DNA from: Pseudochelatococcus contaminans
Lineage (GTDB): Bacteria; Pseudomonadota; Alphaproteobacteria; Rhizobiales; Beijerinckiaceae
Length of the DNA: 64,000 bases
NCBI RefSeq assembly: GCF_014195635.1
Contig: NZ_JACICC010000003.1
Coordinates: forward strand, 372,001 to 436,000
Direction: 5' to 3'
Part shown: positions 1 through 64,000 of the stretch, in pieces
Layout: every line of letters begins with the position of its first letter
Numbering within the stretch: the first letter of the stretch is position 1
Notes under the pieces: model-generated
What the model was told of the DNA's origin: nothing
Databases searched by the model: none
What the model saw: only the letters and a program-made list of their open reading frames with translations
Translations under genes and position numbers: made by a program

Positions 1-2
1 TG

Positions 3-362
3 CTGTGGCAGCACGATCCCGGCGAGCCGCTGGGCGTGTGGCTGTCGTTCCGCGAGGACGAATACGGATTGCGCGCGCGTGGATGCCTCAGCCTCGATGC
101 GCGGCGGGCGCGCGATGTGCATGCGCTCATCGGCAGCGGGGCGGTGGACGGGCTGTCCATCGGCTTCCGCACCGAACGCGCACGCCGGGAGGCGAACGGC
201 CTGCGCCGTATCTCCCGGCTCGACCTGTGGGAGGTGTCGGTCGTCACCTTTCCCATGGCCCCGGGGGCGCGGGTGCTGGCCGCGCCGCCCGTCGATACCC
301 GCGCCGCAACGCCGTTGGCGGAAGCCATCCGGCGCGCGGCGGCGCAGCTTCTTCATCCCTGA
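3..362 (+). CDS. HK97-family prohead protease, C-terminal part (GTA g4-like)
   Basis: The reading frame is open from the window edge to a TGA at 360. It contains the typical run GEPLGVWLSFREDEYGLRARG, then the GLSIGFRTERA and LWEVSVVTFPM segments of HK97-type (U35) prohead proteases. These enzymes trim the capsid protein during head maturation. The N-terminus lies outside the window, so the N-terminal part of the protease cannot be checked. The capsid gene follows 14 bp downstream, as expected for a head-maturation operon. Confidence 0.85.
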   Translation: MWQHDPGEPLGVWLSFREDEYGLRARGCLSLDARRARDVHALIGSGAVDGLSIGFRTERARREANGLRRISRLDLWEVSVVTFPMAPGARVLAAPPVDTRAATPLAEAIRRAAAQLLHP

Positions 363-376
363 ACGGAGAGATCCTC

Positions 377-1678
377 ATGACCGTTGAATATGCAGCTTCA
401 GCCAACCATGCCGTCATCGCCGGCGCGCCGGAAACCAAGGTAACGGGCATGTCCCACGGCGAGGTGGCGTCGGCCTTCGCCGATCTGTCGCGGGCGTTTT
501 CGTCGTTCCGCGAGGCCAACGATGCAAGGCTCGATGCGCTGGAAACGCGGCTCGCCGGCGATCCGGTGATCGAGGAGAAAGTGGCGCGCATCGACCGTGC
601 CGTCGATGAGGCCAAAAGCCGCCTCGAACGGCTGGTGCTGGACGGGCGCAGGCCGGTGCTCGGCGGGGCGGGGCCTGTCGCCGATCCGGTGATCGACGAG
701 CATAAGGGCGCGTTCGATGCCTATGTGCGCGGCGGCGAAACGGCAGGGCTGAAGGCGCTGGAAGCCAAGGCGCTGTCGGCAGGGTCTGGGCCGGACGGCG
801 GCTATCTCACGCCAGCATCGGTGGAACGGGAGGTGCTGGCGCGGCTTGGCGCTATCTCGCCTTTGCGGGGGCTCGCCTCGGTGCGGCTGATCTCGGGCGC
901 GTCCTATAAAGGGGCCGTCACGAAAACCGCGCCCGTCACCGGCTGGGTGAGCGAAACAGCGAACCGCCCGCAGACGAATTCGCCCGTGCTGGAGGAACTC
1001 GATTTTCCGGCGCTGGAGCTTTACGCCTTGCCGGCTGCAACGCAGACACTGCTCGATGATGCGGTGGTGAACATCGAGGAATGGCTCGTTTCGGAGATCG
1101 AGACGGCTTTTGCCGAGCAGGAAAGCAAGGCGTTCGTCGTGGGAACGGGAACCGGCCAGCCCAAGGGCGTGCTGAGTTATGCCACGGTGGGGCATGACGC
1201 GTGGAGCTGGGGAAAGCTTGGCGCGACCGTGACCGGGGTTTCGGCGGGGTTCCCGGCGAGCAATCCGGCGGATGTGCTGATCGATCTCATCTACAGCCTC
1301 AAGGCCAGCTACCGCCAGAATGCCGCCTTCCTGCTGAACCGCAAGACGCAAAGCGCCGTGCGCAAGCTGAAGGATACCGACGGGCATTATGTGTGGCAGC
1401 CGCCCGCCACCGCCGATCAGGCGGCATCGCTGTTCTCCTTCCCGGTGGTGGAATCGGAGGACATGCCGGACATCGGGGCGAACAGCCTGTCGGTGGCGTT
1501 CGGGGATTTCCGGCGCGGGTATCTTATCGTCGACCGGGCGGGGGTGCGCGTGCTGCGCGACCCGTATTCCGCCAAGCCCTACGTGCTGTTCTACACTACA
1601 AAGCGTGTCGGCGGCGGCGTGCAGGACTTCGACGCCATCAAGCTGCTGAAGTTCGGCACCGTGGCGGCGTCAGGCTGA
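377..1678 (+). CDS. HK97-family major capsid protein (GTA g5-like)
   Basis: This 433-residue protein has the two-part layout of HK97 capsid precursors. A charged helical N-terminal region (about residues 20-90, with LDALETRLAGD and IDRAVDEAKSRLERL) corresponds to the delta/scaffold domain. It is followed by the shell fold starting around GPDGGYLTPASVEREVL. The C-terminal part (FGDFRRGYLIVDRAG, VLFYTTKRVGGGV) is typical of the family. The ATG at 377 is preceded by GGAGAG at a suitable distance. The preceding protease gene probably processes it. Confidence 0.93.
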   Translation: MTVEYAASANHAVIAGAPETKVTGMSHGEVASAFADLSRAFSSFREANDARLDALETRLAGDPVIEEKVARIDRAVDEAKSRLERLVLDGRRPVLGGAGPVADPVIDEHKGAFDAYVRGGETAGLKALEAKALSAGSGPDGGYLTPASVEREVLARLGAISPLRGLASVRLISGASYKGAVTKTAPVTGWVSETANRPQTNSPVLEELDFPALELYALPAATQTLLDDAVVNIEEWLVSEIETAFAEQESKAFVVGTGTGQPKGVLSYATVGHDAWSWGKLGATVTGVSAGFPASNPADVLIDLIYSLKASYRQNAAFLLNRKTQSAVRKLKDTDGHYVWQPPATADQAASLFSFPVVESEDMPDIGANSLSVAFGDFRRGYLIVDRAGVRVLRDPYSAKPYVLFYTTKRVGGGVQDFDAIKLLKFGTVAASG

Positions 1679-1684
1679 CGCCGG

Positions 1685-2464
1685 TTACCGCCACCGGGCT
1701 GCGCGGCCCCAGCGCTTGAGCGTGCCGTCGATGAACGCGCGCTGCGGCGCGACGAGCACGCCTTGCGTGTAGAGGCCGCACTTGTCGTTGCCGGAGCCCT
1801 TCGCCCAGGTGGAAACCGCGACCACCGCGCCATCCGCCCCGGCGATGGGGCCGCCGGAATCGCCGTTGCACACACCCGCGCCGGCGCGCTTGCCGAGGCC
1901 CGCCGGGTCTGCCGCCCACAGCAGGATCTTGCCCGGTCCGTAAGGCTCGACCGTGACGAGGCCGGCACGGCGGAACGTGCCCATGCTCTCCTGCGCGCCC
2001 TCGCGCTCCACGCCCCAGCCGAAGGCTGAGATGGGGGAGCCCGCGGGCGGCAGGCCGCTGGATGCGAGCACAGCCGGCGTGAAGGGCGCGGGAAGTGGTG
2101 CGGCGAGGCGGATGAGCGCCAGATCGATGGAGCGTTCGCGCGCTTTGATCGCTCCGGCGTTGTAGCCGGAATGGGCAACGACCCCGGCCGGCTCCAGCAG
2201 AACCGGCTGGCCGGCGGCGTCGCGGTAATGCACGCGGATGGCCTTGCTGCCAGCCTTCCCGCCCGCATTGCCGCCCGTCACGCAATGGGCGGCGGTCAGC
2301 ACCGCATCCGGCGCGACGACGATGCCGGAGCATACGCCGCCACCCTCGGCCAGAACCATCACCGTGCGGGTTTTCAACGGCCCGTCATCCGGCGCGCCCC
2401 TGACGATGGCGGCAGCGGGCGAGGCCGTGACGGCCATCGACATCGCCAGCACCGCACGCCGCAT
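1685..2464 (-). CDS. Secreted trypsin-like serine protease, antisense within the phage cluster
   Basis: This is an S1-family serine protease. From the ATG at 2464 the catalytic triad is visible: His60 in TAAHC, Asp114 in DLALI and Ser203 in GDSGGP. Residues 1-19 look like a signal peptide (MRR, hydrophobic core, SPAAA). The mature protein would begin IVRG, like the trypsin N-terminus IVGG, so it is probably exported to the periplasm or medium. In-frame ATGs at 2506 and 2509 are alternative starts; the latter would overlap the divergent head-tail connector start. The gene lies between capsid and connector on the opposite strand, so it is an insertion or moron relative to the standard GTA order. 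Substrate unknown. Confidence 0.85.
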   Translation of the reverse strand: MRRAVLAMSMAVTASPAAAIVRGAPDDGPLKTRTVMVLAEGGGVCSGIVVAPDAVLTAAHCVTGGNAGGKAGSKAIRVHYRDAAGQPVLLEPAGVVAHSGYNAGAIKARERSIDLALIRLAAPLPAPFTPAVLASSGLPPAGSPISAFGWGVEREGAQESMGTFRRAGLVTVEPYGPGKILLWAADPAGLGKRAGAGVCNGDSGGPIAGADGAVVAVSTWAKGSGNDKCGLYTQGVLVAPQRAFIDGTLKRWGRAARWR

Positions 2465-2507
2465 CGCCGGGGTGTGCCGGCCTGTCCACAGATTGCGAAG
2501 GACCATC

Positions 2508-3074
2508 ATGATTCCCATTCTCCTGACCGGCCCGCAGATCGAGCCGGTGACGCTCGCCGATATCAAAGGCTATCTGCGCCTCGACGGCAATGACGAGGAC
2601 AGGCTGCTCCACTCCCTTATCACAGCCGCGCGGCTCATGGTCGAGGCCGAAAGCGGACGCTGCCTCATCGGCCAGACGTGGAGGCTCGTGATCGACCGCT
2701 GGCCGGGCGGCGGCTGCATCCGGCTGCCGCTGTCGCCGGTGTCCGGCATCGTCGGGGCGCGGGTATTCGACGGCGATGGGGTTGCATCGTCCCTGGAGGC
2801 CGATGCGCTGCGGCTGGACCGGGGTGCGGACCCCGCCGTCATCGCCGTGGCGGGAACGGTGGTTCATCCCGGGCGGCCCTTCGCCGGCATCGAGATCGAC
2901 GTGCGTGCCGGATATGGCGAGGGCATGGGCGACGTGCCGCCACCGTTGCGGCAGGCGGTGCGCGTCATCGTGGCGCGCTGGTTCGAGCTGCGCGGCGACT
3001 GGCCGGAGCAGGTGCCGGCCATTCCGCCGGAAGCGCGGGCGATGATCGCGCCCTACAGGCGAGCGAGGCTGTGA
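2508..3074 (+). CDS. Head-tail connector protein (gp6-like; GTA g6-like)
   Basis: The 188-residue product has the N-terminal signature of gp6/phiE125 gp8-like connectors: EPVTLADIKGYLRLDG followed by DEDRLLHSLITAARLMVEAESGRCLIGQTW. Such proteins form the ring between portal and head-closure protein. It begins with ATG at 2508, is transcribed away from the antisense protease gene, and ends 1 bp before the next gene. It belongs to the structural operon interrupted by the protease gene. Confidence 0.85.
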   Translation: MIPILLTGPQIEPVTLADIKGYLRLDGNDEDRLLHSLITAARLMVEAESGRCLIGQTWRLVIDRWPGGGCIRLPLSPVSGIVGARVFDGDGVASSLEADALRLDRGADPAVIAVAGTVVHPGRPFAGIEIDVRAGYGEGMGDVPPPLRQAVRVIVARWFELRGDWPEQVPAIPPEARAMIAPYRRARL

Positions 3075-3075
3075 C

Positions 3076-3432
3076 ATGGCGCGCACAGGCAGAACCAGAG
3101 CCGCCGACATCGGCCTGCGGCGGTTGCGCTTCGCGCTGGAACGGCCGGTCGAGGAAGCGGATGGCGCGGGCGGGGTGGTGCGCCGCTTCGCGCTCTGCGC
3201 CTTCGTGTGGGGGACGTTGACGGCCATCGCGGCATCGTCGTCCGCCGCGCGCGATGTCGGGGACAGGCCGGATCTGGCGGCGCGATACCGGGTCGCGATG
3301 CGCTGGTGCCGTGGCATCGACGGGCGCAGCCGCTTGCGGCTGGGCGAACGGGTGTTCGAGGTGCTCTCCGTCGTCGATCCGGACGGGCGGCGGCGCGAAC
3401 TTGTCATCGTCGTGCAGGAGGTGACGCCGTGA
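3076..3432 (+). CDS. Phage head closure / head-tail adaptor protein (GTA g7-like)
   Basis: A 118-residue protein with the head-tail joining pattern: an N-terminal LRRLRFALERPVEE strand, a central region where this family carries a W-type core (here FVWGTLTAI), and the C-terminal run RLGERVFEVLSVVDPDGRRRELVIVVQEV. Proteins of this family close the head after DNA packaging and bridge to the tail. The gene is in the expected position between connector and DUF3168 protein. It shares a 4-bp GTGA overlap with the next gene, suggesting translational coupling. Confidence 0.8.
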   Translation: MARTGRTRAADIGLRRLRFALERPVEEADGAGGVVRRFALCAFVWGTLTAIAASSSAARDVGDRPDLAARYRVAMRWCRGIDGRSRLRLGERVFEVLSVVDPDGRRRELVIVVQEVTP

Positions 3433-3872
3433 GCGCTGATTCAGTGAAAGGGCCGGTGCTGGCGCTGCGTGAAGCCATCGTGGCGCGGCTTGCCGGTGAC
3501 GAGGCGCTTGTCGGGCTGCTCGGCGGCAAACGACTTTATGACGAGCCGCCGCGCGGCATCGGCGGTGTGTATGCCGTGCTGTCGGATACCCGCTCGCGGG
3601 ATTGGTCCACCGGCTCGGACAGCGGGTGCGAGCAGGATTTCGCCATCAGCGTATGGGCGCACGCGGGCGGGGCGCGGTCGGCACTGCTGGCGGCGGCGCG
3701 GATCGAGGCATTGTTGCATGACACGCCGCTGACGCTGGACGGCCATCGGCTGGTCAATCTGCGCGTGACCAGTGCGGAAACACGCCGCGACGAGCGCGCC
3801 AACCGCTCGCGCACGGTGCTGCGGCTGCGGGCCGTGACCGAAGCCGTTGCGGACAACTCTTCCGGCAATTGA
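3429..3872 (+). CDS. DUF3168 tail-terminator-like protein (GTA g8-like)
   Basis: The GTG start at 3429 overlaps the preceding TGA. The 147-residue product contains LREAIVARLAGDEALVGLLGG, RLYDEPPRGIGGVYAVLSDTRSRDWSTG and the C-terminal NLRVTSAETRRDERANRSRTVLRLRAVTE, all characteristic of DUF3168. DUF3168 proteins act at the tail end or head-tail junction of siphophages and GTAs. The order connector, closure, DUF3168, major tail protein matches GTA clusters. Confidence 0.85.
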   Translation: MSADSVKGPVLALREAIVARLAGDEALVGLLGGKRLYDEPPRGIGGVYAVLSDTRSRDWSTGSDSGCEQDFAISVWAHAGGARSALLAAARIEALLHDTPLTLDGHRLVNLRVTSAETRRDERANRSRTVLRLRAVTEAVADNSSGN

Positions 3873-3883
3873 TGGAGAACCCG

Positions 3884-4294
3884 ATGGGAGCCCAGAAAGG
3901 CAAAGACCTGCTGCTGAAGGTGCGGCAGGGAACGGGGGCGTTCGTGACCGTGGCGGGCCTGCGCGCCCGGCAGATCGCGTTCAACGCCGAAACCGTGGAT
4001 GTGACGCACGCAGAATCGGCCGGGCGGTGGCGGGAGCTGCTGGCCGGGGCAGGGGTGCGACGCGCGGGGGTGACGGGCTCCGGCGTGTTCAAAGATGAAA
4101 CCTCGGATGAACTGGTGCGGCAGAGCTTCTTCGATGGCGCGATCCTGACATGGCAGGTGATCATGCCGGATTTCGGCAGGGTCGAGGGGCCGTTTCAGGT
4201 GACGACGCTTGAATATCGCGGCGATCACGCTGGCGAAGTGACGTTCGACCTGTCGCTGGAATCCGCCGGGCAACTGACGTTTACGGCGATATGA
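3884..4294 (+). CDS. Phage major tail protein, TP901-1 family (GTA g9-like)
   Basis: The product (136 residues from the ATG at 3884) starts MGAQKGKDLLLKVRQG and contains the tail-tube pattern AGLRARQIAFNAETVDVTHAES, then SGVFKDETSDELVRQ and FQVTTLEYRGDHAGEVTFDLSLESAG. It would polymerise into the tail tube. I chose 3884 because GGAG lies 5-6 nt upstream; an in-frame ATG at 3872 would overlap the previous stop and is the alternative. The 3' end overlaps the next gene by 4 bp if that gene uses the ATG at 4291. Confidence 0.87.
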   Translation: MGAQKGKDLLLKVRQGTGAFVTVAGLRARQIAFNAETVDVTHAESAGRWRELLAGAGVRRAGVTGSGVFKDETSDELVRQSFFDGAILTWQVIMPDFGRVEGPFQVTTLEYRGDHAGEVTFDLSLESAGQLTFTAI

Positions 4295-4632
4295 GGCGGA
4301 TCATGGTCAATCGTAGACGCGGCGAGATCGCCGCCGAACTCGACGGCAGAACATGCAGGCTGGTGCTGACGCTCGGTGCGCTGGCGGAGCTGGAAGACGC
4401 TTTCGGCGTCGCGGACCTCGCGGCGCTTGGCGAGCGGCTGGCGGCGGGCAGGCTCTCTGCGCGCGACATCGTGCGCATCCTGCAAGCCGGGCTTCACGGC
4501 GCGGGGGAGGATGTCGACGTTGCAGCGCTGCCCGTGGCGGCGGCGCTGCCGGACTATGCCCGCGCGGTGGCGGAACTGCTTGCCGCCACTTTCGGGGAAC
4601 CGGGCGCGACGCCGGACCCTCGCAAGCCGTAG
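4291..4632 (+). CDS. GTA gp10-like tail assembly chaperone
   Basis: The 113-residue protein has the compact pattern NRRRGEIAAELDGRTCRLVLTLGALAELEDAFG, followed by a helical C-terminus, as in the GTA/phage tail assembly chaperone family that follows the major tail protein. The ATG at 4291 overlaps the preceding stop; an in-frame ATG at 4303 with GAGG upstream is a plausible alternative. In siphophages this slot encodes the chaperone that coats the tape measure protein, but no tape measure is visible nearby. Confidence 0.75.
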   Translation: MRRIMVNRRRGEIAAELDGRTCRLVLTLGALAELEDAFGVADLAALGERLAAGRLSARDIVRILQAGLHGAGEDVDVAALPVAAALPDYARAVAELLAATFGEPGATPDPRKP

Positions 4633-4682
4633 ACGCCGGATGCGCACAAGCCGGGGCGCGGCCCTTCCCCTGGGATGAGGCC

Positions 4683-4859
4683 ATGCGTCTTGGCTTTGGT
4701 GTTCTGCGGCTTTCCCCGCGCCAGTTCTGGGGCATGACCGCGCGCGAACTCGCGGCGGCGGCGCTTGCCGTCTACGGGACGCCCGTCGCGGCGCTCGGCG
4801 CCGATGGGCTTGCGCTGCTGATGCGCGCCTTCCCCGATGATGAGCAGGATGAGGAATGA
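4683..4859 (+). CDS. Small phage tail assembly chaperone (TAC, rcc01693-like)
   Basis: The 58-residue product reads MRLGFGVLRLSPRQFWGMTARELAAA, the signature of small GTA-type TAC proteins. Upstream codons in the same frame read PFPWDEA, which resembles the family N-terminus. No ATG, GTG or TTG in this frame lies between the preceding stop region and 4683, so the true N-terminus is uncertain. The frame is -1 relative to the preceding chaperone gene, the arrangement used for frameshifted chaperone pairs in other phages. Confidence 0.7.
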   Translation: MRLGFGVLRLSPRQFWGMTARELAAAALAVYGTPVAALGADGLALLMRAFPDDEQDEE

Positions 4860-4865
4860 GAAGCT

Positions 4866-5501
4866 ATGCCCGCCGATTTTCATGACGTGCGTTTTCCGCT
4901 CGATGTCGCGCTCGGTGCGACCGGCGGGCCGGAATGGCGCACGGATGTCGTCACGCTCGGCTCCGGCGCTGAGCATCGCAACGCGCGCTGGGGCCGCTCG
5001 CGGCGGCGCTACAATGCCGGATACGGCGTCAAGACGCTCGATGCGCTGCACGCGGTGCTGGCCTTCTTCGAGGAACGGCGCGGCAGATTGTTCGGCTTCC
5101 GCTGGCACGACCGGCTGGACGGGCGCTCGTGCGCGCCGCAGCAACAACTCGGCGCGGGCGATCAATGGCTGGCGCATGGCGACGGCGCGGCGCGGACGTT
5201 CCAACTGGTGAAGCGCTATGGGACGCACTTTTCGCCCTATGTGCGGCGGATCGGCAAGCCGGTGGCCGGCAGCGTGGTCGTGGCGGTTGCCGGTGCGCCG
5301 CTGCCGCCCGCCGCGGTGAGCGTGGACGCCGCAACCGGGCTGGTCACGCTGGCCGCAGCGCCACCGCCGGGGGCGGATGTGACCGCCGGTTTCAGCTTCG
5401 ACGTGCCGGTGCGGTTCGATACCGACGCGCTCGACATTGACCTTGCGGCCTTTGCCGCCGGGGTCATCCCCGCCATTCCGCTCGTCGAAATCATCGATTG
5501 A
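4866..5501 (+). CDS. DUF2460 / TIGR02217 distal tail protein (GTA g12-like)
   Basis: The 211-residue protein begins MPADFHDVRFPLDVALGATG and contains the DUF2460 run RRRYNAGYGVKTLDALHAVLAFFEERRGRLFGFRWHD. In the R. capsulatus GTA this is gp12, a distal tail/hub component. It starts only 6 bp after the TAC gene, exactly where the tape measure gene g11 normally stands. The ending SFDVPVRFDTDALDIDL is also typical. Confidence 0.9.
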   Translation: MPADFHDVRFPLDVALGATGGPEWRTDVVTLGSGAEHRNARWGRSRRRYNAGYGVKTLDALHAVLAFFEERRGRLFGFRWHDRLDGRSCAPQQQLGAGDQWLAHGDGAARTFQLVKRYGTHFSPYVRRIGKPVAGSVVVAVAGAPLPPAAVSVDAATGLVTLAAAPPPGADVTAGFSFDVPVRFDTDALDIDLAAFAAGVIPAIPLVEIID

Positions 5502-5511
5502 AGGATATGCC

Positions 5512-6393
5512 ATGCGCGATATTCCTGAAAACCTCGCTACGCATCTGGGCGAGGGCGTCACGACGCTTGCCCGCTGCTGGAAGCTGCTGCGCCGCGACGG
5601 CGTGGTGGCGGGATTTACCGATCACGACCGAGACCTGACGTTCGCGGGAGTCACTTTCCGTGCCCGCTCCGGGCTGGAGGCGGCGGAGGCGAGCGCGGAA
5701 CTCGGCTTTGCCGTTGGCGGCGGGGAGGTGGCGGGCGTGCTCTCCGCCGCCAGCATCGCGGAGGCCGATGTCGCGGCCGGGGCCTATGACGACGCGACCG
5801 TCGAAACATGGCTCGTCAACTGGAGCGACGTTGCCGAGCGGGTGTTGCTCGACGTGGCTTCCATCGGCGAGATCCGGCGCACGGAACATGCCTTCACGGC
5901 AGAGCTGCGCGGTGTGATGCATCGCTATGACGAGGAGCGCGGGCGCGTCTACCGCGCGGATTGCGCCGCCACGCTTGGCGATGCGCGCTGCCGGGTGGCG
6001 CTGGATGCACCGCACCTGCATGCCGCCGGGACCGTGACGGCGGTGGACGGAGCATTGGGATTGTCCAGCCCCGTGCTCGCCGGTTTCGCGGATGGCTGGT
6101 TCACCGGCGGCGCGTTGCGCTTCGCCAGCGGCGGCAACGCGGGGGCGGTGATCGAGGTGCGGGCGCATATCGGATCGTCGCTGCAACTGTGGGTGGCGAC
6201 GGCGCGGCCCATCGCCGTTGGGGATGCGTTCCATGTTACGGCAGGGTGCGACAGGAGCTTCGCCACCTGCCGGGCGAAATTCGGCAATGCCGTCAATTTT
6301 CGCGGTTTTCCGCATATGCCGGGCAACGACTTCGTCATCCGCTATCCGTTGCAGGGCGAGCCGGGGTTCGACGGCGGGAGCCTCTTCCGATGA
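5512..6393 (+). CDS. DUF2163 / BR0599-family tail hub protein (GTA g13-like)
   Basis: The 293-residue product contains GVTTLARCWKLLRRDGVVAGFTDHDRDL near the N-terminus. Later come the Cys-containing motifs YRADCAATLGDARCRV and GCDRSFATCRAKFGNAVNFRGFPHMPGNDF, the hallmark of DUF2163/phage_BR0599. These cysteines are thought to bind a metal or cluster in the tail hub of GTA-like particles (family knowledge, not shown here). The 3' end overlaps the NlpC/P60 gene by 4 bp (ATGA). Confidence 0.9.
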   Translation: MRDIPENLATHLGEGVTTLARCWKLLRRDGVVAGFTDHDRDLTFAGVTFRARSGLEAAEASAELGFAVGGGEVAGVLSAASIAEADVAAGAYDDATVETWLVNWSDVAERVLLDVASIGEIRRTEHAFTAELRGVMHRYDEERGRVYRADCAATLGDARCRVALDAPHLHAAGTVTAVDGALGLSSPVLAGFADGWFTGGALRFASGGNAGAVIEVRAHIGSSLQLWVATARPIAVGDAFHVTAGCDRSFATCRAKFGNAVNFRGFPHMPGNDFVIRYPLQGEPGFDGGSLFR

Positions 6394-6836
6394 CGACGCG
6401 TATGCGGATCGTGGAAGAGGCGCGCGGCTGGATAGGCACGCCCTACATCCATCAGGCGATGCTGAAGGGCGTGGGCTGCGACTGCCTCGGGCTGGTGCGC
6501 GGCGTGTGGCAGGCGCTCTATGGCCAGCCGCCGGAAATGCCGCCGCCCTATACGCCGGACTGGGCCGAGGCGGGCGGGGTCGAAACGCTGCGCGATGCGG
6601 CGCTGCGCCATCTCGTGCCCGTGCCGGAGGGGCGGATCAGGGCCGGCGATGTGCTGCTGTTCCGCTGGCGGGTGCATGTGCCGGCCAAGCATCTTGCCAT
6701 CGCCGCGGGGGAGGATGCGGCGGTGTCGATGATCCATGCGCACGACGGCGGGTGCGTCTGCGAGGTGCCGCTCTCGGACTGGTGGCGGCGGCATCTTGCG
6801 TATGCGTTCGCGTTTCCCGGTGTCATTGACGATTGA
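6390..6836 (+). CDS. NlpC/P60 family cell-wall peptidase (GTA g14-like)
   Basis: This 148-residue protein has the NlpC/P60 core: GWIGTPYIHQAMLKGVGCDCLGLVRG with the catalytic Cys, then PAKHLAIAAGED with the catalytic His and a second His region MIHAHDGG. It would cut peptide bonds in peptidoglycan so the tail can cross the wall of the recipient cell. The position between DUF2163 and the large host-specificity protein is the canonical GTA order. Confidence 0.92.
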   Translation: MTTRMRIVEEARGWIGTPYIHQAMLKGVGCDCLGLVRGVWQALYGQPPEMPPPYTPDWAEAGGVETLRDAALRHLVPVPEGRIRAGDVLLFRWRVHVPAKHLAIAAGEDAAVSMIHAHDGGCVCEVPLSDWWRRHLAYAFAFPGVIDD

Positions 6837-6847
6837 AGGGATGCGCC

Positions 6848-9800
6848 ATGGCGACTCTGGTGCTTCAGGTGGCGGGCGCTGCCGTCGGCGGGCTGATCGG
6901 CGGGCCTGCCGGGGCCATCGCCGGGCGGGCGCTCGGCGGTATCGCGGGGGCGATGATCGACACCTCGCTGCTGTCTTCCGGCAGCGGCGGGACGAAACAC
7001 ACCGAGGGGCCGCGCCTGGCCGACATGGACGGGTTGACCTCGACGGAAGGCGCGCCGGTGCCGCGCGTCTACGGACGGGCGCGGATCGGCGGGCAGCTCA
7101 TCTGGGCGACGCGGTTTCAGGAGGAAGCGACGCATGACGTGAGCCGCTCGCCAGCCAGCGGCGGCAAGGGCGCGATGCGCGGCAAGGCCAGCGTCACCAC
7201 AACCTACAGCTATTACGCCAATCTTGCCGTTGGGCTGTGCGAAGGGCCGATCGGGCAGGTGCGCCGCGTGTGGGCGGACGGCAAGGAGCTGGAGCCCGAA
7301 ATCGGCTATCGCGTCTACGGTGGCACGGAGGATCAGCCGCCGGACCCGCTCATCATCGCCAAGGAGGGGGCGGACAACGCGCCCGCCTATCGCGGCCTTG
7401 CCTATGTGGTGTTCGAGCGGCTGCCGCTGGCGGCGTTCGGCAACCGGGTGCCGCAGTTCTCGTTCGAGGTGGTGCGCCCGCTCGACGGGCTGGGCGGGCA
7501 GATCCGGGCGATCCAGATCATTCCGGGGGCGTCGGAGTTCGCCTATGAAACCGCCGCCGTGGTGCGGATCGTCGAGCCCGGTGTGTCGCGCATGGAGAAC
7601 ATGCACCAGCAGGGCGGCGTCGCGGATGTGGTGGCCTCGCTGGATGCGCTTGCGGTGGTGTGCCCCAATCTGGAGCGCGTCTCCATCGTCGCGAGCTGGT
7701 TCGGGGATGATCTGCGGGCCGGGAACTGCACCGTCGCGCCGCGCGTGGAGTACAACCTCAAGAATACCACCGGCAGCTTCTGGACAGTGGCCGGCTTGCG
7801 GCGTTGGCAGGTGAAGGAGGTCAGCCGCCTGAACGGTGCGCCCGCTTATGGCGGAACGCCTTCCGATGCGTCAGTCATTGCGCTGATCCGCGAGGCGAAG
7901 CGGCGCGGCTGGCAGGTGATGCTGTATCCGTTCGTGATGATGGACGTGCCGCCCGGCAATGCCCTGACCGATCCCTACACGGGCGGACGGGGCCAACCGC
8001 CGTATCCATGGCGCGGGCGCATTACCTGCGATCCCGCGCCGGACCGGGCCGGAACCGTGGATGGCACGGCGGCTGCCGCTGCGCAGGTGGCGCGGCTGTT
8101 CGGGCCGGCGAATGGCTGGGGGTTGCGGCGGCTGGTGCGCCACTACGCTGCCCTTGCGATGGAGGCGGGCGGGGTGGACGCGTTCGTCATCGGCTCCGAG
8201 ATGGTAGGGCTGACGCGCGTGCGCTCCGGGGCAGGGGTGTATCCGGCGGTGGCCGAATTGCAGGCGCTGGCCGGGGAGGTGCGCGCCATCGTCGGCGGCG
8301 GAATACGCATTACCTATGCCGCGGACTGGACGGAGTATGGCGCGCATGTGCGCGACGGCGGGGCAGAGGTGCGCTTCCCGCTGGACCCGTTGTGGGCCGA
8401 CCCGGCCATTGACGCCGTGGGCATCGACTTTTATCCGCCGCTGTCCGACTGGCGCGACGGCGACGGCCATGCCGACGCGCGGGAGGCGGCATCCGTTTAC
8501 GATCTCGATTATCTGACACGGCGCGTGACCGCCGGCGAGGGATACGACTGGTATTACCCGGATGCGGCGGCGCGTGTCGCCCAGGTGCGGGCGCCGATTG
8601 CGGATGGGGCATATGGCAAGCCGTGGATGTTCCGTCAGAAGGATCTCGCCGGGTGGTGGAGCCATCCGCACGTCGAACGGGCCGGGGGTGTCGAAGTGGG
8701 CGCGACGGCGTGGTCGCCGGGCTCGAAACACATCTGGCTGACGGAAATCGGCATCCCGGCGGTGGACCGGGGAACCAATGGCCCCAACGTGTTTCCGGAC
8801 CCCAAATCATCGGAATCGGCACGGCCGCCGTTCTCACGCGGCACGCGGGATGACCTCATCCAGACGCGTGGCTTGCAGGCGATCATCGGTGCTTACGGTT
8901 CCGGCGTTACCCCTGCCAATCCGATGTCGCCGCTCGACGGGCTGCCGATGGTGGACGCCAGCCGGCTTTACGTCTGGACTTGGGACGCACGGCCCTATCC
9001 GGCGTTTCCCGCGCTCACCGATGTCTGGCGCGACGGCGAGAACTGGGAAACGGGACACTGGCTGACCGGCCGGCTCGACGGGCTGACGTTGCAGGGGCTG
9101 GTGGAAATCGTACTCGCCGATTGGGAACTGGGCGGGGCGCAGGTGACGCTCGACGGGGAGCTTGACGGCTATGTCATCGACCGACCGATGTCGGCGCGGG
9201 CCGTGCTCGAACCGCTGGCGGCGGCCTTCGGCTTCCATGCTGTGGCAAGCGGCGGGCGGGTGCGGTTCCGGCATAACGCCGGGCCGCCGGTCGCGGCGCT
9301 GACGGAGGGGGAGATCGTGCCGGATCGCGACGGGGCGGGCATCGCCCTGCGGCGGGCGCAGGAGACGGATCTGCCTTGCGAGATCAGGCTGGGCTATACC
9401 GATGGCGACCGCGACTATCGCCGGTCGGCGGCGTTGTCGCGGCGGCTGGCGGTGGGAAGCCGCCGCACGGAAGGGCGCGACCTTGCTGCCGTGATGCGAC
9501 CGGGACTGGCGCAGCACCTGGCGGATATCGGTTTGCAGGCTGTCTGGGTGGGGCGCGAGACGGCGACGTTCGCCCTGTCGCCCCGCCACGCCGCGCTGGA
9601 GCCGGGAGATGTCATCGCCTTGCCGGTGGATGGCGGGACGCGGCCATTCCGGGTGTCGCGCATCGCAGACGGGGCTGTGCGGCAGGTGGAGGCTTTTGCC
9701 GTCGCCCCATCGCTGGAGCGGGGCGCGGTGCCGCATCTACCGCGGCACAGACCGTCCGTGCCGGCGCTGCCGGGGCCGCCTGACGTGACCGTGCTGGACC

Positions 9801-10708
9801 TGCCTGTCGCCACGGGATCGCCGCCGGTGTTGCAGGCGCTGGCGGTGTTCGCCGATCCGTGGCCATCGCGGGAGGCCATCTGGCGCTCCGGCGACGGGGC
9901 GGGCTTCGCGCTGCATGCGGTGGCGGAACTGCCGGCGATCACCGGAGAGACGCTGACCGATCTGGGGCCGGGGCCGCTGTGGCGGTTCGACGATGGCAAC
10001 AGTGTCGATGTGCGGCTGCGGGGCGGGCTGCTCGCCAGCATCGACGATGCAGCGCTGCTGGCTGGCGGCAATGTCATCGCCGTCGCCGGGTCGGACGGTC
10101 GCCACGAGGTGCTGGGCGCAGGCCGTGCGGAACTGGTGGCGGATGGCGTGGTGCGGTTGTCGCGCCTGCTGCGCGGGCTTGGCGGTTCCGAACCGGAGGC
10201 GGCGCGGCATGTCGCGGCAGGGGCGCGGGTCGTGGTGCTGGACAGCGCGCTGGTGCCGCTGACCACGGATGTCGCCGATATCGGCAGGCCGTGGCTCTAT
10301 CGTGTCGGCCCGGCGTCGAGCGACCATGCGGGGCCGATGGTGGTGAACCTCACCGCTGCCGCAACGGGCGAGGCGCTGAAGCCGTTCGCGCCGGTGCATC
10401 TGCGGGCGCGGCGAGTGCCGGAGGGCGTCGTGCTGTCGTTCATTCGGCGCACACGCGTCGGGGGCGACAACTGGGAGCTGGCGGACGTGCCGCTGTCGGA
10501 AGAGCGCGAGGCATATGAGATCGACATTCTCGCCGGAGGTGCGGTGCGGCGCACGCTCACCGGCGGGGCAGCGGCCATGCTCTATGAAGCGGCGGCGGAA
10601 CTGGCGGATTTCGGTGCGCCGCAGAGCCTGTTGACGATTTCGGTTTTCCAGATGAGCGCGGTTGTGGGGCGGGGCTCTGCCGCGACCGCGACATTGCAAG
10701 TGCGCTGA
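6848..10708 (+). CDS. GTA host-specificity / baseplate megatron protein with TIM-barrel-like domain (g15-like)
   Basis: The 1,286-residue protein starts at the ATG at 6848 behind AAGGGA. The Gly-rich N-terminus (AGAAVGGLIGGPAGAIAGRALGG) is typical. The middle contains the GTA TIM-barrel (glycoside-hydrolase-like) domain, seen in AVGIDFYPPLSDWRDGDGHAD and HIWLTEIGIPAVDRGTNGPNVF, followed by YVWTWDARPYPAFP. The C-terminal half matches the rcc01698-type tail domain with EPGDVIALPVDGGTRPFRVSRI. It forms the receptor-contacting tip and may degrade surface polysaccharide. Its last codons sit in a 17-bp perfect tandem duplication. Confidence 0.93.
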   Translation: MATLVLQVAGAAVGGLIGGPAGAIAGRALGGIAGAMIDTSLLSSGSGGTKHTEGPRLADMDGLTSTEGAPVPRVYGRARIGGQLIWATRFQEEATHDVSRSPASGGKGAMRGKASVTTTYSYYANLAVGLCEGPIGQVRRVWADGKELEPEIGYRVYGGTEDQPPDPLIIAKEGADNAPAYRGLAYVVFERLPLAAFGNRVPQFSFEVVRPLDGLGGQIRAIQIIPGASEFAYETAAVVRIVEPGVSRMENMHQQGGVADVVASLDALAVVCPNLERVSIVASWFGDDLRAGNCTVAPRVEYNLKNTTGSFWTVAGLRRWQVKEVSRLNGAPAYGGTPSDASVIALIREAKRRGWQVMLYPFVMMDVPPGNALTDPYTGGRGQPPYPWRGRITCDPAPDRAGTVDGTAAAAAQVARLFGPANGWGLRRLVRHYAALAMEAGGVDAFVIGSEMVGLTRVRSGAGVYPAVAELQALAGEVRAIVGGGIRITYAADWTEYGAHVRDGGAEVRFPLDPLWADPAIDAVGIDFYPPLSDWRDGDGHADAREAASVYDLDYLTRRVTAGEGYDWYYPDAAARVAQVRAPIADGAYGKPWMFRQKDLAGWWSHPHVERAGGVEVGATAWSPGSKHIWLTEIGIPAVDRGTNGPNVFPDPKSSESARPPFSRGTRDDLIQTRGLQAIIGAYGSGVTPANPMSPLDGLPMVDASRLYVWTWDARPYPAFPALTDVWRDGENWETGHWLTGRLDGLTLQGLVEIVLADWELGGAQVTLDGELDGYVIDRPMSARAVLEPLAAAFGFHAVASGGRVRFRHNAGPPVAALTEGEIVPDRDGAGIALRRAQETDLPCEIRLGYTDGDRDYRRSAALSRRLAVGSRRTEGRDLAAVMRPGLAQHLADIGLQAVWVGRETATFALSPRHAALEPGDVIALPVDGGTRPFRVSRIADGAVRQVEAFAVAPSLERGAVPHLPRHRPSVPALPGPPDVTVLDLPVATGSPPVLQALAVFADPWPSREAIWRSGDGAGFALHAVAELPAITGETLTDLGPGPLWRFDDGNSVDVRLRGGLLASIDDAALLAGGNVIAVAGSDGRHEVLGAGRAELVADGVVRLSRLLRGLGGSEPEAARHVAAGARVVVLDSALVPLTTDVADIGRPWLYRVGPASSDHAGPMVVNLTAAATGEALKPFAPVHLRARRVPEGVVLSFIRRTRVGGDNWELADVPLSEEREAYEIDILAGGAVRRTLTGGAAAMLYEAAAELADFGAPQSLLTISVFQMSAVVGRGSAATATLQVR

Positions 10709-10727
10709 AGTTGCAAGTGCGCTGAAG
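10694..10727 (+). repeat. 17-bp perfect tandem duplication at the megatron stop codon
   Basis: The unit TTGCAAGTGCGCTGAAG occurs twice in direct succession (10694-10710 and 10711-10727). The first copy contains the last codons and TGA of the megatron gene. The second copy is non-coding and leads into GAGCG before the next gene. This looks like a recent slippage duplication. Confidence 0.9.
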
Positions 10728-10751
10728 GAGCGCCCTGAAAGGACAATCATC

Positions 10752-11729
10752 ATGAGTGAGACGACGAAACTGCGCCTGCCGTTGCTGGCGGCGGCGCAGG
10801 CGCAGAAACACGTCACCCATAACGAGGCGCTGCAGAAGCTCGACGCGCTGCTGCATCTGGAGGTGCTTGACCGACATCTGGCCGCCCCACCCGCCAGTCC
10901 GGCGGACGGGGATCGCTACATCGTCGGCGCGGGGGCGAGCGGCGCGTGGGCTGGTGAGGACGGCCATGTCGCGGCGTGGCAGGACGGTGTGTGGCGTTTC
11001 TTCGAGCCGCAATCGGGCTGGCGTGCCTTCGTGCGCGATGAGGCGACGCTTTATGTGAAGGCGGAGGGCGGCTGGGTTGCCGTGGGCGGCGGCGGTGGTG
11101 GCGGGGCGTTGCAGCATGTCACGCTGCTGGGCATCGGCACCGAGGCGGATGCGCAAAACCCGTTCTCGGCGCGGATCGGCAAGGCGCTGTGGGCGGCGAC
11201 CGAAACATCGCAAGGCGGCACTGGCGATCTGCGCTACACGTTCAACAAGCAGGATGAGCCGAACGTTCTGTCGCTGCTGTTCCAGAGCGGCTGGACGGCG
11301 CGGGCGGAGGCCGGCCTGATCGGCGATGACGATTTCCGCATCAAGGTGTCTGCGGACGGTCTGGCGTGGCGGGATGCCATGCATGTCGATGCCACTTCCG
11401 GGGCCGTATCGTTTCCGCAAGGTGTCAGTCCCCGGCCGTGGGTGACGCTGGCGGACGCGCCCGTCATCGCCATCGACGCGGCTGCCGGTGACAGCTTCCG
11501 CGTCTCGGCAAGCGGGGCGCGCACGGTGGCGAGGCCGGACAATCTGGCGGACGGAGTGCGATTTTTGCTGCGCATCGTCAACACGGCGGCAGTCAGCCTG
11601 ACCCTCGATGCCGTCTTCGTACCGTGGTCCGGCACCGTGCCGGTGTTCCGCACTGCCGCCGGGGCCGCGAACACGATCGACTGCGTCTATGACGCGGCGG
11701 CGGGCAGCATTTTTTATGCATGGTACTGA
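10752..11729 (+). CDS. DUF2793 domain-containing tail-associated protein
   Basis: The 325-residue protein begins with the DUF2793 signature TTKLRLPLLAAAQAQKHVTHNEAL, then LDALLHLEVLDRHL and SPADGDRYIVGAGASGAW. DUF2793 proteins are regularly found just downstream of GTA/prophage baseplate genes in alphaproteobacteria and probably form fibre or head-spike parts. A Gly-rich linker (VGGGGGGGAL) separates this domain from a beta-rich C-terminal region ending FRTAAGAANTIDCVYDAAAGSIF. Confidence 0.85.
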   Translation: MSETTKLRLPLLAAAQAQKHVTHNEALQKLDALLHLEVLDRHLAAPPASPADGDRYIVGAGASGAWAGEDGHVAAWQDGVWRFFEPQSGWRAFVRDEATLYVKAEGGWVAVGGGGGGGALQHVTLLGIGTEADAQNPFSARIGKALWAATETSQGGTGDLRYTFNKQDEPNVLSLLFQSGWTARAEAGLIGDDDFRIKVSADGLAWRDAMHVDATSGAVSFPQGVSPRPWVTLADAPVIAIDAAAGDSFRVSASGARTVARPDNLADGVRFLLRIVNTAAVSLTLDAVFVPWSGTVPVFRTAAGAANTIDCVYDAAAGSIFYAWY

Positions 11730-11741
11730 TCCGGAGATGTC

Positions 11742-12179
11742 ATGAGCGATGAAACACACCATTGCGTGACACGGCCATCGTCATGTCACGATCCCTTGTC
11801 GCGCCAGGATCCATTGTCGCGCCACGATCTCTGCATCCGGCGCGGCGACAGCGCCGTCGTCACCTTGCGCTTCGGCACGCTGTCGCAAACGGGGGTGAAG
11901 GAGGTTCTCGACCTCTCCGGCAGTGACATCGTGCTGGAGATCGACTGGCCAGGTGGCCAACTGGAACGCCGTTCCGGTAACGGGTTGACGCTTGACGGGC
12001 CTGGCGGCGTCGTAACCTGGCGGGCAACCCCGGAGGAAACGCTGGCGCTGCCGGAAGGCAGAACCGCCACGTACTGGCTGATGCGCGACATGCCGGATGG
12101 CGAGCGGCGAACACTGCTCGCCGGGTATGTCATCGGTGAGGGATTTGTCAGCGAGACAGGAGGGCCGGCGCATGATTGA
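11742..12179 (+). CDS. Hypothetical tail-fibre-associated protein
   Basis: I do not recognise a named family for this 145-residue protein. The main part ([59 protein letters not shown]) looks like a small beta-rich module like those in phage baseplate/receptor-binding regions. The N-terminus contains the repeated hexapeptide [18 protein letters not shown], encoded by an 18-bp tandem repeat. The gene overlaps the collagen-like fibre gene by 8 bp, which suggests joint expression and function. Confidence 0.65.
11787..11822 (+). repeat. 18-bp tandem repeat inside a coding region
   Basis: Two 18-bp units (11787-11804 and 11805-11822) differ at two positions and encode HDPLSR and QDPLSR. A degenerate third unit follows. 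The repeat lengthens the N-terminus of the gene at 11742 without changing frame. Confidence 0.75.
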
Positions 12180-13821
12180 ACCGGAGAATGACGGCATCCT
12201 GACCGTAGAGGTGCTCATATCCGGGCCGCAGGGGCCGCGCGGGGAAGCTGGACCGGAAGGGCCGGCAGGGCCTGTTGGTCCACCCGGCCCACAAGGCAGT
12301 CAGGGCGAGCCGGGGCCACGCGGCGCGAGTTTCGATGTCGATGTGACCGGGCCATTGGCCACGCGCGATCTGTATGACGGGGAGGCTGCGGGGTTCGCGC
12401 TCCTCGCCAGCGATGCCGGCCAGCTTTATATCCGCGAAGGCGCTGCCGGATGGTCTGACGGGATATCCTTCGGCAAGGGCGATCCCGGTGCTCAGGGGCC
12501 GTCTGGCCCTGCGGGGGTGCAAGGCCCGCAAGGCGAGACCGGGCCGCAAGGGCCGAGGGGTGACGCGGGGCAAAGCTTCAGCGTCAACGTCGTCGGCGTG
12601 CTGGTGGATCGTCCTTTATATGATGGCGAGGCAGCCGGATTCGCCTTTCTCGCTTCCGATGTCGGCCAGCTTTACATCCGCGAAGGCGCTGCCGGGTGGT
12701 CTGACGGGATATCCTTCGGCAAGGGCGATCCCGGTGCCCAGGGGCCACCCGGTCCTGCGGGTTTGCAAGGCCCGCAAGGTGAGATCGGCCCGCAAGGTCC
12801 GAAGGGCGAGCCGGGTGTGCAGGGGCCTGCCGGGCCAACGGGGGCAACGGGGCCAAAAGGCGCAGCAGGGCCGCAAGGGCCAGTAGGCGCGGCGGGGCCA
12901 CAAGGGCCTAAAGGCGATGATGCCGCTATCACTTTCGCCACAGACGAGCAGACGAAAACCGGCACCGCGACTGCCTTGTCCACGCATCCGGCCGGCGTGG
13001 CATCTGCGGTGCAAGCCGGGTCGTGGATATACGCCGCCGCAAGCGGCAGCGCCAACGCTATCACGATCACGCTCTCACCCGCGCCGGCGACACTGGGGGC
13101 GGGAATGCGCGTCGCCTTCATGGCGGCGGTTGCGAATACCGGCACCGTTACCCTCAACGTCAATGGGCTTGGCGCGGTTTCGATGCGCGACAGCAACGGC
13201 AGCGTGCTGAGAGCCGGGGACATCGCGGCCGGGAATCTCTACCCTGCCGTTTATGACGGCACCTGGTGGCGGTTGATGTATCCGTTCCAGTCCACCGTTG
13301 ATCGTGCCGGCTTGCTGGAACTGGCGACCAATGCGGAAACCCAGAGCGGCACCGACAGTGTTCGCGCCATAACGCCAGCCGGTCTCGTATCGCGGACGGC
13401 GACGGAAGGGCGCACCGGCCTTGTAGAGCTGGCGACCGCCGCCGAGGTTGCGGCGCTGGCGGATACGGCGCGGGCCATTACGCCGGCCGGGCTTGCGTCG
13501 GTGTTCACAGCGTCGAAAGCTCTGGGCGGTTATCAGAAGCTGCCCGGCGGCCTCATCCTGCAATGGGGAACGTCAGTGGTGACGACGGGCGCCGCCGGCG
13601 AGGTCGCCGTTTATTATCCGGCAGCCTTCCCGACCGATACCCTGTCGGCTGTCGCATGGAACGGCTATGCGGCCTCCGGTGCGCTGAACATCAATAATTT
13701 CAGGGCCGGAGGCGAGTGGCCCAAACCGACCGGATTTGCGGTGCAGGTGTGGAGCATCCAGTCCTCAGCATGGCTGGCCAGCGCGACAGTTCGCATCGAC
13801 TGGCAAGCGGTGGGCCACTGA
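12172..13821 (+). CDS. Collagen-like tail fibre protein
   Basis: The 549-residue product has several Gly-X-Y blocks ([19 protein letters not shown] and similar) that should form collagen-like triple helices in a trimeric fibre. Between the blocks lies a module containing [21 protein letters not shown] and [13 protein letters not shown], present twice with an 82-residue period. The C-terminal half has phage tail fibre repeats ([19 protein letters not shown] and RAITPAGL) and ends in a gp53-like tip domain ([15 protein letters not shown]). The ATG at 12172 overlaps the preceding gene. It likely binds the recipient cell surface. Confidence 0.9.
12373..12810 (+). repeat. 246-bp in-frame duplicated module in the collagen-like fibre gene
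   Basis: The segment starting TATGACGGGGAGGC at 12373 recurs at 12619 as TATGATGGCGAGGC, an offset of 246 bp or 82 codons. Both copies encode [39 protein letters not shown]-type sequence followed by a collagen stretch. Differences are mostly at third codon positions, so both copies have been kept under protein-level constraint. Confidence 0.85.
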
Positions 13822-13832
13822 AGGAGATTGCG

Positions 13833-14066
13833 ATGAATGTTTACGCTCATGTCGTTGACGGCGCTCTGGCCGGTTTTTACGCCGCAGACATTCACAAGCC
13901 GCCGCTGCCTCTAAACGCTAAGGCCAAGGTTCTGGCTGCATGGCATGCCGACCCGCGGCCGCCCATGCCCGAGGGCGTGGTTGCCATTTCGGATGACGAT
14001 CATCGGCGCTGGGTGGCTGATCAGACTTTGATCCTCGATGGAGATCGGCTGATGCACGCGCCGTAA
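13833..14066 (+). CDS. Small hypothetical protein after the tail fibre
   Basis: The 77-residue protein (MNVYAHVVDGALAGFYAADIH...) has an AAGGAG ribosome site 6 nt before the ATG at 13833 and ends just before a terminator. Its place directly behind a tail fibre gene and its sequence style resemble small tail-fibre assembly or fibre-associated proteins, but no family can be named with certainty. It is the last gene before the tandem terminators. Confidence 0.65.
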   Translation: MNVYAHVVDGALAGFYAADIHKPPLPLNAKAKVLAAWHADPRPPMPEGVVAISDDDHRRWVADQTLILDGDRLMHAP

Positions 14067-14094
14067 CTCTGTACGCCGTAATTTGAAATAAGCG

Positions 14095-14119
14095 CCGCTG
14101 CCTGGTTCAGCGGTTTTTT
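14095..14119 (+). terminator. Rho-independent terminator 1 after the tail operon
   Basis: A 6-bp stem CCGCTG/CAGCGG (14095-14100 and 14108-14113) with a 7-nt loop is followed directly by six T residues. Confidence 0.85.
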
Positions 14120-14123
14120 GTTG

Positions 14124-14145
14124 CCCGGCTCAAACCGGGTTTTTT
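14124..14145 (+). terminator. Rho-independent terminator 2, in tandem with terminator 1
   Basis: A 5-bp stem CCCGG/CCGGG (14124-14128 and 14135-14139) with loop CTCAAA is followed by six T residues. It lies 5 bp after the first terminator and 35 bp before the lysozyme start, so lysozyme probably needs its own promoter or regulated read-through. Confidence 0.8.
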
Positions 14146-14179
14146 CGGATGCCCGTTTTTTCTTTGCCTGGGGATCATC

Positions 14180-14827
14180 ATGACACGGAAAATCACCGGC
14201 TACTGCCTTGAGAAGCTGAAGCAATGGGAGGGCTTGCGCCTCGCCGCGTATCAGGACAGCGGAGGGGTCTGGACTATCGGCTATGGCCACACAGGACGGG
14301 ATGTCTATCGAGGCAGGACGATTACAGCGGCGGAGGCCGAAAGTCTCCTCGTTGCTGACGTGGCACGCTTCGAACTTGCGGTCGACGGAGCCGTGAAAGT
14401 GCCGCTCTCCGACAACCAGTTCGGCGCGCTGGTGTCGCTGGCGTTCAATATCGGGGCAGGGGCTTTCGTGCGTTCTACACTGGTGAAAAAGCTCAATGCG
14501 GGCGACTACGATGCGGTGCCCGCGCAACTGGCGCGCTGGGTGCACGCCGGCGGAAAACGAGTGCAGGGGCTGGTTAACCGCCGGGCGGCGGAAGCTGGTC
14601 TGTGGGCGACGAATGCTTTCGTCGCATCGGCGCCGGTCCCGGCCTCGCTACCGGCAGCGCCCGTGATTACGGGGGAGTCGGCTGCTGTCACCGCCGGTTT
14701 GCTGTCCGCAATCGCCGCTGCTGCCAGTGAGCCGGGGCCATTGCAGTGGATGTTCGGCGCCCTGCTTGTCTTGTCCTACGGTGCGAGCGCGCTGCTGTGG
14801 GTGAAAGCGCGATTCGACACGCAATAG
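14180..14827 (+). CDS. GH24 phage-type lysozyme with C-terminal membrane segment
   Basis: The T4-lysozyme-like catalytic triad is present with exact spacing: Glu17 (QWEG), Asp26 (QDSGG) and Thr32 (WTIGYGHT). The domain ends near residue 145 (RVQGLVNRRAAEAGLW). The C-terminus adds an Ala-rich hydrophobic region and a transmembrane segment (WMFGALLVLSYGASALLWV), so the enzyme may be membrane-tethered. It would cleave peptidoglycan to release particles. GGGGATCATC precedes the ATG at 14180. It is separated from the tail genes by two terminators. Confidence 0.9.
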   Translation: MTRKITGYCLEKLKQWEGLRLAAYQDSGGVWTIGYGHTGRDVYRGRTITAAEAESLLVADVARFELAVDGAVKVPLSDNQFGALVSLAFNIGAGAFVRSTLVKKLNAGDYDAVPAQLARWVHAGGKRVQGLVNRRAAEAGLWATNAFVASAPVPASLPAAPVITGESAAVTAGLLSAIAAAASEPGPLQWMFGALLVLSYGASALLWVKARFDTQ

Positions 14828-14976
14828 AGCCGTTGCGGTAAAGTCATGATATGCGGGGGCGCTCTTGACGTGGCGATAATCTTCAATATCCCGGGTGTCG
14901 TTGATTGTCGCCCCCGTATCACCATATTGGCGCGGCAGATGGTGCCACAGACAGATATGCCGGGTGAGTCAGGTTC

Positions 14977-15405
14977 ATGCAGCCGTCCCTTGAGGAAATA
15001 CTCGATAATTTCGCCTTTCTCGACGACTGGGACGACAGGTATCGCTACCTGATCGAACTGGGCCGAATGCTGGAACCGCTGCCGGAAGATGCGCATACCG
15101 ACCGCAACAAGGTCCACGGCTGCGCCAGTCAGGTTTGGCTCGACGCGAAAGTCGAGAACGAGCCTGAGGGCGCGCCGCGGCTGATCTTTCGCGGTGACAG
15201 CGATGCCCATATCGTGCGCGGGCTTATCGCGCTTGCATTCGCGATCTATTCCGGCCGCCCAGCGAGGGATATTCTCCAGACCGATGCCTTGCCCATCTTC
15301 GATCGCCTCGGCCTTGGCGCGCACCTGACGCCGCAACGCTCCAACGGACTGCGATCCATGGTGGACCGGATCAAGGCGGATGCGCGTGTAGCGGCAGCGG
15401 GCTGA
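14977..15405 (+). CDS. sufE: SufE family sulfur acceptor
   Basis: The 142-residue protein matches SufE/CsdE: LEEILDNFAFLDDWDDRYRYLIELGRMLEPLPED followed by NKVHGCASQVWL with the sulfur-accepting Cys49. SufE takes persulfide sulfur from the cysteine desulfurase SufS for Fe-S cluster assembly in the cytoplasm. It stands alone here, between the phage cluster and a tRNA gene, and no suf operon partner is seen. The start ATG 14977 fits the usual N-terminus. Confidence 0.92.
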   Translation: MQPSLEEILDNFAFLDDWDDRYRYLIELGRMLEPLPEDAHTDRNKVHGCASQVWLDAKVENEPEGAPRLIFRGDSDAHIVRGLIALAFAIYSGRPARDILQTDALPIFDRLGLGAHLTPQRSNGLRSMVDRIKADARVAAAG

Positions 15406-15544
15406 AACGGAGGCCGCGCTATCTTTCGCCCACCCGACGGTGTGAAATTATCCACAGGGTTCGGGTATGCGGCAAAAGATTTCACCAAGCCCCGTTGACA
15501 GTCCGAGAGCGGTTTCGTAGATAGACATCCTCGCTTGACGGCGA

Positions 15545-15629
15545 GCCCAGGTGGCGGAATTGGTAGACGCGCTGGTTTCAGGTACCAGTGACGCAAGTCG
15601 TGGAGGTTCGAGTCCTCTCTTGGGCACCA
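15545..15629 (+). tRNA. tRNA-Leu (anticodon CAG)
   Basis: A complete class II tRNA can be folded. The acceptor stem is GCCCAGG/CTTGGGC (with one G-T pair), the anticodon stem is CTGGT/ACCAG around loop TTCAGGT (anticodon CAG), a long variable arm is present, and the T-arm is GGAGG TTCGAGT CCTCT. The CCA end is encoded (15627-15629). It lies about 700 bp from the end of the phage cluster. Confidence 0.93.
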
Positions 15630-15662
15630 TTCATCCTGATTATCCCTAAGGGGAGGATGAAT
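15629..15662 (+). terminator. Hairpin directly downstream of tRNA-Leu
   Basis: A perfect 9-bp inverted repeat ATTCATCCT/AGGATGAAT (15629-15637 and 15654-15662) encloses a small CCC-TAA-GGG stem. There is no T-run, so it may be a processing or termination hairpin rather than a classical intrinsic terminator. Confidence 0.5.
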
Positions 15663-15709
15663 GACAAAGCAAAGCCATACGGCATCATCCTAAAAATCAG
15701 ATAGTGCGA

Positions 15710-16177
15710 TCACGGCAGACGATCTCTGCCGTACTCCATCCATGTCCAGCCAAGGCAGTGTAGCCATTCTCCTGTCCATGACGCGGATTCGGGGTGTTCG
15801 CGCAGGCCGGGTTCCGGGCGATTTGCAAGCCATGGTTCCTTCGGCGGCAGGGTGGCTTGCGTTGCCAGCGGCGTGCTTGCGCTGCGGTGCATTTCACGCC
15901 ACAGGGCCAGTCCCGAGGTTGGGCCACGTGCCACGCCCGCGGTCAGAATCGGCATGCGGCGCGTCGTGTTGCCGAACCAGAGCGTGACCTTCAAATCATC
16001 CCGGTAATGCGAGCCGTCGATGACGTACTCGCCCGCTCCCGGAACCGGGAGTACGCTCCCCAGAAGAACGCCGTCGAGCAATTCCGCGCAGATGTCGATG
16101 GATTTATCTGAGACGGTATCACGGGAAATGACGGTAATTTCCCCGGTTGCCAAAGAAATTTTCTGCAATATATCCAT
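15710..16177 (-). CDS. Hypothetical protein
   Basis: I do not recognise this 155-residue protein. It begins MDILQKISLATGEITVISRD and includes GEYVIDGSHYRDDLKVTLWFG and a Trp-rich C-terminus (WTGEWLHCLGWTWMEYGRDR). It has no signal peptide or membrane segment that I can see, so it is probably cytoplasmic. It is a single gene in a region of lower GC content between tRNA-Leu and metN, which may mean it was acquired. A shorter + strand frame at 16020-16391 overlaps it but looks like a shadow. Confidence 0.6.
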   Translation of the reverse strand: MDILQKISLATGEITVISRDTVSDKSIDICAELLDGVLLGSVLPVPGAGEYVIDGSHYRDDLKVTLWFGNTTRRMPILTAGVARGPTSGLALWREMHRSASTPLATQATLPPKEPWLANRPEPGLREHPESASWTGEWLHCLGWTWMEYGRDRLP

Positions 16178-16663
16178 CGTACTGTTTTCTGAAACCTCGC
16201 AATTTGACGGGTTGATACGGTCGGGAAGCCACGCATGCGGCGTTTTCGTTTCTACCGTTGATGATAACCTGCGTTTAATTCGAAGTGGCGACTTGAACGC
16301 AAACTGCTCTGGATTCTCCGTTCTTGCCAGCGAAACGCCGACAAAAATCGAAGCGTTTTCTTTAATATGGGCTGAATGCTTGTTTAGCTGAAGAAAGCGC
16401 TCGATATCAATTTCTTGCTCACCTGATTCTTGCAGATTTGAATATCGAAGGTTCGCTGTTTGCGGGACATGTTTCCCTGGTCATCGTGTCACTCATGAGC
16501 CGGCAATCTGTGATCAGGTTGTCAGCCTTGATATGGCCGGAGAAAAACGCAATTTTCCGCTATATACAATCTCAATTTCCGCGTTGAAACGGGATTTATG
16601 TTTATTGACATTCCAATACGGGGAATGATAGCTTTTTTGTAATAAGATATTTTTGTCAGCGCA
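16178..16663. other. AT-rich intergenic region upstream of metN
   Basis: No convincing gene is seen. The stretch is clearly more AT-rich than its neighbours, especially from about 16540. It probably carries the promoters of the divergent hypothetical gene and of metNIQ. I looked for a SAM riboswitch-like pattern and did not find a fold I could support. Confidence 0.5.
16605..16633 (+). promoter_or_regulatory. Possible promoter of metNIQ
   Basis: TTGACA (16605-16610) is a consensus -35 box. At 17 nt distance lies ATAGCT (16628-16633), a weak -10 match. It is 30-50 bp upstream of the metN start. Confidence 0.4.
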
Positions 16664-17719
16664 TTGCTGAATGGACGTCCGATCTTGATTACCCTAAGTC
16701 ATGCCAAAAAGCTGTTCTCGACGTCATCCGGAGCGATCACAGCGCTTGATGATGTCACGCTGACTGTCGAGCGTGGGCAGATTTTCGGCATCATAGGCTA
16801 TAGCGGCGCCGGTAAAAGCACGCTCATACGCTTGTTGAACGGTCTTGAGCGTCCTGACAGCGGTTCTGTGATCGTCGGCGATCTCGACCTTTCCGTGGCA
16901 TCCGAGGCGCAACTGGCGCGGGCGCGTCCCAAGATCGGCATGATCTTTCAGCATTTCAACCTGCTATGGTCGCGTACCGTGGCGGGCAACATAGCCTTCG
17001 CGCTGGAAATCGCCGGGGTCGACAAAAGCGCCATCCCGGCGCGCGTTGCGGAATTGATCCGTCTCGTCGGCCTGGAAGGGCGGGGTGGGGCCTATCCCTC
17101 CCAGCTCAGTGGCGGCCAGAAGCAACGCGTCGGCATCGCGCGCGCGTTGGCGAACCGCCCCGATGTGCTGCTGTGCGATGAAGCGACATCTGCGCTCGAT
17201 CCTGAAACCACCGATTCCATCCTCGATCTGCTGCTGAGCATCAACCGGCGTTTTAATCTTACCATCGTGCTGATTACGCATGAAATGCACGTGGTACGCC
17301 GCATCTGCGACGTCGTGGCGGTGATGGAAGCTGGCCGGATCGTGGAGCAGGGGACCGTGGCGGAGCTTCAGGCCAACGCGAAACAGCCAGTCACGCGCCG
17401 TTTTCTGCGTCAGTTGACCGAAGATGCCGAGGCGCAGGAACTGGACGAGGGGTTTGATCCTTACGCGGTCGACATCGGTTCTGGCGCGCTCGTCAGGCTT
17501 GTGGCTTCGGGGGCTGGCGCGCGCGATCTCGTGCTGGCCGATGTGGCGCGGCGGTTCAATCTGTCTCTCGATATCGTGCATGGACATTTGTCCTTTACGC
17601 GTGAGGGCGCTTCAGGGGAACTTTATGTCGAGGTGCCGGCCAAGGGGCAGGAGCTAGTCGAGGTTCTTGCGTGGCTCGCCGAGCGCGATATCGCTGCCGA
17701 AATCGTGCGGCGCGGATAA
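16664..17719 (+). CDS. metN: Methionine ABC transporter ATP-binding protein
   Basis: A 351-residue ABC ATPase with Walker [11 protein letters not shown]-loop region [16 protein letters not shown], signature [15 protein letters not shown], Walker [13 protein letters not shown] and switch His in LITHEMHV. The C-terminal ~80 residues form the NIL domain ([33 protein letters not shown]), the methionine-sensing domain of MetN. It powers uptake of methionine with MetI and MetQ. The start is TTG 16664 or TTG 16685; neither has a strong ribosome site. MetI follows 8 bp downstream. Confidence 0.92.
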
Positions 17720-17727
17720 GGAAAACC

Positions 17728-18396
17728 ATGCTCGAAGCGCTCTTTCCTCACGTCCGGCTCGATTCGCTGCTCCAGGCGACCTATGACACCATCTATATGA
17801 CGGCGCTCGCCGGTGCGGCGACGTTCATTCTCGGCCTGATTCTGGGCGCGCTGCTGTTTCTCACCGGGCCGGGGCAGTTGCTGGCCAATCGTTTCGTTTA
17901 TGGCCTGCTGTCCATGTTCAGCAACGTCTTCCGGTCCATCCCCTTCATCATCCTGATCGTGTTGCTCATACCGTTCACCAAACTGCTCGTCGGGCGGATT
18001 TTGGGCGTTAATGCTGCGCTGCCTGCGCTTATCGTCGGTGCGGCACCGTTCTACGCCCGGCTGGTGGAGATTGCCTTTCGCGATGTCGACAGAGGCGTGC
18101 TGGAGGCGACACGCGCCATGGGAGGCGGCATTTTTACCACCGTCTTCAAGGTGCTTATCCCCGAGTCCTCACCTGCGCTTGCAGCCGGTCTGACGGTGAC
18201 GCTGATTTCGCTCGTCGGCTTCACGGCCATGGCCGGTGTCATCGGCGCCGGTGGCCTTGGGCATCTCGCCTATCTGGAGGGTTTCCAGCGCAACAATGCC
18301 GATGTCACGCTGGTAGCGACGGCGATGGTTCTGGTCATCGTTTTCATCATCCAGTTCGTTGGTGATGCCGTGACGCGGAGGCTCGATAAGCGCTGA
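17728..18396 (+). CDS. metI: Methionine ABC transporter permease
   Basis: The 222-residue integral membrane protein has about five transmembrane helices (for example TALAGAATFILGLILGALLFL and VATAMVLVIVFIIQFVGDAV). It carries the EAA-loop region EIAFRDVDRGVLEATRAMGGGIFTTVFKVLIPES that contacts MetN. The motif SNVFRSIPFIILIVLLIPFT is typical of MetI. The gene is in the metNIQ order with an 8-bp gap to metN. Confidence 0.92.
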   Translation: MLEALFPHVRLDSLLQATYDTIYMTALAGAATFILGLILGALLFLTGPGQLLANRFVYGLLSMFSNVFRSIPFIILIVLLIPFTKLLVGRILGVNAALPALIVGAAPFYARLVEIAFRDVDRGVLEATRAMGGGIFTTVFKVLIPESSPALAAGLTVTLISLVGFTAMAGVIGAGGLGHLAYLEGFQRNNADVTLVATAMVLVIVFIIQFVGDAVTRRLDKR

Positions 18397-18404
18397 ATTA
18401 TCTT

Positions 18405-18431
18405 CAAGCAAAGTGAATGCTGGTTTGCTTG
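18405..18431 (+). other. Hairpin between metI and metQ
   Basis: CAAGCAAA (18405-18412) and TTTGCTTG (18424-18431) form an 8-bp stem with an 11-nt loop. There is no T-run. Such hairpins can raise the stability of the downstream binding-protein mRNA; that role is inferred. Confidence 0.5.
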
Positions 18432-18509
18432 CAGAAGAGGCGTCGTAAAAATTTCCCGAATAGATTGGGATTTCGTGGATTATCGTTCATTCAACTGAAG
18501 GAAGCCGCT

Positions 18510-19325
18510 ATGATCAAAGCTCTTGTTTCCGCAGCCGTGCTCGGCGCTATAACGTTTGCTGCTCCGGCATTTGCCCAAACCAAGCTGACGGTCGGGGCAT
18601 CGTATGTACCCCACGCCGAAATTCTTGAACAGGCCAAGCCTATTCTGGCCGAGCAGGGCATTACGCTGGAAATCGTACCGTTCCAGGACTACATCCTGCC
18701 GAACACCGCGTTGGCCTCTGGCGAGATCGACGCCAATTACTTCCAGCACACGCCTTATCTCAACTCGGTACTGGCAGATCACAAGGGCGATCCGACTTAT
18801 GATTTCGTCAGCGCCGGCGCCATCCATATCGAGCCGATCGGTATTTATTCCAAGCGCGTCAAGAGCCTCAAGGATCTGCCTGAGAACGGCACTGTGATTC
18901 TGCGCGATGCGGTTGCCGAGGAAGGCCGTATTCTCTCGATTTTCGAGCGTGAGGGCGTCATCAAGCTGCGCGAGGGACTGACGCCGATTACCGCCCGCAT
19001 CACCGATATCGTCGAGAACCCGAAAAACCTGAAGTTCCAGGCCAATGTCGAAGCCGGCCTGCTGCCGAAGGTGTATGAGAATGACGAAGCCGATGCGGTC
19101 GTCATCAACGCCAATTACGCGTTGGACGCGAAGCTTGATCCGGTGAAGGATCCGATCGCTGTCGAAAGCGGCGAGAACAATCCTTATGCAAACCTGATCG
19201 TCGTGCGTCAGGCGAATGCTGAAAAGCCTGAGATCAAGAAATTGGTCGAAGTCCTCCAGTCGAAGCCCGTTCACGACTTCATCCTGGAAAAGTACAAGGG
19301 CGCCGTTCTCCCGGTTAATGACTGA
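18510..19325 (+). CDS. metQ: Methionine ABC transporter substrate-binding protein
   Basis: The 271-residue protein has a signal peptide (MIKALVSAAVLGAITFAAPAFA) and a NlpA/MetQ domain: KLTVGASYVPHAEILEQAKPILAEQGITLEIVPFQDYILPN, ALASGEIDANYFQHTPYL and VVINANYALDA. It binds methionine in the periplasm. The signal peptide ends AFA-Q with no lipobox cysteine, so it appears to be a soluble periplasmic protein rather than a lipoprotein as in E. coli. GAAGGAAG lies upstream of the ATG at 18510. A terminator follows. Confidence 0.92.
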   Translation: MIKALVSAAVLGAITFAAPAFAQTKLTVGASYVPHAEILEQAKPILAEQGITLEIVPFQDYILPNTALASGEIDANYFQHTPYLNSVLADHKGDPTYDFVSAGAIHIEPIGIYSKRVKSLKDLPENGTVILRDAVAEEGRILSIFEREGVIKLREGLTPITARITDIVENPKNLKFQANVEAGLLPKVYENDEADAVVINANYALDAKLDPVKDPIAVESGENNPYANLIVVRQANAEKPEIKKLVEVLQSKPVHDFILEKYKGAVLPVND

Positions 19326-19372
19326 TGCTGGCGCTTGCACGCGGGTCTGACCCGCATGCAGGCCAAGTTTGA

Positions 19373-19407
19373 CTGGAAACCACCGAAACCCGCTCGGTGG
19401 TTTCCAG
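19373..19407 (+). terminator. Strong terminator between metQ and the convergent hydrolase gene
   Basis: A perfect 13-bp stem CTGGAAACCACCG/CGGTGGTTTCCAG (19373-19385 and 19395-19407) with a 9-nt loop is followed by CATTGTTTTATAC. It can serve both converging genes. Confidence 0.85.
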
Positions 19408-19414
19408 CATTGTT

Positions 19415-19969
19415 TTATACTTTGTTTTCAAGATACTCATCGGTGGCTTGCAGTGTCGCATAAGCGAACCCCAGCGCCGCCATTGCAGCGGCATGCACCT
19501 GGGCGGCCGGGATAACCTCACCGTTGAACTCAAGCGCACGCGTCGCAACCGCATCGTGGATGACGGTGACGGGATAGCCATAGTCCGCAGCCGCGCGCGT
19601 TGCGCCCTCGACGCACATATGGCTCATGGCCCCGGCAATGGTCACATCCGTAATGCCGTTATCGTCGAGAATGGCCTTCAAATCCGTTCCCTTGAAAGCA
19701 TTGACGGCATTCTTGAGAACCACCGCCTCGCCATCGCGCGGTTGGACGGACGGATGAATGGCCGCGCCATCAGAGCCCGGCGCGAAGAACGGGGCGTCTG
19801 CGGACGCAAACTCATGCCGGACATGCACGACAAGATCTCCGCTTTGACGTGCGGCATCAAGCAGATGCGCGGCATTATCGGCCGCTGCCTCGATGTTTTC
19901 GAGCTCAAACTTGCCGCCGGAGAAGTAGTCGTTCTGCAAATCGATGACTATCAGTGCGCGTTTGCTCAT
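19415..19969 (-). CDS. Cysteine hydrolase, isochorismatase-like family
   Basis: The 184-residue product shows the catalytic triad of the family: Asp10 in VIDLQNDY, Lys86 in VVLKNAVNAF and Cys119 in GAMSHMCVEG. These enzymes hydrolyse amides or related C-N bonds (nicotinamidase, isochorismatase and others). The exact substrate cannot be deduced. It is a single gene converging on metQ and possibly sharing its terminator. Confidence 0.88.
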   Translation of the reverse strand: MSKRALIVIDLQNDYFSGGKFELENIEAAADNAAHLLDAARQSGDLVVHVRHEFASADAPFFAPGSDGAAIHPSVQPRDGEAVVLKNAVNAFKGTDLKAILDDNGITDVTIAGAMSHMCVEGATRAAADYGYPVTVIHDAVATRALEFNGEVIPAAQVHAAAMAALGFAYATLQATDEYLENKV

Positions 19970-20208
19970 ATCATTCTCCCTGTCGAATTATCGCATGCCG
20001 CGCCCTGACTCTGGCGCGCTGGCGTTGCATGAGACCCCCGTCTGGTAGGTCGGCTGATCATAACCTGATGTATCGGGGCTTTTCCATGCCGCTCATGGCC
20101 CTATATCAAGATATAGATCGGTTTGCGTTTTGGGCACAAAGTGCCTGAAGGCAAGGTGTTCGGGAGTGGGAAGAGCGCGGTCTCTCGGCGAACGGTATAG
20201 AGGTTGGC

Positions 20209-21666
20209 ATGGCATTGGTCTTCGATAACAGTTACGCCCGGCTGCCGGAGCCGTTTTTCGCCCGCCATCAGCCCATGCGCATGCAAAAGCCTGAACTGGT
20301 GCTGTTCAACGCGCCGCTCGCGGATGAACTGGGGCTGGATCACGAAGGGCAATCTCCCGATGATCTGGCCGCAATGCTTGGCGGCAATGCGCTGCCGGAC
20401 GGCGCCGACCCGGTTGCGATGGTTTATGCGGGGCACCAGTTCGGCGGCTGGGTGCCGCGGCTTGGCGATGGGCGTGCGCTGCTTCTTGGCGAGGTCGTGG
20501 ATGTGAATGGTGTGCGCCGCGACCTTCATCTGAAAGGCTCTGGGCCGACGCGATTTTCGCGCAGGGGCGACGGCCGCGCGGCGCTCGGTCCCGTGCTGCG
20601 CGAGTTCGTCGTCAGCGAAGCCATGGCGCGGCTGGGCATTCCCACGACGCGCGCTCTGGCCGCAATCTCGACAGGCGATGAGATCATGCGCGAGACGCTG
20701 CTGCCGGGCGCTGCGCTGGTCAGGGTGGCCGAAAGCCATCTGCGGGTCGGGACGTTCCAGTACTTCGCCGCGGCGGACAATCTCGATGCGCTCCGTCTGC
20801 TGGCCGACTATGCCATTGCGAGGCTTTATCCTGAAATCGGTGACGGGCCTGAAAAATATAGATTGTTTCTGGAGGCGGTTATTCGCCGGCAGGCGCGGCT
20901 TGTTGCCGGATGGATGAGTATCGGTTTCATCCATGGTGTCATGAACACCGATAATACCTCTATATCCGGCGAGACGCTCGACTATGGGCCGTGTGCTTTC
21001 ATGGATGTATTCGATTGGGGCACGGTTTTCAGCTCCATCGATGCGCAGGGGCGCTATGCTTATGGAAACCAGCCCAACATCGTCTATTGGAATCTGGCGC
21101 GTCTTGCACAGGCCATCATGCCATTGATGGCAGAGGATGCTGAAGCCGCTGCGGGTGAGGCGCAGGGGGCGCTGGATGTTTTCCCGGATCAGTATGAAGC
21201 GGCATGGCTGGCCGAAATGCGCCGCAAACTGGCGCTTGAAACGGCGCAGCCTGACGATCTTTCGCTGGTGCGTGATCTGCTGGTCGCGATGCGGGACAAT
21301 GGTCTCGATTACACGCTGACATTTCGACAGCTAAGTAATGTGCTCGCTCCCGACAGATCGCCGGATGAGATGCCCCTGCCGATTGCGCTTGAACCATGGA
21401 TTGCGCGCTGGCGCGGGCGGCTGGCCGGGGAGCGGACAGGAGACGCAGCCGCGCGAAGCGCCATGAAGCGTATCAATCCGCTCTATATTCCGCGCAATCA
21501 CCTGGTCGAGGAGGTGATAGCCGCAGCCTATGACGGCGATTTGGGGCCAGTTCGTGCGTTGCATGACGTGCTCGCGGAGCCTTATGAGGAGCGCGCCGAA
21601 CATGCCCGATACGCCCTTGCGCCGATGCCCGATCAAGTTGTGCCCGCCACTTTCTGCGGAACGTAA
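20209..21666 (+). CDS. selO: Protein adenylyltransferase SelO (YdiU/UPF0061 family)
   Basis: The 485-residue protein carries the SelO signatures FDNSYARLPEPFFARHQP, MVYAGHQFGGWVPRLGDGRALLLGE, LHLKGSGPTRFSRRGDGRA, FIHGVMNTDNTSISGETLDYGPCAFMD and KRINPLYIPRNHLVEEVI. SelO is a pseudokinase-fold enzyme that transfers AMP to Ser, Thr or Tyr of target proteins and is linked to redox stress. Both conserved redox cysteines are present (DYGPCAF and C-terminal TFCGT; the latter is the selenocysteine site in vertebrates). It is a monocistronic gene by spacing. Confidence 0.95.
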   Translation: MALVFDNSYARLPEPFFARHQPMRMQKPELVLFNAPLADELGLDHEGQSPDDLAAMLGGNALPDGADPVAMVYAGHQFGGWVPRLGDGRALLLGEVVDVNGVRRDLHLKGSGPTRFSRRGDGRAALGPVLREFVVSEAMARLGIPTTRALAAISTGDEIMRETLLPGAALVRVAESHLRVGTFQYFAAADNLDALRLLADYAIARLYPEIGDGPEKYRLFLEAVIRRQARLVAGWMSIGFIHGVMNTDNTSISGETLDYGPCAFMDVFDWGTVFSSIDAQGRYAYGNQPNIVYWNLARLAQAIMPLMAEDAEAAAGEAQGALDVFPDQYEAAWLAEMRRKLALETAQPDDLSLVRDLLVAMRDNGLDYTLTFRQLSNVLAPDRSPDEMPLPIALEPWIARWRGRLAGERTGDAAARSAMKRINPLYIPRNHLVEEVIAAAYDGDLGPVRALHDVLAEPYEERAEHARYALAPMPDQVVPATFCGT

Positions 21667-21848
21667 AACCAATTGTGCCGGCCCGAGGCTATCGCTGTGA
21701 CGTGGCGCGATCAAATCCCCGTTGAACCTGCAAATATAATAAAAACATCGGCATAAAGACAAAAACCTTAACCCTGATCATTGACACTTTTAGTTCATGT
21801 TGGATGAATTCCCTCCGTACCGCATGAGTCAATGAAGAGGATCTGATT

Positions 21849-22967
21849 TTGCTTTACGTCGATATTCCCTCGCTTGCCGAGATCAAGGCCCTCAGCGAAC
21901 TGCGCGCAGATGCCGTGGTGTCGATTTATCTGCCGACGACGCCGGTGACGCAGGAAAACGAGGCCAGCCGGATCGCGCTGGGTAACCTCATCAAGGCCGC
22001 TATCGGCCAGCTTGAGGAAGCCGGGTTCGACAAGCGTCGCCTGGGAGAACTGCGCGAGCAGCTTGAGCACCTGCGCGCCGATGACGAATTCTGGGTGCAT
22101 CAGGCAAACAGCCTCGCCATCATCGCCACGCCGGACCAGTTGCGCACATACCGCCTCGCCAACCGGCTCACCGAGATTCTCGAGGTTTCCAACCGCGTCC
22201 ACCTGAAGCCGCTGCTGCGCGCAGTAGCATTCCCGCACAGCGCTTACATTCTGTCGTTGTCGGAAAACAAGGTGGGGCTGGTGGAAATGTCCGCCGACTT
22301 GCCGCCACACCCGCTGTCCGTGTCGAAGTTCCCGGCCAGTGCGGCATCCGTTGCCGGCAAAAAATCTGTCAACGACCGTGCCACGGACGAGCGCAGCCAC
22401 AACGGCAGCAGCCAGCGTCAGTTTCTGACGCAGTACGCCCGCAGAATCGACACTGCTCTTCGTGAGTTGGTGTCTGGCGGTGACGTGCCGGTTATTCTGG
22501 CCGCGGCAGAGCCGCTGGCATCCATCTATCGTAGCGTCAACTCCTATCCGAACCTGCTGCCGCAGATCATTGCCGGCAACACGGAGCATCTGACGCCGCT
22601 TGAGCTGGCCGATGCCGCCCGGCCTGTTCTGGACGCTCATTACGCAGCACAGATCGACGAGCAGAAGGCGCTTTTCTCCGCTCGGACAGGCGATCGCCGC
22701 ACAACCACGGACGTCTCGGACGCAGCCCGCGCAGCGACCTTCGGACAGGTAGCGACGCTGTTCGTGGATATCGATGAAGTGCTGCACGGCACCGTTGACG
22801 ATGGAACCGGCGAGGTGCATTTCGGCGAAGAAGGTCCGGATACCTATGGCATCGTCGACGAGATCGCCGTGCGCGTTCTCAACAGCGGCGGGAAGGTGCT
22901 GGCGGTGCGCCGGGTGGACATTCCTGGCGAAGGTTCGCTGGCTGCGATTCTGCGTTTCCCTCTCTGA
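21849..22967 (+). CDS. baeRF-family (bacterial release-factor-1-like) protein
   Basis: The 372-residue protein looks like the bacterial archaeo-eukaryotic release factor (baeRF) families: an N-terminal LRADAVVSIYLPTTPVTQENEASRIALGNLIKAA, a central LPPHPLSVSKFP, and a C-terminal L7Ae-like part with IDEVLHGTVDDGTG and VDEIAVRVLNSGGKVLAVRR. Some baeRF members are thought to act on stalled ribosomes or in stress responses. The start is TTG 21849 with AGAGGA upstream. A strong hairpin follows the stop. Assignment rests on overall pattern, so moderate confidence. Confidence 0.72.
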   Translation: MLYVDIPSLAEIKALSELRADAVVSIYLPTTPVTQENEASRIALGNLIKAAIGQLEEAGFDKRRLGELREQLEHLRADDEFWVHQANSLAIIATPDQLRTYRLANRLTEILEVSNRVHLKPLLRAVAFPHSAYILSLSENKVGLVEMSADLPPHPLSVSKFPASAASVAGKKSVNDRATDERSHNGSSQRQFLTQYARRIDTALRELVSGGDVPVILAAAEPLASIYRSVNSYPNLLPQIIAGNTEHLTPLELADAARPVLDAHYAAQIDEQKALFSARTGDRRTTTDVSDAARAATFGQVATLFVDIDEVLHGTVDDGTGEVHFGEEGPDTYGIVDEIAVRVLNSGGKVLAVRRVDIPGEGSLAAILRFPL

Positions 22968-22981
22968 CGTTCAGCTGATTC

Positions 22982-23017
22982 CCTCCCGCCGCATGGTTAT
23001 GCTCCATCGGCGGGAGG
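22982..23017 (+). terminator. Terminator after the baeRF-like gene
   Basis: A 10-bp stem CCTCCCGCCG/CGGCGGGAGG (22982-22991 and 23008-23017) with an inner ATGG/CCAT pair; only a short T-rich tail (TCTT). Confidence 0.75.
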
Positions 23018-23096
23018 TCTTGCGTAATAAGTGTCGCGCGCGAGAATTTTGTCGAATCTTGAGTACGAATGTGTATACTTGCCTTTAGTTGCTGTT

Positions 23097-23113
23097 TTTA
23101 GAACTATTCGCAA
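23097..23113 (+). promoter_or_regulatory. Iron-control element (Irr box)-like motif
   Basis: TTTAGAACTATTCGCAA matches the rhizobial iron-control element (two 7-mers TTTAGAA and TTCTAAA spaced by 3): first half perfect, second half 5 of 7. It lies about 50 bp upstream of the ATG at 23162 and 18 bp after TATACT (23074-23079), a likely -10 box. Binding by Irr is an inference. Confidence 0.5.
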
Positions 23114-23161
23114 CTCTCATAAGTTTCGCGGAAGTATCGATTGGACAGAGAAGGCATGACG

Positions 23162-23455
23162 ATGTCAGGCAATGGTGGTTACGGAAATCAATACTCGGGC
23201 CAGTATGGCGACCCCCGGCAGAACCGGCGCATCGATGCGCTTGATGTTCTCGAGGGAGTGCTGAAGGACGGGTTCAGTTTGTCCAATTTTACGCGTATCG
23301 CCCGCGCCAGCGGGTCGAGGTTCTGGCTGGGTGCTGCGGTTGGCGCTGGCCTTGTCGTCGTCGCGACGCGCCCGGATGTGCGTGCCGCTGTCTCCGGTGT
23401 TCTGCACGCCGGAGCAGCCGCAGCGGGCAGACAATCCACAAAACACGACATCTGA
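23162..23455 (+). CDS. Small single-pass membrane protein, first gene of a ferrosome-like operon
   Basis: The 97-residue protein has a Gly/Tyr/Gln-rich polar N-terminus (MSGNGGYGNQYSGQYGD). This is followed by an amphipathic stretch (DALDVLEGVLKDGFSLSNFTRIARASGS) and one membrane segment (FWLGAAVGAGLVVVATRPDVRAAVSG). The segment pattern resembles that in the next gene's product, so both may be membrane anchors of one complex. The ATG at 23162 has AGAGAAGG 7 nt upstream; the ATG at 23156 is too close to it. No named family recognised. The gene lies behind an Irr-box-like motif. Confidence 0.7.
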   Translation: MSGNGGYGNQYSGQYGDPRQNRRIDALDVLEGVLKDGFSLSNFTRIARASGSRFWLGAAVGAGLVVVATRPDVRAAVSGVLHAGAAAAGRQSTKHDI

Positions 23456-23490
23456 AACTCTGAGGGATTTCGACAGCATACGCTTACGTC

Positions 23491-23515
23491 ATGCAAAGCT
23501 TTATACGCTTTGCGT
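23491..23515 (+). terminator. Hairpin after the first anchor gene
   Basis: GCAAAGC/GCTTTGC (23493-23499 and 23507-23513), extendable by A-T and G-T pairs, loop TTTATAC. It is followed by G-rich sequence rather than T, so it is a weak terminator or attenuator. Confidence 0.45.
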
Positions 23516-23674
23516 GAAAGCGTCTTGTTGCGACATCCGGTCATTGACGGTGCCGGTACGAAGCAAGATTGGTTGAATAAAGCGGTTCATGGCGTGCAGG
23601 CTTGTCGATCTGTCATGCATGATCCCGGTCGTTGCGCCTTGCGCTCCCGGCCGGGAATCGTGTTCGTCCGGCGT

Positions 23675-23715
23675 TAAAGCAGTTTGCATTCAAGTCGATC
23701 CATCGAGCCAAACGC
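23675..23715 (+). repeat. Interspersed palindromic-type repeat, copy 1
   Basis: This 41-bp segment matches 26480-26520 at 32 of 41 positions; the core TTCAAGTCGAT is identical. It lies upstream of the His-rich gene. Confidence 0.65.
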
Positions 23716-23803
23716 AAGTTGCCGTAAAATATAGAGTTTATAGCGCTCGTTCTCATTCCGTCAGAACATCCGGCGCTCTGACTGTATACTCAGGAGCAAA
23801 AGC

Positions 23804-24418
23804 ATGTCGAACGATCATCGAAAAGAGCAGGAAATTCACTATCACTACCACTTTTATGGTGTGAATCCCCAGCAGATATTCGGTCCTGGCGCACAGGCCT
23901 CCGGAAATCCGGCTCAGCCCGCCGATCCTGCGCAGGCTGGCGTCCAGGGTAATCCGGGTGGCTTTGCCCCTCAGGGACCGGCTGGCGGCAACCCCTTCGG
24001 AGCGTCGGGAGCGCCCTTCGGCGTTCCTCCAGGCGCAGCTCCGCAACAGCCGTTTCAGGCCGGTGCTCCCCAGCCGAATGCGCATCAGCACCCCACGGCG
24101 GACTCCTTCATCAAGGGTCTTCTCGTCGGCGGCGGCGCGGCTTATCTGCTGACGAACGAAACGGCCCAGCGCACGATCCTGCGCACGGCCGTACAGCTCT
24201 GGAGCGTGGTGCAGGGCGGTTTCGAGGAACTGAAGGAGCGTCTTCACGACGCCGAGGCGGAAGTGGCTGCGGCCGATGAATCCGCCGATATCGCCGACGA
24301 CGTGCAGGCGGCGGCTGAAGAGGCGCAGGAAACTCTGTCCGAAGGTGCCGACGCAGCCAGAGCGGCGGCCGATGGCGCTCGCGTGGATACGCCTCGTTTT
24401 CCTCGCACAGTGAGCTGA
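23804..24418 (+). CDS. His-rich, Pro/Gly-rich membrane-anchored protein of the ferrosome-like operon
   Basis: The 204-residue protein starts with a metal-binding-looking segment EIHYHYHFYGVNPQQ. Next come about 70 residues of low-complexity Pro/Gly/Gln/Ala. One hydrophobic segment follows (FIKGLLVGGGAAYLLTNETAQRTIL), then a long acidic Ala-rich helix (EELKERLHDAEAEVAAADESADIADD) that should form a coiled coil. The stop codon is 6 bp before the ATPase ATG, so the two genes are almost certainly co-translated. No named family recognised. A metal-organising or scaffold role next to a P1B-type ATPase is inferred. Confidence 0.75.
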   Translation: MSNDHRKEQEIHYHYHFYGVNPQQIFGPGAQASGNPAQPADPAQAGVQGNPGGFAPQGPAGGNPFGASGAPFGVPPGAAPQQPFQAGAPQPNAHQHPTADSFIKGLLVGGGAAYLLTNETAQRTILRTAVQLWSVVQGGFEELKERLHDAEAEVAAADESADIADDVQAAAEEAQETLSEGADAARAAADGARVDTPRFPRTVS

Positions 24419-24424
24419 TTGGCC

Positions 24425-26482
24425 ATGCCGCGTATCGTCCATGAATTGCCGAACCGGCTCAGGCTGAGGTTCGGTCCCGCCGATGCGCGGCTTGAGAGAG
24501 CTGCGGGTGCGGTGCGTGATCTTGCCGGGGTTGCGGGCGTGCGCCTCAATCCCGGCGCGCGGACGCTGGTCGTGCAATATGATGGCGACCCTGCGACACG
24601 GGCGCGCGTCCTCGCGGACGCCGCCAACCCGCCCGAAAGAGCCTATCCGCTGATCGATGTGGATGGCACCGAGGGTGCTGAACTGGCGCTCGCCGGCGCC
24701 GCGGTTATCGCCTCGCTCGTGCTGCCGCGGCAGGCCGCCGGGGTCGTGACTGTCGCCAACATTGCCGGCACAGTCCTCAGCGGTGTGCATGCGGCGCTGA
24801 CGTCGGGCCTCAAGGTCGAGGTGCTCGATGCGTTGGCAGTCGGGCTGCCGACATTGCGCGGACGTTTCGCCACGGCAAATTTTGCCCGCTTCCTCGTGGA
24901 GCTGGCAAACTACATTGAATCCACAACGGTCGAGCGCTCCGACGCTCTGCTGCGGAGCCTGTTGCATCGCAAGCCTGACGACGTTTGGGTGGAAGGGCCG
25001 GGCGGGCAGCTCATCCGCACGCCGTTCAACGATCTCAAGGGCGGAGAGCACATTGCCGTCGGTCTCGGCGAGACCGTGCCGGTTGATGGCGTGGTTGTGT
25101 CTGGCGATGCGTATGTCGACCAGTCCGCCGTCACCGGGGAAAGCCTGCCAATTCCGCGCGCGCCGGGCGGGGAAGTGCTCGCCGGCAGCATCGTCACGGA
25201 CGGGCGGCTGGTGGTGCGGGCTGATCGCATCGGCGAGGCCACGGCAACCGGGCGGATCACGCGCTATATTCAGGATGCTCTGGAGCAGCCCGCCGAAATT
25301 CAGTCGATGTCCGACGCTCTTGCCGACAAGCGCGTGGGTATCACGCTGGCATCCGCGGCGGGCGTCTTCGCTTTGACGCGTGATTGGCGGCGTATCGAGT
25401 CGGTTTTCATGGTGGATTATTCCTGCACCGTGAAGCTGGGCACGCCCATCGTGCTGAAAACAGCCATGTATAATGCCGCGAAGAATGGTTGCCTTGTGAA
25501 GAGCGGCCAGACTATCGAGAATCTGGCCAATATCGATACTGTCATTTTCGATAAAACCGGCACGTTGACTCACAATACCTTGCAGGTCACGGATGTCGTG
25601 CCGCTGGCCGACGGCCTCACCGAAGAGCAGGCGGTTGCGATCGTTGCGTCGCTTGGTGAGCACACGACGCATCCCATCGCCCGCGCCGTGGTGCAACTGG
25701 CGAGAACGCAGAAGCTCGCTCATGTCGACCACGAGGAAGTCAACTTCATCGTCGGGCACGGCGTCGAAGGTGTGATCGACGGCGATACCATTCGCTTCGG
25801 AAGCCGCCATTATCTGGAAGATGACGAGCACGTCTCGTTCGCCCGCCAGCGGAAACTGGTGGAAACCTTCCAGGCAGAGGGCAAATCGCTTCTTTACGTG
25901 GCGCGCAACAACCGGCCGCTGGCGGTGTTCGCTCTGCGCGACCGGCTGCGGAACGAAGCCTATGATACCGTGCAGCGCTTGCGGGACATCGGCATCGAGC
26001 GCTGCGTGATGATTACCGGCGATCACCGCGCCAAGGCGCTTGCCTTCGGCGAGGCGCTCGGGTTGGATGAGGTGCATTACGAGCAGCAGCCGGAAGACAA
26101 GGCCGTAATCGTTGCGCGGCTGAAAGCTGAAGGGCGGCGGATCGCCTACGTTGGTGACGGCGTTAACGATGGCCCGGCGCTGATGACGGCTGATGTCGGT
26201 ATCGCCATGCCGCGTGCCGCCGATATCGCCCGCGCGACGGCTGACATCATTCTGCTTGATGACAAGCTGGAGTCGCTCGTCACTGTGATCGACATTTCGC
26301 AGCGCGCGATGAAGCTCGTCGACTCCAACTTCAAGGTGGCCGTAGGCGCGAATTCCGCCATTCTCGCGGGTGCGGTGACCGGGGTGCTGCCCTCCATTGC
26401 CACGGCGGCGCTGCATAACGGCACGACTATCGGCGTTCTGGCGCGCTCGCTGCTGGCAAACCGCAGCCATCCGTCACACTAA
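24425..26482 (+). CDS. P1B-type (P1B-6-like) metal-transporting ATPase, FezB-like
   Basis: The 685-residue ATPase has all core motifs: SAVTGES (A domain), FDKTGTLT with phosphorylated Asp376, HP in EHTTHPIA, MITGDH and GDGVNDGPAL. The N-terminus (residues 3-65) is an HMA-like domain without CxxC; instead it reads HELPNRLRLR. The metal-site helix has DYSCTVKLGTP in place of the CPC motif of copper pumps. These two features match P1B-6-type ATPases such as FezB of ferrosome loci. It is short for a P1B pump. Start is ATG 24425; TTG 24419 is an alternative directly after the previous stop. Substrate, probably iron, is inferred. Confidence 0.85.
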   Translation: MPRIVHELPNRLRLRFGPADARLERAAGAVRDLAGVAGVRLNPGARTLVVQYDGDPATRARVLADAANPPERAYPLIDVDGTEGAELALAGAAVIASLVLPRQAAGVVTVANIAGTVLSGVHAALTSGLKVEVLDALAVGLPTLRGRFATANFARFLVELANYIESTTVERSDALLRSLLHRKPDDVWVEGPGGQLIRTPFNDLKGGEHIAVGLGETVPVDGVVVSGDAYVDQSAVTGESLPIPRAPGGEVLAGSIVTDGRLVVRADRIGEATATGRITRYIQDALEQPAEIQSMSDALADKRVGITLASAAGVFALTRDWRRIESVFMVDYSCTVKLGTPIVLKTAMYNAAKNGCLVKSGQTIENLANIDTVIFDKTGTLTHNTLQVTDVVPLADGLTEEQAVAIVASLGEHTTHPIARAVVQLARTQKLAHVDHEEVNFIVGHGVEGVIDGDTIRFGSRHYLEDDEHVSFARQRKLVETFQAEGKSLLYVARNNRPLAVFALRDRLRNEAYDTVQRLRDIGIERCVMITGDHRAKALAFGEALGLDEVHYEQQPEDKAVIVARLKAEGRRIAYVGDGVNDGPALMTADVGIAMPRAADIARATADIILLDDKLESLVTVIDISQRAMKLVDSNFKVAVGANSAILAGAVTGVLPSIATAALHNGTTIGVLARSLLANRSHPSH

Positions 26483-26520
26483 AGCAGGTCGCGTTCAAGT
26501 CGATTTATCGCCCTGAACGC
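26480..26520 (+). repeat. Interspersed palindromic-type repeat, copy 2
   Basis: This 41-bp segment starts at the TAA stop of the ATPase gene and has inverted ends GCGTTCA/TGAACGC. It matches the copy at 23675 at 32 of 41 positions. Confidence 0.65.
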
Positions 26521-26822
26521 GCCTCGTCATGGAATCGGAGTTTTCCGACTGAATTCCGATTCCACGCGAGCCGGGCGTACTCCCTTCGTTACTGAATCTG
26601 CGCTGTTGCCTGCAACGAAGTGGATGCGTATAAGCTGGATACATATTGCGAGCCTGAATGAAATATCCACTAAGGCGCAGATCCGCAAAGCAATTTGCCT
26701 GCGAGGTGGCATTGGACATTCATGTTTCGGCTTCATTGTTTGCCGGACTGTTCCCAGGGGAGGGGATCGGTGAACCTTCCTGTGTCGCCCATCATCGGGA
26801 TATCTCTTCTGGTTCGGATAAG
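26483..26822. other. Intergenic region after the P1B ATPase
   Basis: No gene is supported. Besides repeat copy 2 it contains a second inverted repeat TGGAATCGG/CCGATTCCA (26530-26538 and 26556-26564). The adjoining palindromes may be parts of one larger intergenic repeat and could act as a terminator for the ATPase operon. Confidence 0.5.
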
Positions 26823-27155
26823 ATGAAGAAAGAAAAGATCTACGACTTCGCAATCGATAATCCGCTGACCGACGACAGGCGCAAAATCATCGAGGCGCAT
26901 ATCAAGAAAGCGGCGCAAAGCTCCGGCATGCCGCTGCGGTTCGGTTGGGCACAGGAAGATGCGCGCGATCTGCGCATTGCTGTCGGGCCGGTGGAAATCG
27001 AAGTGCGCTTCCATGCCGAAAAGGCAGAGCTGTTCGCCGCCGCTCCGATATGGGCACGGATGCTGTTCACGGATGCCAAGAAAGTCGAGCTCAAGACAAT
27101 GATTGAGAAAGTCATCGTCGCTTCCGGTCTGCGCGGCCCGGTCGAAACGGCTTGA
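26823..27155 (+). CDS. Small hypothetical cytoplasmic protein
   Basis: The 110-residue protein (MKKEKIYDFAIDNPLTDDRRKIIEAHIKKAAQ...) has a charged helix, then strands (LRIAVGPVEIEVRFHAEKAELFAAAP) and a C-terminal helix (DAKKVELKTMIEKVIVASGL). The order resembles polyhydroxyalkanoate-system small proteins (PF09650-like), but the resemblance is only in size and layout. It follows the ferrosome-like operon at 340 bp and converges on dld. Function unknown. Confidence 0.65.
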   Translation: MKKEKIYDFAIDNPLTDDRRKIIEAHIKKAAQSSGMPLRFGWAQEDARDLRIAVGPVEIEVRFHAEKAELFAAAPIWARMLFTDAKKVELKTMIEKVIVASGLRGPVETA

Positions 27156-27171
27156 TTGCATTCAACGCAAG

Positions 27172-27203
27172 CTGCACCGGGCCATTGCTGTATTCCGGTG
27201 CAG
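27172..27203 (+). terminator. Convergent terminator before dld
   Basis: CTGCACCGG/CCGGTGCAG (27172-27180 and 27195-27203), a perfect 9-bp stem with a 14-nt loop between two converging genes. Confidence 0.6.
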
Positions 27204-27268
27204 TCTTCCTGCGGTTCACAGTGATGCGCATTTCCCGATCGGATCATTCCATCTGACCGGGAGACGTT

Positions 27269-28999
27269 TCATGCGCCGGTCTTGGCGCGTGGCTCTGCTT
27301 CCTCTACCCAGCAATAGAACTTCGATGTATGGCCGATGCCGGGGTTGAAGATGTTCTGCGGGTCGATGTTGCGGTAGAACTGCTTCAGGGCTGGTTTTGC
27401 GTAATAAAGATGCCCGACATTGTGTTCTGCCGGATATTCCGCGCCGCGCTCATCAAGCAATTTCCACATCGCATGTTCTATAGCAATCGGATCATTGCCC
27501 TTCTTGACGATGTAGTCTTGATGGAAGACGTGGCAGAAGAAGTGCCCGTAGTATAGTTTGTTGATGAGCTTGCCCTCGATATCGGCGGGCAGACGCTCGA
27601 ACCAGTCATCGTCGTTACGGCGCAAGGCGATATCAAGCGCAACGATGTCCTCGACAGTGCTCTTGTGCGTATCACGATAGCGGATTGCTGCACTCGCGAC
27701 GGCGAAGCGATGCAGGAAGGCTTTGCGGCCTTCCTCTGCGTCGCATTCGAAGTAATCGCCGTCGTGCGTGGCGAAGTAGGTCTTCAGGAATTCGCGCGTC
27801 TCGTCCACGCTGTCGATGGATACGCGCACGAGCAGGTGATGCTCGTATAGCGAGCGGAAGTCCTTGATCCGTTTCGGCAAATGGCTTGGCAGAATTGAGA
27901 CCACCGCCTGAAGCACGTGGTCCGTGACGCCCTTCAGGCCGATACCCTCGAAAAAGGCGTCCACGCGGCTTTTAAGAGCGAAGGCCTTAGGCACATATTC
28001 CGTGCCGAGCTTGTCGATGAGCAGGAACGTATCCTTGCCGTGACTTTCGCCGATGTCGAATGCATCCCGGTGGATATACTCGCCCGCGATGGGCAATTGC
28101 GCGAAGGCGGTCAGCATATGCCGGCGCACGGCGGTCAGGCTGGCTGTGTCGTTGGCACCGATGTAGAAAACCTGGCTCTTCTCGGCCGGGAAAGTGTCCA
28201 GCCGCACGGCGAACAGCACCAGCTTGCCGGCCGAGCCGGACGCCTCGAACAGCCGCCCCGGATCGGCGTTGAAGCGCGCCGGGGTATCTGCATCGACCTG
28301 CCGCACGTGCTCGCCATAGTTCTGGTCCGAGGCCGCAAGGCGTTCATCGTGAATGACGTCCGTTGGCGTATAGCGGCGCTTTTCCAGCCGATCGAGGATG
28401 TCTTCCGGGTCGTTACCGAGCTGGACGCCCAGATGATTGACGAGGCGCAGCACGCCGTCCTCGCCGACCTGTCCGTAAAGCGCAAGCTGGGTGAAGGCCG
28501 GTCCGCGACGGACCAGCGCGCCGCCCGAGTTGTTGCACACTCCCCCTAAAACCGACGCACCGATGCAGGACGAGCCGATAACCGAATGCGGTTCGCGGCC
28601 GAGCGGCTTGAGCGTTTTTTCCAGGTTGTCGAGTGTCGCGCCCGGCAGGCAGATCACCTGCCGACCGTCATCGATGACCTGGATGCCGTTGAGCCTGCGC
28701 GTGCTGATGAGCACGATCTCGCGGTCATAGGCATTGCCGTCCGGTGTCGAGCCGCCCGTGAGGCCGGTATTGGCGGCCTGCATCAGCACGATCTTGCCGG
28801 CCGCGACGGCCGCCTGCACCACGCGCCACTGCTCGACGAGCGTGCCGGGCTGGACGACGGCGAGCACCTCGCCGTCACCGAAACGGTAGCCCTTGCGGAA
28901 GCGGCGCGTCTGTTTCGCATCCGTCAGGACGTGAGCGTCGCCGACGATCTTGCGGAATGCGCCGACGAGATTGTCATTGGTGGGGGAGGGCGTGTTCAT
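27269..28999 (-). CDS. dld: Quinone-dependent D-lactate dehydrogenase
   Basis: The 576-residue protein matches the Dld flavoenzyme: an FAD-binding part with [21 protein letters not shown] and [23 protein letters not shown], then the membrane-binding and cap domains ([33 protein letters not shown]). The C-terminus has [17 protein letters not shown] and [16 protein letters not shown]. It oxidises D-lactate to pyruvate and passes electrons to quinone at the inner membrane. It overlaps lldD by 4 bp, so both lactate isomers are handled by one transcript with lldR upstream. Confidence 0.95.
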
Positions 29000-30177
29000 C
29001 CGACGTGTTTCACTTCCGAAGCCAGATATTCTGCTGCGTGAGAATCGATTGCCAGCGAATCCCGCGTCAGCTCGTTGACGGATTTCGCGCCGGTGAGCGT
29101 CATGGCAACCCGCATTTCCTTTTCGAACAGGTCCAGCAGGTTGGCGACGCCCGCCTCGCCGGCCGCGGCCAGCGCATAGACGAACGCGCGCCCGATCAGC
29201 ACTGCATCGGCGCCAAGTGCGATCATGCGCACGACATCGAGGCCGGTGCGGATGCCGCTGTCGACGAGGATCTTGAGATCGCCCTTGACCGCGTCGGCAA
29301 TCGGCGGCAGCGCGCGCACCGAGGACAGCACACCATCGAGCTGGCGGCCGCCGTGGTTGGAAACGACGATGCCGTCCGCGCCGAAGGATACCGCGTCTCT
29401 TGCGTCAGCCGGGTCGAGAATCCCCTTGATGACGATCGGTCCCTTCCAGAAGTCGCGAATCCACTCCAGATCCTTCCACGAGATAGAGGGATCGAAGTTT
29501 GCGCCAAGCCAGCCGATGTAATCCTTGAGGCCGGTGGCCTTGCCCAGATAGCGCGACACGTTGCCAAGATCGTGCGGCTTGCCGTTGATGCCCACATCCC
29601 ACGCCCATTCCGGATGGGTGACGGCCTGCAGAATACGGCGGAACTCGGCGTTGGGGCCGCTCATGCCGGAGTGGGCGTCGCGGTAGCGCGCGCCGGGCAC
29701 GGGCATGTCCACGGTGAAGACCAGGGTCTTGACACCTGCGGCCTGTGCCCGCTCCAGCGCATTCTTCATGAAGCCCCGGTCGCGCAGCACATAAAGCTGG
29801 AACCAGATCGGCCGGTCGATAGCCGGGGCAACTTCCTCGATGGGGCAGACGGACACCGTGGAAAGCGTGAAGGGAATGCCCTTGCGCGCCGCAGCCTTGG
29901 CCGCCTGCACCTCGCCGCGCCGGGCATACATGCCGGTGAGGCCAACGGGCGCGAGAATGACGGGCAGATCGAGCTTTTCGCCCCAAAGCTCCGTACCCAG
30001 CGTGAGGTCGGACATGTTGCGCAGCACCCGCTGGCGCAGGGCAATATCGGCGAGGTCGCTGACATTGCGCCGCAACGTGTGTTCCGCATAGGCGCCGCCG
30101 TCGATGTAGTGGAACAGGAACGGCGGCAGCTTGCGGCGGGCGGCTTCGCGATAGTCTGTCGAGGCGGAGATGATCAT
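28996..30177 (-). CDS. lldD: L-lactate dehydrogenase (FMN, quinone-linked)
   Basis: The 393-residue protein is an FMN-dependent alpha-hydroxyacid dehydrogenase: [50 protein letters not shown], the FMN-contacting IVIKGI and the catalytic His in [13 protein letters not shown]. The later stretch [27 protein letters not shown] is the phosphate-binding part. It converts L-lactate to pyruvate at the inner membrane. It lies 5 bp after lldR and overlaps dld, so the order is lldR-lldD-dld. Confidence 0.95.
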
Positions 30178-30182
30178 GGCGT

Positions 30183-30959
30183 CTACACTTTTTCCGATGG
30201 CAGACGAAGTGAGCGTGCCTTGCGGGCCTCATCCTCGTCTATGGTTTTCAGAGAGGTATGCACGAAATCGATGTGGACATGGGCCGCATGCCGGGCGCGC
30301 TCGGGGTCGCCGGCGATAATCGCTTCCATCAACTCACGGTGCTGGGCAGACAGAGGCTCGAAGACCTTCGGCAAGGTGTAGAGCTTCTCTAGGTTCTGCG
30401 AAATGTTGGTCTGCAAAAGGGTGAAGAGGCCGCGCATGACCTGTAGCAGGACGAGATTATGCGACGCTTCGGCGATGGTCAGGTGGAACGTGGCATCGGC
30501 CCGGGCTTCGTCCATGGTGTTTTCGCTGCCGTGCAGCTCGATCATGGCGTCGAAACGCGCGCGCAGCCTGCGCTTGTCGTCATCCGTGGCACGCAGGGCC
30601 GCATGCCAGGCGCCGGCGCCTTCGAGGCCGTGGCGGATTTCCAGCACGTCGAACCTGTATTCCGGATTGACCATGAACAGCGATGCAAGCGGGTCGACGA
30701 TCACCTCTTCAGACCAGCTGTGCGGCACATCGCAAACATAGGTGCCGCCACCGGGACGGCTGACGAGGCGGCCACGGCTAGCCAATTTCTGGATCGCTTC
30801 ACGCAATGAGGAGCGGGAAATATCCAGCTCCTCCGCCAGCTTTCGTTCCGCCGGCAGCCGATCACCCGGCAACAGGCCGCGGGCATTGATCATGATCTCA
30901 AGCTGTTGAGCGATATGATCGGACAGGCGCATAGGTTTCATCGCGATGTTTACCGGCAT
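30183..30959 (-). CDS. lldR: GntR/FadR-family lactate regulator
   Basis: The 258-residue protein has an N-terminal winged helix ([35 protein letters not shown] followed by RPGGGTYV) and a C-terminal FCD ligand domain with metal-ligand-like residues ([19 protein letters not shown] and [26 protein letters not shown]). LldR-type regulators bind lactate and release TGGT-N3-ACCA-like operators. A copy of this operator lies 11 bp before the start, and two more sit upstream of lldP. It is the first gene of lldR-lldD-dld. Confidence 0.92.
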
Positions 30960-30969
30960 TCCGTGGTTA

Positions 30970-30982
30970 TTGGTCTGACCGG
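30970..30982 (-). promoter_or_regulatory. LldR-type operator upstream of lldR
   Basis: TTGGTCTGACCGG on the + strand; the core GGTCTGACC (30972-30980) is the reverse complement of GGTCAGACC found twice before lldP. Its place just ahead of the lldR start suggests autoregulation. Confidence 0.65.
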
Positions 30983-31092
30983 AAGATGACGTCTCCGCTT
31001 CGGAAGGTCAACAGACAGATATTGCAGTGCGTGCGGCATTTCTCCGCAGCGGTGCCGCCGGCCATTTTCGGTCGCCGGCGTGATGCATCCGG

Positions 31093-31120
31093 GCGATGCG
31101 GCATTTGTATGCCGCATCGC
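31093..31120 (-). terminator. Hairpin terminator after lldP
   Basis: A perfect 12-bp stem GCGATGCGGCAT/ATGCCGCATCGC with a 4-nt loop lies 8 bp after the lldP stop. There is no T-run, so termination strength is uncertain. Confidence 0.6.
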
Positions 31121-31128
31121 TTGTTGGA

Positions 31129-32814
31129 TCAGGGCAGCATCCACGTCAGGACATAGGCCTGGAGCGTGGTGAGGATGCCGATCAGCACCGTGAAGAACAG
31201 GCTGTGCTTCAGGGTGAAGCGGAACAGGTCGGATTCGCGTCCGGCCAGACCAACCGCCGCGCAGGCGATGGCGATGGACTGGGGCGAGATCATCTTGCCG
31301 GTCACGCCGCCCGTGGTATTGGCCGCGACGAGCAGCACGTCCGATACGCCGATCTGCTGTGCCGTTGTCGCCTGCAAAGCGCCGAAGAGCGCGTTGGACG
31401 AGGTGTCCGAGCCGGTGAGGAACACACCAAGCCATCCGAGGAAGGGCGAGAAGAACGTGAACGCCTTGCCCGTATGCGCCAGGGCCAGCGCCAGCGTGGC
31501 GGACAGGCCGGAGTAATTGGCGATGAACGCGAAGGCCAGCACCATGCCGATGGCATAGATCGGCGTCTTCAACTCGCTGACTGTCTCGGTGAAAGTGCTG
31601 ACAGTGTCGGAGGGGCGCTGGCGCAGGTAGAGCGCCGACAGCAGGGCCGCGATGAAGATCGCCGTGCCCGTGGCCGAGAACCAGTTGAACTGATAGACGG
31701 CGTCATAAAGCGTGGGCTGCGGAACGATCGGCGGCACCTTCTCCACGAGACGGTGCAGGAACGGAACCTCGATCTTGATCACCCAGCTTTCCAGCGCGCC
31801 GCCAGCAGCGAACAGGCGCTTGAAGGGCTGAATGCTCCAGATGGTCACCATCGCCGTCAGGATCAGAAACGGCGACCATGCCTTCAACACCTGTCCGGCG
31901 GTGTGATGGGTCTTAACCTTGACCTTGTCCGCGTTGACATTCGCCTTTTCTTCGGCGCTCAGCTCGAAGCGGAAGATGTGCTTGGGCTGCCACACCTTGA
32001 GGAACAGCGTCAGGCAGACCAGCGAGGCGATGGCGGAGGTGATGTCCGGCAGCTCCGGCCCGACATAGTTCGAGGTCAGGAACTGGACGATGGCGAAGGA
32101 ACCGCCGCCAACGATCACTGCCGGCCACGTTTCACGCACGCCGCGCCAGCCGTCCATGATCGCCATGATCCAGAACAGCACGATGATGGTGAGGAACGGC
32201 AGCTGCCGGCCGGCGACCTGACCGATCTCGAAGGGGTCGAGGCCAGTCACCTGTCCGGCGACGATGATCGGGATACCCATGGCGCCAAAGGCCACCGGGG
32301 CCGTGTTGGCGATGAGGCACAACCCGGCGGCATACAGCGGCTTGAAGCCAAGCCCGACAAGCAATGCAGCCGTGATGGCCACTGGCGCGCCGAAGCCGGC
32401 CGCGCCTTCAAGGAACGCACCGAAGGCAAAGCCGACGAGCAGCATCTGCAGGCGTTGATCTTCAGTAATGGACAGGATCGACGTGCGGATGATGTCGAAC
32501 TGTCCTGTCTTGACTGAAATCTTGTACAGGAAGACGGCCGCGACGATGATCCACGCGATTGGCCACAGGCCATAGAAAAAGCCGTATACGGCGGATGCCA
32601 GAGCCCGGTCTACGGGCATGCCGTAGAACAGGATCGCAACCAGCAGCGACAGGATAACGGTAATCGTGCCGGCAACGTAGCCCTTGAGGCGCAATACCGT
32701 CAGCGCGAGGAAGAAGAAGGCGATGGGAATAAGCGCGACAAGGCTTGAAAGCCAGATATTGCCTGCAGGATCGTATATTTGTGGCCATACTTGCATGGTG
32801 GGAGGGCTCCACAT
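31129..32814 (-). CDS. lldP: L-lactate permease
   Basis: The 561-residue, many-spanning membrane protein fits the LctP/LldP family: [80 protein letters not shown] and [17 protein letters not shown], with the C-terminal [14 protein letters not shown] and [15 protein letters not shown]. It imports lactate by proton symport. An ATG at 32796 (18 bp inside) has GGAG upstream and may be the true start. Two LldR-type operators lie 300-400 bp upstream. Confidence 0.95.
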
Positions 32815-33112
32815 GATCGAGACGACTTCAGAACAGCGGCAGGCTCTTGTGCCGCGCTGTCAGGGGCGGGCTGGATAGCAGGGAATGTTCGGTCCGACCG
32901 GAGGCGGGACGCGGAGTCGATCAGTTCCTCGTCCAGCCGTCGCCGGCAGATCTGTGCGACACGTCGCGATCTGCGGGGGCTGGCATGCAAGCTATTGCTT
33001 TGAAGTATTTGATATCTTTTAGCGCTGCGATCCGGCAGGACCGGCGCGCATGTTGTTTGCACTTCATCGGTTCTATCTCCTCCTACGGACTCTATTTTTA
33101 ACTTTTCTACAA

Positions 33113-33126
33113 CGGTCAGACCAAAA
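33113..33126 (-). promoter_or_regulatory. LldR-type operator 1 of lldP
   Basis: CGGTCAGACCAAAA, containing the inverted repeat GGT-CAG-ACC. It is identical over 14 bp to the copy at 33209. Confidence 0.65.
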
Positions 33127-33208
33127 GACCGATTGGTGCGACATAACGCCCAAAGCATGCCGCAAGTCAAGATGTCGCATGGTCGAAGATCATAAAAAAA
33201 CAGACGAG

Positions 33209-33222
33209 CGGTCAGACCAAAA
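33209..33222 (-). promoter_or_regulatory. LldR-type operator 2 of lldP
   Basis: CGGTCAGACCAAAA again, 96 bp from operator 1, about nine helical turns. Paired spacing of this kind would allow DNA looping by a dimeric GntR regulator, as in E. coli lld; looping here is inferred. Confidence 0.65.
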
Positions 33223-33363
33223 TGGGGGCGGGCTTGACTGATCGAAAAGCAGGCGCATGGAGGTCTGCATTGCACGCTTTGTCCGCTCTGCTTATGGCGG
33301 CACAGTCCTGATATTTATAGAAAAGCTGTCGACATGTAACAAATAACAATATTGATAAGTAAG

Positions 33364-33381
33364 TCGTCATTGTTATGTCAC
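33364..33381 (+). promoter_or_regulatory. PHO-box-like direct repeat (distal)
   Basis: TCGTCAT-TGTT-ATGTCAC fits the PhoB box layout of two 7-mers (CTGTCAT) spaced by 4 bp, with 5 of 7 matches in each half. Confidence 0.4.
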
Positions 33382-33425
33382 CGTTTTTGAAGATCAGTAA
33401 AAAATATAAGCTTCGGCGTCATGTT

Positions 33426-33443
33426 ATGTCATTCCGGTGTCAT
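33426..33443 (+). promoter_or_regulatory. PHO-box-like direct repeat (proximal)
   Basis: ATGTCAT-TCCG-GTGTCAT has the exact 7-4-7 PhoB box layout with 6 of 7 matches in each half, 67 bp before the ATG of the phytase-like gene. Confidence 0.55.
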
Positions 33444-33509
33444 TATAAGTGGATGACATGACGCGTTGTTGTTGTCCTAATCCCCGCTGCGGGCCTCGGA
33501 GAAAATCGC

Positions 33510-35726
33510 ATGAAACGTTCCATCCTGCTGGCTATTGCCGCCGGCCTGCTGTCCGCGACGGCATTGTCTGCCGCCGAGCCGCTGAATTTCAACCGGGTTT
33601 CGGTCTTCCCGGTCATCCGTAACCTGCCTGCGGGCGCTGACCCCAAGGAAGAGACGGTATCCGAGATCATCGCGACGAATGCCGAGGGCACGTTGCTGGT
33701 CTATACCGACTCGCCCGGGGGCCGTATCGGTCTCGTCGACATCACCGACGCCGCTGCGCCCAAGCCCGCCGGCACGGTTGCCCTTGATGGCGAGCCGACG
33801 TCGGTCGTCGTCGCCGGTAACAAGGCTTTCGTCGCGGTCAACACGTCGAAGAGCTACAAGGAGCCTTCCGGCTTCCTCGCGGTTGTCGACCTTGCCGGCA
33901 AAACCGTCGAAAAGAAGATCGATCTCGGCGGTCAGCCCGATTCGGTGGCGCTCGGCCGTGATGGCAAATCCCTCGCCATTGCTATCGAAAACGAGCGTGA
34001 CGAGGATCTGGACGATGGCAAGCTGCCGCAGGCGCCGGCTGGCTTTCTCGTGCTCGCCAGCGTGGGCGAGGGCGGCGGCGTCGATGAGGCCAGCGTGCGC
34101 CGCGTCGAGCTGACGGGCATTGCTGCCTACGCGCCTGAAGACCCGGAGCCTGAATTCGTCGATTTTAACGACAAGGGCGAGGTTGTGGTGACCTTGCAGG
34201 AAAACAACCACCTCGTCATCGTCGACTTCGAAACCGGCAAGGTGGTCAGCCACTTCCCCGCCGGCGACGTGACGCTTGAGAACGTTGACACGAAGCGTGA
34301 CGGCGTCATCAACCCCGTCGACCGTGTCGAGAATGTCCCGCGCGAGCCCGATGCCGTGCGCTGGATCGACAATGATCGTTTTGTGACCGCCAACGAGGGC
34401 GATTATAAGGGCGGCGCGCGCGGTTTCACCATTTTCAACCGTGATGGTTCCGTGGCGTTCGAGAGCAACTCGGCGTTCGAACACGAGTTGGTGCGCATCG
34501 GTCATTATCCGGAGAAGCGTAACTCCAAGGGTGTCGAGCCGGAAGGCATCGCCTTCGCAAAGTTCGGCGATGACAATCTGATCTTCGTTGGTTCCGAGCG
34601 TGGGTCGGTCATCGGCGTGTACCGCGACGAAGGCCCCGGCAAGGAGCCCACTTTCCTTCAGGTTCTGCCGGGCGGCGGCATCGGCCCCGAGGGCCTGCTG
34701 GCCATTCCGCAGCGCGACCTCTTCGTCGTGGCGAATGAAACCGACCGCCGCGAGAAGGGCGGCCAGGGCACGACCGTCGCCATCTTCAAGCGCGACGAAA
34801 CGCCGGCTGCTTATCCCACGCTCGCATCCGGCAACAATGATGCCGGCATTCCGATCGGCTGGGGCGCGCTCTCCGGCGCGGTTGCCGATCCTGAGGTTCC
34901 CGGCCGTTTGTATGTCGTCAGCGACAGCTTCTACTCGCAGGGCGCGATCTATGTCGTCGACGCGACGCAATCTCCCGCACGCATCATCGAGCAAATCGTC
35001 GTGACCGAGAATGGCAAGCCTGCTGCCGACCTCGATCTCGAAGGCATTGCCGTGCGTCCCGATGGCGGCTTCTGGCTGGCGTCGGAAGGCAATCCCGAAC
35101 GCGAGAAGAACCCCACGCATTCAAAGCTCGTGCGCGTGGATGCCAAGGGCGAGGTGCAGGAAATCGTCGAGCTTCCCGATGAGTTGAAGCATCACGCCAC
35201 GCGTTATGGCTTCGAAGGCGTTGCCGTCGGCGGCCAGGGCGACGAGGAAACGCTCTGGATTGCCGTTCAGCGCGAGTGGAAGGATGACCCGAAGGGGCAT
35301 GCCAAGATTCTGGCCTATACACCTGCGGACAAGAGCTGGGGTGCGCTGCACTATCCGCTCGATACGCCCGCGAACGGCTGGGTTGGCCTGTCCGAGATCA
35401 CGTATATCGGCGACGATACGTTCATCGTCATCGAGCGCGATAACCAGATCGGCGACGATGCTCAGATCAAGAAGCTGTATCGCTTCTCGGTCAAGGATCT
35501 GAAGCCGGCCGCTGTCGGCGAAAAGGAAATCGCCGTTATCGACAAGACGCTGGTACGTGATCTGCTGCCCGATCTGGCTGCTACCAACGGCGTCATCCTT
35601 GAGAAGATTGAAAGCTTTGCTATCGACAAGGCCGGCAACAGCTACATCATCACCGACAACGATGGTGTGGACGGCTCCTCGGGTGAGACGCTGTTTCTGA
35701 ACCTCGGCAATATTTCGCTGCGGTAA
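33510..35726 (+). CDS. Secreted phytase-like esterase / beta-propeller protein
   Basis: The 738-residue protein has a signal peptide (MKRSILLAIAAGLLSATALSAAE). An N-terminal beta-propeller part follows with LVIVD-like repeats (IGLVDITDAAAP, LAVVDLAGKTVEKKIDL, HLVIVDFETGKVVSHFP). The C-terminal half fits the 'esterase-like activity of phytase' family (PF13449), with DLEGIAVRPDGGFWLASEGNPE and YGFEGVAVGGQGDEETLWIAVQREW. It probably hydrolyses organic phosphoesters in the periplasm. PHO-box-like repeats upstream and a phosphate transporter downstream support a phosphate role. It ends at a shared terminator. Confidence 0.88.
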   Translation: MKRSILLAIAAGLLSATALSAAEPLNFNRVSVFPVIRNLPAGADPKEETVSEIIATNAEGTLLVYTDSPGGRIGLVDITDAAAPKPAGTVALDGEPTSVVVAGNKAFVAVNTSKSYKEPSGFLAVVDLAGKTVEKKIDLGGQPDSVALGRDGKSLAIAIENERDEDLDDGKLPQAPAGFLVLASVGEGGGVDEASVRRVELTGIAAYAPEDPEPEFVDFNDKGEVVVTLQENNHLVIVDFETGKVVSHFPAGDVTLENVDTKRDGVINPVDRVENVPREPDAVRWIDNDRFVTANEGDYKGGARGFTIFNRDGSVAFESNSAFEHELVRIGHYPEKRNSKGVEPEGIAFAKFGDDNLIFVGSERGSVIGVYRDEGPGKEPTFLQVLPGGGIGPEGLLAIPQRDLFVVANETDRREKGGQGTTVAIFKRDETPAAYPTLASGNNDAGIPIGWGALSGAVADPEVPGRLYVVSDSFYSQGAIYVVDATQSPARIIEQIVVTENGKPAADLDLEGIAVRPDGGFWLASEGNPEREKNPTHSKLVRVDAKGEVQEIVELPDELKHHATRYGFEGVAVGGQGDEETLWIAVQREWKDDPKGHAKILAYTPADKSWGALHYPLDTPANGWVGLSEITYIGDDTFIVIERDNQIGDDAQIKKLYRFSVKDLKPAAVGEKEIAVIDKTLVRDLLPDLAATNGVILEKIESFAIDKAGNSYIITDNDGVDGSSGETLFLNLGNISLR

Positions 35727-35753
35727 TCCTGCGGGCCATTCCGTTATATTTGA

Positions 35754-35788
35754 AAAGCCGGCGGAGCGATCCGCCGGCTTTGTCTTTT
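35754..35788 (+). terminator. Bidirectional terminator between phytase-like and pit genes
   Basis: An 11-bp stem AAAGCCGGCGG/CCGCCGGCTTT (35754-35764 and 35771-35781) with loop AGCGAT and tail TGTCTTTT. The A-tract on the other side serves the convergent pit gene. Confidence 0.88.
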
Positions 35789-35823
35789 CATTCAGGGCTT
35801 ATCCTCGGGGTGCGTCGCATGGA

Positions 35824-37434
35824 TCAGAAGACCTGACGGAACACCAGGAACAGCGTGAAGGACAGTGCGATCGAGGCAGGCAGGGTCAGCACCCATGCCA
35901 GCAGCAGGCTGCGGACCGTGGACCACTGCACGCCCGATCCGTTCGCGGCCATGGTGCCGGCAACGCCGGACGACAGAACGTGCGTGGTGGAAACCGGCAG
36001 GCCGAGGTGGTCGGCGGCGCCGATGGTCGCCATCGCCACGAATTCGGCGGATGCGCCCTGACCGTAAGTCAGGTGGCTCTTGCCGATTTTCTCGCCCACC
36101 GTCACCACGATGCGCTTCCAACCGACCATCGTACCAAGGCCCAACGCCAGCGCGACGGCGATCTTCACCCAGAGCGGGATGAACTTCGTCGCCTCATCCA
36201 CCGTCTTGTGGTAGGTGGTCACGATGGCCAGATCAGCGTCGGTCATGGCCAGAAGATGCCGCTTGTCGATCAGCTTCAGCGCTTCACCGATGAGGTAGAT
36301 GTTGTTGCGCATGTTGCTGACGAGGTCTGTCGGCATGTTGTCGACCGCCGGATAAGGCTCCAGCGCTGCCGTGGTCTGGCGGATGAAGTCGAGCATGCCG
36401 ACCGTTGTCTGGTCGTTCCATGTTCTCGTGCGCACGGCCTCGCTGACGACTGCCTGCGGGTCCTCGACGGTGATGCCCGGCTTGACATAACCTGCCAGCA
36501 CCTGCTCCACGGCGACCGATGCGGTCTTGTAGGCTTCGAGGTGGTTCGGGATAGGCGCGCGGTTGAGCGCGTAGGCGGTGGGGACGACACCGATGAGGAT
36601 GAGCATGATCAGGCCCATGCCCTTCTGGCCGTCGTTGGAGCCGTGCGCGAAGGAAACGCCGGTGCAGGTTGCGATCAGGAGGCCACGGATCCATGTCGGC
36701 GGAGGCTGGTTGCCCTTCGGCGCCTCATAAAGCTCCTTGTTGCGGATGATGACCTTCATCGCCAGCAGCAGGAGACCGGCAACGACGAAGCCGATGACCG
36801 GCGAGATCAGCAGCGCCATACCAACGTTGCTTGCCTGCGACCAGTCCACGCCGCTGGTGGCCGATCCGGCCGGAGCGATGAACTGGTTGGCGAGGCCGAC
36901 GCCGATGATGGAGCCGATCATGGTGTGCGAGCTGGAAGCCGGCAGGCCGAGGAACCACGTGCCGAGGTTCCAGAGGATCGCCGCGACCAGAAGTGCGAAA
37001 ACCATCGCAAAACCGGCGGACGAGCCGACCTGCAGGATGAGCTCGACCGGCAGCAGGGTGAGGATGCCGAACGCGACAGCACCCGAGGACGTGAGCACGC
37101 CGATAAAATTGAAGAGCCCGGACCACATCACGGCGACTTCCGCGGGCAAGGAGTTCGTATAGATGACGGTCGCGACGGCATTCGCCGTGTCATGGAAGCC
37201 GTTCACGAACTCGAAGCCCAGTGCAATCAGCAGGGCGATGCCCAGCAGCACCCAGGGAACGGATTTTTCGACGACGAGATCCTGAGAGAGAGCGTAACCA
37301 ATATAAATAATACCGGCAAAAATAATAGCTCCGAAGACAAGAAAGAACCACTTTGTATTGGAGCTTTTAATCGGGTGCTCGGGCTTTAGAACCCCCGCTT
37401 CGTTTGATACGACATCGACCATTTGGAACTCCAT
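35824..37434 (-). CDS. Pit-family inorganic phosphate transporter
   Basis: The 536-residue membrane protein contains both PiT signature repeats: ALGFEFVNGFHDTANAVATVIYTNSLP near the N-terminus and FAHGSNDGQKGMGLIMLILIGV in the second half, plus FLGLPASSSHTMIGSIIGVGLANQF and HLGLPVSTTHVLSSGVAGTM. It imports phosphate (as metal-phosphate) using the proton gradient. The ~150-residue cytoplasmic loop after the second signature is typical of long bacterial PitA proteins. It converges on the phytase-like gene, forming a phosphate acquisition neighbourhood. Confidence 0.93.
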   Translation of the reverse strand: MEFQMVDVVSNEAGVLKPEHPIKSSNTKWFFLVFGAIIFAGIIYIGYALSQDLVVEKSVPWVLLGIALLIALGFEFVNGFHDTANAVATVIYTNSLPAEVAVMWSGLFNFIGVLTSSGAVAFGILTLLPVELILQVGSSAGFAMVFALLVAAILWNLGTWFLGLPASSSHTMIGSIIGVGLANQFIAPAGSATSGVDWSQASNVGMALLISPVIGFVVAGLLLLAMKVIIRNKELYEAPKGNQPPPTWIRGLLIATCTGVSFAHGSNDGQKGMGLIMLILIGVVPTAYALNRAPIPNHLEAYKTASVAVEQVLAGYVKPGITVEDPQAVVSEAVRTRTWNDQTTVGMLDFIRQTTAALEPYPAVDNMPTDLVSNMRNNIYLIGEALKLIDKRHLLAMTDADLAIVTTYHKTVDEATKFIPLWVKIAVALALGLGTMVGWKRIVVTVGEKIGKSHLTYGQGASAEFVAMATIGAADHLGLPVSTTHVLSSGVAGTMAANGSGVQWSTVRSLLLAWVLTLPASIALSFTLFLVFRQVF

Positions 37435-37860
37435 ACCCTATGTGCTGAAAGTATAAATCCATTAAAATTAAGTTAATTCCACGCATGAGCATGAATAATT
37501 AAACACTATGATAATATCATGAATTCAGTGTGACGTATTATTCTATGTTTTGTTAAAAAATAATCATTAAAAAGCGATCAGATAATAAAGATAATTGGCA
37601 ATTTAAAAAGAAATTTAAATTTAAATATCAATAGTATTGTTTCTTAATAAGAATATTTTTATGTGAATTATTGATGTTCTATTGCGCGATTTTTCTGACT
37701 TCGCCATGGCGAGCAGGCGAGCAGGCGAGCAGGCGAGGGGGCATTCGAAAGGCTGGAGCGGTTTTCACTCAGGTCGGGGCGACCGTCATTCCGGTCTTCA
37801 ACCTTTGATATCAATATCGGTATAATTTGGAATCCGGGCGGGCTATATGGGGCCGTCGGG
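37435..37860. other. Very AT-rich intergenic region between pit and the MscS-like gene
   Basis: No gene is supported. From 37440 to about 37680 the sequence is strikingly AT-rich for this chromosome (long A/T runs). It then changes to a GC-rich tandem octamer (37709-37737). It separates two divergent genes and likely holds both promoters. Confidence 0.6.
37709..37737 (+). repeat. Octamer tandem repeat GCGAGCAG, about 3.6 copies
   Basis: GCGAGCAG is repeated perfectly at 37709, 37717 and 37725 and continues with GCGAG. A simple repeat of this kind can change copy number by slippage. Confidence 0.85.
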
Positions 37861-39072
37861 TTGTCGGTAGCGGATATATCAATGCAGGATCTGGTTAATT
37901 TCGTTTGGGATCATCCCGCTCTTCTGACGGGTGTCGGCGTATTCCTGGTCATTCTCGCGGCGGTGATTGTCGGCCTGATTGCGCGGTTCGTGCTCGTGCG
38001 TCTGGTCAACCGTCTGATATCAGATCTCAGCTTCGTCAAAGGCACGGATTTTGTGAAGGCCGGCATCATTACCCGGCTGGCTAATGCCGCGCCCGCCATG
38101 GTGATTTCAAGCTGGATCAGCGAGGTGCCGGGCCTGCCCTTGCCGGTGGTCACCGTGGTACGCAATGTCGCGGATTCCTTCATCGTCTTCGTGGTTGCGA
38201 TAGCCATTGGTTCGGTGTTGCAACTTCTGGGGAGCTTATGGCAGAAGCGCCATTCCGATTCCGGTCGCTCGATCAAGGGCTTCGTTCAGGTCGCCTGTAT
38301 TCTGGTCTATATCGTCGCGGCGGTGCTTATCGTTGCCATCATCGTCAACAGGTCGCCGCTCATCCTGCTCTCCAGCCTCGGCGCGTTGACGGCGGTGTTG
38401 CTGCTGGTGTTTCAGGATACGCTTCTGTCGCTGGTCGCCGCCATAGAACTGTCCACGACGGATATCGTCCGGGTTGGGGACTGGATCGAGATGCCGTCCA
38501 TGAACGCCGACGGCGACGTGATCGACATGTCGCTTTATTCGGTGACGGTGCGGAACTGGGACAACACCTATTCCACCTTTCCGGTTCGCAATATGGTGTC
38601 CCAGCCTTTCAAGAACTGGCGCGGGATGACGCAGTCGGGCGCGCGCCGGATCAGGCGCTCGATTCCCGTCGATCAAAGCACCGTGCATTTCATCGATGAA
38701 GAGTGCATCGATAAACTATCGCAGTTAAGGCACCTGACGGATTTCATCACGCAGGAAAAGCAGAAGTGCGAGGACTGGAACGCACGTCTTGGAGCCTCGG
38801 CGCAGGTGCCGGGCAACCGTCGGCGTATGACGAATATCGGACTTTTCCGCGCCTATGCCGTGAACTATCTCAAGTCTCGTCCGGACATCCGCAAGGATCT
38901 GACGCTGATGGTGCGCCACGAGCCGCCGGGGCCGAACGGCCTGCCGATTGAAGTTTATTGCTTCACCAACACAACCGAGTGGATCACCTACGAAATGATA
39001 CAGGCCGATATCATCGACCATCTGCTGGCGATGATGGATGACTTCGATCTCAAGGTTTTCCAAGCCTCCTGA
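37861..39072 (+). CDS. MscS-family mechanosensitive channel (YbdG-like)
   Basis: The 403-residue protein has about five N-terminal membrane segments (LLTGVGVFLVILAAVIVGLIARFVLV, VVTVVRNVADSFIVFVVAIAIGSVL, IKGFVQVACILVYIVAAVLIVAIIV). The MscS pore/beta domain follows: LLSSLGALTAVLLLVFQDTLLSLVAAIELSTTDIVRVGDWIEMPSMNADGDVIDM and NTYSTFPVRNMV. It releases solutes on osmotic downshock. The extended loop and C-terminal domain match YbdG-type members. Start TTG 37861 or ATG 37882; neither has a clear ribosome site. Confidence 0.88.
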   Translation: MSVADISMQDLVNFVWDHPALLTGVGVFLVILAAVIVGLIARFVLVRLVNRLISDLSFVKGTDFVKAGIITRLANAAPAMVISSWISEVPGLPLPVVTVVRNVADSFIVFVVAIAIGSVLQLLGSLWQKRHSDSGRSIKGFVQVACILVYIVAAVLIVAIIVNRSPLILLSSLGALTAVLLLVFQDTLLSLVAAIELSTTDIVRVGDWIEMPSMNADGDVIDMSLYSVTVRNWDNTYSTFPVRNMVSQPFKNWRGMTQSGARRIRRSIPVDQSTVHFIDEECIDKLSQLRHLTDFITQEKQKCEDWNARLGASAQVPGNRRRMTNIGLFRAYAVNYLKSRPDIRKDLTLMVRHEPPGPNGLPIEVYCFTNTTEWITYEMIQADIIDHLLAMMDDFDLKVFQAS

Positions 39073-39331
39073 TTTTCTAAAGCTCCTGACTTTCCAGGCC
39101 TCTTGGTCGGACCTGGCAAGGCTTTGCATGCCATGAACTGAAAGTTTTATGCGCAACCATATGCGACGAGAGTCTATGTTGCGCTCCATCCAGGTTTGAA
39201 ACATTCTCGTATGAAAGCGGGTCCGGTCAATCGACGATGGCCGGCAAAGCTCAAAAAAAGCGGAACGGGCACGCACCCAAATCCGCACGGGTCCAGACGG
39301 ACCTGAACGATAGACGAGGAGGAAACCCGAG

Positions 39332-39640
39332 ATGGACACGTCCGTCGCCGCACGCATTGCGGCCAATCCGGATTATCAGAGGCTTAAATCGACGCGATCC
39401 AGCTTCGGCTGGACGCTGACGATCGCGACGCTTGTCGTTTACTACGGCTTCATTCTGCTTGTCGCCTTCGGCAAGAACCTGCTGGCGATCCCGCTGGGGT
39501 CGGGCGTGATGACGCTCGGCATTCCCGTGGGTATCGGCGTGATCATCTTCACCATCGTGGTGACGGCAATTTACGTCCGCCGCGCCAACAGCGAGTTCGA
39601 TGCACTGGCCGAGAAGGTCCGGCAGGAGGTGCTGAAATGA
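39332..39640 (+). CDS. DUF485 membrane protein (YjcH-like), acetate permease partner
   Basis: The 102-residue protein has two membrane helices ([19 protein letters not shown] and [20 protein letters not shown]) and the DUF485 start [19 protein letters not shown]485 genes precede actP in many bacteria and are thought to assist the symporter. GAGGAGGAAACC lies before the ATG at 39332. It overlaps actP by 4 bp (ATGA), so the two are translationally coupled. Confidence 0.9.
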
Positions 39641-41361
39641 GCCGTATCGTCAGCAGAATCTTGACCACTGCCGCCGTCGCCGGTCTGGCGCTTGCGCCGA
39701 CGCTCGCCCTCGCCGCGCCGGATCTCGGCCCTGCCGAACGGCAGGCCACCAACTGGACGGCGATCATCATGTTCGGCGTCTTCGTTGTGGGCACGCTGTA
39801 CATCACCAAATGGGCGGCGGGGCGCACCAAGTCCGCGTCGGACTTCTACACCGCGGGCGGCGGCATCACGGGCTTCCAGAACGGCCTCGCCATTGCCGGC
39901 GACTATATGTCGGCCGCATCCTTCCTCGGCATCTCGGCTGCCGTGATGATTTCCGGTTATGACGGCCTCATCTACTCCATCGGCTTTCTCGTCGGCTGGC
40001 CCATCATCACCTTCCTGATGGCGGAGCGGCTGCGCAACCTCGGCAAGTTCACCTTCGCCGATGTCGCGGCATTCCGTTTCGCCCAGACACCCGTGCGCAT
40101 CTTCGCCGCATCCGGCACGCTGGTTGTGGTGGCGTTCTACCTCATCGCGCAGATGGTCGGTGCGGGTCAGCTCATCAAGTTGCTCTTCGGTCTCGATTAC
40201 TGGATCGCAGTGGTCATCGTCGGCGCGCTGATGATGGTCTACGTGCTGTTCGGCGGCATGACCGCGACGACCTGGGTGCAGATCATCAAGGCTTGCCTGC
40301 TGCTGGGCGGCGCCAGCTTCATGGCCCTTTCCGTGCTGTGGCATTACGGGTTCAGTCCGGAGCGGCTGTTCGCGGCGGCGGTGCAGATCAAGACGGATAT
40401 TGCGGCGCAGGGCGGGGCTTCGCCAGAGGCGGCGCGAGCCTCAGGCTTATCGATCATGGCGCCGGGAACGTTCATCGCCGATCCTATCTCGGCCATTTCG
40501 TTCGGCATGGCGCTGATGTTCGGAACGGCGGGCCTGCCGCACATCCTGATGCGCTTCTTCACCGTGCCCAGCGCCAAGGAAGCACGCAAGTCCGTGATGT
40601 GGGCCACCGGGTGGATCGGCTACTTCTACCTGCTCACCTTCATCATCGGCTTCGGCGCCATCACCTTCGTGCTGACCAATCCGTCCTTCCTCGAACCCGG
40701 CGGCGGCCTCATCGGCGGCAACAACATGGCGGCGGTGCATCTGGCGCAGGCTGTTGGCGGCAACATCTTCCTCGGCTTCATCTCGGCCGTGGCCTTCGCC
40801 ACCATCCTCGCTGTGGTGGCCGGGCTGACGCTCTCCGGTGCGTCGGCTGTGTCGCACGACATCTATTCGACGGTGATCAAGGGTGGCAAGGCCGACAGCG
40901 CCTCGGAACTGAAGGTGTCGCGCATCACCACGCTGACGCTGGGCGTGCTGGCGGTGCTGCTGGGCATCGTCTTCGAGAAGCAGAACATCGCCTTCATGGT
41001 GTCGCTGGCCTTCGCGGTGGCTGCATCCGCCAACTTCCCGGTGTTGTTCCTGTCCATCCTCTGGAAGGGCACCACGACGCTCGGCGCAGTGGTTGGCGGC
41101 TTCCTCGGGCTGATCTCGTCCGTGTTGCTGACGGTGCTGTCACCGGCGGTGTGGGAGGCCACGCTCGGCAATCCCACGGGTTCCGCGCCGTTCCCCTACA
41201 GCTCGCCGGCTCTATTCTCGATGACGATCGGCTTCGTGGGCATCTGGCTGGTCTCCATTCTGGACCGCAGCAGGCGCGCGCAGATCGATCGGGACGGCTT
41301 CCTGCCGCAGCAGGTTCGCTCCGAGACGGGTATCGGCGCATCTCAGGCGTCCTCGCACTGA
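39637..41361 (+). CDS. actP: Cation/acetate symporter
   Basis: The 574-residue SLC5-family transporter carries an N-terminal signal-like segment, [71 protein letters not shown] and [24 protein letters not shown], all typical of ActP. It imports acetate and similar short acids with Na+. No kinase or STAC domain is fused at the C-terminus. A hairpin follows the stop; downstream signalling genes continue in the same direction. Confidence 0.95.
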
Positions 41362-41367
41362 GCCGTA

Positions 41368-41394
41368 TCCTCCCGGCAGTTCTTGCCGGGAGGA
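41368..41394 (+). terminator. Hairpin between actP and the DUF294 gene
   Basis: A perfect 11-bp stem TCCTCCCGGCA/TGCCGGGAGGA with a 5-nt loop starts 7 bp after the actP stop. There is no T-run, so it may only dampen transcription into the signalling genes. Confidence 0.6.
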
Positions 41395-41468
41395 CGCACC
41401 CTGCCTGACGGGGCCGGTCCCTCCCACGTGGATGGGCCGGCTTCGTGCGTGGAAGACAGGAGACCGCC

Positions 41469-42458
41469 GTGAAGGCTTCCGATATCGCGGCCCTGCGTGC
41501 CTCTGCCCGCGAGGTGGACAAGCTGATCGTCCGCCTGCACGGGGACGGCATGCGCGCAGACGCCATCGCCCGCACGGTGGGCGCGCTCAACCGCCAGATC
41601 TTCGACGAGCTATGGAAGCTGCTGGCCCCGCCCGAGATTTATCGCAATTCCGTTCTGGTGGTGATGGGCAGCGAGGGGCGCGGCGAGCAGATCATCAAGA
41701 CCGATCAGGACAACGCCCTGCTGCTGCGCGACGGCTTTTCCCACCCGGAGCTGGAGCGGATCACGGCGGCGTTTACGGATGAACTGGCCCATATGGGCTA
41801 TCCACCCTGTCCCGGGGGCATCATGCTGAGCCGGCCATTGTGGCGGCAGTCCGTCAGCGCGTTCAGTGACATGCTGGCGCGCTGGATTCACGGCGGCGAA
41901 CCTGATGGACCGATGAACCTCGCCATCTTCCTCGATGCTGCCGCAGTCGCGGGGGATGTCTCGCTGCTCGGCGTGGCGCGCGGGCGCGTAGATGCCCTGT
42001 TGATGGACGATGATGGGTTTTATGCCCGCTTTGCGTCCGCCATCGAGCAGTTCGACAGCGGGAGCTGGTGGTCGCGGCTTCCCGGGTTGTCGGGGCGCGC
42101 GGCGGTTCAGGTGGATGTCAAGAAACGCGGGCTGTTCCCGCTTGTGCACGGCGTGCGGACGCTGGCGCTGCAATACCGCGTGTTGAGCACGGCCACCGTG
42201 ACGCGATTGTCCGAGCTGGAGCAGGCCGGACGGATCGACGTGGCCGTCGCCCGCGATCTGACGGATGCGTTGCACGTGCTGATGGAGCTGAAGCTTTCCA
42301 GCAACCTGCGGCAAATAAAGGAAGGGCGAAAGCCGGATTCCATGGTGCGGCTGGAGGAGCTGGGGCGTTTCGACCAGACCGCATTGAAGGAATCGATTGC
42401 TATCGTCCGCAGCTTCCGCCAATGGCTTCGGCTGCATTACCGGCTCGATATGCTCTGA
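41469..42458 (+). CDS. DUF294 nucleotidyltransferase-like protein
   Basis: The 329-residue protein contains the GlnD-like nucleotidyltransferase motif VVMGSEGRGEQIIKTDQDNALLL (DUF294) and a C-terminal DUF294_C region (RTLALQYRVLSTATVTRLSELEQAG, LKLSSNLRQIKEGRKPDS). Family members are often found next to acetate permeases, usually fused to CBS or cNMP domains; here those sensor domains are absent. It may modify a protein or nucleotide in response to the transporter; target unknown. The GTG at 41469 has AGGAG upstream. Confidence 0.85.
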   Translation: MKASDIAALRASAREVDKLIVRLHGDGMRADAIARTVGALNRQIFDELWKLLAPPEIYRNSVLVVMGSEGRGEQIIKTDQDNALLLRDGFSHPELERITAAFTDELAHMGYPPCPGGIMLSRPLWRQSVSAFSDMLARWIHGGEPDGPMNLAIFLDAAAVAGDVSLLGVARGRVDALLMDDDGFYARFASAIEQFDSGSWWSRLPGLSGRAAVQVDVKKRGLFPLVHGVRTLALQYRVLSTATVTRLSELEQAGRIDVAVARDLTDALHVLMELKLSSNLRQIKEGRKPDSMVRLEELGRFDQTALKESIAIVRSFRQWLRLHYRLDML

Positions 42459-42495
42459 AGGAGAGGCATGGAAGGAGAGGTCTGGAAGAAGAGGT
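42456..42495 (+). repeat. Three tandem purine-rich ribosome-site-like repeats
   Basis: Units TGAAGGAGAGGCA, TGGAAGGAGAGGTC and TGGAAGAAGAGGTA follow each other with a 13-14-bp period, starting at the DUF294 stop and ending at the kinase ATG. Each contains a Shine-Dalgarno-like core. Confidence 0.75.
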
Positions 42496-43335
42496 ATGAG
42501 ACGAACCCACTCTGCGGCGCGATATGTCAATATCCGGTCGGCGCGCGCCACCCTCCGGGCACGCAAGCGGGACGGCATGGCGGCGCTGCGGGCCGAGAAC
42601 GACAGGCTGCGTGATCGCGAGCGTCTGCGCGACGACATCGTTGCCACCGTCAGCCATGAACTGCGCACGCCGCTGACATCCATCCGTGCGCTGGGTGAGT
42701 TGATGCTCGGCAGTCCGGATATGGATGCAGACCAGCGCGATATGTTTTTACGCATCGTGGTTGCGGAAACGGAGCGCCTGACCCGCCTGGCAGAACAGGT
42801 GCTCGATTTGACCGCGCTCGACGCGGGTGACGGCGGATGGGACGATGCCGATATCGATATCGGCGCGCTCATCGTTGACGTGATGGCAGGCATGACCGGC
42901 GTTTTTGCCGAGCGCGGCATCGCGGTTGCGACGCACCAGCCGCCATGCCCGGCCATCGTCCGCGTTGATGCCGACCGGCTCAGGCAGGTGCTCGTCAACC
43001 TGTTGTCGAATGCGGTGAAGTTTGTGCCCGAGAGCGAGGGGCGGATCGATATTGCGCTGACTTTGGCCCGGCAGGACGTCACCGTGCGCGTTTCCGATAA
43101 TGGCCCCGGCGTGCCGCTGGAGGATCGCCCGCATGTTTTCGCGCGTTTCCGGCAGGGCGGAAATGCGGCCACGAGGCCTCCCGGCAAAGGGCTCGGGCTG
43201 TTCATCAGCCGCCGCATCATCGAACGGGCCGGTGGCCGGATGTGGCTTGAAGCGCCGCCCGATCAGGGGGCGTGCTTCGGCTTCAGCCTGCCGTTGGCCG
43301 CAGGGGCGGGCGGAGCGGGGAGGATCGACCAATGA
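42496..43335 (+). CDS. Soluble sensor histidine kinase
   Basis: The 279-residue protein has no membrane segment. A basic, helical N-terminus (about 50 residues, coiled-coil-like RAENDRLRDRERLRDDI) leads into the HisKA box with His54 in VSHELRTPLTS. The ATPase domain follows (N-box VNLLSNAVKF, DNGPGVP, GKGLGLFIS). With no sensor domain of its own it probably receives its signal from a partner, possibly ActP or the DUF294 protein. It overlaps the response regulator gene by 4 bp. Confidence 0.9.
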   Translation: MRRTHSAARYVNIRSARATLRARKRDGMAALRAENDRLRDRERLRDDIVATVSHELRTPLTSIRALGELMLGSPDMDADQRDMFLRIVVAETERLTRLAEQVLDLTALDAGDGGWDDADIDIGALIVDVMAGMTGVFAERGIAVATHQPPCPAIVRVDADRLRQVLVNLLSNAVKFVPESEGRIDIALTLARQDVTVRVSDNGPGVPLEDRPHVFARFRQGGNAATRPPGKGLGLFISRRIIERAGGRMWLEAPPDQGACFGFSLPLAAGAGGAGRIDQ

Positions 43336-43697
43336 CCGCGACGGTGCTGATTGCTGACGACGAACCGAATATCGTTCTTGCGCTGGAATTCATGCTGAAG
43401 CGGGAAGGGCACCGCGTGCTCGTGGCGCGCGACGGCGCGGAAACCATGCAGCGGATCCGGCAGGAGAATCCGGCTGTCGTGTTGCTCGACGCAACCATGC
43501 CGGGACTGTCAGGTTTCGACATCTGCGAGGCGGTGCGGGCAGATCCCGCCCTTGCCGGCACGCGTATTCTGATGCTCACCGCCAAAGGCCGCGAGACGGA
43601 TAAAGCGCGCGGCCTTGGCGCTGGCGCCGACCTTTATATCACCAAGCCCTTCGCCACCAGCGAACTGCTGGGCAAAATCCGGGAGATGCTGGCTTGA
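43332..43697 (+). CDS. Single-domain response regulator
   Basis: The 121-residue protein is only a receiver domain: acidic pocket DDE at 9-11, phosphorylated Asp53 in LLDATMPG, Thr83 in MLTAKG and Lys105 in ITKPF. It has no DNA-binding output, so it must act through protein contact or as a phosphate carrier. It is coupled by 4-bp overlaps to both the kinase before it and the exonuclease fusion after it. Confidence 0.93.
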   Translation: MTATVLIADDEPNIVLALEFMLKREGHRVLVARDGAETMQRIRQENPAVVLLDATMPGLSGFDICEAVRADPALAGTRILMLTAKGRETDKARGLGAGADLYITKPFATSELLGKIREMLA

Positions 43698-45784
43698 GGC
43701 GCTTGCGTCGCCTGCATTTGCTGTTACTCGCGCCTGCCGTGCTGCTGGCGGCGTGGGAGGCGGTTGCGCTGTTTCTCGTGATCGCCGGTGCGGAACCCGG
43801 CGCACGCCCCGTGCTGATGCAGGCACTGGCGGGGCAGGCCCCGGCGCTGGCGTTGTGGTGGCTGGCGGCGGCGGGGGCCGCGGCCTTCGGCCTGTATCGT
43901 TTGCATCAGGCGTTGATTATTGGCCCGGCCCGATTGGCCGACGCCGCCCGTGTTCTGGCGGAAGACCCGAACGCCCCGCCCATACCCATGCCGGACGCCG
44001 CTGCCCTGCGCGGTGTGGCCCGGGCGATCAATGCTCTGGCGCAGAAAAACGCAGCGCTTCGGCTTGAGACGGATCGGCTTGTCGAAGCTGCCACCGCTGC
44101 CGCCGCCTATCAGCGAGATCAACTTGCCGCCTTGATGGCCGAGATGGAGCAGGGCGTTATCGTCTGCAATCCGGACGGGAACATCCTGTTCTATAATGAG
44201 CGTGCCAGCGCACTCTTGTCGCCGCAGTTTCCTGCCGCTCACGCGGTCGGGCTTGGGCGATCCATCGAGACGCTGCTCGATCCCGCGCTTGTCGCCCACG
44301 CGCGCGAGGTGCTGGATACTGGAACGGCTGCGGAGGCGACTCCGCGCTTCGTCACGGCTCTGGCTGACGGACGGCTATTGCGTGTCGGCATTGTTGGTGT
44401 GCGGCCCGTGAATGCGGCCGGCCCGCTGACAGGCTTCATCCTGCTGCTCGACGATATCACCGAGGATCATCGCGCCCGCACTGACCGCGATGCGCGTGCG
44501 GCGGCGCTGGCGGAAACGATGCGTGCCTCGTTGGCAAGCGTGCGAACGGCGCTCGACCTGCTGGATTATCCCGATCTGGGTCAGGAGGATCGCGCGCGTT
44601 TCGAGGCCATCGTGCGCGATACGGTGGCCGAGATGGGTGACAGACTGGCTGCGGAAACTCCCGATAACGGCGATAACCCGTGGCCTCTGCACGACATGCG
44701 GGCGGAGGATCTGATCGCCGTTGCGGCGCGCCGGATAAACGCGGCAGTGGGTGCGGATGTCGCATGCGCGTTAGATGCCGGAATGTGGCTGCGCGTGGAC
44801 AGCTTCGCCATGGCCAGCGCGCTGGCTTTTCTGGCCGCGCGCTATGGTATGAAGGCTCCCGCGCTATGTGCGCGCCGTGCCGGTGACTGGGCACATCTCG
44901 ATCTGTCATGGCAGGCGGCGTCAACCCATCCCGCGGTCGGTTGGCAGGTGGAGCCTGTGCGGACGGGCGATGGCGTGCTGCCGTTTAACGTACGCGATGT
45001 GGCGGAGCGTCATGGCGGCGAGGTGTGGTCCGTTCCGGCGCAAGAGCAAGAGCGCCCATTCATCCGGTTTCTGCTGCCGCTGGCGGAGGGGCGACCGCAA
45101 ACCCTTGCCGGCCCGTCCGCGAGCCGTCCGGTGTATTATGATTTCGATCTGTTCAAGGCCGGGGCGGAACATCGCGCGCTCGATGACCGCCCGCTCACGG
45201 ACATCAGCTACACCGTCTTCGACACGGAAACGACCGGGCTGAACCCGGCGGACGGTGATGAGATCATTCAGATCGGCGCGACGCGCATCGTCAACGGCCG
45301 ATTGCTGAAGGCCGAAACCTTCGATCAGCTTGTCGATCCAGGGCGGTCCATTCCGGAGTTGTCAATCCCGATACATGGCATCACGCCGGAAATGGTGCGC
45401 GGCAAGCCCCGCATCGGCGAGGTGCTGCCCGCCTTCCGTGCTTTTGCCGCCGGCACGGTGCTGGTGGGGCACAATGTGGCCTTCGACATGCGCTTTCTGC
45501 AAATGAAGGAGGCGCAGACCGGCATTCGCTTCGATCAGCCGGTGCTGGATACGTTGCTGCTGGCGTCAGTTCTTTATCCGCACGAAGCGAGCCACGGGTT
45601 GGAGGCGATGGCTGCCCGTCTCGGCATTGCGACATCCGCAAGGCATAGCGCGTTGGGCGATGCGATGGCCACGGCGGCGATTTTCCTCAAACTCATCCCG
45701 CTGCTGGTAAGCAAAGGCATTGTCACGCTTGCCGAGGCGCGAAAGGCATCGGAGGCCAGTCCCTATGCGCGCCTGCGATATTGA
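43694..45784 (+). CDS. Membrane-PAS-pseudokinase fused to a DEDDh 3'-5' exonuclease
   Basis: The 696-residue protein starts with two membrane helices (residues 6-32 and 48-75). A PAS domain follows (MAEMEQGVIVCNPDGNILFYNERASALLS), then a kinase-like region with no phospho-accepting His (AETMRASLASVRTALDLL) and no clear N-box. The C-terminal ~180 residues form a DnaQ-type exonuclease with all motifs: VFDTETTGLNP, LVGHNVAFDMRFL and HSALGDAMATAA. The exonuclease should cut DNA or RNA 3' ends, or degrade small oligonucleotides, at the membrane. The start is TTG 43694 overlapping the regulator stop. Confidence 0.88.
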   Translation: MRRLRRLHLLLLAPAVLLAAWEAVALFLVIAGAEPGARPVLMQALAGQAPALALWWLAAAGAAAFGLYRLHQALIIGPARLADAARVLAEDPNAPPIPMPDAAALRGVARAINALAQKNAALRLETDRLVEAATAAAAYQRDQLAALMAEMEQGVIVCNPDGNILFYNERASALLSPQFPAAHAVGLGRSIETLLDPALVAHAREVLDTGTAAEATPRFVTALADGRLLRVGIVGVRPVNAAGPLTGFILLLDDITEDHRARTDRDARAAALAETMRASLASVRTALDLLDYPDLGQEDRARFEAIVRDTVAEMGDRLAAETPDNGDNPWPLHDMRAEDLIAVAARRINAAVGADVACALDAGMWLRVDSFAMASALAFLAARYGMKAPALCARRAGDWAHLDLSWQAASTHPAVGWQVEPVRTGDGVLPFNVRDVAERHGGEVWSVPAQEQERPFIRFLLPLAEGRPQTLAGPSASRPVYYDFDLFKAGAEHRALDDRPLTDISYTVFDTETTGLNPADGDEIIQIGATRIVNGRLLKAETFDQLVDPGRSIPELSIPIHGITPEMVRGKPRIGEVLPAFRAFAAGTVLVGHNVAFDMRFLQMKEAQTGIRFDQPVLDTLLLASVLYPHEASHGLEAMAARLGIATSARHSALGDAMATAAIFLKLIPLLVSKGIVTLAEARKASEASPYARLRY

Positions 45785-45797
45785 GCGACGCTGTCCG

Positions 45798-46904
45798 TCA
45801 GATGGGCAGGGAGAGTTGCAGAGGCGCTTGCGCCCTGTCGTTTTCCGCATGCAGCGATGACAGGGTAACGCCGAGCAGGCGAATGCCTTTGTGCGTTGGA
45901 AACAGCGGAAGCAGCAAAGCGTCGACGGCTGCTTCGATGGTCTGGCGCTCGTCGTAGTTGTCCGTCTGCGTATGGCTGCGCGTGATCTGCTGGAAATCGG
46001 TGTACTTCACCTTCAGCGTCACCGTTCGGCCGCGAATGCCGTTGGCCTCGCAGTAGCGCCAGACTTTGTCGATCAGCGGCCGCAGGGCTTCGCGCGCGTC
46101 TGGCGGGTTGAAGATGTCGGCGTCGAACGTATCTTCGCTGCCGACTGACTTGCGAATTCTGTTCGGCTGCACCGGACGGTGATCCACGCCGCGCGAAATC
46201 CAGTAATAGAAGCTGCCCGCCTTGCCGAAATGCTCGCGCAGGAAGGGCAGGGCGCAGTTGCGCAGGTCCAGCCCGGTTTCGATGCCGAGCCGGTTCATCT
46301 TGGCCGCGGTTGCGGGGCCGATGCCGTGGAATTTACCCACCGGCAGTGTCTCGACGAAAACAGGCCCCATGCGCGGGGTGATGACGAACAGGCCGTCCGG
46401 CTTGTTCTGGTCCGACGCCAGCTTTGCCAGAAATTTGTTGTAGGAAACGCCCGCAGACGCCGTAAGCCCGGTTTCGGCGCGGATCGTCTCGCGGATGCGG
46501 CGCGCGATCTCCGTGGCGCTGGCGATGTCTTGCAGGTTTTCCGTCACGTCGAGATAGGCCTCGTCGAGCGACAGCGGCTCGATCAGTGGCGTATGCGTGG
46601 CGAAAATGGCCCGGATCTGGTGGGAAACCGCGCGATAAGCCTCAAAGCGCGGAGGAATGAAAATGAGATCGGGGCACTTGCGACGGGCCGTGACCGAAGG
46701 CATGGCTGAGCGCACACCGAATTTGCGCGCTTCATAGCTGGCCGCAGCCACGACACCGCGCTCCCGGGAACCCCCGACCGCGACAGGCTTGCCGCGCAAC
46801 TCAGGATTATCACGTTGCTCCACGGAGGCGAAAAACGCATCCATATCGATATGGACGATGCGACGCAGAATGGCCGGTTCGTCGCCGGTATCGCTGCCAG
46901 TCAT
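45798..46904 (-). CDS. dinB: DNA polymerase IV
   Basis: The 368-residue Y-family polymerase has the catalytic motifs HIDMDAFFASVEQRDNPELRGKPVAVGG and PLSLDEAYLDVT, the helix-hairpin-helix GKFHGIGPATAAKMNRLGI and a little-finger domain with SVGSEDTFDAD. It bypasses DNA lesions during replication. The C-terminus QLSLPI is a beta-clamp-binding peptide. I chose the ATG at 46904 because the homologous part begins shortly after; the open frame extends to 47009 without family resemblance. It converges on the exonuclease gene with a 13-bp gap. Confidence 0.94.
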   Translation of the reverse strand: MTGSDTGDEPAILRRIVHIDMDAFFASVEQRDNPELRGKPVAVGGSRERGVVAAASYEARKFGVRSAMPSVTARRKCPDLIFIPPRFEAYRAVSHQIRAIFATHTPLIEPLSLDEAYLDVTENLQDIASATEIARRIRETIRAETGLTASAGVSYNKFLAKLASDQNKPDGLFVITPRMGPVFVETLPVGKFHGIGPATAAKMNRLGIETGLDLRNCALPFLREHFGKAGSFYYWISRGVDHRPVQPNRIRKSVGSEDTFDADIFNPPDAREALRPLIDKVWRYCEANGIRGRTVTLKVKYTDFQQITRSHTQTDNYDERQTIEAAVDALLLPLFPTHKGIRLLGVTLSSLHAENDRAQAPLQLSLPI

Positions 46905-47301
46905 TCGCTTGTCGAATCCATACGTTCGCCAGCCCGATGTTTGCTGCCTTAACCATTTATGGGAGATCGAACCATGAACATCAAGATCTCTGGTGTCCAC
47001 CTTTTGCAAACTTTCGCCGATGCGATGTTTTGTACTGTGGAGAATTGCATACTGGCGATTGACGCTTCTGCTGATATGTCCCGTCTATGGATAGAAGAAT
47101 CCGTGCTCCATAGGGGGCGAATCTATCAGTATGGCCGGTCGATATGCTGTCATGGAAAGTTTCGCTCCGAACGATGAATGGAATTCGTGAGGATATTTAT
47201 TGTGCAACGGTTTTCAGCCGATGCACGGCAAGCAACCTTTGCGAAGGACAATCCGGTTTCCCGGCTCAAGGGGGGCAGGTGCAAGAGCAGGCTGACGCGC
47301 A
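46905..47301. other. Intergenic region between dinB and the GGDEF gene
   Basis: About 400 bp separating divergent genes. I see no convincing gene: the 72-codon frame at 46959-47177 lacks family resemblance. I also do not see a canonical alphaproteobacterial LexA box (GTTC-N7-GTTC) near dinB. Confidence 0.5.
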
Positions 47302-48492
47302 ATGCTGATCGATCCCCTGACATTGCGAGCAGTGAGCATTCCCGCGCATTTTCTGCTGGGAGTGCTGCTGCTGTATTCATGGCGAAGAAGCCATCGCAAT
47401 TACGGGTTTCTGTTTCTCGGCATCTTCTTTTCCGCTTCGGCGCTGTTCGAAATTATCGTGACGTATGCCGACAACATCGGTGTTTTCTATGTGCGGGATA
47501 TCGGCCTCGTGCTGCTGCTGGCCGCCTATGGCATTGCATGGCAGGCGGCACGGAGATTCGAGGGCCGCTCCATCGGCATCGTGTCCGCGATATCGGGCGC
47601 TGTCGTATGGCTGGTGTTTTCGTTTTTCGCCAGCGGTGACTTGCTGATAATCGGCCGTAACATCGCGATTACAGTCCTCCCCTTCGTCTACTGCAATCTT
47701 GCGGCGTATGAACTGTATCGAGGGCGTCATGAGTATCTGCACTCGCGGATGGCGCTGTGCGGACTTCTGGCGGCCAAGTCATTGATTTCCGTCACCTGGC
47801 TGATCGTGTTTTCGGTCGGAGCCTTCCAGGACGGCAATCTGACGCCGGCCTTGTTATCCGAGGAATGGTCCACCCCGCTGCAAATGCTGTCCCTGCTGGC
47901 AAACACGGCCATTGCTTTCCTGACTCTTTCGCTGCTGCGCGAGCGTCTCGAAGCCGAGCATGCGGCGCAGACGCAGGTTGATCCGCTCACAGGGCTTGGC
48001 AATCGGCGGGCGCTGAGCACTTTCGCACAGCGCAACCTGCGTCGCAGGGCGATGGATGACACTCCGCTGTGTGTCGCCCTCATCGATCTCGATCATTTCA
48101 AGCAGATCAACGACACCTATGGCCATCTCGTCGGCGACGATGTTTTGCAGGAATTTGCAAAGCGCGGATCGTCGAAGCTGCGCGCCAGCGATGCATTGTT
48201 CCGCATTGGCGGAGAGGAGTTCCTCTGCGTCGTGCAAGCGGCGGAGGAGCACGATGCCTCGCGTGTCGTCGAGCGCATCAGAGGTACCATGAAAGATTAT
48301 GGTCTCGGCAAAGGGGATGTCACCCACGCCGTGACCATGAGCGTCGGGATCGCCTGTTCGCGGCGTGTCGGTTACGCGCTGGAAGATCTCATGCGGGCTT
48401 CCGACAGCGCGATGTATAGCGCCAAGAATGCTGGACGCGATCAGGTGCACATTTATATCAGCGAAGGGCAGACGAGCAGGATAACGCCGTAA
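47302..48492 (+). CDS. Membrane-bound diguanylate cyclase
   Basis: The 396-residue protein has six to seven membrane helices in its first ~210 residues (for example LLLAAYGIAWQ and IVSAISGAVVWLVFSFFA) that may sense an external signal. A GGDEF domain follows: VDPLTGLGNRRALSTF, ALIDLDHFKQINDTYGHLVGDDVL and the active site RIGGEEF. It should make cyclic-di-GMP. No RxxD inhibitory site is evident upstream of GGEEF. The downstream bcs region is a possible c-di-GMP target, but that link is speculative. Confidence 0.93.
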   Translation: MLIDPLTLRAVSIPAHFLLGVLLLYSWRRSHRNYGFLFLGIFFSASALFEIIVTYADNIGVFYVRDIGLVLLLAAYGIAWQAARRFEGRSIGIVSAISGAVVWLVFSFFASGDLLIIGRNIAITVLPFVYCNLAAYELYRGRHEYLHSRMALCGLLAAKSLISVTWLIVFSVGAFQDGNLTPALLSEEWSTPLQMLSLLANTAIAFLTLSLLRERLEAEHAAQTQVDPLTGLGNRRALSTFAQRNLRRRAMDDTPLCVALIDLDHFKQINDTYGHLVGDDVLQEFAKRGSSKLRASDALFRIGGEEFLCVVQAAEEHDASRVVERIRGTMKDYGLGKGDVTHAVTMSVGIACSRRVGYALEDLMRASDSAMYSAKNAGRDQVHIYISEGQTSRITP

Positions 48493-48517
48493 TGCAAGGC
48501 GCCGCAGAAACCCGAAC

Positions 48518-48548
48518 GCGCCCGTTGTGAGTTTATCAGAACGGGCGC
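48518..48548 (+). terminator. Convergent terminator between GGDEF and ppk2 genes
   Basis: A 9-bp stem GCGCCCGTT/AACGGGCGC with a 13-nt loop lies in the 100-bp gap between two converging genes. Confidence 0.65.
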
Positions 48549-48595
48549 CTCGCCAATTGCTGCCGGATGCTTGTCCGAAAGAAAAGGTTCAGAGA

Positions 48596-49507
48596 TCAGG
48601 ACTTGTCTTTTTTCTCTTTGTCTTTTTCTTTCTTGTCCTTCTTTTCCTTTTTGTCGATATCCTTTTCCGCCTGCGGATCGGCTTGCAGCGCCTGATGATA
48701 TTGCTGGCGGATCTGGTTCAGATCGACGGTCGGCGCAGGAAGCTGGAGCTTCAGGTCAAGCAGCGTTTCCTCGACGATCTTGGAAACCGCGAGGTTGCGG
48801 AACCACTTGTGGTTGGAGGGAATGACATACCACGGCGCATGCTTGGTGGAGCAGTTCTCCAATGCAGCCTCGAACGCCTCGATGTACTTGTCCCACAGCG
48901 CGCGTTCCTTATAGTCCGCATCGCTGATCTTCCACTGGCGATCTGGATCGTTGAGGCGCTCCTCGAAACGGGCAAGCTGCTCCTCGCGCGAGATGTACAG
49001 CATGAATTTCAGGACGGTCACGCCGTTGTCCGTCAACAGCTTCTCGAAGTCGTTGATCAGATCGTACCGCTTCGACCACACGGATTCCGGCACGATATCG
49101 TGGACACGCACGACCAATACGTCTTCGTAATGCGAGCGGTTGAACACTCCAACCTGCCCGAGGCCCGGAACATGCGGATGAACGCGCCACAGGAAGTCGT
49201 GCGCCAGTTCTTCCTCTGTCGGCTGCTTGAATCCGGTGACGTCCGTGCCCTGCGGGTTCATGCCGGACAGCACGTGCCAGCAGGTGCCGTCCTTGCCGGC
49301 TGCGTCGATGCCCTGCAACACGATCAGAAGCGCATGCTTCTTTTCGCCATAGAGCTTGCGTTGCAGGCTCGTCAGTTGCTCGACATTTGCGGCGATGTCC
49401 GCTGCCGCATGCTCGGCGGACTTGTAATCTCCGCTGTAGGCGGGATCTATATCCTTGAGGCTGACCTTGCTGCCGGGTTTGACAATCAGCTTTTCACGCA
49501 GACCCAT
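48596..49507 (-). CDS. ppk2: Polyphosphate kinase 2 family protein
   Basis: The 303-residue protein is a single-domain PPK2: Walker A in VLQGIDAAGKDGTCWHVLSGMNPQG, lid-region residues GVFNRSHYEDVLVVRVHDIVP, and KFMLYISREEQLARFEERLNDPDRQWKISDADYKERALW. It transfers phosphate between polyphosphate and nucleotides in the cytoplasm. The ATG at 49507 has a strong AAGGAGG site. The C-terminus carries an unusual Lys/Asp/Glu tail (last ~25 residues, KKEK repeats). Confidence 0.93.
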   Translation of the reverse strand: MGLREKLIVKPGSKVSLKDIDPAYSGDYKSAEHAAADIAANVEQLTSLQRKLYGEKKHALLIVLQGIDAAGKDGTCWHVLSGMNPQGTDVTGFKQPTEEELAHDFLWRVHPHVPGLGQVGVFNRSHYEDVLVVRVHDIVPESVWSKRYDLINDFEKLLTDNGVTVLKFMLYISREEQLARFEERLNDPDRQWKISDADYKERALWDKYIEAFEAALENCSTKHAPWYVIPSNHKWFRNLAVSKIVEETLLDLKLQLPAPTVDLNQIRQQYHQALQADPQAEKDIDKKEKKDKKEKDKEKKDKS

Positions 49508-49771
49508 GTTCGTCCTCCTTCCACCGACGCCTGACGGCACCATGATAACGACATGGCATATGCATGCGTCATTACATGCATTAATGCCAGCTATCGCAAA
49601 GATATACAAGGGTTGGCATGCGTCTTTAAATGTATAGAAATGCAAATATTATTATAATGACAAGTTATTGCAGTGCCGCAGAGCAGGCGGTCAGAAAATT
49701 CGCTTTCTTCCGGTCATTGTTCGCCGGCTGCGGTCCGTCTCCATTTGGTGGAGACGGTGCAAGTTCTGGCA

Positions 49772-51013
49772 TCAGCTTCCAAGGAAGATGATCCACACCA
49801 TCGCCACCAGCATGCAGGCGATGGTGACCGGCACGCCGGCACGGGCAAACTCGCCAAAGGAGATCTGCACCTTCTTGGCAGCAGCCTGTTCAACAACGAT
49901 GATGCCGGCGAGGCTGCCGAATACGATCAGGTTGCTGGAAAAACCCGTTCCGAGCGCCAGCGCGGCGCCGAGCGCATACGCGTTGTGTCCCGGCTCCAGA
50001 AACGGCACCAGAAGCATCACTGCCGGATTATTGCCGACAATATTGCTCAAAGCCCCGCCGACGAAGAACAGCGCCACCGGATCACTGAGATCGAAGCCTA
50101 TGCTGCGCAGCTCGCTCAACAGCATCTGCGGCAGCCCGGTGGCGGCGAGGGCGGCGTTCACCACGAACAGGCCCATGATCAGCATCAGCAGGTTGCCGTC
50201 GACATGCGCCAGCATGTCGGTGGAACTGATCTTGCGGTTGATGAGCAACAGGCCGGCTGCTGCCAGCGCTATCAGCTCACGCGGCCAGTCGGAAAAGACG
50301 AAGGCGGCGATGACGGCGACAGTGACGACGCTGGCCTTGATGACCTCGTGGACCTTCAGCTTGTGAGGCTTGTGCTCCGCTGCCGGGGCAGCAGTGTCCG
50401 CTACTTTGGGAGCAGCCCAGCGTCCGCGATACATCAGCGTGACGATGCCCCAGACGATGGGCAGCGACAACAGGGCCGGCAAGGCGGTGGCCTGCAGGAA
50501 GCCGTTGAATGACAGCCCCAGCCCCTGGGCGGCGATCATGTTCTGCGGGCTGCCGATGAGTGAGCCTGATGAGCCGGTGTTGGCCGCAAAGCAGAACGCC
50601 AGCAGGAACGGCACCGGATTGAGCCCGCGCGCCAGCGTCACCGAAACCAGAAGCGGCGTCATCGCCACGACAACGACGTCGTTGGTGAGCAGGGAGGACA
50701 ACAGGCCGCCCACGACAACGAGCACGGCCAGCAACAGCGGCGGCGCGAGCGGCAGCGTGGCCACGCGGCGGGCGGTCCAGTCATAAAAGCCCGAGACCAC
50801 GAAGGCCGCAGATACGACCATGAGGCCGAACAGCATGCCGATGGTGCGATAATCGATGGACTCCCACGCATCCTTGCCGGAAATCCTGCCGGCGACGATC
50901 ATGGCCAGCGCGCCGATGACTGCGGCGCCGGTGCGGTCCACCTTGAAGCCCGGCAGCTTGCCAAAGCCCATGGCGACATACACCAGAAGGAAGATGACGA
51001 TCGCGATGTCCAT
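49772..51013 (-). CDS. SLC13/ArsB-like anion permease
   Basis: The 413-residue membrane protein has about eleven helices. Two loops match the ion transporter superfamily: SLLTNDVVVVAMTPLLVSVTLARGLNPVPFLLAFCFAANTGSSGSLIGSPQNMIAA and ALSNIVGNNPAVMLLVPFLEPG. This points to a Na+- or H+-coupled anion carrier (ArsB, CitM or SLC13 type); the substrate is not evident. I start at ATG 51013 (MDIAIVIFLLVYVAMGFG); ATGs at 51034 and 51097 are alternatives. There is no arsenic operon nearby, so an arsenite role is not supported by context. Confidence 0.85.
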   Translation of the reverse strand: MDIAIVIFLLVYVAMGFGKLPGFKVDRTGAAVIGALAMIVAGRISGKDAWESIDYRTIGMLFGLMVVSAAFVVSGFYDWTARRVATLPLAPPLLLAVLVVVGGLLSSLLTNDVVVVAMTPLLVSVTLARGLNPVPFLLAFCFAANTGSSGSLIGSPQNMIAAQGLGLSFNGFLQATALPALLSLPIVWGIVTLMYRGRWAAPKVADTAAPAAEHKPHKLKVHEVIKASVVTVAVIAAFVFSDWPRELIALAAAGLLLINRKISSTDMLAHVDGNLLMLIMGLFVVNAALAATGLPQMLLSELRSIGFDLSDPVALFFVGGALSNIVGNNPAVMLLVPFLEPGHNAYALGAALALGTGFSSNLIVFGSLAGIIVVEQAAAKKVQISFGEFARAGVPVTIACMLVAMVWIIFLGS

Positions 51014-51159
51014 CGTATACGCATTCCCGGTCATCGGCGATGCAGGACTGCGATCATCGTCCCGAATCGCCGCATCCGGGAGTCGCAATGGCAACAACGG
51101 GATAACGAGTACAGCGATACGCTTTACTTGTCACGCCACCCGGCGGGCGCGGGTGACGA

Positions 51160-51771
51160 TTACGGCGCGCTGCTGATAAGCTTGAACGCGATGCTCCACA
51201 TCACCACGGCGATGACGGCTTCGAGGATGCGCCATGACGATGGCCGGGCAAACACCGGCCGCAGCCACTTTGCCCCGAAGCCGAGCGTGAAGAAAAACAC
51301 AAACGACGCCGTCACCGCACCCGCCGCGAAAACGGTCTGCTGGCCGGGGAACTGCGTCGAGAGGCTCCCCAGCAGCACCACGGTATCGAGATACACATGC
51401 GGGTTGAGCCACGTCAGCGCCAGGCAGGTGGCGAGAACGCGTCCCAGCGGCGCAGCCGGGGCATTGCCGATCACCAGCGCATCGGAGGATCGCAGCGCGG
51501 CCAGCAGGCTTTTCGCGCCATACCAGATGAGGAAGGCCGCGCCGCCATAACGCATGACGGGTTCGACGCCGGGCATTATCTCGGCGATCTGGCGAAAGCC
51601 GACAACACCGGCGATGATGAGAACGGCGTCTGACAACGCGCAAGCGAGGCAGACGGCGAGGACATGCTCACCGCGTAACCCTTGGCGCAGCACGAAGGCA
51701 TTCTGCGCGCCGATGGCCACGATCAGACTCAAGCCCATTGTCAGGCCGGTCGTGAAAACCGAAACATTCAT
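51160..51771 (-). CDS. LysE/ArgO-family amino acid exporter
   Basis: The 203-residue protein has six membrane helices and the LysE motifs GLSLIVAIGAQNAFVLRQGLRGEHVL and LALTWLNPHVYLDTVVLLGS. It exports basic amino acids such as lysine or arginine. The start ATG 51771 fits the family N-terminus (MNVSVFTTGLTMGLSLIVAIGAQN). The divergent neighbour is an ArgP/LysG-type regulator, the standard pairing, so induction by basic amino acids is likely. Confidence 0.92.
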   Translation of the reverse strand: MNVSVFTTGLTMGLSLIVAIGAQNAFVLRQGLRGEHVLAVCLACALSDAVLIIAGVVGFRQIAEIMPGVEPVMRYGGAAFLIWYGAKSLLAALRSSDALVIGNAPAAPLGRVLATCLALTWLNPHVYLDTVVLLGSLSTQFPGQQTVFAAGAVTASFVFFFTLGFGAKWLRPVFARPSSWRILEAVIAVVMWSIAFKLISSAP

Positions 51772-51897
51772 CCCTGTCGTATCTCCGCGCGTCGGCGCGT
51801 TAGAGGAGATGCGCCTGTCAGTCAGGCAGCTTGGATATCGACATGGCATGCATTAACATAATTAAATATTCTGATCCTGATGAAGCAAGGCTAATGC

Positions 51898-52806
51898 ATG
51901 CTGGATTACCCTGCCGCCCATGCTGTCGTGATGGTCGTGCGCACCGGCAGCTTTGAGAAGGCGGCGAACGCGCTCAATGTCACGCCTTCTGCCGTGTCTC
52001 AGCGCGTGCGGCAACTGGAGGAACGTCTTGGAGCGGTTCTCGTCGTGCGGGGCTCGCCCTGTGTGGCCACGGAAACAGGCGAGTGGCTGTGCCGGCACAT
52101 GGAGCACGTCGGCATGCTGGAAAGCGCGCTGATGCAGCGGTTTCCGCTGCCGGTCAATTCCGGGTCATCGTCCGCCCGGGTCACCATCAACGTCGCGGCG
52201 AATGCCGACAGCCTCGAAACGTGGTTTCTGAATGCGCTGGCGGATTTCTCAACCGTGTCGGATCACCTGCTGGACATTGCTGTCGACGATCAGGAGCATA
52301 CGGCCGAATGGCTGAAGCGTGGCCGCGTGCTGGCGGCGGTGACCTCGCTCGACAGGCCCGTGCAGGGGTGCCGGTGCATTCCGCTGGGGGCGCTGCATTA
52401 TTGCGCAACGGCCAGTCCGGCGTTCATGGAGCGGTATTTCAGGGAAGGCGTGACGCCCGAAACACTTGCCCACGCGCCCGCGCTTGCCTTCAACCGGAAG
52501 GATAACCTTCAGGCGCAATGGATCAGGCAGGTGCTGGGGCAGGATGTAATCTTGCATAATCACTGGCTGCCGTCCACGCACGGCTTCGTCACAGCGAGTT
52601 TGCTCGGTTTGGGGTGGGGGATGAACCCCATCCAGCTCGTGCGCGATCACCTCGCGGCGGGGCGGTTGGTGGAGATGCTGCCGGATAGCCCGCTGCTGGT
52701 GCCATTGTTCTGGCAGGTCAGCCGATTGGCCGATGACAGCATCGCGCCTTTGACGCTGGCGATTATCCGGGCAGCCAAAGCAAATCTGAGGCCAAGGCAA
52801 ATCTGA
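51898..52806 (+). CDS. argP: ArgP/LysG-family LysR-type regulator
   Basis: The 302-residue regulator has the LysR helix-turn-helix (MVVRTGSFEKAANALNVTPSAVSQRVRQLEERLGAVLVVR) and the ArgP/LysG effector-domain features ALAFNRKDNLQAQWIRQVLG and HNHWLPSTHGFVTASLLGLGWGMNPIQLV. It activates the divergent exporter gene when lysine or arginine is high. The 126-bp gap between the two genes is where its site should lie. A convergent hairpin follows. Confidence 0.92.
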   Translation: MLDYPAAHAVVMVVRTGSFEKAANALNVTPSAVSQRVRQLEERLGAVLVVRGSPCVATETGEWLCRHMEHVGMLESALMQRFPLPVNSGSSSARVTINVAANADSLETWFLNALADFSTVSDHLLDIAVDDQEHTAEWLKRGRVLAAVTSLDRPVQGCRCIPLGALHYCATASPAFMERYFREGVTPETLAHAPALAFNRKDNLQAQWIRQVLGQDVILHNHWLPSTHGFVTASLLGLGWGMNPIQLVRDHLAAGRLVEMLPDSPLLVPLFWQVSRLADDSIAPLTLAIIRAAKANLRPRQI

Positions 52807-52810
52807 TACA

Positions 52811-52845
52811 AACATGACCCGTCGCTTGTGGCGGCGGGTCATGTT
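52811..52845 (+). terminator. Terminator after argP
   Basis: An 11-bp stem AACATGACCCG/CGGGTCATGTT (52811-52821 and 52835-52845) lies between converging genes. The T-tail is weak. Confidence 0.7.
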
Positions 52846-52857
52846 CATGTGCGGGAT

Positions 52858-53622
52858 TCAGAGAAGTCGTTCCAGCCGTGACGTATCGGGAACGATGGCG
52901 TCGACGGCATTGCCGATGACGGCCTTGCCGGTGCTGTAAACCGTGTCCGAGGCATCGGCCACCCAGCCCAGGATCGCCCGACCAGCGCCCAGTACGGGAC
53001 CGGGGCGGTCAGATGAAGCTGCCATGGACGCTTCCTGCGAAGCTTGCCCGTCGGCTACCGCCATAGTCTGGCTGCACGGCGCGCCGCAAAGCTCCATCGG
53101 CGCGCTGATGGTCTGGCGCTTGCTGGCGGGCTGCGGGAGGGGCGCTGCTGCAAGCGTCACTGGTCTTGCGACAGGCCTTGCCACGGGGCTGGGCATGGTG
53201 CGCTGCATGACGCGCGGCGTGTCGGGCTTCTGCGTCGCTGCGGCGGCCACCGTGAGAGCCGGGCGTCGTGGCGGCATGGGGGGCGTATTGCGTGCCTGCG
53301 AGACGCTCTCGCCGCCGGACGCCTGAAGCGCGGCGATTTTCGCGACAGGCGGCGTATCTGCTGCCTTTTCGGGCGCGGATGCGGGGTAGATGTCCTCGAA
53401 CTCGATGATGAGGTTGCTGTGCGGGTCTCCGGCGCGCGGTCCGTCGGAGGCAGCGAATGCGAGCATTTCCCGGTCGAGGGATTCTTTGTCACTCGGCTGG
53501 GACTCGATGAAACCGACCGCGTAAATCAGGCAGAAGATGGCCCCGATCGCCCCGATATGGGTCGCAAGATCCTTGATGGCCTGCGATCTAATATCCTTCC
53601 AGCTTGTCCGCTGCATATCCAT
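52858..53622 (-). CDS. Single-pass membrane protein with Pro/Ala-rich region, function unknown
   Basis: The 254-residue protein starts MDMQRTSWKDIRSQAIKDLATHIGAIG and has one membrane helix (IGAIGAIFCLIYAVGFIES). The rest is mostly low-complexity and rich in Pro, Ala and Ser (TPPMPPRRPALTVAAAATQ, VARPVARPVTLAAAP). A short ordered C-terminus follows (GAGRAILGWVADASDTVYSTGKAVIGNAVDAIVPDTSRLERLL). The layout suggests a periplasmic, wall-spanning linker protein. No family recognised. The start ATG 53622 lacks a strong ribosome site; the frame is open further upstream to 53982. Confidence 0.7.
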   Translation of the reverse strand: MDMQRTSWKDIRSQAIKDLATHIGAIGAIFCLIYAVGFIESQPSDKESLDREMLAFAASDGPRAGDPHSNLIIEFEDIYPASAPEKAADTPPVAKIAALQASGGESVSQARNTPPMPPRRPALTVAAAATQKPDTPRVMQRTMPSPVARPVARPVTLAAAPLPQPASKRQTISAPMELCGAPCSQTMAVADGQASQEASMAASSDRPGPVLGAGRAILGWVADASDTVYSTGKAVIGNAVDAIVPDTSRLERLL

Positions 53623-54005
53623 CGGCTGATCTGTCCTTGACTGTGGTGACGGAGCGCCCATCGCCTGCAATCGCGGGCTGGGTCTCCGTCGGGAAGCCCG
53701 ACCATCGTGGACGATTGTTTCCTGGATATTCCCGGTTGGCGGAATTTTGTGTCCGGGCTGTTTCCGGCCGGCGGGTGGAAACAATCGGATACAAAAATGT
53801 CGTTCCCTCCGCCTAGCCGCTGCGCTAACTCCAACTGGCCGTCCGGACAGGCGGATGCCGGTGCCAGCCGGGTCGCAACCCTGTCCATTTGTTAATTTGT
53901 CAATGCATCGAAATTTCACGAAAGTGCGCGCACTTTTCTGGTCGACACGCCAGCTCCCTTCGATGTGTCCCGTTCCTTTCAATGTTCCAAGGAGATGCCT
54001 GCACC
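53623..54005. other. Regulatory region between divergent membrane-protein and two-component genes
   Basis: About 380 bp with no supported gene. It holds a 10-bp inverted repeat GATTGTTTCC (53713-53722) and GGAAACAATC (53777-53786), with an extra TGTTTCC at 53759-53765. These could be binding sites for the response regulator encoded next to it. AAGGAG lies before the regulator start. Confidence 0.5.
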
Positions 54006-54752
54006 ATGGGCGATACGCCCCATATCCTGATCGTGGAGGATGACCCGGATATCAGCGCCCTCGTCGCGCGGTATCTGGAGGGGAACGGCTTTCGCACGTC
54101 CGCCGCCGCGAACGGGCGCATGATGGATCGCGTGCTTGCCGATGCGCGCATCGACCTTGTGATTCTCGATCTGATGCTGCCGGGCGAAGATGGCCTCAGC
54201 ATCTGCCGCCGGCTGCGGGCGGTGTCGCGCGTTCCGGTTCTGATGCTGACGGCGCGCGGGGAGGACATCGACCGCATCGTCGGGCTGGAAATGGGTGCTG
54301 ACGATTATCTCGGCAAGCCGTTCAACCCGCGCGAGCTGATGGCGCGCATCCGCGCCATTCTCCGGCGGATGTCGCCGGGGCAGGGCGGTGCGGGCTATGG
54401 GGCCGCCGGAGATGGCGCCGGGGCGGATGACATGCCGGTGCATATCTTCGAGGGCTGGGTGCTCGACACGCGCCAGCGGCATCTGACCGATCCGGATGGC
54501 GCGCGTGTGTCGCTCACCGGGGCGGAGTTCGACCTGCTCACGGCGCTGTGCTCGCGTCCGCAACGTGTGCTGACCCGCGAGCAGTTGCTCGACCTCACAC
54601 GTGGGCGGGAGGCTGGGCCGTTCGACCGCAGCATCGACATTCTCGTCAGCCGCCTGCGGCAGAAGCTCGAAAACGATCCGCGTGATCCGCAATTCATCAA
54701 GACCGTTCGCAGCAGCGGCTACATGTTTGCCGCCAAGGTGGAGCGGCAATGA
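54006..54752 (+). CDS. OmpR-family response regulator
   Basis: The 248-residue regulator has a receiver domain (acidic pair EDD at 11-13, phosphorylated Asp55 in LVILDLMLPGEDG, conserved Lys in YLGKPF) and an OmpR-type winged helix (LTGAEFDLLTALCSRPQRVLTREQLLDLTRGRE, DRSIDILVSRLRQKLENDPRDPQFIKTVRSSGYMF). It overlaps its kinase gene by 4 bp and sits upstream of macAB, whose expression it probably controls. Confidence 0.94.
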   Translation: MGDTPHILIVEDDPDISALVARYLEGNGFRTSAAANGRMMDRVLADARIDLVILDLMLPGEDGLSICRRLRAVSRVPVLMLTARGEDIDRIVGLEMGADDYLGKPFNPRELMARIRAILRRMSPGQGGAGYGAAGDGAGADDMPVHIFEGWVLDTRQRHLTDPDGARVSLTGAEFDLLTALCSRPQRVLTREQLLDLTRGREAGPFDRSIDILVSRLRQKLENDPRDPQFIKTVRSSGYMFAAKVERQ

Positions 54753-56098
54753 TGGCATGGCTGGTGTCCGCGCTGAATCCGCGGCGCATCGCGGGGCAGA
54801 TCACGCTTCTGGTCATCGCCTCGGTGGTGCTGTCGCAGATTCTGATCTCGGTTGCGTTCTTTCTGCTGCTGCCCCCGCCGCGCGAGATGGATCGCGAGCG
54901 CCGCGACGCTGAACTGGCGCTGGTGGTCGATATCGTCGGGGACGTCGCCAAAGGCGCACCATCCGCCCCCGCGTCGGAACTGCTGGCCGGGCGCTACCCC
55001 TGGCTTGCCGTTTCCACGGAGTTGCCGTCCTGGGCGACGGTGGCGGTCACCAATGATGCGGCCGCCGCCCCGATCCTGTCATCGCGTGACGACGTGACGA
55101 TGTACAGGCGCGACAAGCAGACCGGGCCGCGCAGCGATTTCGCCCTGCGCTTCGACAACGGCATGGTGCTGGTCGCCTCCGGGCTGCCGGATATTCCGCC
55201 GGGGCCGCCTGTGGGGGCGCGGCTGGTCGTCATGTTCGGCTTCCTCGCCCCGATGCTGGCGGTGATGACCTTCTGGGCGGTCACGGTGCTGACCGCGCCC
55301 TTGCGCCGTTTCACGGAGGCGGCGGAGAGCTTTGACGTCAACCGTGAGCACAAACCCCTGCGGGAGCAGGGGCCGGATGAAATCCGCCGCGCCGCCAAGG
55401 CATTCAACAGCATGCGGGATCGCATCAAGGAACTCATCGATGAGCGAACGCAGATGCTGCTGGCCGTGAGCCATGATCTGCGCACGCCTATTACGCGCCT
55501 GCGTCTGCGCACGGCCTTCATTGCCGACGAAACCGCCCGCGCACAGATGGAGCGCGACCTCGACCAGATGAACGCCATGCTGCGCTCGGCGCTGTCGCTG
55601 ATTCGCGATGAGCGCAACGATCCGGCGCTGTCACCCATCGACGTGGCCAGCATCTCGCAAACTGTCACCGACGAGTTCGTCGAGCTGGGCCACGCCGTGA
55701 GCTATGAAGGGCCGGATCGCCTCGTATGCCCAGGGCGTTTCGACGACATGCACCGTGTGTTGACGAATCTCGTCGATAACGCCGTTCGCTATGCCGGTTC
55801 GGTTGTCATCCGTCTGCGGTATGGCGATAACGGCGGCATCGTGCTGACAGTCGAGGACGATGGACCGGGCATCCCGGAGGCGTGCAGGGAAACGGTGCTG
55901 AAGCCGTTCGTGCGCGTCGAGGATGAGCGCCCGATGCGGCCGGGGCAGGGGTTTGGCCTCGGGCTGTCCATCGTGCGCTCGCTCGTTCGCGCGCAGGGCG
56001 GTCGCCTGTCGCTGCATGACAATACACCACACGGACTTGTCGTCCGTATCGACCTGCCGCAATTGCCGGCGCATTCATCGGGACCGGGAAACTCATGA
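54749..56098 (+). CDS. Membrane sensor histidine kinase
   Basis: The 449-residue kinase has two membrane helices (residues 18-42 and about 158-183) flanking a periplasmic sensor of ~115 residues. A HAMP-like linker, the HisKA box with His242 in AVSHDLRTPITRLRLR and an ATPase domain (LTNLVDNAVRYAG, EDDGPGIPE, GFGLGLSIV) follow. It is EnvZ-like in build. 4-bp overlaps with the regulator before it and macA after it suggest one coupled operon. Confidence 0.94.
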   Translation: MMAWLVSALNPRRIAGQITLLVIASVVLSQILISVAFFLLLPPPREMDRERRDAELALVVDIVGDVAKGAPSAPASELLAGRYPWLAVSTELPSWATVAVTNDAAAAPILSSRDDVTMYRRDKQTGPRSDFALRFDNGMVLVASGLPDIPPGPPVGARLVVMFGFLAPMLAVMTFWAVTVLTAPLRRFTEAAESFDVNREHKPLREQGPDEIRRAAKAFNSMRDRIKELIDERTQMLLAVSHDLRTPITRLRLRTAFIADETARAQMERDLDQMNAMLRSALSLIRDERNDPALSPIDVASISQTVTDEFVELGHAVSYEGPDRLVCPGRFDDMHRVLTNLVDNAVRYAGSVVIRLRYGDNGGIVLTVEDDGPGIPEACRETVLKPFVRVEDERPMRPGQGFGLGLSIVRSLVRAQGGRLSLHDNTPHGLVVRIDLPQLPAHSSGPGNS

Positions 56099-57354
56099 CC
56101 GTCAGACGCCGCCGCCGGACGATCCTCAGGATATTGCTGCTTCTCGTCGTCGCCGGCGGGCTGGTCGCCGCTTACATGGCGTATCAGCGCGACCAGGCTG
56201 CGTCGCAGTCCGCCAACGTCATTACGGCGCCGGTGTCGCGCGGCGATATCGAGGTGACAGTGCTGGCCAGTGGCATCCTCAAGCCGGTGCGCCTGGTGGC
56301 GGTGGGCGCGCAGGCATCTGGCCGGGTTACGTCGCTCAAGGTCGAAGCCGGTCAGCAGGTGAAGGCCGGCGAGCTGGTAGCCGAGATCGACTCGATCACG
56401 CAGGAAAACGCGTTGCGTACCGCTGAAGCAGCCCTTGCCAACGCCCGCGCCCAGCGTGCCGAGAAGGTCGCGAACCTCAAGCTGTCCGAAATCACCGTGG
56501 AGCGTCAGCGGCGGATGGCCGCCCAGCGCGCCGTCTCGCAGGCCGAGCTGGATGCCGCCGAGGCGGACGTGGAAGTGATCCGCGCCCAGATTCAGGCGCT
56601 CGACGCGCAGATCATTCAGTCGCAAGTGGGCGTCGAGACCGCGCAGGCCAACCTCGGTTACACCCGCATCACCGCGCCCATCGACGGCACCGTGCTGGCC
56701 ATCGTCACGCAGGAAGGCCAGACGGTGAATGCCGCGCAATCCGCGCCGACGATCATCATCCTTGGTCAGCTCGACACCATGACCGTGCGCGCCGAAATCT
56801 CCGAGGCGGACATCGTGCGCGTTTCGGAGGGCCAGCCGGTTTACTTCACGATTCTGGGCGAGGCCGCGCGGCGCTACGACGCCACGCTGCAGCGTATCGA
56901 ACCCGCGCCGGAGTCGATTTCCAGCGACAGCAGCTTCAGCACGTCCTCGGGGGCGTCATCGTCCAGTTCGTCGACGTCTTCCTCGGCCATCTATTACATC
57001 GGCGTGTTCGATGTTCCCAACCCGGACGGGCAGTTGCGCACCTACATGACCGCCGAGGTGAATATCGTGCTCGGCCGCGCGGAAGATGTGCTGACGATTC
57101 CGGCGACGGCTCTCAGCGCGCCGTCGCGGGATGGCCGCACATATACGGTGCAGGTGATGGAGCCATCCGGCGCCATCGTGTCGCGCAAGATCGAGATCGG
57201 TCTCAATAACAAAATCAGGGCGCAGGTGCTTTCCGGGCTTCAGGAAGGCGACCGCATCGTGACGAGCAGCTTCGCCGCGCCGCCGGCGGGTGCGGCTGGT
57301 AGCGGTCCCGGCAGTGGGCCCGGCCGTCGCGGCCCGCCGCCGATGGGGCTGTGA
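56095..57354 (+). CDS. macA: MacA-type periplasmic adaptor of a tripartite exporter
   Basis: The 419-residue protein has an N-terminal membrane anchor (LRILLLLVVAGGLVAAYMAY) and the membrane-fusion layout. A lipoyl half is seen at LKVEAGQQVKAGELVAEIDS, a long helical hairpin (residues ~105-185) and the second lipoyl half at LGYTRITAPIDGTVLAIVTQEGQTV. It links MacB to an outer-membrane channel. Residues about 274-297 form a Ser-rich insert in the membrane-proximal part. The C-terminus is Gly/Pro-rich. It overlaps macB by 4 bp. Confidence 0.9.
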   Translation: MTVRRRRRTILRILLLLVVAGGLVAAYMAYQRDQAASQSANVITAPVSRGDIEVTVLASGILKPVRLVAVGAQASGRVTSLKVEAGQQVKAGELVAEIDSITQENALRTAEAALANARAQRAEKVANLKLSEITVERQRRMAAQRAVSQAELDAAEADVEVIRAQIQALDAQIIQSQVGVETAQANLGYTRITAPIDGTVLAIVTQEGQTVNAAQSAPTIIILGQLDTMTVRAEISEADIVRVSEGQPVYFTILGEAARRYDATLQRIEPAPESISSDSSFSTSSGASSSSSSTSSSAIYYIGVFDVPNPDGQLRTYMTAEVNIVLGRAEDVLTIPATALSAPSRDGRTYTVQVMEPSGAIVSRKIEIGLNNKIRAQVLSGLQEGDRIVTSSFAAPPAGAAGSGPGSGPGRRGPPPMGL

Positions 57355-59345
57355 CCATGACGCAGCCCAATGATGACGTGCCGCTGCTGGTGGTGGAGCG
57401 CCTGCGGCGGGAATTTCCTGCCGGTGAGGGCACGCTCGCCGTGCTCAAGGATGTCGATCTGACGATTCACGCCGGGGAGATGGTCGCCATCGTCGGCGCA
57501 TCGGGCTCGGGTAAATCGACGCTGATGAACATTCTCGGCTGTCTCGACCGGCCGACATCCGGGCATTATCGCATCCGTGGGCGGGAAACCTCGACGCTGG
57601 ATAGCGATGAGCTGGCGAAGTTGCGGCGCGAACATTTCGGCTTCATCTTCCAGCGCTATCACCTGCTGCCGGAGCTGACGGCCATCGGCAATGTCGAGAT
57701 TCCGGCCATTTACGCCGGTGTCGCGCCGCATGCGCGCGAGGAGCGGGCGGCGCAACTGCTGGGCCGCCTCGGCATGGAAGATCGCGTGTCGCATCGGCCC
57801 GGGCAGTTGTCCGGTGGGCAGCAGCAGCGCGTTTCGATTGCCCGCGCGCTCATGAACGGGGCCGATGTCATTCTGGCGGACGAGCCGACAGGCGCACTCG
57901 ACTCCCGCAGCGGCGAGGAGGTTCTCGCGATCCTGCAGGAGTTGAACCGCTCCGGCAAGACGGTCGTCATCGTCACGCATGACATGGACGTGGCCCGCCG
58001 CGCCCAGCGCATCATCGAGATCCGCGACGGTGTCATCATCGCTGACCGCAAGACGGAGCAGGACGAGCGCAACGCCGCTGCCACCGAAGAAAACGTGCCC
58101 GAAGAAGCCCCGCGCGCGAAGCCGAAGACGGGCATCACCGCTGCCTTCGATCGTCTTGGCGAAGCGTTCCGCATGGCGTTCCTGTCGATGAGCGCGCACA
58201 AGCTGCGCACGTTCCTCACCATGCTGGGCATCATCATCGGCATCGCCTCGGTGGTGAGCGTGGTGGCGCTGGGCACCGGATCGCGGCAGAAAGTGCTCGC
58301 CAACATCTCCAACCTGGGCACCAATACGCTGGAGATCTTCGCCGGACGCGATTTCGGCGACACCCGTTCCGGCCGCATCACGACGCTCGTCGTCGCGGAT
58401 GCCGATGCACTGGCGACGCAATCCTATGTGGCCGCCGTCACGCCGACCGTGTCCTCCAGCGGCCTGCTGCGTTTCGGCTCGGTATCCGCCAACGCGATGA
58501 TCAACGGCGTCGGCGAGCAGTATTTCGACGCCAAGGGCGTCAAGATCGCGGACGGGCAGTTGTTCGACGCCGATAGCGTGCGCGACATGGCGCAGGATGT
58601 CGTCATCGATGACAACACCCGCAAGGCCCTGTTCGGCGAGTATGAAGGCAGCCCGGTGGGGCGGACCATCCTGATCGGCAACATGCCCGCGCGTATCGTG
58701 GGCGTGACGCAGCCGCAGCAGGGCGGTTTCGGCTCCAGCCAGAATTCATCGGTTTTCCTGCCTTATACGACGGTTCAGAAGCGTATTCTGGGCAACACCA
58801 CTTTGCGCAGCATCACCGTGCGCGTTGCCGACGAGGTGCCAACCGCCTTGGCCGAGCAGGCCGCAACCGCCTTTCTCACGGCGCGTCACGGCGTGAAGGA
58901 CTTCTTCATCCTCAACACCGACGACATCCGCCAGACCATCACCAGCACCACCGAAACGCTTACGCTGCTGATCGCGGCGATCGCCCTGATTTCGCTTCTC
59001 GTCGGCGGCATCGGCGTGATGAATATCATGCTCGTTACGGTGTCCGAGCGCGTGGGAGAGATCGGCGTGCGCATGGCCGTGGGGGCGCGCCAGAGCGACA
59101 TCATGCAGCAGTTCCTCATCGAGGCCATTGTCGTCTGCTTCATTGGCGGCATTGGCGGTGTGGGACTGGCGTTGGCGCTCGGTCCGATTTTCGACGCTGT
59201 TGGCTCCAGCTTCCAGCTCGTCTACTCGTCCGCGTCCATCATCGGCTCGATGCTGTGCTCGACGATCATCGGCGTCGCTTTCGGGTACCTGCCCGCACGC
59301 AGCGCGGCGCAGCTCGATCCGGTCGTGGCCCTGTCCCGCAACTGA
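57351..59345 (+). CDS. macB: MacB-type ABC exporter (ATPase fused to permease)
   Basis: The 664-residue protein has an N-terminal ABC ATPase (GASGSGKSTLMNILGCLDRPTSG, FIFQRYHLLPELTAIGNVE, LSGGQQQRVSIARAL, VILADEPTGALDS, VIVTHDMDVA). Then come a membrane helix (LRTFLTMLGIIIGIASVVSVVALG), a large periplasmic domain and three C-terminal helices around LLIAAIALISLLVGGIGVMNIMLVTVSERVGEIGVRMAVGAR. It exports peptides, toxins, macrolides or siderophore-like molecules in a mechanotransmission mode. Start GTG 57351 or ATG 57357. No outer-membrane TolC gene is seen next to it. Confidence 0.94.
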   Translation: MTMTQPNDDVPLLVVERLRREFPAGEGTLAVLKDVDLTIHAGEMVAIVGASGSGKSTLMNILGCLDRPTSGHYRIRGRETSTLDSDELAKLRREHFGFIFQRYHLLPELTAIGNVEIPAIYAGVAPHAREERAAQLLGRLGMEDRVSHRPGQLSGGQQQRVSIARALMNGADVILADEPTGALDSRSGEEVLAILQELNRSGKTVVIVTHDMDVARRAQRIIEIRDGVIIADRKTEQDERNAAATEENVPEEAPRAKPKTGITAAFDRLGEAFRMAFLSMSAHKLRTFLTMLGIIIGIASVVSVVALGTGSRQKVLANISNLGTNTLEIFAGRDFGDTRSGRITTLVVADADALATQSYVAAVTPTVSSSGLLRFGSVSANAMINGVGEQYFDAKGVKIADGQLFDADSVRDMAQDVVIDDNTRKALFGEYEGSPVGRTILIGNMPARIVGVTQPQQGGFGSSQNSSVFLPYTTVQKRILGNTTLRSITVRVADEVPTALAEQAATAFLTARHGVKDFFILNTDDIRQTITSTTETLTLLIAAIALISLLVGGIGVMNIMLVTVSERVGEIGVRMAVGARQSDIMQQFLIEAIVVCFIGGIGGVGLALALGPIFDAVGSSFQLVYSSASIIGSMLCSTIIGVAFGYLPARSAAQLDPVVALSRN

Positions 59346-59411
59346 TGCGGACTCGGCATTGCGGGGTTTCCTGCGTATAATGCCAGACGTGTATCGGCAG
59401 GGAGAGGGCTT

Positions 59412-59954
59412 ATGGACAGTCTTCCGATCAGCAGGGCGTTCACGTTGCTGGAGCCGGGGCCTGTGATCCTCGTTTCCACCCACGATGGCCGCAAGGCCAA
59501 CCTGATGACCATTACCTGGACGATGGTGTTGGGCTTCTCGGCCAATTTCGCCATCACCACCGGCCCCTGGAACTACTCCTACGCGGCATTGCGCGACAGG
59601 CGGGAATGCGTCATCGCCATTCCCACCGTCGACCTCATCGATACGGTGGTCGGCATTGGGACATGCTCCGGCGCGGACACGGATAAGTTATCCCGCTTCG
59701 GTCTGACACCCGCCGCCGCACGGCATGTCAGCGCGCCGCTCGTGCGGGAATGCCTCGCCAACATCGAATGCCGCGTCACCGACATCGTCGAGGCCCACGG
59801 CATTGTCGTGCTTGAAGGGGTGGCCGCTTATATCGACACCGGCCGCAAGGAGCGCCGGACGCTTCATGCGGTAGGCGACGGCACCTTCATCGTGGACGGC
59901 GAAACGCTGGACCGGAGGGAGATGATGCGCTCGAAGCTGCCTGAGGGCCTCTGA
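59412..59954 (+). CDS. Flavin reductase-like FMN-binding protein
   Basis: The 180-residue protein has the flavoredoxin/flavin reductase split-barrel pattern: LLEPGPVILVSTHDGRKANLMTITWTMVLGFSANFAITTGPWNYSYAALRDRRECVIAIPTVDLIDTVVGIGTCSGADTDKLSRFGL. It binds FMN and probably reduces a flavin or a small substrate. GGGAGAGGGCTT precedes the ATG at 59412. The gene ends in a convergent terminator. Confidence 0.88.
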   Translation: MDSLPISRAFTLLEPGPVILVSTHDGRKANLMTITWTMVLGFSANFAITTGPWNYSYAALRDRRECVIAIPTVDLIDTVVGIGTCSGADTDKLSRFGLTPAAARHVSAPLVRECLANIECRVTDIVEAHGIVVLEGVAAYIDTGRKERRTLHAVGDGTFIVDGETLDRREMMRSKLPEGL

Positions 59955-59963
59955 CCCTCAGGC
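59939..59963 (+). terminator. Convergent terminator overlapping the flavin reductase stop
   Basis: A perfect 9-bp stem GCCTGAGGG/CCCTCAGGC (59939-59947 and 59955-59963) with a 7-nt loop that contains the stop codon. Confidence 0.65.
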
Positions 59964-59981
59964 ATAGGATTGATTGTGGCT

Positions 59982-60587
59982 TTACTGCGTGAAAAACGCA
60001 GCGACGGCATCGAGTTCTTCCTTGCGAATCTCATGCCCGCCGTCATGAACACGGGTGATGACGTTCGCCTCTTGCGCCGCGAGGTAATCCACCAGCGCCT
60101 CGGTCATGGGCAACGGGCAGATCGGGTCTCGCTCGCCCGCTGTTACCAAAACATCGACACCGGCCAGCGCTGGATTTGGCTCCGGCTGCCACGGAATGAG
60201 CGGATGCATCAGCACCACCCGATCGAACAGTCGCGGCGCGCTGAGGATCACGGACGCAAGGATATTGGCGCCGTTGGAATAGCCCAGTCCGTAAACCGGC
60301 GCACCGGCGTTCGCCTGCCGATGCGCGGCGATGAAGCCGGCCATCTTGTCGGTACGGGCGGCAAGATCCTGCATGTCATAGACCCCTTCGGCCATACGGC
60401 GGAAGAAGCGATTGGCTCCGTGCTCGGACACGTCCCCGCGCGGCGCGACAATGCCGGCGTCCGGTAGCAGACGGGCGATCAGCCCGGCAAACTGGTGCTT
60501 GTCACCGCCAGTGCCGTGGAACGCGAACACCAGCGGCGCACCGGGCGCGGCGGGTTTGAGGAAATGGTGATAGGCATGGGCTGACAT
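59982..60587 (-). CDS. Phospholipase/carboxylesterase family hydrolase (MhqD-like)
   Basis: The 201-residue alpha/beta hydrolase has the oxyanion segment FAFHGTGGDKHQF, the nucleophile elbow GLGYSNGAN, an acidic residue in AGERDPICP and the catalytic His in VHDGGHEI. It matches the MhqD-type esterases. The neighbour 41 bp upstream is an MhqO-like ring-cleaving dioxygenase transcribed in the same direction, the same pairing as in quinone-response operons of other bacteria, so a role in quinone or catechol detoxification is likely. Confidence 0.88.
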   Translation of the reverse strand: MSAHAYHHFLKPAAPGAPLVFAFHGTGGDKHQFAGLIARLLPDAGIVAPRGDVSEHGANRFFRRMAEGVYDMQDLAARTDKMAGFIAAHRQANAGAPVYGLGYSNGANILASVILSAPRLFDRVVLMHPLIPWQPEPNPALAGVDVLVTAGERDPICPLPMTEALVDYLAAQEANVITRVHDGGHEIRKEELDAVAAFFTQ

Positions 60588-60628
60588 CGCCTGTCTCCGA
60601 TGGTTGTCTGCAAATGATGGGTATGATC

Positions 60629-61558
60629 TCAGTCGATGGGAGGCAGCATTTCCTCGATCCGGCTGCGCAGATGCGCGTGCTGCGCCGGAATCCGGAGCGA
60701 CTGGCCCAGATGCGCGGTATCCTCGTCACGGTCGAAACCGGGCTCGTTGGTCGAAATCTCGAACAGGACACCGCCGGGCGTGCGGAAATAAATGGCCCAG
60801 AAGTAATCCCGGTCGATCACCGGCGTTACGTAATATCCGGTGTCGATCAGCGCCTTGCGCACTTCAAGTTGCGCCGCCCGGTTCTCGACGGCGAAGGCGA
60901 CGTGGTGGACGGAGCCAGCACCCTCACGGGTATGAGTCACGTCCGGCAGCGCCTCCACATCGATGACGCTCGCCCCGTTGCCCTCTGGCACGAAGAACCG
61001 CGTCACGTTGTCCTTCGTCTCGAACAGGCGATACCCCATATATTGCAGCAGCTCCGCCGTTGCCCCCGCGCTGCGCAGCCGCAGTGAAACGGAATGAAAA
61101 CCGCGGATTTCTACATCGGGATCGACGCCACCGTGTGTCCATGGAACGCGTGGATCGCCATCGACTTCCGCGAGCGCGAAGCTATCGCTGTCCGGTCCTG
61201 AGAAATAGAGGCGGTTCTCGCCGAAAACCGTCTCTTCGCTCAACCCCGCGACGCCGGCGGCGGCAAGGCGCTCCTTCCAGAAGCCCAGCGCGCCCTTCGG
61301 CACCGAGAAAACCGTCGTCCCGACCTCGCCGGTGCCGGGGCGGCCACGGGCAATGTGAGGGAAGGGGAAATACGTCATCACCGTGCCGGGCGTGCCGGCT
61401 TCATCGCCATAATAGAGGTGGTACACCGATGGCTCGTCGAAGTTCACTGTCTTCTTGATGCGGCGCAGCCCCAGAACCTTGGTGAAGAAGTCGTTGTTCT
61501 GCCGGGCATCGGCAGCCAGCGACGTAACGTGATGCAGGCCCTTGATCGCGGTAAGCAT
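60629..61558 (-). CDS. VOC-family ring-cleaving dioxygenase (MhqO-like)
   Basis: The 309-residue protein consists of two VOC modules: KGLHHVTSLAADARQNNDFFTKVLGLRRIKKTVNFD with VYHLYYGDEAGTPGTVMTYFPF, then GFHSVSLRLRS and SVHHVAFAVENRAAQLEVRKALI. The C-terminal VIDRDYFWAIYFRTPGGVLFEISTNEPGF holds the conserved Glu. It is a glyoxalase/extradiol dioxygenase relative that opens hydroquinone or catechol rings. Start ATG 61558 is chosen because the family begins near LTAIKGLHHVT. It is followed by the MhqD-like gene. Confidence 0.92.
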   Translation of the reverse strand: MLTAIKGLHHVTSLAADARQNNDFFTKVLGLRRIKKTVNFDEPSVYHLYYGDEAGTPGTVMTYFPFPHIARGRPGTGEVGTTVFSVPKGALGFWKERLAAAGVAGLSEETVFGENRLYFSGPDSDSFALAEVDGDPRVPWTHGGVDPDVEIRGFHSVSLRLRSAGATAELLQYMGYRLFETKDNVTRFFVPEGNGASVIDVEALPDVTHTREGAGSVHHVAFAVENRAAQLEVRKALIDTGYYVTPVIDRDYFWAIYFRTPGGVLFEISTNEPGFDRDEDTAHLGQSLRIPAQHAHLRSRIEEMLPPID

Positions 61559-61637
61559 GGCTTTGCTCTCCTGAACGCATGAATTGCTTGAACAGGAAGA
61601 TAAGCCCGGACACCATGAATGATAATGCATGCAATCT

Positions 61638-61674
61638 GGCATATATTATTGCGCGCACTGCAATAATATATGCC
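61638..61674. promoter_or_regulatory. 15-bp perfect AT-rich palindrome between dioxygenase and LLM oxidoreductase
   Basis: GGCATATATTATTGC (61638-61652) and GCAATAATATATGCC (61660-61674) are perfect reverse complements with a 7-nt spacer. It lies 80 bp before the dioxygenase start and touches the stop of the upstream gene. It could be an operator (MarR or TetR type) or a terminator of the LLM gene. Confidence 0.65.
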
Positions 61675-62697
61675 TCAGCGCCAGCCGAGGCCCGGAGCGA
61701 CGTGCTTGAGGATCGCTTCGATGACATGGGCGTTGTAGGCGACGCCGAGCTGGTTGGGCACGGTCAGCAGCAGCGTGTCGGCTTCGGCGATGCCCTCGTC
61801 CTTGCGGAGTTGCTCGATCAGCGCATCCGGCTCGGCGGCATAGCTGCGGCCGAAAATGGCACGCGTCATGTCGTCGATGAAGCCCACCGAGTCCTGCTCC
61901 TTGCTTCCGTTGCCGAAATAGGCCCGGTCCCTGTCATCGACCAGCGCGAAAATGCTGCGGCTGACGGATACGCGTGGCTCGCGCGTGTGGTCCGCTTCCT
62001 TCCATGCCTGCCGATAGGCGCGGATCTGCCTGGCCTGCTGAACGTGAAACGGTTCGCCGGTCTCGTCATTCTTCAAGGTGGAGCTTTGCAGGTTCATGCC
62101 GAGTTTCGCCGCCCAAACGGCAGTGGCATCGGAGCCAGCTCCCCACCAGATGCGTTCACGCAAACCTTCGGAATAAGGCTCAAGCCGCAGCAAGCCGGGC
62201 GGGTTGGGGAACATCGGGCGTGGATTGGGCTCCGCAAAACCTTCGCCGGCCAGCATGCGCAGGAAGATTTCGGCATGCTGGCGACCCATGTCCGCATCGG
62301 TCTTGCCATCCTCCGGCACGTAGCCGAAATACCGCCAGCCATCGATGACCTGCTCGGGCGAGCCACGGCTGATACCAAGCTGAAGACGCCCGCCGGCGAT
62401 CAGATCCGCCGCGCCGGCATCCTCGGCCATGTAAAGCGGGTTTTCATACCGCATATCGATAACCGCCGTGCCGATCTCGATTCGGCTCGTCTTCGCGCCA
62501 ACCGCCGCCAGCAGTGGGAAGGGCGATGCCAGCTGGCGGGCAAAATGATGTACGCGGAAATAAGCCCCGTCAGCGCCCAATTCCTCGGCGGCGACGGCCA
62601 GATCGATCGATTGCAAAAGCGCATCGCCAGCCGAGCGGGTGCCGGATTGCGGGGAGGGCGCCCAGTGCCCAAAGGAGAGAAAACCGATTGTCTTCAT
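61675..62697 (-). CDS. LLM-class flavin-dependent oxidoreductase
   Basis: The 340-residue protein fits the luciferase-like monooxygenase family: MKTIGFLSFGHW, LLQSIDLAVAAEELGADGAYFRVHHFARQLASPFPLLAAVGAKTSRIEIGTAVIDMRYENPLYMAEDAGAADLIAGGRLQLGISRG. It uses reduced flavin (FMNH2 or F420-like) to oxidise a small substrate, not identifiable here. The start ATG 62697 has AAGGAGCGC upstream. It lies upstream of the MhqO/MhqD-like pair in the same direction, but a strong palindrome separates them. Confidence 0.92.
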   Translation of the reverse strand: MKTIGFLSFGHWAPSPQSGTRSAGDALLQSIDLAVAAEELGADGAYFRVHHFARQLASPFPLLAAVGAKTSRIEIGTAVIDMRYENPLYMAEDAGAADLIAGGRLQLGISRGSPEQVIDGWRYFGYVPEDGKTDADMGRQHAEIFLRMLAGEGFAEPNPRPMFPNPPGLLRLEPYSEGLRERIWWGAGSDATAVWAAKLGMNLQSSTLKNDETGEPFHVQQARQIRAYRQAWKEADHTREPRVSVSRSIFALVDDRDRAYFGNGSKEQDSVGFIDDMTRAIFGRSYAAEPDALIEQLRKDEGIAEADTLLLTVPNQLGVAYNAHVIEAILKHVAPGLGWR

Positions 62698-63240
62698 GAT
62701 GGCGCTCCTTAGTTTTCCTGTCCGCGCGGCTGCGTGCAAGATACTACGTCCATCAGATCCGGCAATGACAGAAAAACCGCCGTTTCGATGACCGCAGCCC
62801 ATGCACTCTGCGGTGTCCATGTGGACGGGGTATAAAACCCTTATATGTCAATGAGATGCAGCCTTTTTATGCCAACTGGCGGATAAATTCTGCTGCGGAC
62901 GGTCGGTTATACGAATAATGCCCGATGAACAATCCGTATAAAGATCAGTGATCGATCGTCAAATCCGGGAAACGCCCCCGGGCGTCCGTTAAAAGCTTGA
63001 TGACGCCTGTGGAAAAGTTGATTTCGGTTTATAGTAAACACTAATTAAACATTTGATTCGATATTCATGTCCGATGATGCGTCGTTTATGGTGGGTTTCG
63101 TGTAACCGACCATCGACGTTAAGCGTTGTCGTTTGTGGTTTCGGGTCCTCCTTGCGTTCAAGTTGGCATGGGTTTGGCCTGGACTTGCAAAAGATATGTT
63201 TTGTTTGTCGATGGCCAGAAGTCACGCCAAGGGGGTCTGA
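62698..63240. other. Intergenic region between the LLM gene and bcsN
   Basis: About 540 bp between divergent genes. I see no supported gene; the long antisense frame across 62989-63816 is a shadow of bcsN. It contains a short palindrome ACGCCC-CC-GGGCGT (62972-62985), an AT-rich stretch around 63015-63060, and AAGGGGG just before the bcsN start. Confidence 0.55.
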
Positions 63241-64000
63241 ATGGAAGCTGATACCCGAATGATCGGGCAGCCTGATAAGAGTCTCGCGACTTCCGATGCA
63301 GCCCTCGGCCGTTTTCCCATATCCTCTTTCGGGCGCAGCGATGTTGCGCGTTACGCTCGCTCCTTCCTCGTGATGGCTGCCGCTTCCGTGTGCCTGTCGG
63401 CCTGCGCCACTCGTTTCGAGCCCGAAAACCTTGAGATCATCAGCCAGATTACCGAGGTGCCGCGTAGCCGCGCCATGATCATTCCGGGTCCGGGGAGATT
63501 CGGCCTCGTCACCGTTCTCGAACGGCGCTACTCGAATGCCTATTCTCAGGAACTGCTGCTGGAGACCTCGGCTCGCCGCCCCGGTCAGAACAATATACGT
63601 GTCGCCTTCGTGCTGCCTGGCAGCACGACCGGGCCGGGCGAGGACGAACTGGACCTGATGCGCCTGTCGCCGGAAACGGTGTCGCGCGATATGAGCGAGC
63701 AGTTCCCCGGCGTCAATATGTCTATTTCCGCATTCTTCGTCCAGAATCGCTTTGGCCCGTTCGGTTTCGCCACAGGGCGTTCGGCTTATGGCGACAACTG
63801 TGTTTATGCGTGGCAAATCATTGCGCCGGATCGCCCGCTTTCACTGTTCTCCGCACCCAAGGGCAAGATCAATATCAGGCTTCAGATTTGCGACTCTACC
63901 GCCACGACCGCGGAGATTCTGGATGTCATGTATAATTTCACGATCAACGCCTATCTGTCGCAATGGAACTGGATGCCGCTGGAGGATACGCCGCCGCTGA
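63241..64000 (+). CDS. bcsN: Cellulose biosynthesis protein BcsN, 5' part
   Basis: The frame runs from ATG 63241 (AAGGGGG 5 nt upstream) to the window edge with no stop, at least 253 codons. After a ~40-residue N-terminal region comes a membrane/lipoprotein-like signal (SFLVMAAASVCLSACATRF). The BcsN-like body follows: EVPRSRAMIIPGPGRFGLVTVLERRYSNAYSQELLLET, ISAFFVQNRFGPFGFATGRSAYGDNCVYAWQII and VMYNFTINAYLSQWNW. BcsN accompanies cellulose synthase genes in Rhizobiales; the operon probably continues beyond the window. The cut lies after LEDTPPL. Confidence 0.85.
   Translation, partial: MEADTRMIGQPDKSLATSDAALGRFPISSFGRSDVARYARSFLVMAAASVCLSACATRFEPENLEIISQITEVPRSRAMIIPGPGRFGLVTVLERRYSNAYSQELLLETSARRPGQNNIRVAFVLPGSTTGPGEDELDLMRLSPETVSRDMSEQFPGVNMSISAFFVQNRFGPFGFATGRSAYGDNCVYAWQIIAPDRPLSLFSAPKGKINIRLQICDSTATTAEILDVMYNFTINAYLSQWNWMPLEDTPPL

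Follow-up and report, generated by a model that had tools for sequence, protein, structure and literature searches.

A putative reduced ferrosome-type gene set, P1-P2-FezB, in Pseudochelatococcus contaminans

The stretch of Pseudochelatococcus contaminans DNA analysed here (64,000 nucleotides, hereafter the window) carries genes for two small proteins, called P1 and P2, and for a P1B-type ATPase of the FezB clade. The locus comprises the following features:

23156-23455, + strand: P1, open reading frame of 99 aa
23675-23705, + strand: copy of an intergenic repeat, between P1 and P2
23804-24418, + strand: P2, open reading frame of 204 aa
23837-23860, + strand: HYHYHFYG codons, P2 residues 12-19, identical in all six loci with P1
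24083-24094, + strand: HQHP codons, P2 residues 94-97, just ahead of the first helix; HxHP in all six loci with P1
24419-26482, + strand: FezB-clade P1B-type ATPase, open reading frame of 687 aa counted from TTG
24419-24634, + strand: N-terminal HMA-like domain of the ATPase, HELPNRLRLR replacing CxxC (from model, profile and alignment)
25421-25426, + strand: Ser-Cys (in VDYSCT), occupying the CPC position of the metal-site helix (from alignment)
25550-25564, + strand: DKTGT phosphorylation site (from translation and alignment)
26480-26510, + strand: second copy of the P1/P2 intergenic repeat, overlapping the ATPase stop codon

For the ATPase, an ATG start at 24425 is likelier than the TTG at 24419. 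An initial annotation of this DNA had placed two small genes directly before the ATPase. This holds for P2, whose stop codon abuts the ATPase start, but not for P1, which lies 348 bp ahead of P2. Given the length of this gap and the repeated element inside it, a single P1-P2-ATPase transcript is not certain. No clear regulator site was detected here. A single half site resembling the presumed Irr motif, at 23097, had no counterpart ahead of P1 in P. lubricantis, so that a shared regulator site is not supported. No iron gene was recognised adjoining the set in the window, and the P19 gene of this genome is located on another contig. Of the two flanking genes, one encodes a member of the baeRF family and the other a 110-aa protein that matches nothing in Pfam; by Pfam, neither is FezC-like (DUF4405).

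The ATPase scored above the cut-offs of both Pfam E1-E2_ATPase and the NCBIfam heavy-metal P-type ATPase family, consistent with its earlier assignment to the P1B type. CxxC is indeed absent ahead of the P-domain, where the N-terminus carries HELPNRLRLR instead; H8, R13 and R15 are invariant across 14 aligned sequences. Pfam gave no HMA match to this N-terminus, but the proposed HMA-like character agrees with its strand-strand-helix-strand-strand-helix order in the AlphaFold2 model (mean pLDDT 81.2) and with a profile search: iterated from the small HMA-like proteins found in relatives, the profile also retrieves the window ATPase. Likewise, SC replaces CPC in the metal-site helix (VDYSCTVKLGTP), as first read, with C336 invariant in 14 of 14 aligned rows and S335 nearly so. 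TM6 reads YSC or YAC in 42 clade members, in contrast to CPC in the eight pumps of the same genome that were compared; YSC is not exclusive to the clade, as L047, outside it, carries it too. Foldseek ranked copper and zinc P1B ATPases top, and none of the structures listed (60 of 112 rows, and 50 rows in a second list) was named as an iron-specific relative.

Phylogenetic analysis grouped the window ATPase and that of a six-gene Rhodopseudomonas operon (L086) in a single clade, with SH-aLRT values of 100 and, once seven long or broken rows (L047, L094, L043, L083, L095, L044 and L020) were removed, 99; both trees were quick IQ-TREE runs with SH-aLRT as their only support and a long-branch warning. 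The ATPases of L084-L087 all fall in this clade. Eight CPC pumps, compared from among the 14 other P-type ATPases of the same genome, stand apart from the window ATPase. Identity amounts to 79% with the ATPase of P. lubricantis, 41% over 678 residues with that of L086 and 28-32% with five own-genome CPC pumps compared. By sequence, the window ATPase is thus a FezB-clade member, in line with its initial placement in P1B-6. The label P1B-6, like the names FezA, FezB and FezC, is borrowed from the literature, and a table in the accessible part of a review lists Fe(II) as the P1B-6 substrate (PMC7558416). A copper or zinc pump was rejected on clade and motifs. Searches of plasmids with tblastn gave no match for P2 and, for the ATPase (1e-100), 12 records, every one below 60% identity; four of these were inspected, and the Vibrio one has no annotation.

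The His/Tyr-rich start described for one of the small proteins belongs to P2 (IHYHYHFYG, residues 11-19). P2 is predicted to begin with a low-confidence, disordered tail (residues ~1-95), first His/Tyr-rich and then Gly/Pro/Ala/Gln-rich, which is followed in the model by a helix at 97-117 and a long helix at 119-195. The membrane anchoring claimed for both small proteins is weak by hydropathy, with best 19-residue Kyte-Doolittle means of 1.36 (P1) and 1.07 (P2). Profile comparison paired P2 with the product of gene 5 in the six-gene Rhodopseudomonas operon (probability 97.9, E 3.4e-13, 62 columns). As a homologue of a R. palustris fez protein, P2 is rejected as a new family; of the two new accessory families once suggested, only P1 is still without a named family. 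In one sample of the order, P2 was found in 14 of 397 genomes and the ATPase in all 14 of them (hypergeometric P ~7e-25, kinship ignored). The linkage on which the fez-type proposal depended is therefore present for P2.

P1 consists of a Gly/Tyr-rich N-terminus, a conserved core (DALDVLEGVLKDGFSLSNFTRIARASGSRFW) and a short hydrophobic helix with GxxxG. It matched no Pfam family at E <0.1 and no NCBIfam family, and clear matches to it lie upstream of P2-FezB in six distinct loci of the window's sub-clade. Paralogy of P1 and P2 was not supported by profile-profile comparison (probability 1.8), although iterated searches (49 loci) merged the two.

To place the set among its relatives, we counted 42 loci, several per genus and thus not independent, with seven marginal loci (411-480 bits) excluded; iterated profiles were counted across whole fetched stretches of unequal length. 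A small HMA-like protein occurs at 27 of the 42 loci (one match, at L020, was discarded as belonging to the broken ATPase there) and an Ala/Gly-rich protein at 25; iterated profiles found neither at the window locus. Without a positive control in either case, PF19991, sought for the small HMA-like (HMA_2) protein, had no match in the one genome searched, that of P. contaminans, and the Ala/Gly-rich profile none in two Pseudochelatococcus genomes. Among the fez-type parts sought, P1-P2-FezB are the only ones found in this genus. Iron genes accompany several relatives: profiles detected FeoA at 10, FeoB at 8 and the Fur family at 4 of the 42 loci in the fetched stretches, and the members at L080 and L086 were confirmed with Pfam. 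In P. lubricantis, Ftr1 and P19 lie upstream of P1. Annotated TonB receptors lie close to two plasmid relatives. The assignments of FeoC, of ABC and thioredoxin genes in P. lubricantis and of a TonB-like gene in Methylocystis are putative readings of the translations. Seven Methylocystis-type loci carry the ATPase without P1 or P2; an organelle can therefore not be assumed from the ATPase by itself.

The fez-type reading is well supported because the ATPase clade, the homology of P2, the linkage of P2 and ATPase, and the iron genes near relatives all point to it. On this comparative evidence, the locus is probably a reduced fez-type (ferrosome-type) gene set that would make an iron-storing vesicle or an iron-loading membrane patch. 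FezB would most likely pump ferrous iron across the membrane into a lumen. One helix of P2 would anchor the protein beside FezB, while its disordered His/Tyr-rich tail might catch iron or hold FezB molecules to one another. The long helix of P2 might shape or coat the membrane. P1, built in a similar way, could serve as another small anchor. The three proteins would jointly give rise to an iron-loaded vesicle, or to an iron-loading patch of the inner membrane, in which iron is stored.

A more specific proposal, itself unlikely, is that the P1-P2-FezB branch uses two anchors with tails of low complexity in place of the small HMA-like carrier and the Ala/Gly-rich organelle protein seen elsewhere. 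The HYHYHFYG and HxHP motifs of P2 might then act as a tethered arm that hands over iron, and the tails of both small proteins, rich in Gly, Tyr, Gln and Pro, might hold FezB in a membrane condensate, making a three-gene iron-loading device. This tail-and-condensate principle was not met in the accessible part of the ferrosome literature.

The set might instead encode a plain ferrous-iron efflux pump, working from the inner membrane to the periplasm with two accessory anchors and without any organelle. We regard this as rather unlikely, albeit with an appreciable chance: the parts not found in Pseudochelatococcus, the small HMA-like and Ala/Gly-rich proteins, would then be the vesicle-making ones, and the Methylocystis-type loci show that the ATPase can occur without P1 or P2. 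However, P2 is accompanied by the ATPase in all 14 sampled genomes that have it, and FezA and FezB are required in Clostridioides difficile according to the accessible part of a review (PMC12574912), so that few parts may suffice.

It is improbable that the ATPase transports another metal (Mn, Co, Ni, Zn or Cu) and merely resembles FezB. Sequence cannot give the substrate with certainty, and the structure matches listed name no iron-specific relative, yet the YSC/YAC of TM6 sets the clade apart from the eight CPC pumps compared, and iron genes lie near several relatives, though the search of their neighbourhoods had no systematic counterpart for copper and zinc genes. A decaying, non-working remnant of a larger fez operon is very improbable: common partners are missing, 348 bp separate P1 from P2 and repeats flank P2-FezB, but the ATPase frame and DKTGT are intact, identity to the P. 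lubricantis ATPase is high and the motifs of P2 are unchanged.

If the locus is a reduced fez-type set, as we prefer, it offers a natural three-gene, testable minimum for ferrosome parts, and the two short His motifs of P2 are residues worth changing. It would also join the genus Pseudochelatococcus to the fez family; in the literature searched, we found no overlap between papers on Pseudochelatococcus and those on ferrosomes or FezB, an earlier mention in the two main ferrosome papers being possible.

The window ATPase shares its overall fold and catalytic motifs with the copper and zinc P1B ATPases CopA and ZntA, whereas their CxxC and CPC are both replaced in it and its clade is separate from that of the eight own-genome CPC pumps. 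Among bacterial iron stores, ferrosomes were described recently, and the accessible accounts of the fez systems of Desulfovibrio magneticus and C. difficile likewise combine a FezB transporter with a further membrane protein (PMC10979944, PMC12574912). The D. magneticus type has a FezC (DUF4405-like) cytochrome, which neither neighbour of the window set resembles by Pfam.

The longer relative lies in Rhodopseudomonas, where the R. palustris fez operon is described, in the accessible part of the source, as six genes, RPA2333-2338 (PMC12016538). At L086, six genes run in one direction next to a divergently oriented Fur-family gene, a neighbour not found beside the window set; the L086 layout matches RPA2333-2338, and this locus is presumably the fez operon of R. 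palustris PS3. This operon, too, has a FezB-clade ATPase, with HxxPxRLRLR and YSC motifs in common with the window ATPase, and a P2 homologue at the corresponding position ahead of it, although the tail is Lys-rich there and His/Tyr/Gly-rich in the window. Its HMA-like (HMA_2) genes, 107-aa protein (gene 3) and Ala/Gly-rich 113-aa membrane protein (gene 4) were not found at the window locus. Close parallels are the sets of Paracoccus versutus (L012) and of one genome of the genus Xanthobacter (L092): whereas FeoA and FeoB genes together with a small HMA-like one stand in front there, and were not found in that place in the window or in P. lubricantis, their P1, P2 and ATPase match those of the window in the same order.

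We interpret P1, P2 and the P1B-type ATPase as a fez-type gene set (fez, the genes of the ferrosome, an iron-storage organelle) in a reduced variant, as judged from sequence comparison. The three open reading frames of the proposed ferrosome-like operon, two small proteins and the ATPase, were all found intact, in the following layout:

21849-22967: baeRF-family gene directly upstream of P1, matching the ribosome hibernation factor AOC03_06830 model under the NCBIfam cut-off
23156-23455 (+): P1, 99 aa
23675-23705: 31-base intergenic repeat, first of two copies around P2-FezB
23804-24418 (+): P2, 204 aa
24419-26482 (+): ATPase, 687 aa
26480-26510: 31-base intergenic repeat, second copy
26823-27155: 110-aa protein downstream of the ATPase, without Pfam family; not adjoining the P. 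lubricantis ATPase according to gene calls

The gap between P1 and P2 is 348 bp. The repeat occurs at 13 places in the genome at ≤2 mismatches, compared with 0 for the backward control.

The window ATPase exceeded the cut-offs of the general P-type (Pfam) and heavy-metal ATPase (NCBIfam) models. As described in the initial annotation, it lacks CxxC before the phosphorylation domain, with HELPNRLRLR in its place, and its metal site reads VDYSCTVKLGTP where copper and zinc pumps show CPC. The CPC-type pattern was seen in eight other pumps of the window genome, and the window ATPase scores lowest of the 15 genomic matches to PF00122. AlphaFold2 modelled the protein from 14 aligned sequences (mean pLDDT 81.2, pTM 0.63) with membrane helices matching the P1B layout and an N-domain that comprises four strands plus two helices. 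The claimed HMA-like (heavy-metal-associated-type) N-terminus was borne out by an iterated profile of the relatives' small HMA-like proteins, which recovered the ATPase, and not by Pfam, which detected no HMA domain in it. The top Foldseek matches were copper and zinc P1B ATPases.

In the tree, the window ATPase shared a clade of 42 rows (SH-aLRT 100) with the ATPase of L086, a Rhodopseudomonas six-gene operon, while eight CPC pumps, drawn from the 14 other P-type ATPases of the window genome, fell outside, in agreement with the suggested placement among FezB ATPases (termed P1B-6 in papers). Without long or broken rows, a clade of 36 remained with support of 99. Across 12 loci compared, ATPase identity was highest with P. 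lubricantis (79%), followed by two Xanthobacter (72%), Paracoccus versutus (68%), Methylocystis-type genomes (61-63%) and a gammaproteobacterial MAG (45%). Methylocystis-type loci (L013-L018, L020) carry FezB without P1 or P2, an upstream ABM-domain gene on the opposite strand (Pfam, L013 only) and, downstream, a putative TonB-receptor-like gene; the ATPase reading frame of L020 is broken. An adjoining tree group of six ATPases (L046, L062, L088-L091) has YGTG for YSC, as DYGTG at TM6, with HMA-like and P2-profile genes directly upstream in 5/6 loci (the upstream side of L091 is cut off); this group is perhaps a second, unnamed metal system. A further outlier, L047, lies outside the clade and has YSC.

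P2 had been considered unlike any nameable protein and possibly a new family. Instead, profile comparison identifies it as the homologue of the fifth protein in the Rhodopseudomonas operon (probability 97.9, E 3.4e-13, 62 columns). It is present at 33 of the 42 FezB-clade loci: immediately upstream at 29 by gene calls, at three more (L052, L061, L082) by open-frame search, and one gene further from the ATPase at L095. P2 was not found at eight loci, seven Methylocystis-type and L059, and L044 is cut off at a contig end. In the reverse direction, the P2 profile matched 14 of 397 sampled genomes of the order, and every one of these belongs to the 16 where the ATPase was also matched. This supports the predicted co-occurrence; G486 and the marginal G498 have the ATPase match without P2. 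Because the profile was made from FezB-linked members, some from the same 397 genomes, matches in those genomes are partly by construction; absence elsewhere is not.

The tail of P2 is the distinctive feature of the gene set. At all six loci with P1, HYHYHFYG is identical and begins at residue 10-12, and HxHP immediately precedes the first helix. These two motifs are separated by a linker (46-106 residues, 70-79% Gly, Pro, Ala and Gln) that varies in both length and sequence. The P2 model (mean pLDDT 67.7, pTM 0.30) has low confidence to about residue 95, followed by a helix at 97-117 and a long helix at 119-195. With two fixed His clusters joined by a loose linker, the tail may serve to capture metal or to bind a partner.

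P1 had no Pfam family at E < 0.1, nor did NCBIfam assign it to one. Its matches were clear (E 2e-40 or better) at six distinct loci, those of the window, P. lubricantis, Paracoccus, two Xanthobacter and an additional genome from the Xanthobacter genus. Weak matches at other loci (E 3e-6 to 4e-3) mainly have a helix motif in common. Among 60 genomes, the P1 profile matched two, its own and P. lubricantis, and not G002, a third Pseudochelatococcus genome. Kinship between P1 and P2 was not supported by profile comparison.

Counted over the whole fetched stretches, 10 of the 42 loci have FeoA, 8 have FeoB and 4 have a Fur-family gene; Pfam confirmed members of these families in L080 and L086. In P. 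lubricantis, a gene run starting with Ftr1 and P19 (Pfam) stops ~600 bp before P1. The Cereibacter and Arcobacter plasmid loci have annotated TonB-dependent receptors nearby, and the Azospirillum locus has an iron ABC transporter in its vicinity. No iron gene was recognised near P1-P2-ATPase in the window; the P19 gene of this genome sits on another contig. The ATPase is likely a ferrous-iron pump.

A small HMA-like protein occurs at 27/42 loci, including 4/6 in the window's sub-clade, and an Ala/Gly-rich protein at 25/42, with 0/6 in that sub-clade. Neither was found at the window locus. The window genome (98.34% complete, 46 contigs) gave no PF19991 match, and two Pseudochelatococcus genomes gave none to the Ala/Gly-rich profile; in neither case did the genomes searched include a positive control. 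The absence of these two proteins, the P1-P2 gap and the flanking repeats count against a full ferrosome. According to a review, both FezA and FezB are needed in C. difficile (PMC12574912), and therefore a small set may work. The fez-type assignment stands for a reduced set, with a FezB-clade ATPase and a linked P2 homologue, and formation of an organelle is plausible.

The R. palustris fez cluster is given in one paper as six genes, RPA2333-2338 (PMC12016538). In L086 (genome G962), six genes form one run, with a divergent Fur-family gene alongside:

Gene 1: 142-aa protein, without match to the HMA-like profile (its longer L085 counterpart matches)
Gene 2: 110-aa protein, above the HMA_2 cut-off
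Gene 3: 107-aa protein
Gene 4: 113-aa protein, Ala/Gly-rich
Gene 5: 112-aa protein
Gene 6: ATPase

Another locus of the Rhodopseudomonas genus, L080 (G973), is ordered differently: Fur-family gene, FeoA, FeoB, a short gene, HMA-like, Ala/Gly-rich, P2, FezB and HMA-like. Reaction-centre genes were present in 5/5 examined genomes of the L086 genus and 0/2 Pseudochelatococcus. The six-gene order on Azospirillum brasilense p3 is the same as that of L086.
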